Positions 1-35,224 of a DNA stretch of 35,224 nucleotides are shown piece by piece (position 1 is the stretch's first letter; the number at the start of each line of letters is the position of its first letter). A program made the position numbers and the translations under genes. The DNA is from Deltaproteobacteria bacterium YD0425bin50 (GTDB lineage: Bacteria > Desulfobacterota > Desulfobacteria > Desulfobacterales > YD0425bin50), in NCBI GenBank assembly GCA_002753105.1, contig PDZT01000012.1, positions 1-35,224 of the forward strand, in the 5' to 3' direction. Below the pieces are notes generated by a model. The model had not been told where the DNA came from. It did no database searches and saw only the letters and a program-made list of their open reading frames with translations.

Positions 1-984
1 TTGGGCTGCGCGATGTTTGTGATGTTGCTGGGTTTCCAGTGCTTTAGTCATCCCATTGATTTTAGTCGCCATCTCCTTGTTTTTCAGTTCAAGTGTATCT
101 ATACTTTGCTGCTTGACTTGGAGTTCCTGAGTCAGTTCATTAATTTTAGACGATCTATCCTTATGTTTCGTTTCAAGCGTATCAATAGTTTGCTGTTTGG
201 ATTCAAGTGCCTTTGTGAGTTCAGTCACCATATCCTTGTTTTTCAGTTCAAGCATATCAATGCTTTGCTGTTTTGTTTCAATCTCTTTAGTAAGCGTATT
301 TAATTGAATTATTTTATTCTGGTTGTCCTTTTCGATTTCATCAATACGCTGCTTCTTTTGGTCAAGTTCTTTTGAAAGCGCATCAATTTGTTTTGCCTTC
401 TCTTCATTTATAGTATTTAATCCTGAAATTTTTGTCTGTTGATCAAGAACATCTTTGCTGAGCTGCTCAATCGTTTGTAGTCGCTGAATTTCTTTTTTAA
501 CTCCTTCAGTTTTGATGCGATCTTGTTCCTGATTTAATTCATCATTTTTTTGAGTGAGCCGCTGTATTTCTTCTGTCAATTGAGTTTCAATGTCTTTGTT
601 CACTTGTGCTAATTCCTGAATTTGTTCCGAACATTGACTTTCTGAAACTGACTTTTCAGAAATTACAGTTTTAAGTTGGCTGTCAAGTGCAGTGAGTTGG
701 GTTTCATATTTTTCTTTTGTTGATTTTAAATCAGTACCTAACTCTTCAATTCGAGTTCTTTGTTCCTGAAGCGTTTTTTTATGTTCTTGATTTTCTTCTA
801 ATAGAACAGAATTTTCTCTTTCAAGAGAAATAATCCTTTTTTTCATTAAATTGTTTTCAGATTGTAACCAATCTTCAAGATTGGTCCGTTTTTCACCACC
901 TGTTGTAGTGGTGGTGCAAGCACATATTACACCTATCATCGTCATAATAATTGTTATTTTAATGGGTCGCATTATTCGTTTCAT
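1..984 (-). CDS. Coiled-coil lipoprotein, 3' end beyond window
   Basis: This open frame of 328 codons reads through the left edge without a stop, so the protein is partial at its C-terminus. It begins MKRIMRPIKI and has a hydrophobic segment ending in I20-C-A-C23, which fits a lipobox with lipidation at Cys23. The rest is Glu/Lys/Gln-rich heptads with no globular domain visible. From about residue 225 on there are near-repeats of 28 residues (four heptads) around the words KQQSID.LE and K.KD or K.KE; one copy is three residues shorter. The likely product is a membrane-anchored rod or spacer in the cell envelope. I do not recognise a family and no catalytic motif is visible. The start is chosen for the signal sequence; the ribosome binding site is weak (AGAG about 18 bases upstream). 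The gene diverges from the U32 gene. Confidence 0.75.
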   Translation of the reverse strand, partial: MKRIMRPIKITIIMTMIGVICACTTTTTGGEKRTNLEDWLQSENNLMKKRIISLERENSVLLEENQEHKKTLQEQRTRIEELGTDLKSTKEKYETQLTALDSQLKTVISEKSVSESQCSEQIQELAQVNKDIETQLTEEIQRLTQKNDELNQEQDRIKTEGVKKEIQRLQTIEQLSKDVLDQQTKISGLNTINEEKAKQIDALSKELDQKKQRIDEIEKDNQNKIIQLNTLTKEIETKQQSIDMLELKNKDMVTELTKALESKQQTIDTLETKHKDRSSKINELTQELQVKQQSIDTLELKNKEMATKINGMTKALETQQHHKHRAAQ

Positions 985-1107
985 GTGTTTTATTAAGGTT
1001 ATTCTCTTTTGTGAGTATTTCTGCCACAAATCCATTTCGGATTCCTATATAATACGCATGTCGGATTATGCAATACTTTTCACCAAAACGAATAATCAAT
1101 ACCTATA

Positions 1108-1208
1108 AGATTTTCAGATAAATAATTTCACGGCGTTATCAGTCGGAGATATACTAAAATGTATTATCTCCTCTATCTAGCCTTGTGCAATTAATTATCT
1201 GAAAATCT
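1108..1208. repeat. 101-bp inverted-repeat element with central hairpin
   Basis: The element is bounded by the inverted 14-mer AGATTTTCAGATAA (1108-1121) and its complement (1195-1208). The arms extend to 20 bases with one mismatch. Between them lies a hairpin around GGAGATATAC / GTATTATCTCC (about 1145-1171). The same terminal word recurs as the flank of the palindromes near 6.5 and 20.8 kb. It sits between the divergent lipoprotein and U32 genes. The remainder of 985-1366 is AT-rich; I see no further gene or confident promoter in it. Confidence 0.7.
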
Positions 1209-1366
1209 ATATAGAGCATTTCAAAAAGATATATATGCCGAAAATTTTGATTGATTCATTTTTTTAGTTGATGAAAAGTCAATCTTTGATTATTCATAAC
1301 CTAAATCGTATAAATAAGTTATCATCAACGTACAAGAAAAAGAAATTTTTTAGGAACAACTATATT

Positions 1367-3376
1367 ATGGAACATGAAGAACAACCCAACAGGCAAGTTG
1401 AAAATTTACCCAAACCCCTTATTGTAGCTCCAGCAGGCAGCAAAGCCTCTTTTCTTTCTGCTTTAGCGGCTGGTGCGGATGCGGTATATTGTGGTTTTAA
1501 ATCATTTTCTGCACGTATGGAAGCAGAAAATTTTTCGATTCAGGAATTGGCATCACTTTCAGAATTAGCTAAACAGCACGGGGTAAAGATATATATTGCC
1601 TTAAATAGTCTTCTCAAAAATGATGAATTTCATCAAGCCTCAAGACTTATTGAACAATTAAATTATCATGTTCAACCTGATGCAATCATTATTCAGGATT
1701 TTGCTTTTATTGAAATTGCAAAACAAGTTGGGTTTAAGGGCGACATCCATTTGTCAACATTATCATGTGTTACGTTACCCGGATCGCTCCAGATGATCAA
1801 AGATCGATTCGGCGTTAATCGTATTGTGCTGCCTAGAGAACTTTCAATTGATGAAATTAAACAAATGGCATCTGCTTGTCCTGATGGAATGAGCCTTGAA
1901 GTTTTTGTTCACGGCGCATTATGTTATGGCGTATCCGGAAGATGTTACTGGAGTAGTTTTCTGGGTGGAAAAAGCGGCCTTCGAGGCCGATGTGTTCAGC
2001 CTTGCCGACGCCTGTATAACTATCATGATAACAAGCAGCGCTATTTTTCATGTCAGGACTTAAAACTGGAGACGCTTGTCCGACTGCTGTCCGCAGTACC
2101 TCAAGTCGCAGCGTGGAAAATTGAAGGACGCAAAAAAGGCCCGCATTATGTTTATTATACGGTTTCTGCATATAAATTACTAAGGGATCATCCTAATGAT
2201 ACATCGATGAAAAAAAATGCTATTGAATTGTTGAATCAGGCATTAGGCAGAACGGGAACATCATTTCGATTTTTGCCGCAAAAAAACCAGTTGCCTATAG
2301 ACCTTAATGCACAAACAGGATCAGGTCTTTTTATTGGTAAACTATTAGGTCCCAAAAATCAATCATACGTTTCTCCAAAAATTGAGCTGATTCCACAGGA
2401 TTCTCTACGTATTGGTTATGAAGATGAAAAAATTCACACAGTTATCCGAGTGAACCGTTCAGTTCCCAAAGGCGGAAAATATTATCTCGAATCCATCGCA
2501 GATAAAAACCGGATGAAGGATCGGTTTGTACCTGTTTTTTTAATTGATCGTAGAGAAAAAGCGCTAGACAAAATGATTCACCAGCTTGAACAACAATTAA
2601 CTCATAAATCTATACAACTTGATCATACCTCGCGACCTAAACTGCATTTGCCAGCACCTTTAAAACAGTTGTCAAAATCCATTGAAACTTATGTCGATCG
2701 TTCCGATTCAATTTCTAGTCCAAGAGAAATTCTTTCTAAATGGCTTACTGTGAAAACCATCAAAACATTACATCGTAAACATCATAAATTTTGCTGGTGG
2801 TGGCTGCCACCAGTGATTTGGCCTGAACAGGAAAAAGAAGTTAAACAGCTATTGCATCAGGTAATTGACGCACAAGCCACTCATTTTGTTTTAAATGCGC
2901 CTTGGCAACTTGGCTTGTTTCCTCAAAAAAAGAACCTATTTCAACTGTGGGCAGGCCCATTTTGTAATGTTACGAATAGCCTCGCTATTTCTGTTTATCG
3001 ATCTTTAGGATTTGAAGGCGTTATACTCAGCCCCGAGCTTGCCAGTGACATGTATCTTGAGCTACCAAAACAAAGCCCGATTCCTTTAGGTATGGTTATT
3101 TTTGGAAATTATCCAATGTGTATTTCTAGAATAAAACCTGCTCATATTAAGGAAGAAGATTGGTTTGAAAGTCCAAAAGAGGAACGCGCATTTACGCTGT
3201 ATCATGATGGAAATTATTTTGTATATCCAAACTGGAAACTTGATCTTCGAGAAAAGAAAACAGATTTGGTCAAAGCAGGGTATCATTTATTGATTCACTT
3301 GGATGAAGGCTATATTCCAAATGTACCTATGAAAAAAAGAGAAGGATTATGGAATTGGAATCTTGAACTACATTAA
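1367..3376 (+). CDS. U32 family protein (RlhA/TrhP-like)
   Basis: The predicted protein has 669 residues. It carries the U32 signature EVFVHGALCY..SGRC....LGG.SG.RGRC.QPCR at about residues 178-217, including Cys186, Cys193, Cys209 and Cys213, which are in the positions known to bind an iron-sulfur cluster in this family. Family members hydroxylate RNA bases (RlhA on 23S rRNA, TrhP on tRNA) rather than acting as classical peptidases. The length, about 670 residues with an extra C-terminal region, resembles RlhA more than the shorter TrhP. An upstream TTG (1268) and ATG (1271) are in frame, but I choose ATG 1367 because AGGA lies 11 bases before it and conserved sequence (LIVAPAGSKASF) begins soon after. 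Exact substrate is not determinable. It is first in a rightward gene series, with little functional link to its neighbours. Confidence 0.85.
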   Translation: MEHEEQPNRQVENLPKPLIVAPAGSKASFLSALAAGADAVYCGFKSFSARMEAENFSIQELASLSELAKQHGVKIYIALNSLLKNDEFHQASRLIEQLNYHVQPDAIIIQDFAFIEIAKQVGFKGDIHLSTLSCVTLPGSLQMIKDRFGVNRIVLPRELSIDEIKQMASACPDGMSLEVFVHGALCYGVSGRCYWSSFLGGKSGLRGRCVQPCRRLYNYHDNKQRYFSCQDLKLETLVRLLSAVPQVAAWKIEGRKKGPHYVYYTVSAYKLLRDHPNDTSMKKNAIELLNQALGRTGTSFRFLPQKNQLPIDLNAQTGSGLFIGKLLGPKNQSYVSPKIELIPQDSLRIGYEDEKIHTVIRVNRSVPKGGKYYLESIADKNRMKDRFVPVFLIDRREKALDKMIHQLEQQLTHKSIQLDHTSRPKLHLPAPLKQLSKSIETYVDRSDSISSPREILSKWLTVKTIKTLHRKHHKFCWWWLPPVIWPEQEKEVKQLLHQVIDAQATHFVLNAPWQLGLFPQKKNLFQLWAGPFCNVTNSLAISVYRSLGFEGVILSPELASDMYLELPKQSPIPLGMVIFGNYPMCISRIKPAHIKEEDWFESPKEERAFTLYHDGNYFVYPNWKLDLREKKTDLVKAGYHLLIHLDEGYIPNVPMKKREGLWNWNLELH

Positions 3377-3420
3377 AAGCTCAAAACCCTATTCTATATA
3401 ACAAGTTGAGGAGATGTCAG

Positions 3421-3789
3421 ATGTTGTTGGTTATCAATTTTACAGTTATTACAGCGTTGCTCTTTGTTTCAATCTATACGATATTATATATTCGAAAATC
3501 AAAAATTCTTGCCAACCAAATGAATACCCATCTTAAATATATCACTAAACAGTTTAATTGCGAACATATTCTGACAGAAACCAATACAACTCAACAACAC
3601 TACCGGTTATTAGTTGAATTGGTTGATCCGCTTGCACTTGCCAAACGAGAATCAGATATGGCGAAAATTTTCAGTGAAATTGCACCCAATTTTGTGACTA
3701 AAGAAGTGTATCGTCAGGCAAAAAAGCAAGCGATTCTTGATCTGCAGCAGCGAAATGTTGAAGGTCATGTCAGTATAATAACCATCTGA
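3421..3789 (+). CDS. Small single-span membrane protein, unknown function
   Basis: This 122-residue protein has one N-terminal transmembrane helix (about residues 3-23) followed by a basic stretch (YIRKSKILANQ), so the remainder probably lies in the cytoplasm. The soluble part is mostly helical and ends in a segment beginning LLVELVDPLALAKRESDMAK. The start is ATG 3421, seven bases after GAGGAG; a TTG in frame at 3406 is rejected because it overlaps that binding site. I do not recognise the family. The next gene encodes a protein of the same plan, N-terminal helix plus helical cytoplasmic tail, 30 bases downstream, so the two may act together. Confidence 0.65.
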   Translation: MLLVINFTVITALLFVSIYTILYIRKSKILANQMNTHLKYITKQFNCEHILTETNTTQQHYRLLVELVDPLALAKRESDMAKIFSEIAPNFVTKEVYRQAKKQAILDLQQRNVEGHVSIITI

Positions 3790-3819
3790 AGTAAATTAGG
3801 AATTTAGGAATTAGGAATC

Positions 3820-4287
3820 ATGGAAATTCCCATTTTATTAAATGAAGGAATATATGGAAATATGATTGAAGTGATCTGTACGGTATCATTAGTTTTAATT
3901 CTTGTTTTTTTAATAGTATTAGCGAATCAAATTTATACTCAGTATTTATCATTACATCGCATTGAAAAAAGCCTAAGTGAAATAGCAGATATTATAAAGA
4001 AAAAACAGGCGAATAAGATTGAATTTTTGGAGAAACAAAAACTTGCTGAAACAGTTGTACATAAAAGTTCAACTGTTGTGGAACAGGTTCACCGAACGAT
4101 TTCTGATATTACCTTTGGGATATTAGAAAGCATACCTGCAACAAAGCATACAGCAGGTATTGTAAAAATCGTTCACAATAAAACATCCGATGCTGTTTAT
4201 GATTCAGTACGTCTGGTTAATAAACATATTGGAGATTTGGCATCCATTTTTCTTAATAATAACACGATGACAAAGAATTCAAAATGA
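3820..4287 (+). CDS. Small membrane protein with helical tail, unknown function
   Basis: The 155-residue product has a transmembrane helix at about residues 16-36 (VICTVSLVLILVFLIVLANQ), then an amphipathic, probably coiled-coil region rich in Glu and Lys (about 45-85), and a C-terminal part containing GILESIPATKHTAGIVKIVH. No known domain is recognised. Its translation start is preceded by the short direct repeats TTTAGGAATTAGGAAT, which supply the purine-rich ribosome binding sequence. It follows another small single-span protein by 30 bases and is separated by 123 bases from the enoyl-CoA hydratase family gene, so the two small genes probably form their own unit. Confidence 0.6.
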   Translation: MEIPILLNEGIYGNMIEVICTVSLVLILVFLIVLANQIYTQYLSLHRIEKSLSEIADIIKKKQANKIEFLEKQKLAETVVHKSSTVVEQVHRTISDITFGILESIPATKHTAGIVKIVHNKTSDAVYDSVRLVNKHIGDLASIFLNNNTMTKNSK

Positions 4288-4410
4288 AATGGATGAATTC
4301 TTATATTTGACATTGATATTAAGTCATAGTACGAATTGTTCGTGTAAACGTAATTATGTTGAGGTTCATTTTAATTTTAAACAGATGACAATTTTTTTAG
4401 AGAGCTATTC

Positions 4411-5238
4411 ATGACGACAACATCATATGAATTTTATTCGATTGAAAAAAAACCACCTATTGCTTGGGTATATTTAAACCGACCAGAGAAAAAAAATGCG
4501 ATGAATCCGCCTGCATGGCTTGAAGCTCCACATGTTTTTGAATCACTGGATAATGATGCAGATGTGAGGTGTATTGTTATTTCTGGAAAGGGGAGTTGTT
4601 TTTCTGCAGGTATTGATCTGATGGCTATGGCGACTGTTTTACCTGAGCTAATGGAGCAAAACCAAAAAGGCGGCATTAAATGGAAATTGATTGAAAAAAT
4701 TAGACAATTTCAAGAAACCATGACGTGCATTGAACAGTGCAGAAAACCTGTTATTGCAGCAATTCATGGGTATTGCATCGGCGCGGGTCTGGATATGGCA
4801 ACTGCCTGTGATATACGGATTTGCAGCCAAGATGCAACATTTTCATTAAAAGAAGCAGCCGTAGGAATTGTCGCAGATGTTGGCTCACTTCAACGCATTC
4901 CTCACATCGTTGGCCAAGGTATTGCCCGTGAACTCGCCTATACTGCAAAGCTTATCTCCGCACAAAGAGCTAAAGAAATTTTACTTGTCAATGAAATATT
5001 CCCTGATCATCATACCTTGATGCAGGAAACTGAAAAAATGGCAATCGATATATCAGAAAATTCTCCTTTGGCTGTTCAGGCATCTAAAATGGTATTGAAC
5101 TTTGGCATTGGTAAAAGTATTGAAGAAGGGCTACAGTTTGTGTCATCTGTTAGCGCAAACATTATTCCTTCGGATGATTTTATGGAAGCAATTATGGCTT
5201 TTTCGCAAAACCGGAAACCCAAATTTTCAGGTAAATAA
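4411..5238 (+). CDS. Enoyl-CoA hydratase/isomerase family, dienoyl-CoA isomerase type
   Basis: This 275-residue protein has the crotonase fold signatures FSAGIDLMAM (oxyanion loop, residues 64-73) and HGYCIGAGLDMATACDIR (119-136). It resembles delta3,5-delta2,4-dienoyl-CoA isomerase (ECH1) more than classical hydratase: the three acidic residues used by the mammalian enzyme are present with the same spacing, as Asp128, Glu148 and Asp156 (LKEAAVGIVADVGSLQR). The family reaction shifts the double bonds of a 3,5-dienoyl-CoA to 2,4 during oxidation of unsaturated fatty acids. A role in anaerobic ring or fatty-acid degradation is possible but not shown. The start is ATG 4411 after a weak AGAGAG site. 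No other beta-oxidation gene is beside it; the following ccdA begins 23 bases later. Confidence 0.9.
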   Translation: MTTTSYEFYSIEKKPPIAWVYLNRPEKKNAMNPPAWLEAPHVFESLDNDADVRCIVISGKGSCFSAGIDLMAMATVLPELMEQNQKGGIKWKLIEKIRQFQETMTCIEQCRKPVIAAIHGYCIGAGLDMATACDIRICSQDATFSLKEAAVGIVADVGSLQRIPHIVGQGIARELAYTAKLISAQRAKEILLVNEIFPDHHTLMQETEKMAIDISENSPLAVQASKMVLNFGIGKSIEEGLQFVSSVSANIIPSDDFMEAIMAFSQNRKPKFSGK

Positions 5239-5261
5239 ATTTACAACAAGGATCAACACCA

Positions 5262-5966
5262 ATGCTCACTGAAACCGTACATTTTCATGCGGCTTTTTTA
5301 GCAGGATTGTTATCATTTTTTTCTCCCTGTATCCTACCCATTCTTCCAGCATATTTTACATTTATTACTGGATTTTCACTGGAAGAACTTATCAATGAGC
5401 CTAATAGTCAAATTCGAAAAAAAGTCTTGTTATCTACATTGGTTTATGTATGCGGATTTTCATTTGTTTTTATTCTATTAGGCGCATCTGCATCGTATAT
5501 CGGAATGTTTATCGCCAAATACAGCCAAGTTATTCGCGTATTAGGCGGGATTATAATTATTTTGTTTGGTGTTCATTTAACGGGTATCCTCCGTATTCAA
5601 AAATTGAATGTGGAAAAACGAATCCATTTTCAAAAAAAACCATTGCATCTTCTTGGCATTTTTTTAGTTGGAATGGCTTTTGCCGCTGGCTGGAGTCCAT
5701 GTATTGGGCCCCTTTTAGGTTCTATTCTTGTTTTGGCAAGCAATCAGGAATCAGTACGTGAAGGTATTATTTTATTAACTATTTATTCAAGTGGCATTGC
5801 GTTGCCATTTTTAATCTTGTCTTTTTTTATTCAGTTTTTACTCATATTTATGAAAAAAGCGAAGAAAGTGTTGAGTTATATTAATGTTGTTGCTGGAATG
5901 TTGTTAATTTTAATTGGGTTGTTATTAATTTTTGATCGTATTAAATTATTTTCAAACTTCTCATAA
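5262..5966 (+). CDS. ccdA: CcdA-type cytochrome c biogenesis / thiol-disulfide carrier
   Basis: The 234-residue product is a polytopic membrane protein with about six helices and the internal duplication typical of the DsbD transmembrane domain family. The two redox cysteines are Cys23 in FFSPCILPILPAYFTF and Cys147 in GWSPCIGPLLGSIL, each in helix 1 of a three-helix half. The family takes electrons from cytoplasmic thioredoxin and passes them across the inner membrane to periplasmic thioredoxin-like proteins. The gene immediately downstream, 12 bases away, encodes an exported thioredoxin-fold protein that is the obvious electron acceptor. Start is ATG 5262 with AAGGAT upstream. The size matches CcdA and is far shorter than full DsbD. 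Confidence 0.9.
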   Translation: MLTETVHFHAAFLAGLLSFFSPCILPILPAYFTFITGFSLEELINEPNSQIRKKVLLSTLVYVCGFSFVFILLGASASYIGMFIAKYSQVIRVLGGIIIILFGVHLTGILRIQKLNVEKRIHFQKKPLHLLGIFLVGMAFAAGWSPCIGPLLGSILVLASNQESVREGIILLTIYSSGIALPFLILSFFIQFLLIFMKKAKKVLSYINVVAGMLLILIGLLLIFDRIKLFSNFS

Positions 5967-5978
5967 GGATAGAATGAT

Positions 5979-6458
5979 ATGAAAAAAATATGTGTTATTT
6001 TATTAGTACTTATCTTTCAATTTATAGGATTCAATGCTTGTGCATCAGAAACACAACCGAATACTGCATCAACAACTCAGTCCATTCAATGGAAAACCTA
6101 TGATGAAGGATTGGCGCAAGGAAAAAAAGAGAAGAAGAAAATTTTTCTTTATTTTTATGCGAGCTGGTGCGGTTATTGTCGTAAAATGGACAATGAGAGC
6201 TTTAAACAAGAAAATATCATATCTTATTTAAACAAACATTTTATTCCAATCCGTATTAATACTGACAATGATACTAAGATTCCAGCAGTATATGGAGTCA
6301 GAGGCTTACCAGCAAATTGGTTTTTAACTGAAGAAGGTGAAAAAATCGGACAACAGCCCGGTTATATCCCTGCAGCTACATTACGACCATTTCTTGAATA
6401 CATTGATACAGATAAATACAAGCAAATGAGTTTTCAGGAGTTTATGAAAAGTAAATAG
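5979..6458 (+). CDS. Exported thioredoxin-fold protein, CcdA partner
   Basis: This 159-residue protein starts with a signal sequence (KKICVILLVLIFQFIGFNAC); Cys21 could be lipidated (F-N-A-C, a weak lipobox) or the signal could be cut after ACA. The mature part has a thioredoxin active site ASWCGYCRKM with Cys64 and Cys67, and a cis-proline loop GVRGLPANWF at Pro111. It resembles the C-terminal (gamma) domain of DsbD and stand-alone reductases that receive electrons from CcdA. The spacing of 12 bases from ccdA, with AGGATAGA as ribosome binding site, supports co-expression. Final substrates, whether apocytochrome c or other periplasmic disulfides, cannot be read from the sequence. The gene ends 32 bases before a palindrome shared with the convergent polyketide synthase. 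Confidence 0.88.
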   Translation: MKKICVILLVLIFQFIGFNACASETQPNTASTTQSIQWKTYDEGLAQGKKEKKKIFLYFYASWCGYCRKMDNESFKQENIISYLNKHFIPIRINTDNDTKIPAVYGVRGLPANWFLTEEGEKIGQQPGYIPAATLRPFLEYIDTDKYKQMSFQEFMKSK

Positions 6459-6490
6459 TCTGTTGGATACGCCTCTCGCAGGCGCACTAT

Positions 6491-6510
6491 GGACGAATAA
6501 TTATTCGTCC
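6491..6510. repeat. Perfect 20-bp palindrome at a convergent junction
   Basis: GGACGAATAA followed by its complement forms a perfect 20-bp palindrome. The flanks extend it imperfectly toward the form GTAGGGACG...CGTCCCTAC. It lies between the ends of the thioredoxin gene (+) and the polyketide synthase gene (-), and the stop codon of the latter is the right-centre TTA (6501-6503). It may act as a bidirectional terminator, but there is no clear T-tract. The adjoining 6511-6557 matches the flank of the palindrome near 20.86 kb. Confidence 0.8.
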
Positions 6511-9434
6511 CTACAATCTCGTTCACCTTTGCACTTATTTATCTGAATATCTGTAGTTATCAGTGCTAATTGTTGAGAAAAAAGTTGAGACATGGCTTGA
6601 ATTTGGTCACGCATACTATTTTCTAAAGCCGAATCGGTCATTGGCTCTGATGTCGCCATTTTTGAATTTTCATAAGACGGCTCAAGCTTATCTTGTTTGA
6701 TGCTAACAGACTCAATACTCAATACAACCGGGTTTATTTCCCTGACAGGACTTTTCCAATATCGTTGACGCTGAAAAGGGTAATTGGGCAATAGTATTTT
6801 TTTCCCAAAATCACTGTTATAAACGCCAGACCAATTGATTTTAACGCCATAACCATAGAGTTGAGCAAGTGAGTGCATCATCCTGCGATAATCATCTTCA
6901 CCTCTAATCAAGGACGGCAGCCAAATTCCTTTTCCGTCAAGACATTGTTTTCCCAAACCGGTTAACACTGCATGAGGCCCTATTTCTAAAAAGAGGTCAT
7001 ATCCCTGGCTTTCCACTGTTTTTACACCATCATAAAACCTCACAGTCTGGCGAAGATGCTGACACCAATAGTCTGGCTTGGTTATTTCCGAATGACAAAC
7101 TTGCTTTCCTGTACAATTTGAAATCAACGGCAAAACAGGTTCTGACAGGCGAATCCCAGAAATAACATGATGGAATTTATCCAGAATAGGTTCTGTTAAA
7201 TACGAATGAAACGCATGAGAAACCTGTAATAGTGTATGACGTATCTCTTTTTTTGAAAGATGATGTAAAACATCCACGATGTCTGCTTCTTTACCAGAAA
7301 TGACAACATTTTTAGGGGAATTAACAGCAGCCAACGCAATCTTTTTATTGTCGATAAATTCACGAATTTTTTCATGCGATTCAAAAATTGCGGCCATAGT
7401 TCCGCCGTTTGGAAGCGACTGCAGAACTTTCCCTCTCATTGCTGAAAGCATCAGTCCATCTTCAAGAGAAAATACGCCGGAAACACAAGCTGCAACATAT
7501 TCACCAATACTATGTCCAATAACTGCTGACGGTTTTACTCCCCAACTTCGCCAGAGTTCAGCAAGTGAATATTCAACTGCAAATAAAAGCGGTTGCGTAT
7601 GCGCTGTTTGATTGACAATATCTGCGTTCGATTCACTACCATAAAGCAGATGTAAAAGCGAAATGCCGTGCTTTTTTAATATCTCATCGCAGTGATCCAT
7701 CGTTTTTTTAAACACTGGCTCAGTATCGTACAGTTTTTTTGCCATGCCCGGATATTGAGCACCTTGTCCAGTGAATAAAAATACAATTCCTCTGTGATTC
7801 TGAGTGTTGATCTGAAACGCTTCTGATAATTTCTGGATCACTTCTTTTTTGGTTTTACCTATCACTGCACGTCTGCATTTGAAATGCGCTCTGCCTACAG
7901 ATGCAGTATAGCAAATGTCTTTCAACTCTGTATTCGAAGAATTGGATAAGTAGTTCCGGTAACGATCACTAAGAAGTCTCAACGCCTTTTCATTTTTGGC
8001 TGACAAGGGTAACAGATACAAATCTGATGTTATGTCACATGCTGTTTTTAATTCCGGCGTTTCCTGAATAATTACATGAGCATTGGTGCCGCTGAAACCA
8101 AAGGAACTAATACCAGCAATACGCTTTTTTTCTGATTTTCTCCAGGGTGTTAATTGGCTACAAACTGTTATGGGCAGTTCATGCCAAGGAATATAATGAC
8201 TTGGGGTTTGAAAATGAAGAGTTGGGGGAATATGTTCATGTTGTAGTGCTAAAATCACTTTAATAATACTGGCAATTCCTGCGGCACCCTCCAAATGACC
8301 AATATTGGTTTTGACAGATCCGATCACTACTTTTGGTTTGGTTCTTTGACTGAAAACCATTCCCAAAGCGCGGGCTTCAATTGGGTCTCCCAATCGGGTG
8401 CCAGTGCCATGAGCTTCGATATAATCTATATCATCTGGCGAACATTTGGCATGTTCCAATGCCTTTAAAATCACCTCTTTTTGAGAAAGCGCATTGGGTG
8501 CAGTCAAACCACTGCTTTCGCCATCCTGATTAACAGCGATTCCTTTGATCACAGCGAAAATTGGGTCATTATCCCGTATAGCATCTGAGAGTCTTTTTAA
8601 AACAATAAGCCCACACCCTTCACCTTTGGAATACCCGGATGCGTTATCATCAAAAGTTCTGCATCGTCCATCTTGAGACAACGCTTTTAGTTTTGAAAAG
8701 GCAATATACGGCTCAGGCGATAAAATCATGCTGACTCCACCTGCAATAGCCATATCGGATTCCTGAGTGTGCAGACTTTGAATGGCAAGGTGCAGGGATA
8801 CAAGTGATGATGAACAGGCTGTATCTACCATCAAACTTGGACCATGAAAATCATAAAAATAGGATAACCGTCCTGTTGCTGTACTAAATGCAATTCCAGT
8901 AGCACAATACTCATCTATTTTTTCTGGTTGACCCGAATTGAGATGTGCCTGAGCATAATCGCTGCTGCACATTCCTATAAATACACCGGTTTTACTTCCT
9001 TTTAATCGCTCTGCATCTATTCCTGCGGATTCTAATGCTTCCCAACTGACTTCCATTAATAGACGTTGTTGAGGGTCTAATGACTCTGCTTCAGCCCGCG
9101 AAATTCCAAAAAAATCAGCATCAAAAAAGTCCACCTGATCTAAAAATCCGCCGAATTTTGTGTATGTCTTTCCGCGCTTTTCCGGATCAGGATCATAGTA
9201 TGGGTCACTATCCCAGCGATCTTTTGGAATTTCACGAATCGTATCCATCCCATTCTTTAAAATATTCCAAAATGCTTCAGGGCTATTTGCACCTCCGGGA
9301 AAACGACACCCCATTCCAATAATTGCAATAGGTTCTTTTTGCTTTAATGAATTTATTTCTGCTAACAGTTCTTTAATTTTGTCCGAAGCTTTTTTGAGGG
9401 TCTGAATATATTTTTGTTCTGTGATTTTATCCAT
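6501..9434 (-). CDS. Type I polyketide synthase, KS-AT only
   Basis: The 977-residue protein has an N-terminal helical, docking-like segment (residues 1-33), a ketosynthase (about 34-460), a KS-AT linker and an acyltransferase (about 550-830), a post-AT linker ending LLPNYPFQRQRYW (881-893), then about 80 residues without a domain. KS catalytic residues are Cys207 (DTACSSS), His342 (EAHGTGT) and His380 (TNIGHLEG). The AT nucleophile is Ser642 in GHSIGE, and HAFH at 740-743 predicts malonyl-CoA use. No ketoreductase, dehydratase, acyl carrier or thioesterase domain is present here or nearby, so it must work with a carrier protein in trans or is a truncated module. The last 17 codons and the stop lie in a dispersed repeat, suggesting truncation. 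It is last in the leftward gene run, 30 bases after an AAA protein gene. The product is unknown. Confidence 0.95.
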   Translation of the reverse strand: MDKITEQKYIQTLKKASDKIKELLAEINSLKQKEPIAIIGMGCRFPGGANSPEAFWNILKNGMDTIREIPKDRWDSDPYYDPDPEKRGKTYTKFGGFLDQVDFFDADFFGISRAEAESLDPQQRLLMEVSWEALESAGIDAERLKGSKTGVFIGMCSSDYAQAHLNSGQPEKIDEYCATGIAFSTATGRLSYFYDFHGPSLMVDTACSSSLVSLHLAIQSLHTQESDMAIAGGVSMILSPEPYIAFSKLKALSQDGRCRTFDDNASGYSKGEGCGLIVLKRLSDAIRDNDPIFAVIKGIAVNQDGESSGLTAPNALSQKEVILKALEHAKCSPDDIDYIEAHGTGTRLGDPIEARALGMVFSQRTKPKVVIGSVKTNIGHLEGAAGIASIIKVILALQHEHIPPTLHFQTPSHYIPWHELPITVCSQLTPWRKSEKKRIAGISSFGFSGTNAHVIIQETPELKTACDITSDLYLLPLSAKNEKALRLLSDRYRNYLSNSSNTELKDICYTASVGRAHFKCRRAVIGKTKKEVIQKLSEAFQINTQNHRGIVFLFTGQGAQYPGMAKKLYDTEPVFKKTMDHCDEILKKHGISLLHLLYGSESNADIVNQTAHTQPLLFAVEYSLAELWRSWGVKPSAVIGHSIGEYVAACVSGVFSLEDGLMLSAMRGKVLQSLPNGGTMAAIFESHEKIREFIDNKKIALAAVNSPKNVVISGKEADIVDVLHHLSKKEIRHTLLQVSHAFHSYLTEPILDKFHHVISGIRLSEPVLPLISNCTGKQVCHSEITKPDYWCQHLRQTVRFYDGVKTVESQGYDLFLEIGPHAVLTGLGKQCLDGKGIWLPSLIRGEDDYRRMMHSLAQLYGYGVKINWSGVYNSDFGKKILLPNYPFQRQRYWKSPVREINPVVLSIESVSIKQDKLEPSYENSKMATSEPMTDSALENSMRDQIQAMSQLFSQQLALITTDIQINKCKGERDCRDE

Positions 9435-9464
9435 GATTCAATTGGCTAAGTCTGATAGGCAATA

Positions 9465-11051
9465 TTACATACCCCATACGGTTATAATATGGTCTTTAAA
9501 TTTTTCTTGTCGGCAAAATAATTTATCGTCCCATGTTTTGGTTTTGCTTTTATCAAAAATAACCAAATGGCCTTCAGTGGTTCCGCATTTATCCATATAT
9601 TCATACGTTTGTTCCATGCCTTTTTCGATTGTTTTTTCTAATTCATGATACCTGATTTTAAGTTCAATGACCACCTTTTGAACCTGCTGCCCTTTTTTCC
9701 ATACCATTAACAAATCGGTTCTTTTTTTACCGAGTCCGTATTCCCTATCAATACGGCCGCCGGCATTAATTATTCTTTGTAAAAAAGCCTGCATAAGAAG
9801 ATGCGGGCCGGCTTCTTTATATTGAAATCGTTCTTCCCATGATTCAGAATGTTCCCTAAAGAATTCCTGAAATGCTCTAAGAAGTTTCAGGATATCTAAT
9901 AAACCGTCTTCTTTACGGATATACCATACGGTTTCCTGACTCATGGTAAGTTGAGTGCTGTAGGTTAATTCTCTTGGAATCACTTCTTGGTATAGTCGAT
10001 TGGCAATACGAATTTTTCTGTCTTTTTTAATAAGTCCTAAATCATATACATAGGAAATATCATCCTGAGGAATGGTTTCCGGCTCTTCAACGCCTAAAAT
10101 AATCGGAAGAATAACTCTTTTAACGCGCTCTTCGCTTAACTTATCAACCAATTGATCAATATGGGTTTCCCGTCGTAAAATGATTCGTTCGATCGCATTT
10201 TCAATCATTTCGCTTGTAATCACTACAGAACGGTCTTTTCCTCCCTCCATTTTAAAACAAACTTCATAAGCTAACGCATTCACTATCCAAGGCTGCCCTT
10301 CAGAGTATTCCCAGACTAAATCAATTGTTTTTTGCTCAAAAACCTGTCCTGTTTCTGCAGTATGACACATATATAAATTCTTAATTTCCTCTTTAGAAAA
10401 ATCGCCTATTCTAAGAGATTCTGCTTTAATATTAAAAGCGCTTCCACCGGTTATGATTGATTTTTCTTTACTTGAATGAATTCTATAATCGCGAATATCT
10501 CTCAGTCCGCATAAAACAATGCTTTGCGGAAACAATTGAGAGCTGCGTTTATCATATCCCCCTCTAAGCTGCCTAAGCACAGAAATTAATGTATCACCGA
10601 TTAATGAATCGATTTCGTCTATTAACAGAACGATGGGTTTCGTATTTTGAGCGCACCACCTGCTGATTGACGCATTTAAGGCTATATCCTCGCCTTTTTG
10701 GGTTAATATTTCCTGACACATATTTTCCAAAGCATCATCATGTAAAAACATTGCCGCTCTATCAGACATTTCTCCTAATATTGCCCGTATGCCTCTATAC
10801 ACATCTTCCCTTGCTCCTTGAGCGGATTCCACATTAATATAAAGGCATTTATAAGTGCCTTCCTGATTCAAATAGTCCATCAATGCCAAAAGACAAGATG
10901 TTTTTCCGGTTTGTCTTGGAGCGTGAAGTATAAAATATTTCTTTTGTTCAATTAAAGATAAAATTTCTGATAAATTAATCCTATCTAAAGGCGGTAAACA
11001 ATAATGGTCTTTGCAATTTACCGGACCTGCTGTATTAAAGAAATGCATCAT
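9465..11051 (-). CDS. AAA-like ATPase with PD-(D/E)XK nuclease domain, copy 1
   Basis: This 528-residue protein begins MMHFFNTAGPVN, as in a family common in Desulfobacterota and cyanobacteria. It has a P-loop APRQTGKTS (44-52, Ala in place of the usual first Gly), a Walker B VLLIDE (141-146), and a winged-helix-like middle region. The C-terminal part has PD-(D/E)XK residues Asp446 (KRTDLL), Glu463-Leu-Lys465 and Gln481-x2-Tyr484. ATP binding and a nuclease fold are thus predicted; the biological role is unknown. It is about 94-95% identical to the gene directly upstream in the same orientation (29 differences in 528), a tandem duplicate. The start is the second ATG after AGGTGA or the one just before it. 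Cleavage activity is inferred only from the motif. Confidence 0.88.
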   Translation of the reverse strand: MMHFFNTAGPVNCKDHYCLPPLDRINLSEILSLIEQKKYFILHAPRQTGKTSCLLALMDYLNQEGTYKCLYINVESAQGAREDVYRGIRAILGEMSDRAAMFLHDDALENMCQEILTQKGEDIALNASISRWCAQNTKPIVLLIDEIDSLIGDTLISVLRQLRGGYDKRSSQLFPQSIVLCGLRDIRDYRIHSSKEKSIITGGSAFNIKAESLRIGDFSKEEIKNLYMCHTAETGQVFEQKTIDLVWEYSEGQPWIVNALAYEVCFKMEGGKDRSVVITSEMIENAIERIILRRETHIDQLVDKLSEERVKRVILPIILGVEEPETIPQDDISYVYDLGLIKKDRKIRIANRLYQEVIPRELTYSTQLTMSQETVWYIRKEDGLLDILKLLRAFQEFFREHSESWEERFQYKEAGPHLLMQAFLQRIINAGGRIDREYGLGKKRTDLLMVWKKGQQVQKVVIELKIRYHELEKTIEKGMEQTYEYMDKCGTTEGHLVIFDKSKTKTWDDKLFCRQEKFKDHIITVWGM

Positions 11052-11096
11052 TTCACCTGTTTTTCAAATTTTTATTGGATCGTATAATAATACATA

Positions 11097-12683
11097 TTAC
11101 ATACCCCATATAGTTATCTTATGGCCTTCGTAGGTTTCTTGCCGACAAAATAGTTTATCGTCCCATGTTTTGGTTTTGCTTTTATCAAAAATAACCAAAT
11201 GCCCTTCGGTGGTTCCGCATTTATCCATATATTCATACGTTTGTTCCATGCCTTTTTCGATTGTTTTTTCTAATTCATGATACCTGATTTTAAGCTCGAT
11301 GACCACTTTTTGAACCTGCTGCCCTTTTTTCCATACCATTAACAAATCGGTTCTTTTTTTACCTAGTCCGTATTCCCTATCAATACGGCCGCCGGCATTG
11401 ATTATTCTTTGTAAAAAAGCCTGCATAAGAAGATGCGGGCCGGCTTCTTTATATTGAAATCGTTCTTCCCATGATTCAGAATGTTCCCTAAAGAATTCCT
11501 GAAATGCTCTAAGAAGTTTCGGGATATCTAATAAACCGTCTTCTTTACGGATATACCATACGGTTTCCTGACTCATGGTAAGTTGAGTGCTGTAGGTTAA
11601 TTCTCTTGGAATCACTTCTTGGTATAGTCGATTGGCAATACGAATTTTTCTGTCTTTTTTAATAAGTCCTAAATCATATACATAGGAAATATCATCCTGA
11701 GGAATGGTTTCCGGCTCTTCAACGCCTAAAATAATCGGAAGAATAACTCTTTTAACGCGCTCTTCGCTTAACTTATCAACCAATTGATCAATATGAGTTT
11801 CCCGTCGTAAAATAATTCGTTCGATCGCGTTCTCAATCATTTCTCCCGTAATCACTACAGACCGGTCTTTTCCTCCCTCCATTTCAAAACAAACTTCATA
11901 AGCAAATGCATTCACTATCCAAGGCTGACCTTCAGAGTATTCCCAGACTAAATCAATTGCTTTCCGATCAAAAACCTGTCCTGTTTCTGCAGTATGACAC
12001 ATATATAAACGCTCAATTTCTTCTTTAGAAAAATCGCCTATTTTCAAGGACTTTGCTTTAATATTAAAAGCACTTCCACCGGTTATGATTGATTTTTCTT
12101 TACCTGAATGAATTCTATAATCGCGAATATCTCTCAGGCCGCATAAAACAATGCTTTGCGGAAACAATTGAGAACTGCGTTTATCATACCCCCCTCTAAG
12201 CTGCCTAAGCACAGAAATTAATGTATCACCGATTAATGAATCGATTTCATCTATTAACAGAACGATGGGTTTCGTATTTTGAGAGCACCACCTGCTGATT
12301 GACGCATTTAAGGCTATATCCTCGCCTTTTTGGGTTAATATTTCCTGACACATATTTTCCAAAGCATCATCATGTAAAAACATTGCTGCTCTATCAGACA
12401 TTTCTCCTAATATTGCCCGTATGCCTCTATACACATCTTCCCTTGCTCCTTGAGCGGATTCCACATTAATATAAAGGCATTTATAAGTGCCTTCCTGATT
12501 CAAATATTCCATCAGCGCTAAAAGAGACGATGTTTTTCCGGTTTGTCTTGGAGCGTGAAGTATAAAATATTTTTCTTGTTCAATTAGATGTAAAATCTCA
12601 GGTAAGTTAATTCGATTTAATGGTGATAGACAATAATGTTTATTACAATTTACCGGACCTGCTGTATTAAAAAAACGCATCAT
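11097..12683 (-). CDS. AAA-like ATPase with PD-(D/E)XK nuclease domain, copy 2
   Basis: This is the tandem paralogue of the next gene downstream, with the same Walker A (APRQTGKTSS), Walker B (VLLIDEIDSL) and nuclease motifs (RTDLL, ELK, QTYEY). The frame can be extended upstream to a TTG at 12713, but the paralogue and the sequence AGGTGAAATGATG place the start at 12683 or 12680. The gene begins 32 bases after the end of the secretin gene, so it may be transcribed with the pilus operon. Differences between the copies cluster in residues 1-60, 194-280 and the last 12 residues. Residues 281-516 differ at a single position, which suggests conversion between copies. Function is unknown. Confidence 0.88.
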   Translation of the reverse strand: MMRFFNTAGPVNCNKHYCLSPLNRINLPEILHLIEQEKYFILHAPRQTGKTSSLLALMEYLNQEGTYKCLYINVESAQGAREDVYRGIRAILGEMSDRAAMFLHDDALENMCQEILTQKGEDIALNASISRWCSQNTKPIVLLIDEIDSLIGDTLISVLRQLRGGYDKRSSQLFPQSIVLCGLRDIRDYRIHSGKEKSIITGGSAFNIKAKSLKIGDFSKEEIERLYMCHTAETGQVFDRKAIDLVWEYSEGQPWIVNAFAYEVCFEMEGGKDRSVVITGEMIENAIERIILRRETHIDQLVDKLSEERVKRVILPIILGVEEPETIPQDDISYVYDLGLIKKDRKIRIANRLYQEVIPRELTYSTQLTMSQETVWYIRKEDGLLDIPKLLRAFQEFFREHSESWEERFQYKEAGPHLLMQAFLQRIINAGGRIDREYGLGKKRTDLLMVWKKGQQVQKVVIELKIRYHELEKTIEKGMEQTYEYMDKCGTTEGHLVIFDKSKTKTWDDKLFCRQETYEGHKITIWGM

Positions 12684-12715
12684 TTCACCTATTATTTTAT
12701 TTGTATATCTCAACG

Positions 12716-14428
12716 TTATGGTTCTTTTTTTAATTGCATTTTTTGATCTTGAGGTAATATTTGTTTTGACGATGCTTCTGTGATGATTCGAGGCGTAATG
12801 AATATCAGAACCTCTTCCCGATCATTCCGATTGTTTTTATTTTTAAACAGATAGCCAAATAACGGAATATCTTTTAACCAAGGTACGCCCATTTCAGCAT
12901 AATTTTTCACTTCTTTATTTAAGCCGCCAATAACAGTCGTTTCCCCGTTTTTTAAAACCACAGTAGTTTCGGCATGTTTCGTAACAATTGTAGGATTACC
13001 TCCTACTGTATTTGAAAAATCAAGCTCATCTTTGTTTGTCTTTATTTCGACTTTGATAAAACTATCATCAATCAAATGCGGTGTTACTTCAAGTTTTAAC
13101 ACCGCTTTTTTAAATACCGTAGTGGTTTTACCTTCTGTATCCATTGAAAGAAATGGGACATCTTTACCACTTTCAATGACCGCCGATTGATTATCAAGTG
13201 TAGTAATAGATGGGCTTGATAAAATGTTTAATTTCCCTTGTTTTTCTAAAGCTGACAATTGAATCGTCAATATATTTTTCCCAATTTCTTCTGCAACATA
13301 CCCTAACGTCATTGCTGGACCTATTGCAGGTAAATTCACAGCCATTTCAGAAGTTGGATTAGCCTCCTGATCTAACGAATTTCCTAAAGCCCCACTACTA
13401 GTGCTGCCAGAAGTAATCCAATTGTTTTGACCTTTTGCAGTATTATGAGCAAGCCCGCCCCATTGAATGCCAAGGTCTCTTGCTGTATTCCAGTTTGTTT
13501 CAACAATATGAGCTTCAATTAGGATTTGACGCGTTGGCCGATCAAGTTGTTTAATCAGCGGAATAAGACGATCCAAGTCGCTTTGCTTTGCCTGAATCAT
13601 TAACGAATTCGTATGCGGATCAACCAAAATCGCGCCGAGCATTCCTATGGTTTCTTTGCTATCTTTGGTATCAGGCGATTTCTTGTCATTTATTTTTAAA
13701 AATTCGACTAAATTTTCCCGTAAGATTTTAGGGTCTGCATAGTCGATATGGATAATCGCTCCAACCATAGGTTCTGACATCTCAGCCTTTAAATCCAGAC
13801 TTTGCATATTTACTTGATGTTCTTTTCGTTTTGCCTGTATCTGTTGCTCAGTCTCCATCAAGGCCATTTCATTTTTCATATCTTCAAGCGTAATGACACG
13901 AAGAATATCTCCATACCAACCAAATGTCAGCCCAAAAGATTGTAAAAGACCTAAAAAAACTTCATCCCACGCAGCGTTTTGAATATTGAGATTCATCTTT
14001 CCCTTAACATGTTCGGTAATCATCATATTCAGGTTCGCAGCTTTGGCCAATACCCGAAGCAATACTGCAATTTCAACGTCTCGCATTTCAAGACTAATTT
14101 TTTCATTAGGTAAAGCCCGCTGTTTCATTTCTACAGGTTTTAAAACTGGTTCAGTCTGCTTCGCTTCATTTTGCAGCGAAGGGTTGGAGACAGTTTCTGT
14201 TAATGGCATGATGACATTTTTGGATTCAGATTTCAATTCTGATGCTGATGAAACTGAAGATGGGTTGTGTGGAATACTTGTAAATTGATCATCTGAATTG
14301 GGTGATGCTGTATTAAACATTCCACATCCCATGAGGGTATATACCGCATACATCATGAAAAAAGTAAAATATATCTTTCTGTTATCCATTATGGTCATAA
14401 CAACTTTTTTGATATCCTTCGCTTTCAT
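12716..14428 (-). CDS. pilQ: Type IV pilus secretin, PilQ-like
   Basis: The 570-residue protein forms the outer-membrane ring through which a pilus emerges. An N-terminal signal ends in LMGC (Cys35), a good lipobox. An STN-type domain (about 110-170, ISLEMRDVEIAVLLRVLAKAA), a secretin N domain (about 220-300) and the secretin core follow, with RDLGIQWGG, VPFLS and the C-terminal signature GVPWLKDIPLFGYLF plus EEVLIFITPRI. There are no AMIN domains, so it is shorter than usual PilQ and, as a lipoprotein without AMIN, recalls MshL. Methionines at residues 11 and 14 are alternative starts; 14 gives a more standard signal sequence, and no start has a clear ribosome binding site. It is fourth after the PilM-N, O and P genes, 24 bases downstream of the last. 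Confidence 0.9.
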   Translation of the reverse strand: MKAKDIKKVVMTIMDNRKIYFTFFMMYAVYTLMGCGMFNTASPNSDDQFTSIPHNPSSVSSASELKSESKNVIMPLTETVSNPSLQNEAKQTEPVLKPVEMKQRALPNEKISLEMRDVEIAVLLRVLAKAANLNMMITEHVKGKMNLNIQNAAWDEVFLGLLQSFGLTFGWYGDILRVITLEDMKNEMALMETEQQIQAKRKEHQVNMQSLDLKAEMSEPMVGAIIHIDYADPKILRENLVEFLKINDKKSPDTKDSKETIGMLGAILVDPHTNSLMIQAKQSDLDRLIPLIKQLDRPTRQILIEAHIVETNWNTARDLGIQWGGLAHNTAKGQNNWITSGSTSSGALGNSLDQEANPTSEMAVNLPAIGPAMTLGYVAEEIGKNILTIQLSALEKQGKLNILSSPSITTLDNQSAVIESGKDVPFLSMDTEGKTTTVFKKAVLKLEVTPHLIDDSFIKVEIKTNKDELDFSNTVGGNPTIVTKHAETTVVLKNGETTVIGGLNKEVKNYAEMGVPWLKDIPLFGYLFKNKNNRNDREEVLIFITPRIITEASSKQILPQDQKMQLKKEP

Positions 14429-14452
14429 TGTAAGAGTGAATACTGATGTGCC

Positions 14453-14944
14453 TTACAACATTTCTTCTATGGGGATAATACGTTCCACACCTTCTTCTAC
14501 AATAATGACGACATTTTGTTTTGTAATACGAATAACTGTATATCCATAAGGGTCTATGGGTTGCCCGACTTCATATTCTGAACCATTGATAACCGCAATC
14601 ATTTTATCGGCAATTTGAAGATAGCCTGTGTACCGAATATGAATTGCTTCAACTGAACCATCTGATTTTTTTTCTTCAAGTTTAAATAAATTGGCATCTT
14701 TTACAAAAGGGTCTTTTTCCCAACGACGTAAAGAGAGATCAATAACATATTGATCTTTGGGTGACAGATTGGTTTTATTAACTTGTTCTATAACGTCACT
14801 CATAAATTTTTTAACTTCTTCAACAGTTACCTGATCATTCAACCGGTTAACCGTTTTTTTGGGTAAAAGGAAATCTATAGCACCATACACGACAACAAGA
14901 CCCATACATACCAAAATAATTAACTCTCGTTTGCTTTTAACCAT
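14453..14944 (-). CDS. PilP/GspC-like pilus assembly protein
   Basis: The 163-residue product has one N-terminal membrane helix (about residues 8-27) and a periplasmic region. The last 60 residues contain the small beta domain seen in PilP and GspC, with GYLQIADKMIAVINGSEYEV and IDPYGYTVIRITKQNVVI. This domain links the inner-membrane platform to the secretin. Unlike classic PilP it is not a lipoprotein, since no lipobox is visible. Three bases separate its start from the end of the upstream PilO-like gene, and it precedes the secretin gene, in the pilO-P-Q order. Identification rests mainly on gene order plus the C-terminal pattern. Confidence 0.75.
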   Translation of the reverse strand: MVKSKRELIILVCMGLVVVYGAIDFLLPKKTVNRLNDQVTVEEVKKFMSDVIEQVNKTNLSPKDQYVIDLSLRRWEKDPFVKDANLFKLEEKKSDGSVEAIHIRYTGYLQIADKMIAVINGSEYEVGQPIDPYGYTVIRITKQNVVIIVEEGVERIIPIEEML

Positions 14945-14947
14945 GCA

Positions 14948-15484
14948 CTATTCCAATGCAAGCATAAGGTTTAACTGCATCTCTTTAGTTTGTTTAACAG
15001 TTCGAATATAGATGGCTTCAATACCATCAATCATGGGAAGCTTACAGATGTTTTGATAAAAATCCTGAAACCCATACAACTCACCTTGAACCACAATAGT
15101 TAAAGGAATCGTTTTGGTGGTAGGGTTCAACCGATCCACATCTGGAAGAAACTTTTCAAGTCTTAAATGGTTTAGTTCAGCCAGTTGCCGTAATTGATCT
15201 CCAAACGTATTGATCGCATTTTGATTGAGTCGCTTCTTTGGCGGCAGCTTGATCTCTGTATTTTTTAACTCACGATTTTTTTTTAAATAATCTAAAAAGA
15301 ACGGCTGCATGTATTTTTGCTTTTCAATGTCCGATTCAAGTTGCATAATGTCTTCAGTAACACCTTGAATCGCAAATTGATTAGGGATAATGCCTACAAA
15401 TACAAATAAGAGTACCCCTCCTGTACAAATCAATAGAAACATCAGAGTATCTTTTGATAATTTAAACTGTTGAATATTGATCAT
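14948..15484 (-). CDS. pilO: PilO-like pilus assembly protein
   Basis: The 178-residue protein has a single transmembrane helix (about residues 14-33), a coiled coil (about 40-75) and a ferredoxin-like periplasmic region with PLTIVVQGELYGFQDFYQNI, the usual PilO pattern in which a beta strand is followed by a helix. PilO pairs with PilN and binds PilP, together aligning the cytoplasmic motor with the secretin. Its ATG lies two bases after the stop of the PilM-PilN fusion gene and three bases separate it from the PilP-like gene, so translation is probably coupled. The MSHA-type equivalent would be MshJ. Confidence 0.8.
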   Translation of the reverse strand: MINIQQFKLSKDTLMFLLICTGGVLLFVFVGIIPNQFAIQGVTEDIMQLESDIEKQKYMQPFFLDYLKKNRELKNTEIKLPPKKRLNQNAINTFGDQLRQLAELNHLRLEKFLPDVDRLNPTTKTIPLTIVVQGELYGFQDFYQNICKLPMIDGIEAIYIRTVKQTKEMQLNLMLALE

Positions 15485-15486
15485 GA

Positions 15487-17379
15487 TTATGCGAGTTCTA
15501 TCCGTATTAAAAATCGAAGAAAATCAATTTTTTTAGTTGAGCCTGTTTCTTTTTTTGTAGCATTGACCTTTATAAACAAAGAGGAACTATCGAGTTTTAA
15601 TCTATAATTCGCAAGACTAGCATCTAATTCATTTTTCATTCCTAACAAAAAACCTTCAACAATCATATATTGAGATTCCTTTTCTTTACCCGCTTCTTTG
15701 GCTAAAATAAGTTGAATATCGATCAACTGAATATGGTCGGGTGTTTTGTTAATCAGTTCATATATAAGTGAAATTCCATAGTGCATTTCGCTATAATGTT
15801 GCATTTTTTTGATGAATTGTTGTGAATCAAGGACCATTTGCATAATCATATCTTTATCGATTTTGGGAGAAAACGATTCGAGTTGATCCTCAAGGTGTTT
15901 ATGTTTAAGTTTTTTTTGGTTGAGTACATGATTTTGCCAGATAAAAACACCTGTACAAACTGCTATAATTATAACGAATACCGAAAAAATACCCAAATTA
16001 AGAATCCGCGTTTGCTGCTTGGCTTCTTTGTGTTTATATGTCCATAAAAAATTTGGCGTATAGTCATTATGAGACAATGCAATACCAATGGCTGGTGTAT
16101 ATGTATCCCGTTCTGAAATAGATTTTGGGGTTTCCAGATGATCAAGTGGAATTATGGAAGTTGAGAATGGGTTCATGGGTTCAGCGGGAATATTCAATTG
16201 CTCAGCAATAAAATCAATCAATCGCTGATAGTCAGTAATGACACCAGAAACGTATAATTTCCCTATAGCCCCGCCAGTATAATTGGCACCGAAATATTCT
16301 AAGGTTCTTTCTATTTGCCGCACAAGCCTTTCTACAGCAGGTAAAATCATTAAAAACATGTCCGTTTTTAAAGATAATTGCGAGGCATTTGATTGATTGG
16401 ATTGATTTCGTATATGATCCCATAACAGTTTTCTGGCTGCATCCGAATCAATTGCTTTTGAAGGTTCATTTTGGGTTAATAAATTCTCATTATCGAGTGT
16501 AAGAATTTCTTCAGGAGAATCCATATGCGTTTGCATTGCATTCGCTGTATTCAACTCATCTCTTAATGTATCGATTAAACTACTCATCCCGGTTTTAATA
16601 TCTCTGGACAATATCAGGTTACCATTTAAAAAAATATCAATTCTAGACCAGTCTTTTCCAATAAACAGAGTGCAGATATTTTTGCTTTGTTCTGACAACC
16701 AATGTCTGCGGATCATGTTTTGAAATGCGAATGCAATAATCGATATACCCGTTAATGGGAACCCAACTTTGATAAACGTATCCTGAAGTTTTTTGATTTC
16801 TTTTTGGGGTGCAGTGTAGGCAACAGCTTCAAGCTTTGTTACATTCTTTTCTTTTACTTCTCCAATGATTTCATAATCGAAAATTACGGTATTATCTTCA
16901 AAAGTAACGATTTTTTTGTATGTCCAATAAACAGCGTTTGATATCTTGGATGCACTGACTTTTGGAATTCTTAAATAACGGGTTTCGACATCAGTGGAGG
17001 GTATCAGGCTCCATAATTGCATATTAGCTGGCTTAATACCTGATGTAAACTCCAGCAATGTTTTTTTTAAAAAATTCGGGAATTCAGGATGTTCTTTATT
17101 AATGCCATCAGGCATTTTTGTTCGGATACATGCGGGTATAAAATTAATACGTTCTTTGGTGCCCAGCATTTTAACAAGAATAATATCATTATATCCAACT
17201 AAAATCCCAATAGTAACAACTCTTCTTGCCAAAAGACGCCTTGCAGAAGGAATAGATTTCCGTTGCGTTGATTTTGAAACTTTTTCCTTGATATTGACTT
17301 GTTCGGTTTTCTCAATGCGCTTCCCCCGAATAACATTCAGCAGTTTTTCAGTGGCAGACACTTCATCGTGCTGTTTCAC
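15487..17379 (-). CDS. PilM-PilN fusion protein of type IV pilus platform
   Basis: The 630-residue product starts with a basic tail (1-50), followed by an actin-like PilM region (about 52-430; for example TIGILVGYNDIILVKM and LRIPKVSASKISNAVYWTYK). After TPAIGIALSH there is one transmembrane helix (about 465-485), a coiled coil and a PilN-like periplasmic region. In most type IV pili PilM and PilN are separate, with PilM binding the cytoplasmic tail of PilN; here one chain does both, as in MshI and, in general plan, GspL. The start is GTG 17379, seven bases after GAGGG. It is first in the operon, followed by PilO-, PilP- and PilQ-like genes. No pilin or motor ATPase gene is in the window. Confidence 0.85.
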   Translation of the reverse strand: MKQHDEVSATEKLLNVIRGKRIEKTEQVNIKEKVSKSTQRKSIPSARRLLARRVVTIGILVGYNDIILVKMLGTKERINFIPACIRTKMPDGINKEHPEFPNFLKKTLLEFTSGIKPANMQLWSLIPSTDVETRYLRIPKVSASKISNAVYWTYKKIVTFEDNTVIFDYEIIGEVKEKNVTKLEAVAYTAPQKEIKKLQDTFIKVGFPLTGISIIAFAFQNMIRRHWLSEQSKNICTLFIGKDWSRIDIFLNGNLILSRDIKTGMSSLIDTLRDELNTANAMQTHMDSPEEILTLDNENLLTQNEPSKAIDSDAARKLLWDHIRNQSNQSNASQLSLKTDMFLMILPAVERLVRQIERTLEYFGANYTGGAIGKLYVSGVITDYQRLIDFIAEQLNIPAEPMNPFSTSIIPLDHLETPKSISERDTYTPAIGIALSHNDYTPNFLWTYKHKEAKQQTRILNLGIFSVFVIIIAVCTGVFIWQNHVLNQKKLKHKHLEDQLESFSPKIDKDMIMQMVLDSQQFIKKMQHYSEMHYGISLIYELINKTPDHIQLIDIQLILAKEAGKEKESQYMIVEGFLLGMKNELDASLANYRLKLDSSSLFIKVNATKKETGSTKKIDFLRFLIRIELA

Positions 17380-17718
17380 GACTTACCCTCATTTAAATTA
17401 TTCGTCACAAAAAACGTGTTTACCGTGATTTCACCAAGGCAGGTTTTTTTAAAAGAAAATATAATATGAAAATATATCTAAAAAGTCAATCGGTTATGCT
17501 GAATAAAGAAAATCTTTTGAATCTTCTTGAAATATTTATATGATTTAGATACATCGTTTACAAACGATAGATTTTCGATTTTCGATTTTCGATTTATAAT
17601 TTCTAAAAGAATCAGAAGGTTACATATTTTTTTTGTTAAATTATGGATGTGAAAAGCTGGAGATATTAACTGCTTTAGTTCTTTTGATGTTCAAAAAATT
17701 GATGAAAGGTATTTTGGT
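17380..17718. other. Divergent intergenic region, 7-bp tandem repeats
   Basis: This 339-bp AT-rich region separates the pilus operon (-) from the phenylacetate-CoA ligase gene (+), so promoters for both should lie here. It contains three tandem copies of GATTTTC (about 17573-17593) running into TATAAT at 17595-17600. A near-identical stretch with two units lies at about 24450-24472. The TATAAT matches a -10 box, but no good -35 box stands before it. No small gene or RNA is evident. Confidence 0.55.
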
Positions 17719-19020
17719 ATGATATACAACATGGATTTTGAAACCATGCCTCGCGAGGCACTAGAGTCCATTCAGTTAAGACGTTTACAAACAACGATTG
17801 AGCGGGTTTATGCAACAGTCCCTTTTTACCGTAAAAAATTCGATGAAGCCGGTCTTAAACCTTCATCTATTAAATCATTAGAAGATTTAAACCGAATTCC
17901 GTTTACCACAAAACAGGATTTAAGGGATAATTATCCTTTTGGTATGTTTGCTGTGCCCATGAGAAATGTTGTACGCATTCATGCATCTTCTGGTACGACT
18001 GGAAAACCAACAGTTGTAGGTTATACAGCAAGAGATATTCAAACATGGGCTGAACTGATGGCTCGCAGTTTGGCTGCCGGCGGCGCAACTGGTGAAGACA
18101 TCATCCATAATGCTTATGGATACGGCTTGTTTACAGGTGGGCTTGGTGTTCATTATGGCGCAGAAAAATTGGGTGCCTCTGTTATTCCAGTGTCGGGCGG
18201 GAATACCAAAAGACAGATTATGATTATGGAAGATTTTGGACCTACAATTTTAACTGCAACTCCGTCTTATACGCTTCATTTAGCAGAAGTTGCCAAAGAA
18301 ATGGGCGTACCTTTTGAAAATTTAAAATTCAAATATGGGATATTTGGAGCTGAGCCTTGGTCAGAAAAAATGCGGCAGCAAATTCAGGATATGCTCCATT
18401 TGGTGGCTGTTGACATTTATGGATTAAGTGAAGTCATGGGGCCCGGTGTTTCGATTGAGTGTCATGAAGCTCAAAAAGGCTTACATGTTTTTGAAGATCA
18501 TTTTATTCCAGAGATCATTAACCCGCAAACCGGAGAAAAACTACCCTATGGCCAAGTGGGTGAACTTGTATTTACTTCAATTACCAAAGAAGCATTTCCG
18601 GTTATTCGTTATCGTACAAGAGATATTACATCACTCAATCCAGAACCATGCATCTGTGGTCGAACGCTCGTCCGAATGCAAAAAGTTACCGGGCGCTCTG
18701 ATGACATGCTTATCATCCGGGGAGTGAATGTTTTCCCATCTCAGATTGAAAGTATATTGATGCAAATCGAAGGGGTTGAGCCGCATTATCAATTATTCGT
18801 GGATAGAGAAGACAATCTTGATGTGCTTACGGTCATGGTTGAAGTCAATCCAACGATGTTTTCTGATGAAGTTAAAGTGCTTCAACATCAAGAACGAAAA
18901 ATTGCGTCTGAAATTAAAGATTATCTTGGTGTAACTGTGACTGTGAAGTTAGCTGAACCTAAATCTATTGCACGAAGTGAAGGTAAAGCAGTTCGAGTCA
19001 TTGATCGACGAAAAATATAA
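17719..19020 (+). CDS. paaK: Phenylacetate-CoA ligase family
   Basis: The 433-residue enzyme is full length for the PaaK family of acyl-adenylate-forming ligases, which make aryl-CoA from an aryl acid, ATP and CoA. Motifs are [11 protein letters not shown] (88-98), YGLSE (234-238), RYRTRDI (297-303) and [16 protein letters not shown] (325-340). A CxCG pair at about 311-314 is typical of the family. Substrate could be phenylacetate, indoleacetate or a related aryl acid. In anaerobes such genes often stand beside indolepyruvate oxidoreductase in aromatic amino acid catabolism, but that enzyme is not in the window. A tandem ACT-domain protein gene follows by 46 bases, a pairing common in anaerobes. 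The start is ATG 17719; Met5 is an alternative. Confidence 0.92.
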
Positions 19021-19066
19021 TAGAAATTTTGGCACAACGTGATAAAAAATAGAATAAGGGGGTACA

Positions 19067-19495
19067 ATGAAAGTAGAACAAATTTCGATTTTTTTAGAAA
19101 ATCGTACAGGACGCATTGCTGAAGTTACATCAATATTGGCTGATGCAGGGATAAACATTAGGGCACTTTCACTTGCGGATACATCAGATTTTGGCGTTCT
19201 TCGTCTGATTGTGGATAACAACCTAAAGGCAGAAACCGCTTTAAAACAAAATGGGTTTACTGTGGGAAAAACACAAGTCGTGGCTGTAGCAGTTGAAGAT
19301 AAGCCGGGAGGATTGCATAAAATATTGGAAATTCTGAAAACAGCCCGGATTAATGTGGAATACATGTATGCCTTTATTCAAAGCGGAATCAATGCAGTGA
19401 TGATTTTTCGTTTTGACAACATTGATAAAGCCGTTCAAGTATTGCTTGAAAATAATATTGAGGTTATTGAAGGTAAAAAACTATATACCATGTAA
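19067..19495 (+). CDS. Tandem ACT-domain amino acid-binding protein
   Basis: The 142-residue protein consists of two ACT domains: residues about 1-70 begin [20 protein letters not shown], and residues about 71-142 contain [23 protein letters not shown] domains bind amino acids and act as regulatory modules; here there is no attached enzyme. It lies 46 bases after the PaaK gene with a strong AAGGGGGT ribosome binding site, so it probably senses an aromatic or other amino acid to modulate the ligase or its pathway. This role is inference from gene pairing. Confidence 0.88.
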
Positions 19496-19542
19496 TTTAA
19501 CTGTTACTTTTTAAGTAGAAATGATGAAATTGTAGGGCAGCC

Positions 19543-19711
19543 CCCATATGCATCAAGCTAAGCCAAGAACCAGTAAGAACGCTACCAATTCTGGATTCCG
19601 ACTTTCGTCGGAATGACGTTCGGTCATGATAATAACGCTATAGGCAATCGTCATACCGGCGAAAGCCGGTATCCAGTAAATTCAATACGTTCTTAGCTTG
19701 ATGCATATGCC
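19543..19711. repeat. MITE-like element with CATATGCATCAAGCTAAG ends
   Basis: The 18-bp inverted repeat CATATGCATCAAGCTAAG occupies 19545-19562 and, inverted, 19692-19709. Inside are two hairpins in mirrored arrangement, ATTCCGAC-TTTC-GTCGGAAT (19595-19614) and ATACCGGC-GAAA-GCCGGTAT (19653-19672). There is no coding potential. The same terminal repeats bound a different interior at 34151-34367. The element lies between the ACT gene and aroC, ending 24 bases before the aroC start. No clear target-site duplication is visible. Confidence 0.85.
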
Positions 19712-19735
19712 CCAATAATAAATAAAAGGGTTCAT

Positions 19736-20818
19736 ATGCCGGGAAATAGTTTCGGTCAGAATTTTAGAATTACAACGTGTGGTGAATCTCATGGTAAAGC
19801 AATTAGCGTTATCATTGATGGTTGCCCTCCTCAACTTCCATTAAATGAATCCATGATTCAAGTCATGATGGACAGACGTAAACCCGGTAGTTCTGCGGCT
19901 AGTACCAAGAGAAAAGAGCCGGACCATGTCAGTATCATGTCAGGAGTATTTGAAGGAAAAACTACTGGAACCCCTATTCTCATCATGATCGAAAACAAGG
20001 ATGCAGATCCCCGTGCATACAGTAAAAATGTTCAATTGTTTCGTCCTGGACATGGTGATATTACTTATACTGCCAAATACGGGATTCGGGATTGGCGTGG
20101 TGGTGGAAGGGCTTCTGCCAGAGAAACAGCAGCTCGTGTCGCAGCAGGAGCTGTGGCAATGATTTTATTAAATCAATATGATATCCACATCTATGCCTAC
20201 ACCCTATGTTTGGGAGGTGTTGTTGCTACACAGCGCGATTTTTCTGTTATTCATCAAAACCCTTATGGATCTCCAGACCTTGAAGCTGCTCTTTTAATGG
20301 AAAAAAGGGTTGCAGAAGTCAAAGCAAAGGGGGATTCATTAGGCGGTATTGTAGAAATCGTTGCACAAGGGGTTCCAATGGGTTTGGGAGAACCTGTGTT
20401 TGACAAACTTGATGCAGATTTAGCCAAGGCATTAATGAGTGTTGGTGCAGTAAAAGGTGTAGAGATTGGAGCTGGTTTTGCCTGTGCTCAACTGCTTGGG
20501 TCTGAAAATAATGACCCAATCATGTCCAATGGTTTTCAACAAAACAATGCTGGCGGTATTCTCGCAGGGATTTCAAATGGTGACGATATTGTTGTACGCG
20601 TTGCGGTAAAGCCTATTCCTTCAATTATCATTGAGCAAGACACAATCGATCATCAAAAACAGCCACATCGTATTTCAACTCAAGGCAGACATGATATTTC
20701 AGCTATTCCCCGGATTAACGTAGTTCTTGAAGCCATGACTGCTATCGTCATTGCAGACCATTTGCTGCGTCAACAAACCTTGCAATTAAATAAGCCACCT
20801 TGTTATTTTGAGCTATAG
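19736..20818 (+). CDS. aroC: Chorismate synthase
   Basis: The 360-residue enzyme catalyses the last shikimate-pathway step, conversion of 5-enolpyruvylshikimate-3-phosphate to chorismate, using reduced FMN. Signatures are GESHGKAISVIIDGCP (16-31, with the conserved His19), RPGHGDITYTAKYGIRDWRG (103-122, His106) and GGRASARETAARVAAGA (123-139). Length is normal for bacterial AroC. The AGGG ribosome binding site lies just beyond the right end of a MITE-like repeat, so the element separates aroC from the PaaK-ACT pair and may carry or replace its promoter. No other shikimate genes are in the window. Confidence 0.97.
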   Translation: MPGNSFGQNFRITTCGESHGKAISVIIDGCPPQLPLNESMIQVMMDRRKPGSSAASTKRKEPDHVSIMSGVFEGKTTGTPILIMIENKDADPRAYSKNVQLFRPGHGDITYTAKYGIRDWRGGGRASARETAARVAAGAVAMILLNQYDIHIYAYTLCLGGVVATQRDFSVIHQNPYGSPDLEAALLMEKRVAEVKAKGDSLGGIVEIVAQGVPMGLGEPVFDKLDADLAKALMSVGAVKGVEIGAGFACAQLLGSENNDPIMSNGFQQNNAGGILAGISNGDDIVVRVAVKPIPSIIIEQDTIDHQKQPHRISTQGRHDISAIPRINVVLEAMTAIVIADHLLRQQTLQLNKPPCYFEL

Positions 20819-20884
20819 ACAGATTTTCAGATAACTAATTGCAAAGATGAACGATTGTAGGGGCGAGGCATGCCTCGCCCCTAC
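20819..20884. repeat. Dispersed repeat: conserved flank plus perfect 28-bp palindrome
   Basis: A 28-bp perfect palindrome (20857-20884) has the half GTAGGGGCGAGGCA and lies between the convergent ends of aroC and the TPR membrane protein gene. Its left flank (20819-20856), starting ACAGATTTTCAGATAACTAA, is nearly the same as the flank of the palindrome at 6491-6510 read on the other strand. The hairpin could end transcription from both sides, but there is no strong T-tract. Confidence 0.85.
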
Positions 20885-20970
20885 GGGAATTTACCACTTC
20901 TCATTTTGCTCTCAATTGAGATTCTCTAATATGAGGTGCTCTTCTCTCTCGGAATGATGAATTATTCTAC

Positions 20971-22881
20971 TCAATCCTGACATATATGCTTAATTACAGC
21001 ATATAAATTTTCGCGCGCTTTTGCATAATTAGGATCTAATTTAATGGCCTGTCCAAACGCATACAATGCTTCTTCAATATCTCCAATCTGCATCATTGCA
21101 AGCCCAAGATTATTATAGGCTATTGGGTTACCGGGTTGGATATCAAGCGATTTTTTCAAATACGGGATAGCTAAGTCTGCTTGGCCTGCAAGTGTGAGTG
21201 CTCTTCCGAGATTGTTATAGGGTCCAGCATCATGTTTGATCATTTGTACTGCATCACGAAAATAAACAATGGATTCATTGTACTTTTGCATATGTGATAG
21301 AGCAAGCCCAATCTGATCACAAACCACAGGATTTTTTTGTCCTGCAGCAGCCTTATTCAATTCAGCAAGCGCTTCATCAACACGCTTTTGTTTATACAGA
21401 AGCAACGCAAAATTTATCCGTGTATAAGGGTTATTGTCTGGTTTAATTTTTAATGATCGTTGAAAATGGTTCTCAGCCTTGTCCAACATCTCTTTTTTAA
21501 AAAAACAATAGCCCAACGTTGTATGTGCATCAGAATAATCAGGAAAAATCCGAAGTGCATGTTCACAATAAGCAATTGCTAAATCATAGTTGGATTCAGT
21601 CGCCAGATTTGCCGCGATATTAATAAATGCCACATAGTTTCCACGAGTCACGGATGCAGCGTGACTAAACAGAGTTTTGGAATTTTTCCAATAATCAATC
21701 TGATTCCATGTTAAATTACAGTGATTGCAAATATATACAGGGATAAACACAGTGAGTACTGCTTTGAAAATCCAATTCCTTTCCCATAGGCTGATGAATC
21801 CAAAGGCAAGAATGATATACAACCCTATGGATGGAAAATACGTATAGCGATCAGCAATGGATTGTGCTCCGACCTGTACAATTCCAATAACCGGCACTAA
21901 TGTTCCTGTAAACCAACACCATCCAAAAATAGCATAAGGATATTTACGCATACAATATATTGCTACACAAAACAAAACCACAATGATCAATACGGCAAGG
22001 ATGGATTGATTCATAGGCAGGGTATTTTCCGCATAGGGATAAAAAATACACAAATCCCTAGGCCATAAAATTTTTGTAATATACCGTAAATAAGAAACAA
22101 AAGCACTTAAAAACCTCATGGATAAAGGAACATTCACAATCGTTACCACTGCTCCACCAGTTGACTGAGCAAAATAGGTAATGATGCATGATCCTATCGA
22201 TAAAATAATCATAGGAATTTTTTCTGTAATCATGGCTTTTACTTGAAATCGTGACAATGGCCATATATCAAGCATGAACATTATAAAAGGCAAGGTAACG
22301 AGCATGGGTTTTGATAACAAACTCAATATATACAAAATCAGCATGATGATATACAATTTTTTTGAGTGTGTTTTTGTATAGGATATATACGTCAGCAAGC
22401 ATAGCAGACCAAAAAAAACACTCATCACATCTTTTCGTTCAGATATCCACACTACAGATTCGACATGAACTGGATTAAATGCAAAACACAGTGCTACGAT
22501 CAATCCAATCGAAAAACGACCAAAGACTCGCTGGCAAACGAGTAGTAGTAAAATAGAATTTGCCATATGAAACAACACATTGGTAAATAAATGCGCAAAT
22601 GGATTGAGACCCCAGACCTGACAAACCACCATATAACTGATCCATGTGAGAGGGTGCCAATTGGCCATTTCAAATGTGCTAAATGCCCATTTGATATTCT
22701 TTATGGTAATCCCTTGTTGAACATTAGTATTTTGAGTGAGATAGCCCGGATCATCATATACAATGAATTGATTAAAATAAACCCGGCCATAGAGAACAAG
22801 TATAGAAATCGCGAATACAAGCATAATAATTTTTTGCCAGTTTACATCCCGATAGTGAAGTTTTTGAATTGTTGTGTTCAT
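20971..22881 (-). CDS. TMTC-like multi-pass membrane protein with C-terminal TPRs
   Basis: The 636-residue protein has about ten transmembrane helices (residues ~18-400) followed by about six tetratricopeptide repeats (~420-630), for example AGPYNNLGRALTLAGQADLA. The membrane part has GT-C-like features: an acidic first loop YDDPGYL, then NWHPLTW, NPVHVESVVWISERKDV and LLSKPMLVTLP, as in TMTC O-mannosyltransferases and their many bacterial relatives. Such proteins are predicted to transfer sugar from a lipid carrier to protein, but the bacterial substrates are unknown. The ribosome binding site AAAGGTAA overlaps the end of the upstream paralogue, implying translational coupling. Glycosyltransferase function is inferred from family resemblance only. 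Confidence 0.85.
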   Translation of the reverse strand: MNTTIQKLHYRDVNWQKIIMLVFAISILVLYGRVYFNQFIVYDDPGYLTQNTNVQQGITIKNIKWAFSTFEMANWHPLTWISYMVVCQVWGLNPFAHLFTNVLFHMANSILLLLVCQRVFGRFSIGLIVALCFAFNPVHVESVVWISERKDVMSVFFGLLCLLTYISYTKTHSKKLYIIMLILYILSLLSKPMLVTLPFIMFMLDIWPLSRFQVKAMITEKIPMIILSIGSCIITYFAQSTGGAVVTIVNVPLSMRFLSAFVSYLRYITKILWPRDLCIFYPYAENTLPMNQSILAVLIIVVLFCVAIYCMRKYPYAIFGWCWFTGTLVPVIGIVQVGAQSIADRYTYFPSIGLYIILAFGFISLWERNWIFKAVLTVFIPVYICNHCNLTWNQIDYWKNSKTLFSHAASVTRGNYVAFINIAANLATESNYDLAIAYCEHALRIFPDYSDAHTTLGYCFFKKEMLDKAENHFQRSLKIKPDNNPYTRINFALLLYKQKRVDEALAELNKAAAGQKNPVVCDQIGLALSHMQKYNESIVYFRDAVQMIKHDAGPYNNLGRALTLAGQADLAIPYLKKSLDIQPGNPIAYNNLGLAMMQIGDIEEALYAFGQAIKLDPNYAKARENLYAVIKHICQD

Positions 22882-22884
22882 AAT

Positions 22885-24423
22885 TTACCTTTGTTGATTA
22901 CAAGATGTTCGAAGTATTTCCATGTTTTTCCGAGCCATTGTTAACGTGTCAAGACACGCACCTGTATGACTTTTACACAGATTGATTGCCTGGTCAAAAT
23001 ATTTCATAGCCAAAGAAGGTTGCCCCATCGTCATCAGATGAGTTCCAGTGCGAACAGATAATTTCGCGGTATATTGAACTAATTCTATAAACGTTTGATT
23101 TTTCAAAATCGCTTCCTGATATACATCACATCCCATATAAGTAAGTAAACAGGGATGCAACAATTGATCACATAGATGTTGATTCACTTCAATCGCATGA
23201 CTAAATAAACTTAATGTATTTTCCCAATAGCGAATCTGTCGATGCGTAAGATTTCCCAGAACTATACACCAAATCATAAACCCAGCCAAAACAATACGTT
23301 GAATCCACACATGTTTTAAAAATCCAACTATTCCAAAAATGAACGCAATACTAATACCTATGGATGGAATATACATATACCGATCAGCCATAGATTGAAT
23401 ACCTACCTGTATTACACCGCTTACTGGAATAAACGTAATTCCATACCACAATAATCCAACAAAAATAAATGGTTTCTGTTTGGCTTGATTCCATGAAAAC
23501 ACTACAACCAAAGCGATCAGAAGTATTGGTTTCCATGAATCTATCCATTCAAACGCGCTTCCAGCATGAGGATAAAATACTGCTAATTGACATGGGTTAA
23601 TAAACTTAAATACATAGCCCACAAGTGATATACTTGCATTAACGATTCGTGCAGTGAAGGTGATTTCTGAAAAAGGCTGAACAACACCCGACTGAGTTTG
23701 TGCATACAGTGTAATTCCAGCACTTATAATGGATACTACAATAAATGGAATTTTTTCTTTCATTAATTTGGATATCATAACATGAGATTCAATACGTTTA
23801 AGTGGCCAGATATCCACAAGTAACAAAACGCATGGAAATGTGATGACCATAGGCTTTGACAATAAGCCGCAAATAAAACATAAAAAAGTCAGCAGATAAA
23901 ATACCATTTTATGGGTACGAACATAACGATCATACCCAATCAACCCTAACAAAAAAAATGAGGTACTGAGCACGTCTTTACGTTCAGCAATCCATGCCAC
24001 AGATTCCACATGGATTGGATGAAGGCCAAATATCATTGCAATCATGAAAGCACATAACGATTGATGGGTTGTGCGTTGAATAAAATAAAATAATAAATGC
24101 GTATTGAATACATGAAAGAAAAGGCTGGTCATGTGATGGCCTACTGGATTTAAACCATACAGGTTACAATCCAGCATATGGGATAACCATGTTATGGGAT
24201 GCCAATTACATGAATGGAATGTTGTCCATGCCCAAATGAATCCTTCAAGGGTAAGTCCCTGTAACACCATAACATTATCCAAGACATATTCTGAATCATC
24301 AAACTGCACAAAATCATTGTTCCAAACACCTCGATAAGACCAGAGGGGTATTACTAAAAGCAATACCCCTAATGTACGAGTAATAGTATCTGATGATATT
24401 TTTATATAAGGTCTGGAAGGCAA
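22885..24423 (-). CDS. TMTC-like multi-pass membrane protein without TPR array
   Basis: The 512-residue protein is a divergent paralogue of the downstream gene. It keeps the same membrane motifs: FDDSEYVL, NWHPITWLSHMLDCNLYGLN, HPIHVESVAWIAERKDVLS and LLSKPMVITFP. It ends soon after the membrane domain, with at most one degenerate TPR-like helix pair (GQPSLAMKYFDQAINL). Start is TTG 24423 four bases after GAGG; no ATG is available before the first helix. Three bases separate its stop from the next start. The pair may be a catalytic chain plus a TPR-bearing partner, or two enzymes with different targets; the sequence does not decide. Confidence 0.85.
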   Translation of the reverse strand: MPSRPYIKISSDTITRTLGVLLLVIPLWSYRGVWNNDFVQFDDSEYVLDNVMVLQGLTLEGFIWAWTTFHSCNWHPITWLSHMLDCNLYGLNPVGHHMTSLFFHVFNTHLLFYFIQRTTHQSLCAFMIAMIFGLHPIHVESVAWIAERKDVLSTSFFLLGLIGYDRYVRTHKMVFYLLTFLCFICGLLSKPMVITFPCVLLLVDIWPLKRIESHVMISKLMKEKIPFIVVSIISAGITLYAQTQSGVVQPFSEITFTARIVNASISLVGYVFKFINPCQLAVFYPHAGSAFEWIDSWKPILLIALVVVFSWNQAKQKPFIFVGLLWYGITFIPVSGVIQVGIQSMADRYMYIPSIGISIAFIFGIVGFLKHVWIQRIVLAGFMIWCIVLGNLTHRQIRYWENTLSLFSHAIEVNQHLCDQLLHPCLLTYMGCDVYQEAILKNQTFIELVQYTAKLSVRTGTHLMTMGQPSLAMKYFDQAINLCKSHTGACLDTLTMARKNMEILRTSCNQQR

Positions 24424-24756
24424 CTTACCTCAGAAGATTTAACAATATAGATTTTCGATTTTCGATTTATAATCCGTGCTATCTGTGTAATCTTTTTAAT
24501 CTGCGTATGATAGATTTCTAAGTCGGCATTGATTCTCGTTTCGGCCATTAAGTATTTTGTGGCGTTGATCGTTCCCACGCTCCAGCGTGGGAACGTAGCC
24601 ATGGACGCTCCATCGTCCAATTTTGTCCAGAACCTATACGCTTTTTACGTCAATTCGGGACGCTGGAGCGTCCCAATCTGCGTTCCCACGCTGGAGCGTG
24701 GGAACGATCGAAATCTGTGTAATCTTTTTAATCTGCGGATGATAGATTTCTAAGTC
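24424..24756. repeat. Composite repeat cluster between direct repeats
   Basis: A 44-bp direct repeat with one mismatch occurs at 24481-24524 and 24713-24756; the second copy overlaps the 3' end of the histidine kinase gene. Between them is GGCATTGATTCTCGTTTCGG (24525-24544), also found at about 34433-34452 on the other strand, followed by four hairpins in mirrored order: 24571-24594, 24603-24618 (imperfect), 24657-24674 and 24681-24706. Left of the first copy is the 7-bp tandem GATTTTC tract. There is no coding sequence here beyond the kinase end; short open frames are repeat translations. Confidence 0.85.
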
Positions 24757-27700
24757 TATGCATCAAATTAGGAAAATTCTGAAAGCATAATTCCACCTGC
24801 TCGATGTCAAAAGCATCAATGTATTTAAGGAGATCATTGCCGTATGTTGTCATTATATCTACATCCTCTGCTTCTCCTATGGCTTTAATCCGACGGGCAA
24901 GGGTTTCAATATCCCTTATATTTTGTTTTTTGCGCACAGTCTCCCATTCTGACATGAAAGATTCATCCAGCAGAGAAAGTACGTTGAACAGTTTTTGCTG
25001 ATCAATAGATGAACTATCTGTAGTATCGATTCGTTCAGGTGGTTGTGCCATATTTTCCATTAATCCTTCATTGGAAGGATTGTTACAAAAAAGACTAATT
25101 GTTTCAAAAACTGTCTTTTGATTTACAGGCTTGAATAAATAAGCATCAAAACATTGATTATCATTATCTTCAATGTCATCTTTTTGATATACCGAAGCTG
25201 TCAGAGCTATGATTGGAATAGGGTTGAGGTTGGGATCAGCCTTGATTTGTGTTGCAGCTTCTCTGCCATTCATAATCGGCATACGGATATCCATAAATAT
25301 GATATCTGGATGTTTTTCCTTAGCAAGCAACACAGCTTGTTGGCCATCTTCAGCTTCAATGATTTGAACGCCAGATTCTTCTAAAAATTCCTTGAATAAC
25401 ATCAGATTAAACGGGGCATCATCCACTACCAAGATGACCAGATTTTTTAAACATAACGTTGAAGCATTCTTGTTCTGACTAGGTTGAGACTGAGGAAAAG
25501 CGGCTTTAACTTGACTGAAAACCATTTCAAAACAACTCCCTTTCTCAATCTGACTTTGAACGCCGATCGATCCATTCATCATTTCAACCAGACGTTTGGT
25601 TATAGCTAAACCTAAACCTGTGCCTCCGTATTTACGCGTATTTTGTTCTTCTATCTGAGTAAACGGTAAAAACAAATTTTTTACGAAATTGTCCGGCATA
25701 CCGATACCCGTATCTGTCACCGAAACCCGCAATTCAAATGATTCTCCTTTCACCTCAGATTCCTTACACCACGACTTTATTTCAACATAACCCGTATCTG
25801 TAAATTTCAGGGCATTTCCAACGATATTGAAAAGGATTTGTCTAAGCCTAACTTCATCAATACATATATATGCGGGAATATCCTCAGCAATTCGTAGTCG
25901 AAGTTCAATATTTTTTTCTGCTGCTTTTAATGAAAAAACAGACTTGATATCTGTGAATAGACTCGCCAGAGAAACAGGCTCAAAATGTATATCCATTTTG
26001 CCAGCTTCAATTTTAGACAGATCCAGAATATCATTGATGATGGTTTGAAGGCTTTTGCTGCTTGCAATAATTGCCTGTATGTAATTTCGTTGTTTGCTAT
26101 CGGAAATGAGCTTGTCGAGCAGGTCAGAAAATCCAAGGATAGCATTTAATGGGGTTCGGATTTCATGACTCATGTTGGCAAGGAACTCTGATTTAGCGCG
26201 GTTAGCTGATTCAGCAATAGTTTTAGCTTTCTGTAACTCCTCGATATTCATGGAGTTATTCAAAGCTATTGCGGCAAATTCTCCAAAGGCAGAGGCAATT
26301 CGCATGTCATTTTCAGTGAATGCAACCGGCTTATTCGCAAAGCCCATGACACCCAAAGCTTTTCCACTTATATTTAAAGGAGAAAAAAGGACATTATCTA
26401 ATCGTACATGTCCTTCGGGTAAATAACTCATCCACTGACTCTCATGAAAATTATTACTATATACTGTTTTACCAGACTTATAGGCTTCTGCCCTCAATCC
26501 GCGGATCGGCATGGGCAAATTCGGATCAACTGTGCAATCCCGACCACCTGCCTCTAAAAACAAAACTTGATTTTCTTTCCCGTTATCTGAGAGAAGAGCG
26601 ACATATCCTGCTGTTGCACCAATAAGTCTGGAACAGGTATAAAATATTTTTTTTGCGGATTCAGAAAAATTTTGAACTTCCAAGATCATTTTTGAGGTTT
26701 CCAAAAGCGCCTCAACTTCACCTGCACGCCTCTGCGCTTTTTTTAAGGCATTTTTTAAGTTCTCTTCTGCCTGCTTACGATCAGTGATATCTGCTCCAAT
26801 GATTGCTACTGTGGTCACTTTGCCATTTATAGTCACAATTGGCTGAATAAAATGTTCCATAGTTCGACCGTTATTAATATCCTGAAAGCAGACCGGCTGG
26901 CCAGTGCGAATCGCTTGAATAACCTGAGACTTTCGATTTAACGCCACATCTGTTGGAATGTGATCATAAATAGATGTACCTATTAATTGATCGATACTTT
27001 TGTTAAGCCTCCGTGCCGATATGTCATTGGCTGCTAATATGATTCCCTGCGTATCAATTAAAAAAATCGATTCCGGATTTGCATCGATAAGGGTTCTTAG
27101 TATCCTTTGGTTTTGCCGTAGTTCATCTTCAACACTATTACGATCAGTGATGTCATGAATTACTGAAAAAAGTAATGTGCCTCCCTGCCATGAAATAGGA
27201 GAAGAATGCACTTCCACATCACGAATTTCTCCACTTGCCAAACGATGTTTAAAATAAAATACGTTACATTCCTGACATGATGCACTCTTAATATTTTGTT
27301 GAATTACCTCTGATGATTCTTGATTGATCTGTCTAATATTCATCACTTCAAGGTCATGAATCGCATACCCGTAATATGTTGATGCCGCTTTATTGGCTTT
27401 AATTATTTGCCCTTTTTTAGGGTTGAGCAGGAGCATTGCTGCACTGTGATCCTCAAACATGCCCCGAAACATGGATTCACGTTCGCTTAACTGCTGTTCA
27501 TTTTCCATTAGTTTTCGGAACATCAACTGAAATGGATTGCGCAACCCTGTAACGACAATCGCTCGATAAATCATGTAAAAGGATACGATTTTTAAATAAT
27601 GACCAACCTCATTTAGTATTCCGTAATTACTTATGTACAGGGTGAAACAAAATTCACTGACCATAGCCACTGCCACAGACCCCATAAGCAACCTGTAAAC

Positions 27701-28297
27701 AGATGAGGCAAATGACTTACGATGTCTATACATGAGTATCACTGTTGCAGCAAGTATAACGATGATCACATATTCGCTTATAATTTTAAATTGGGTTTGA
27801 TACCCTTTACCATCAGCAGAAACCTGCACAAAGCAAATCGGAAATAGTTTCCAATAAAAAATGGAAAGCATTATAATTATGGAAATCAGCGCATAAGCGA
27901 AAATCAATTTAACATAAGAAATCTTCGGGTTTCGGTAGGAAAAAATAGCAAATGCCAGCAGACTTAAGCTTTCCAGATAGCGAGATCCAATCCATAACTG
28001 ATTAGCGTAAAATGAATAATCCGTGAAGATGTTCATTCCCTTGTAGGATAATGTATGAAACAGATCAAGTATTCCGATAAACAGGTATGCAATGCCCAAA
28101 TAGACCAATTTCTGTTCTTCTGTGTATTCTCGGGTATTCCATGAGAAGATGAATAAAGTAAAGGCAATCATTATACTAAACATTTCACTCATAGAATGAA
28201 AGAGCAGGTAGCTGTAAAGGCTTGATCCATATAGACTAACACTCACAGCGAAGAGAGCGATGATTTTGAACCAGATAGAGGATGTGAACTTCTGCAT
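24728..28297 (-). CDS. Hybrid sensor histidine kinase, MASE3-PAS-PAS-GAF-HK-REC
   Basis: The 1189-residue protein has an MASE3-like membrane sensor (seven or eight helices, ~1-255), two PAS domains (~275-385 and ~395-510), a GAF domain (~530-685), HisKA with His711 in MSHEIRTPLN, an ATPase domain (NIVGNALKF, DTGIG 862-866, GGTGLGLAI 891-899) and a receiver with Asp1003 (FMDIRMPIMNG). The tail (~1105-1185) looks like a histidine phosphotransfer bundle, but the expected His is absent (LARRIKAIGEAED), so phosphate may leave through another protein. The two PAS domains and GAF suggest sensing of small molecules or redox. It lies 32 bases after the REC/HD-GYP gene in the same direction, its probable partner. 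Its last eight codons fall in a 44-bp dispersed repeat. Confidence 0.93.
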   Translation of the reverse strand: MQKFTSSIWFKIIALFAVSVSLYGSSLYSYLLFHSMSEMFSIMIAFTLFIFSWNTREYTEEQKLVYLGIAYLFIGILDLFHTLSYKGMNIFTDYSFYANQLWIGSRYLESLSLLAFAIFSYRNPKISYVKLIFAYALISIIIMLSIFYWKLFPICFVQVSADGKGYQTQFKIISEYVIIVILAATVILMYRHRKSFASSVYRLLMGSVAVAMVSEFCFTLYISNYGILNEVGHYLKIVSFYMIYRAIVVTGLRNPFQLMFRKLMENEQQLSERESMFRGMFEDHSAAMLLLNPKKGQIIKANKAASTYYGYAIHDLEVMNIRQINQESSEVIQQNIKSASCQECNVFYFKHRLASGEIRDVEVHSSPISWQGGTLLFSVIHDITDRNSVEDELRQNQRILRTLIDANPESIFLIDTQGIILAANDISARRLNKSIDQLIGTSIYDHIPTDVALNRKSQVIQAIRTGQPVCFQDINNGRTMEHFIQPIVTINGKVTTVAIIGADITDRKQAEENLKNALKKAQRRAGEVEALLETSKMILEVQNFSESAKKIFYTCSRLIGATAGYVALLSDNGKENQVLFLEAGGRDCTVDPNLPMPIRGLRAEAYKSGKTVYSNNFHESQWMSYLPEGHVRLDNVLFSPLNISGKALGVMGFANKPVAFTENDMRIASAFGEFAAIALNNSMNIEELQKAKTIAESANRAKSEFLANMSHEIRTPLNAILGFSDLLDKLISDSKQRNYIQAIIASSKSLQTIINDILDLSKIEAGKMDIHFEPVSLASLFTDIKSVFSLKAAEKNIELRLRIAEDIPAYICIDEVRLRQILFNIVGNALKFTDTGYVEIKSWCKESEVKGESFELRVSVTDTGIGMPDNFVKNLFLPFTQIEEQNTRKYGGTGLGLAITKRLVEMMNGSIGVQSQIEKGSCFEMVFSQVKAAFPQSQPSQNKNASTLCLKNLVILVVDDAPFNLMLFKEFLEESGVQIIEAEDGQQAVLLAKEKHPDIIFMDIRMPIMNGREAATQIKADPNLNPIPIIALTASVYQKDDIEDNDNQCFDAYLFKPVNQKTVFETISLFCNNPSNEGLMENMAQPPERIDTTDSSSIDQQKLFNVLSLLDESFMSEWETVRKKQNIRDIETLARRIKAIGEAEDVDIMTTYGNDLLKYIDAFDIEQVELCFQNFPNLMHRLRNLSSAD

Positions 28298-28329
28298 TAT
28301 ATTACTTTCATATTCGTCATTCCTAATTC

Positions 28330-29403
28330 CTAATCGGGGAATTGTTTTTTGATTTCTAATATTTTATCAAGGTTATCGACAAAGAGATCGACTATTTTAG
28401 GCTCGAAATGAAAACCTCTGGAATTGTTAATTTCTTCAACAGCTCGTTCTGTTGACCATGGATCCTTATAAGGTCTTTTACTAGTAAGCGCATCAAACAC
28501 ATCAGCCATTGCCGTGATTCTGCCATACAAAGGAATATCAGTACCTTTGAGTCCATAAGGATAGCCAGAACCATCCCATTTTTCATGATGGGAAATGGCT
28601 ATAATCTGTCCGGCTTTTAATAAATGGGATTCACTGTGGCTCAATAATTTTTCACCAATAGTTGTATGTGATTTCATGATGATCCATTCGTTTTTGTCTA
28701 ATTTCCCGGGCTTCAAAAGAATATGATCAGGTATGCCTATTTTCCCGATATCATGCATGGTACTAGATAGCAAAATTGTATCGCATTCAGCTTCATCTAA
28801 TCCATATAACCGTGCAATGAAAGCACTATAGTTTCCCATTCGTTTAATGTGCGCTCCGGTTTCTGGGTCTTTATACTCAGCGGCAGACACAAGCCGGTGT
28901 ATAATCTCTTTCCGGCTTCGATGTAACTCATCAGTCATTTCTGTTAATTTTTTTGTTCTTTCATGTACCTTATGTTCCAAAAGGACATTTTGGTTTTCAA
29001 GGAGCATTTTCGCATAGTGAAGCTCAAGCGTATTTTTAACCCGCGCTTTCACCACGTCAGGTTTAAATGGCTTGGTAATATAATCGACAGCACCATATTT
29101 AAACCCTTTAATTTCATTTTCTTCATCATTTAAAGCAGTTATAAAAATAATGGGGGTTTTCTCCATCGATGGATTTGTTTTAAGTCTTCGGCATACTTCA
29201 AAGCCATCCATTTCAGGCATCATCACATCAAGCAAGATCAAATCATAATGCTGCTCAGCAATAACACTCAAAGCCTTTAGACCATTAGTTGCATAAGAAA
29301 CAGTGTAGCCTTCCTGTCGTAAAATATTTCCTAATACCTGAATATTTTTAGGGACATCATCTACTATTAAAATACAAAAAGATTCATGATCTATGAAAGT
29401 CAT
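28330..29403 (-). CDS. Response regulator with HD-GYP domain
   Basis: The 357-residue protein has an N-terminal receiver (~8-125, Asp59 in LLDVMMPEMDG, Lys111 in TKPF), a coiled-coil linker (~130-165) and an HD-GYP domain (~166-350). HD-GYP residues are His217-Asp218 (MHDIGKIGIPD), HHE 272-274, GSGYP and Asp301, all present, so cyclic-di-GMP phosphodiesterase activity is expected, as in RpfG. It precedes the hybrid kinase gene by 32 bases and is the natural recipient of its phosphate. Lower c-di-GMP generally favours motility over attachment; a link to the pilus genes in this window is only a guess. Start ATG 29403 follows AGGA by nine bases. Confidence 0.94.
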   Translation of the reverse strand: MTFIDHESFCILIVDDVPKNIQVLGNILRQEGYTVSYATNGLKALSVIAEQHYDLILLDVMMPEMDGFEVCRRLKTNPSMEKTPIIFITALNDEENEIKGFKYGAVDYITKPFKPDVVKARVKNTLELHYAKMLLENQNVLLEHKVHERTKKLTEMTDELHRSRKEIIHRLVSAAEYKDPETGAHIKRMGNYSAFIARLYGLDEAECDTILLSSTMHDIGKIGIPDHILLKPGKLDKNEWIIMKSHTTIGEKLLSHSESHLLKAGQIIAISHHEKWDGSGYPYGLKGTDIPLYGRITAMADVFDALTSKRPYKDPWSTERAVEEINNSRGFHFEPKIVDLFVDNLDKILEIKKQFPD

Positions 29404-29586
29404 CTGTTAGCGTCCTATATAGGTTGGTCTTTAAAACAATAGACTTGATGACTTGATTTTTTATCGTTTTTAGTTGCGGGTGTCAAGGATCAAGGGGTGG
29501 AGGGAAAATTATTTAAGTTTTCCGCAACAATGGGGGAACTCAAATGATTTAGAAATAATACTTGAAGATGTTAAAAATTAGGATTA

Positions 29587-32500
29587 ATGAAGCTGACAAC
29601 GTGTATTTTTTTGATCAATAAGTTTCCAAAAAACGGTGATGTTGTTGAGACTTTATTACATAACATGAGGGATATGAAACGGTTCAATCGTACAGAAAAA
29701 ATACCATTGTATATGAAAATGCAAAAGAAGGAAGCTAAACGAACGCCAAAAGAAGTCGTGAAAAAGGTAAAAAAACGATCAATTAGCATTCCGATGCGGA
29801 TTTTTTGCATTATTTTTATAGGTATGGTTGCAGGGTATTATGCATATGAAGAGATGTACACATCCACATATCAGGCCAAATTTTTTTCCCAATTGGCTTC
29901 AAAACTATATTTTCACGTAAACGATGGGCCTGCTCAAACCCCTTTAGTATCCCCTTTGGGTCCATATGATGAACGTATGGGATACGTTTTTTTACCCAAA
30001 ATATCAATACGGCTTAAAGAGAATTTGTTTGATATTACGCAACAGGCTGAACCTTCATCCGAACTAATCAATTCAACTCAGAATTATTTTTTATTTCCGA
30101 TCTATAATGAAAAATCTCAGGCAGGTTTGAGTATTGTTGATCGGTATGATCAACCCATTTTTATCAATCGCTATCCCGGACGCACTTTTAAACGATTTTC
30201 AGATATTCCAGATATTATTGTCCAAATGCTTTTATATATTGAAAATCGTGAATTACTAAGCAAAGACCGACCTTTCCTGAATCCTGCGGTCGAATGGGAT
30301 AGATTAGGCAAAGCTGTTTTAGAAAAAATTGTTCAGATCGTTCAGCCGGATGTGAATGCGTCTGGAGGAAGTACATTAGCCACACAAATGGAAAAATTCC
30401 GACATTCAGAAAAAGGAATTACCTTTTCTGCGCGAGATAAACTTTCACAAATGCTTACCGCGTCTGTTCGTAGTTATAGAAACGGACCCTACACTTATGA
30501 AGCAAGAAAAAAAATCCTTTTAGACTATATGAATTCTATCCCCTTATCTGCACGCTTTGAATATGGTGAGATTACAGGTTTGGGAGATGGATTATGGGCA
30601 TGGTATGGTACTGAATTCGATACCATGATGTCAATTCTGCATCATATCGGTAAACAAACTGATCACTCAGATATCATAAGTCAGGCACGAATCGTCAAGC
30701 AAGTGTTAAGCCTGTTTATTGCCCATAAGCGTCCTACAGATTATCTGCATAAAAGAACAGGACCGTTAAATGAAAAATGTAACCAATACCTCGATGTATT
30801 TGCAAAGCAGGGTATATTATCTCGACAGATTGTTGACCAAGCCAAAGACGTTGAACTTGAATTTCGTTCAGGTCTTATTCCCCGACCACCAGCTACTTTA
30901 GTTGCAAAAAAAGCGATTAATGCGGTAAGGACGCCTTTGCTTTCCTTATTGGGTATTGATAAAATCTATGATCTCGATCGTTTTGATCTGACAATCAGAA
31001 CAACCTTAGACTTAACTATGCAACAGGCCGTTACCTCAAAACTCATTGATATTAACGATCCAGAAATCGCGAAAACTGCAGGGCTTTATGGCAAACGACT
31101 CTTAGGTGATGGCGCATCTATTGAAAAAGTCATTTATAGCTTTACCTTGTATGAAAGCACAGAAAAAGGAAATGTACTTCGGATACAAACAGACAATTAT
31201 GATCAGCCGTTGAACATTAACGAGGGGATTAAACTCGAATTAGGATCCACTGCAAAGTTACGTACCCTAATCCATTATCTTGAAATTATTGAGATACTCT
31301 ATAATAAATTTGCATCTAAAAAGAGTGATGTCAGCCGGGAAATTTCAATCATTGCAAGGCAAGACAGACTCAGTCAATGGGCACTGTTATATCTTGCTGA
31401 GAATAAAAAAGCGTCACTCAAAGACATGCTGGATGCTGCCATGCAGCGAAAATATTCAGCAAGTCCATATGAACAGTTTTTTACTGGCGGAGGCTTACAT
31501 AGTTTTGAAAATTTTAACAAAGATGACAATCATAAAATTTTAACTGTAAGTGAAGCACTGACAAACTCTATAAATTTAGTTTTTATTCGTATGATGAGAG
31601 AAATTGTGTATTATCATATGTATAAAGACCCTGTTGGTCGTGCGAATCTATTACAGGATATCGATAACCCCGAACGTAAGTCATATTTAAAACGATTTGC
31701 ATTAAAAGAGTCAGCAGAATTTATAAGACGCTTTTACAACAAATATAAAAATGACACTCCAGATGAGGCTATATCAAGGTTACTTCAATCAGTTCGTCCA
31801 ATTCCAAGCCGTCTTTCTGTTGTTTTTCGGATGATTAAACCGAATGCGGATACTGAAGAATTTGAAAAATTTTTAAAAAGTCGCTTACCTGATTCTGAAT
31901 TAACTGGATCCACCCTATACGATCTTTATGAAAAATACGATTCTACCAAGTGGACCTTAGCAGATCGTGGATATATCGCTCGTATCCATCCTTTAGAATT
32001 GTGGTTAGTATCTTATATTTATGATCACAAAGATATTACATTAGATGTGGTATTGAGAGAAAGTGAACCCGTTATTGATGATGTGTATCGCTGGTTGTTC
32101 CGTACATCAAGAAAATCAAAACAAGATAAACGTATTAAAACAATTTTAGAGATTGAGGCATTTGATGATATTTATCAGGCATGGAAAAAACTAGGATATC
32201 CATTTTCAAGCCTTGTTCCTTCTTATGCCACATCTATAGGAATTTCTGCAGATAGGCCGGCATCATTAGCCGAACTTATAGGGATTGTCTTAAATCATGG
32301 CAATTATTTGCCTTCATATCGGGTTGAAGAATTGCATTTTGCTAAAGATACGCCATACCACGTCTCTTATGTAAAATGTAAGCCCAATACCATGCAGGCA
32401 TTAAATACAGAAATTGCGACTATCGTGAAAGATGCACTACTCAATGTTGTGGAACAAGGAACTGCACGACGAGCAGCGAATACGTTTGTAAAATCAGATG

Positions 32501-32760
32501 GTACAGTCATTCGGATTGGCGGGAAAACAGGCACAGGTGACAATCGATATGAAGTGTATGGTACAGGCGGACGATTGATTAGTTCCAAAGCTGTGAATCG
32601 AACAGCAACATTTGTGTTTTTTATTGGGGAGCGTTTTTATGGAACGATTACTGCCTTTGTTCCCGGTAAAGAAGCTGCGCATTATTCATTTACAAGCTCA
32701 TTACCTCTTGCCGTCTTAAAATTTTTAGGCCCAACGCTGATGCCGCTTATTGATTCCTGA
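29587..32760 (+). CDS. Atypical bifunctional penicillin-binding protein, class A-like
   Basis: The 1057-residue protein has a basic cytoplasmic tail, one membrane helix (~70-87), a glycosyltransferase-51 region (~200-345) with IENREL (Glu219 in the catalytic position), NPAVEWDRL and GGSTLATQMEK, and a transpeptidase. Transpeptidase motifs are S554-T-A-K557, S661-I-N663 and K980-T-G982. It should polymerise and cross-link peptidoglycan in the periplasm. The glycosyltransferase motif departs from the usual EDxxFxxHxG, though it resembles a known branch of PBPs. The SxN-KTG distance of about 317 residues is long; the region ~680-870 is an insertion of unknown function. The start ATG 29587 is uncertain; Met27, Met30 and Met43 are alternatives without better binding sites. 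The gene is monocistronic and diverges from the HD-GYP gene. Confidence 0.9.
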   Translation: MKLTTCIFLINKFPKNGDVVETLLHNMRDMKRFNRTEKIPLYMKMQKKEAKRTPKEVVKKVKKRSISIPMRIFCIIFIGMVAGYYAYEEMYTSTYQAKFFSQLASKLYFHVNDGPAQTPLVSPLGPYDERMGYVFLPKISIRLKENLFDITQQAEPSSELINSTQNYFLFPIYNEKSQAGLSIVDRYDQPIFINRYPGRTFKRFSDIPDIIVQMLLYIENRELLSKDRPFLNPAVEWDRLGKAVLEKIVQIVQPDVNASGGSTLATQMEKFRHSEKGITFSARDKLSQMLTASVRSYRNGPYTYEARKKILLDYMNSIPLSARFEYGEITGLGDGLWAWYGTEFDTMMSILHHIGKQTDHSDIISQARIVKQVLSLFIAHKRPTDYLHKRTGPLNEKCNQYLDVFAKQGILSRQIVDQAKDVELEFRSGLIPRPPATLVAKKAINAVRTPLLSLLGIDKIYDLDRFDLTIRTTLDLTMQQAVTSKLIDINDPEIAKTAGLYGKRLLGDGASIEKVIYSFTLYESTEKGNVLRIQTDNYDQPLNINEGIKLELGSTAKLRTLIHYLEIIEILYNKFASKKSDVSREISIIARQDRLSQWALLYLAENKKASLKDMLDAAMQRKYSASPYEQFFTGGGLHSFENFNKDDNHKILTVSEALTNSINLVFIRMMREIVYYHMYKDPVGRANLLQDIDNPERKSYLKRFALKESAEFIRRFYNKYKNDTPDEAISRLLQSVRPIPSRLSVVFRMIKPNADTEEFEKFLKSRLPDSELTGSTLYDLYEKYDSTKWTLADRGYIARIHPLELWLVSYIYDHKDITLDVVLRESEPVIDDVYRWLFRTSRKSKQDKRIKTILEIEAFDDIYQAWKKLGYPFSSLVPSYATSIGISADRPASLAELIGIVLNHGNYLPSYRVEELHFAKDTPYHVSYVKCKPNTMQALNTEIATIVKDALLNVVEQGTARRAANTFVKSDGTVIRIGGKTGTGDNRYEVYGTGGRLISSKAVNRTATFVFFIGERFYGTITAFVPGKEAAHYSFTSSLPLAVLKFLGPTLMPLIDS

Positions 32761-32822
32761 TGTCGAGTGTAAATCAAGGATGTCTTACAGAAACGGGGTT
32801 TATTAAGTTGTTGCACTATTGA

Positions 32823-32848
32823 TAGAGGCGTATTGCAATACGCCCCTA
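32823..32848. repeat. 26-bp palindrome at a convergent junction
   Basis: The core GGCGTATTGCAATACGCC (32827-32844) is a perfect palindrome. It extends to 26 bases with one mismatch as TAGAGGCG...CGCCCCTA. It lies between the convergent ends of the PBP gene (32760) and the CDF transporter gene (32851), three bases from the latter. A run of T follows on the right (CCTATTTTAAG), so it could act as a terminator. Confidence 0.8.
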
Positions 32849-32850
32849 TT

Positions 32851-33900
32851 TTAAGTTTTTAAATTAATATTACAATTAGGGCATTTTTGAATTGAACACA
32901 GGTTCCCTATCTGGTTCGGGATTTTATAACTGCATCCTGAACAAACACCGTAACCATCAGGTTCTTTTCCAATTGCTTCTTGGATATCTCCTTTGAATCT
33001 GCAATGTCTCTGCCATGTAAACTTTTTGCCAAGGTTCAATGATTTATAAAAACATGTCTCTAATTCATGACTTATGATTTGAATAGTAATATATTGAAGA
33101 TTTTCAATTTCTTTTATAAGATTATCTTTTAACATATTGGAAATTTTAGTCGCTTCTTCAATGCTTAAATTGCTTGGCAATTGTATTTCAAAACTAGCAG
33201 TTACTGCCGAACCTTTTTTCTGTGTTTTTAAAGAGAAAATTTCAATGTTTTGAATTTTTGAGATGGATTTTATTTTATTGTCTATTTCTTCACCAGCCGA
33301 AACATCGAGCAGTGGATCAAGTGCTTCACTGCCAATCGAAAATGATTCTTTAATGATATAAAGACCAATTAGAAATGCCAAAAGCGAATCAGCATAACTC
33401 CAGTATTTAACTAAAAATAACCCAACAAAAATCGCTAATGATGCATAAACATCAATTCTGGAATGAAACCCGTCTGAAAGCAAACTGATTGAATTTTCTT
33501 TTTTACCAAAATGCAATTTTATTCTAGCCATTATTTCATTCACAACCGCTGAAAATATCATAACCCCAAAAGCCAAATAAGTGATTTTAATTTTTTCTAT
33601 ATTAAAAAATTTCTGATAAGCTTCATAAATAATGCCAATACCAGTTACCAAAAGAATTACGGTAATCATCAAACCACCCAAAACTTCAAATTTATAATGG
33701 CCGTAAGGATGTTTTTTATCTTCGGGTTTTTGAGAAATTCTAATTCCAATATAGCTGATAGCCGAGGATAAAATATCCATACAAGAATGGATTCCATCAG
33801 CAAAAATAACCGCTGAATTAGAGAAAAAGCCGACTGTAATTTTACTTCCGGCTAAAAACATATTTGCCAATACTGAAATCGCCGCAACTTTTTCTTTCAT
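32851..33900 (-). CDS. Cation diffusion facilitator with C-terminal zinc ribbon
   Basis: The 349-residue transporter has six transmembrane helices (~1-195) and a CDF cytoplasmic domain (~200-285). Transport-site residues are His38 and Asp42 in ADGIHSCMDI and His146 and Asp150 in SDGFHSRIDV, an HxxxD/HxxxD pattern usually linked with zinc or cobalt rather than manganese. The extra C-terminal segment (~295-349) has C320-x2-C323 and C340-x2-C343, a zinc-ribbon or rubredoxin-like knuckle not found in typical CDFs, possibly a metal sensor. It is not recognisably MamB or MamM. An AGGAGG lies 14 bases before ATG 33900, a long gap. A DUF5320-like gene lies upstream on the same strand, about 690 bp away across a repeat-filled region. 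Confidence 0.92.
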   Translation of the reverse strand: MKEKVAAISVLANMFLAGSKITVGFFSNSAVIFADGIHSCMDILSSAISYIGIRISQKPEDKKHPYGHYKFEVLGGLMITVILLVTGIGIIYEAYQKFFNIEKIKITYLAFGVMIFSAVVNEIMARIKLHFGKKENSISLLSDGFHSRIDVYASLAIFVGLFLVKYWSYADSLLAFLIGLYIIKESFSIGSEALDPLLDVSAGEEIDNKIKSISKIQNIEIFSLKTQKKGSAVTASFEIQLPSNLSIEEATKISNMLKDNLIKEIENLQYITIQIISHELETCFYKSLNLGKKFTWQRHCRFKGDIQEAIGKEPDGYGVCSGCSYKIPNQIGNLCSIQKCPNCNINLKT

Positions 33901-33994
33901 TTTAATGCGAATAGCCTCCTGGTTTTTTAAGATATTCCTTACAGGCCTTGATCTTTGTTTCGGTCACTGTGTAGGGGCAGGCCCCTGTGCGGGA

Positions 33995-34149
33995 GTGTCC
34001 CACCTTTTACACAAAGGATAAAAAAAATCTCCAAAATTTGCAGACACGATTTTTAACTTATTGAAAATACTGACATAATTAAACTCTCAAAATTTGTAAC
34101 TAACTAAATTATGCCCTATTTTATCCAATTTGTGTAAAAGGTGGGACAC
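33995..34149. repeat. 155-bp element with 21-bp terminal inverted repeats
   Basis: A perfect 21-bp inverted repeat beginning GTGTCCCACCTTTTACAC occupies 33995-34015 and 34129-34149. After a two-base offset the arms continue to match with GGATAAAA. The interior is about 110 bp of AT-rich, noncoding sequence with the word CAAAATTTG or a close variant twice. This looks like a deletion derivative of an insertion sequence; I could not name the parent. Confidence 0.8.
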
Positions 34150-34150
34150 A

Positions 34151-34367
34151 CCCCATATGCATCAAGCTAAGGGAATATGCTTAAATGCTGGTTGCAGTGC
34201 TCGTTCCCACGCTTTGCGTGGGAATGCAGATAGGACGCTTCGCGTCCACAACAGAAAGTATCCGTGCTTATTATTCCAATCTGGACGCAAAGCGTCCCGA
34301 ATGCGTTCCCACGCAAAGCGTGGGAACGAGCATTTAAGCATATCTCCTTAGCTTGATGCATATGGGG
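34151..34367. repeat. 217-bp MITE-like element with mirrored hairpins
   Basis: Perfect 22-bp inverted ends (34151-34172 and 34346-34367) contain the same CATATGCATCAAGCTAAG as the element at 19.5 kb. Inside are four hairpins in mirrored order: TTCCCACGC-TTT-GCGTGGGAA (34204-34224), GGACGC-TTC-GCGTCC (34233-34247), GGACGC-AAA-GCGTCC (34283-34297) and a CACGC-AAA-GCGTG hairpin (34304-34328). ACACA on both sides (34146-34150, 34368-34372) may be a target-site duplication, though the context is low in complexity. Confidence 0.85.
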
Positions 34368-34590
34368 ACACACCCCCCTGTGCCTGCCTAGATCAAGGGC
34401 AACCACAGGGGGTTGCCCCTACACATGATTGGCCGAAACGAGAATCAAGGCCTTCCTTACATCATGTCGCCAATTTTCAACTCTCTCATTGTCATTGTTT
34501 TCTCAGGGCGTATCTAAAGGTTGGGGGAGCTTGATTGAACTGAGTCGATTTTCAATATCTCCCCTTTCCCCGCCATGACTGGCTAAAATA

Positions 34591-34818
34591 TTATCTTTTA
34601 CTTCCGCTGCCGTTACGTCCCTGACCTCCGCATCCTTCCTTGCCTAAATCCTTGACGCCTCCGCTGTTTCCTCGGCCTTTGTTGCTACCTTTGCATTTTC
34701 CTTGGTCTCCTGATCCCTTTGATTTATCACCACCACCGCTTCCAATATTGCATCCTCCCAAGCCTTTTCCCGTACCCTGTCCTTGTCCTTGTGGTCCACT
34801 TCCATCTCCTTTTGGCAT
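34591..34818 (-). CDS. Small Gly/Lys-rich DUF5320-like protein
   Basis: The 75-residue protein begins MPKGDGSGPQGQGQGTGKGL, which resembles the start of DUF5320 proteins (MP.GDGTGP.G.GP.TG.G). It is rich in Gly, Lys and Ser, with Cys residues in GGCN, GKCK and GCGG. A very strong AGGAGGTGATAAC site just before ATG 34818 sets the start; the frame open further upstream is not used. Such proteins often occur near dinitrogenase cofactor-like (NifX/NifB) metalloproteins in anaerobes, and here a CDF metal transporter with a zinc ribbon lies downstream. Function is unknown; metal or cluster handling is a guess. Confidence 0.75.
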   Translation of the reverse strand: MPKGDGSGPQGQGQGTGKGLGGCNIGSGGGDKSKGSGDQGKCKGSNKGRGNSGGVKDLGKEGCGGQGRNGSGSKR

Positions 34819-34953
34819 AGTTATCACCTCCTTTTTTTTTCTGCTCGCTTTAGTTTTTATCTTCTTGCTGCATAAAATTGGGTGCATTCCCAAAATATGA
34901 CAACAAATAAATAATGAAAAATGGTACCGCTTTTCTTGCATTTAATATAACAA

Positions 34954-35224
34954 AACCCCGAAGGGGTTAGACATACCAGCCCAGGGCAACGCCCTGGGTA
35001 ATGGATACAAACAGTTTTTAGCCCTGAAAGGGCGTAACATATAAAAAATAGAGGATTAGTTTTGTCCCAATCATTATTAAAAGTGCTTCATCATCAAAAT
35101 AAAACGTTTAAAGAAGAGCTAAAAATTTTACTCTTAAAATATGGGATTGAATATGATGAAAGGTATTGACTTTCAATTATATCACGCCCTTTCAGGGCTA
35201 AAAAATTCTTTATATCCATTACCC
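34954..35224. repeat. REP-type hairpins and inverted repeat at the right edge
   Basis: Hairpins are AACCCC-GAA-GGGGTT (34954-34968), CCCAGGGC-AAC-GCCCTGGG (34980-34998) and GCCCT-GAA-AGGGC (35021-35033). The inverted copy GCCCT-TTC-AGGGC is at 35186-35198. The sequence from about 34996 to 35035 is repeated inverted at about 35185-35224 and probably continues past the window. The arms enclose a transposase remnant. The rest of 34819-34953 is the leader of the DUF5320-like gene with no further feature seen. Confidence 0.8.
35062..35169 (+). pseudogene. C-terminal remnant of REP-associated transposase (RAYT-like)
   Basis: A 35-residue frame reads LSQSLLKVLHHQNK and ends LLLKYGIEYDERY before TGA. 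This resembles the C-terminus of REP-associated IS200/IS605-type Y1 transposases, in which HH(K)..TF.EE...LL.K.GIEYDERY is followed by a few further residues. The catalytic HUH and Tyr regions are missing, and a stop lies about five codons upstream of 35050, so it is a dead fragment. It lies inside inverted REP-type hairpins, as expected for such an element. Recognition is from memory of the family pattern. Confidence 0.65.

Follow-up and report, generated by a model that had tools for sequence, protein, structure and literature searches.

The 35,224-nucleotide stretch of DNA analysed here (the window) carries a KS-AT polyketide synthase gene whose last codons and stop lie inside a dispersed repeat, which raises the question of whether the repeat cut short a longer modular synthase or only supplied a new end to a gene that already finished there. 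Insertion and truncation had been the simplest reading in the original prediction, with recruitment of the repeat as a new gene end as its alternative. Our data favour a version of the latter: very probably, this is a natively stand-alone KS-AT subunit, and a MITE-like element inserted at or near its native stop now provides the tail and the stop codon. The features at the gene end are as follows.

6501-9434, minus strand: KS-AT polyketide synthase subunit of 977 aa, intact by Pfam domains and active-site motifs
6558-6632, minus strand: putative native C-terminal helix, residues 935-959, SALENSMRDQIQAMSQLFSQQLALI, from alignment with four stand-alone KS-ATs and a profile match at E = 1.1e-14
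6491-6555, minus strand: left arm and palindrome of a TA-flanked MITE-like repeat beginning TACAG, from genome matches and alignment to copies
6491-6510, no strand: perfect 20-bp palindrome GGACGAATAATTATTCGTCC, from sequence and RNA fold, with the TAA stop (6501-6503, minus strand) at its centre
6468-6486, no strand: second short hairpin, unrelated to the repeat, located in the gap before the convergent thioredoxin gene and outside the stretch matched by other copies

Pfam assigns to the 977-aa protein the domains ketoacyl-synt and Ketoacyl-synt_C, the CurL-like_PKS_C linker and Acyl_transf_1 and no other domain, in agreement with the earlier observation that nothing follows AT. All active-site motifs are kept (DTACSSS at 204, HGTGT at 342, GHLEGA at 379, GHSIGE at 640 and HAFHS at 740), and the product is thus a KS and an AT alone with their catalytic motifs. 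Its neighbours are type IV pilus/secretin (pilus-assembly) genes, AAA genes and the thioredoxin gene that converges on it. At 9465-12713, two AAA ATPase genes in tandem have 3' ends (9462-9761 and 11094-11393) that are 94% identical in DNA over 300 bases.

The first base of the repeat is the T in codon 960, at position 6555, and the repeat contributes the 17 codons of residues 961-977 (TDIQINKCKGERDCRDE) together with the stop (6501-6554), as had been proposed and as is borne out by ORF 6501-9434 and by copies elsewhere in the genome. A search of the organism's own genome (4.97 Mb, 75% complete) returned at least 41 matches to the gene-end repeat, the best other copies having E values of 6e-18, 2e-15 and 7e-14 at 85-90% identity, which places the match far above chance and establishes the identity of the repeat. 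Identity to the left-arm consensus is 93.5%. The previously noted resemblance of about 90% over some 45 bases to the flank of a 28-bp palindrome at 20857-20884 also holds, with 40 of 45 aligned arm bases identical plus a 2-base gap relative to the copy at 20819-20884; identity is 77.6% over 67 bases when the palindromes, which differ between the two copies, are included. Stops occur in the repeat consensus after 17, 21 and 43 bases in the three frames. The KS-AT gene uses the third frame, in which a 2-bp insertion (GAACGAGATTGTAG vs GAACGATTGTAG) bypasses a TAG at about codon 14, and translation ends at the TAA at base 55 of the element, in the centre of the palindrome. No right terminal repeat was found within 160 bases, nor a right half beyond this palindrome.

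Aligned copies define a full-length form of 126-128 bp, consisting of TACAGATTTTCAGATAAATAATTGCAAAGATGAACGATTGTAGGGG, a subfamily-variable palindrome and a right half that finishes in ...AATATCTGAAAATCTATA. Its terminal inverted repeats are TACAGATTTTCAGAT...ATCTGAAAATCTATA, the right one being recognised in 12 of 25 copies; of the two, the gene-end copy shows only the left. On the left, 24 of the 25 copies carry a TA, and intact right ends finish in TA. Short, non-coding and multi-copy, with terminal inverted repeats and a TA at the insertion point, the family is by its anatomy a non-autonomous MITE of the TA-target (IS630/Tc1-mariner) type. The same left arm is joined to different palindromic cores across subfamilies, at times to two successive palindromes (L093 on contig C183 and L095 on contig C308), and TATAGATTTTCAGAT is the end sequence of the element family. 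Two further elements of this kind lie in the window.

20819-20921, plus strand: second copy of the family, with left arm, 28-bp palindrome and part of the right half, 98% identical to consensus positions 2-104
1104-1213, plus strand: full copy of a sister MITE family of ~109 bp with related terminal inverted repeats

The second copy adjoins the TAG stop (20816-20818) of an apparently full-length chorismate synthase gene (19736-20818). About 40 scored copies of the sister family are present in the genome, and related ends are dispersed across several other families of the order. A separate repeat family forms nested inverted repeats of CGTTCCCACGCT palindromes at 24567-24709 and 34151-34367. 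We know of no description of the gene-end repeat family, from a non-exhaustive search. In the genome, 75% complete, the search for a source transposase turned up two DDE_3 genes; no match to the ends of the repeat was recognised, and the one with clear ends carries inverted repeats unlike those of the family. A 1.4-kb end pair in another genome (L177 in G049) was discarded as an autonomous element, as it contains no transposase-sized ORF.

Whether anything was lost from the protein was judged against relatives, the closest of which are related at the order level. Stand-alone KS-ATs without the repeat occur in four genomes from four genera and three families of the same order, at about 930-1040 aa.

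G006: stand-alone KS-AT of 1027 aa, ending 10 residues past the helix motif
G039: stand-alone KS-AT of about 1036 aa, ending 4 residues past the helix motif
G143: stand-alone KS-AT in a 1039-aa frame, ending 2 residues past the helix motif
G076: stand-alone KS-AT of 926 aa with its N-terminus off the contig, ending 10 residues past the helix motif DALERIMSEQIRIMSQLLSQQLEVL

The contig-edge proteins L145 and L151 were excluded from this count, and a 1080-aa KS-AT-only frame in G165 (L168), which has no helix and an odd tail, was left out. The four share with the window protein a conserved C-terminal end that is probably helical, with the consensus ALERIMSEQIRxMSxLMSQQLxVL. The window protein keeps the motif entire, with QIxxMSxLMxQQLxxL at the end of the chain, and the repeat begins directly after it. 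In a profile search of 390 genomes of the order, the five best matches were these four proteins and the window protein, and among the five best and seven further matches read (weaker ones being only partly inspected) the helix followed an AT solely at the C-terminus of stand-alone proteins. Because the helix is intact in the window protein and terminal in four repeat-free relatives, the KS-AT form is, as judged from these alignments, native: no larger protein was cut short, and what the repeat displaced was probably no more than the final few codons and the stop.

All seven further matches read are in separate subunits, close to the N-terminus; in complete frames they follow an ACP, and in all five of the partner subunits scanned Pfam finds a class-III aminotransferase downstream of the helix. 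The related motifs stand between ACP and aminotransferase, for example at the following positions.

L059, 1824-1904: related helix motif in a partner subunit
L171, 3416-3496: related helix motif in a partner subunit
L211, 4721-4801: related helix motif in a partner subunit

The stand-alone KS-ATs of the relatives are located in PKS/NRPS clusters. In G039 the gene directly after the KS-AT encodes an ACP-aminotransferase-condensation protein; PALP-family and ornithine-cyclodeaminase-family genes stand between KS-AT and partner subunit in G143, and PALP, ornithine-cyclodeaminase and sulfotransferase genes do so in G076. The PALP/ornithine-cyclodeaminase pair makes diaminopropionate in other systems. 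From the helix positions and the partner genes in these three relatives, the module reads as naturally split between AT and ACP-aminotransferase. The 35-kb contig encodes no ACP-aminotransferase partner, and a search of the genome, 75% complete, brought none to light: the best match is a generic aminotransferase at 35%, and searches for detached ACP-aminotransferase or Dap-synthesis-like genes gave distant generic matches only. Since no partner was found, we class the window gene only as a stand-alone KS-AT of the split type and not as a member of a pathway; the subunit may act by itself, rely on a partner missing from the assembly or be a relic.

In a tree of the KS+AT core, the window protein is sister, with a support of 99, to an in-chain KS-AT-DH module (L163), in which AT runs directly into DH-like sequence that the post-AT sequence of the window protein does not resemble. 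Stand-alone proteins do not group as a single clade in this tree, so that class membership of the window protein rests on the helix. G143 is similarly mixed, the core of its stand-alone protein pairing with an in-chain module from that protein's own cluster. At some depth the KS-AT core of the window protein may derive from a longer chain, and cores appear to have been exchanged while the C-terminal end was kept.

Two further genes of the same genome receive C-terminal residues and a stop from the same repeat.

L086, 742-1542, contig C374: ABC-transporter ATPase with the tail ATNFQINNCKDERL, in the same repeat frame as the KS-AT gene
L078, 3-1520, contig C448: hybrid histidine kinase with the tail ITYRFSDK, in a different repeat frame

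Comparable cases are on record. The enterobacterial repeat RU-1 ends the ECA3499 amidase gene (Delihas 2007, PMC2759123): there too a small mobile repeat sits at the 3' end beyond the conserved domain, has removed the old stop and has added a tail, although repeat sequence and host are unrelated and the RU-1 tail is about 35 residues (PMC2759123). In Coxiella, QMITE2 encodes in frame the C-terminal residues of enhC, which is functional, and QMITE1 overlaps gene ends (PMC5896051), but these MITEs are unrelated, with longer and variable direct repeats, and one Coxiella strain is known to lack the extension (PMC5896051). RUP, an IS630-type MITE of Streptococcus pneumoniae, is a multi-copy, non-autonomous inverted-repeat element of ~107 bp with a TA target and stops in its frames; an IS630 partner has been proposed for it (PMC2229807), whereas none was found for the gene-end repeat. 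Gene ends supplied by mobile repeats, and TA-target MITEs, are therefore already known, and the KS-AT gene is a further case; a short mobile repeat ending a gene is an ordinary kind of event. Reviewed split-module PKS subunits also spread one module over two proteins with short conserved ends, but those splits are mainly trans-AT (KS/KR, KS/DH and DH/KR; PMC9113145), while the present one is an AT/ACP-aminotransferase split in a cis-AT system. A literature search with limited terms gave no match for such splits.

We propose the following origin for the gene end. The KS-AT would have been natively stand-alone, its ACP-aminotransferase part being a separate protein as in the relatives, and a TA-flanked MITE-like element of ~127 bp would have inserted by transposition at a TA located at the native stop or within a few codons of it. 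The arm having stops in three frames, translation would have continued for 17 codons to the TAA at the centre of the palindrome, and the right half of the element would have been lost later or never have been present. Lying beyond the intact helix, the tail is in all likelihood a neutral appendage.

Truncation of a longer modular synthase by the repeat is highly improbable. The repeat does sit exactly at the gene end, and most KS-AT homologues of the order, with the nearest by the core tree among them, belong to chains of 1,500-3,700 aa; yet the helix is whole, the four repeat-free relatives stop within 2-10 residues of it and do not run on past this boundary, as orthologues of a truncated modular PKS would, and in the matches read from 390 genomes the helix was never met after an AT inside a chain. 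Only ~30 bases separate the repeat from the thioredoxin gene, and these contain no PKS remnant. A detached module continuing the post-AT linker, for which the original prediction suggested a search, was not found in the genome either, the best match to the partner being the generic aminotransferase at 35%. This part of the original prediction is thus not supported: repeat-free relatives end at the same boundary, the very outcome it had named as a refutation. Its alternative, a repeat recruited as a gene end, is supported by the 17 codons and stop that the repeat supplies.

Other readings concern the surroundings or the use of the new end rather than the length of the gene. A rearrangement between dispersed copies could have brought the KS-AT gene next to the genes that now flank it and deleted downstream partners, leaving the half-copy as a breakpoint scar; this is compatible with insertion at a native stop, and would fit the missing right half, the unrelated neighbours and the lack of a partner where relatives' KS-ATs lie within clusters. 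We nevertheless regard it as unlikely, as half-copies are common (13 of 25 copies have no right terminal repeat, a figure that includes a few that are cut by a contig end or partly preserved) and call for no special event, and the genome is only 75% complete. It is more doubtful that the KS-AT-end helix and the related ACP/aminotransferase helix form a matched docking pair for AT/ACP split modules, in which case the repeat tail could alter the choice of partner, or make the subunit a free-standing one. Retention of the repeat for a useful tail or hairpin, as a terminator or through altered docking, seems improbable: other copies likewise lie at gene ends, and the double hairpin between the convergent KS-AT and thioredoxin genes is stable (RNA fold, z = -3.2), but no T-run follows the hairpins in either direction, and the two other tailed genes use different frames, which suggests tolerance and not a selected peptide.

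The locus, with its probably natively bounded KS-AT and a MITE-like element at the stop, is a clean example, at the level of sequence, of a mobile repeat that rewrites the end of a gene and leaves the enzyme unbroken, and other genes in this genome show the same event. A misreading that comes easily is also set right, since the lack of later domains in a KS-AT protein can be native. The motif common to both halves of the split module gives a small, testable lead on the way in which AT and ACP-aminotransferase subunits may pair, and the split itself, with its shared motif, is perhaps less familiar to specialists.
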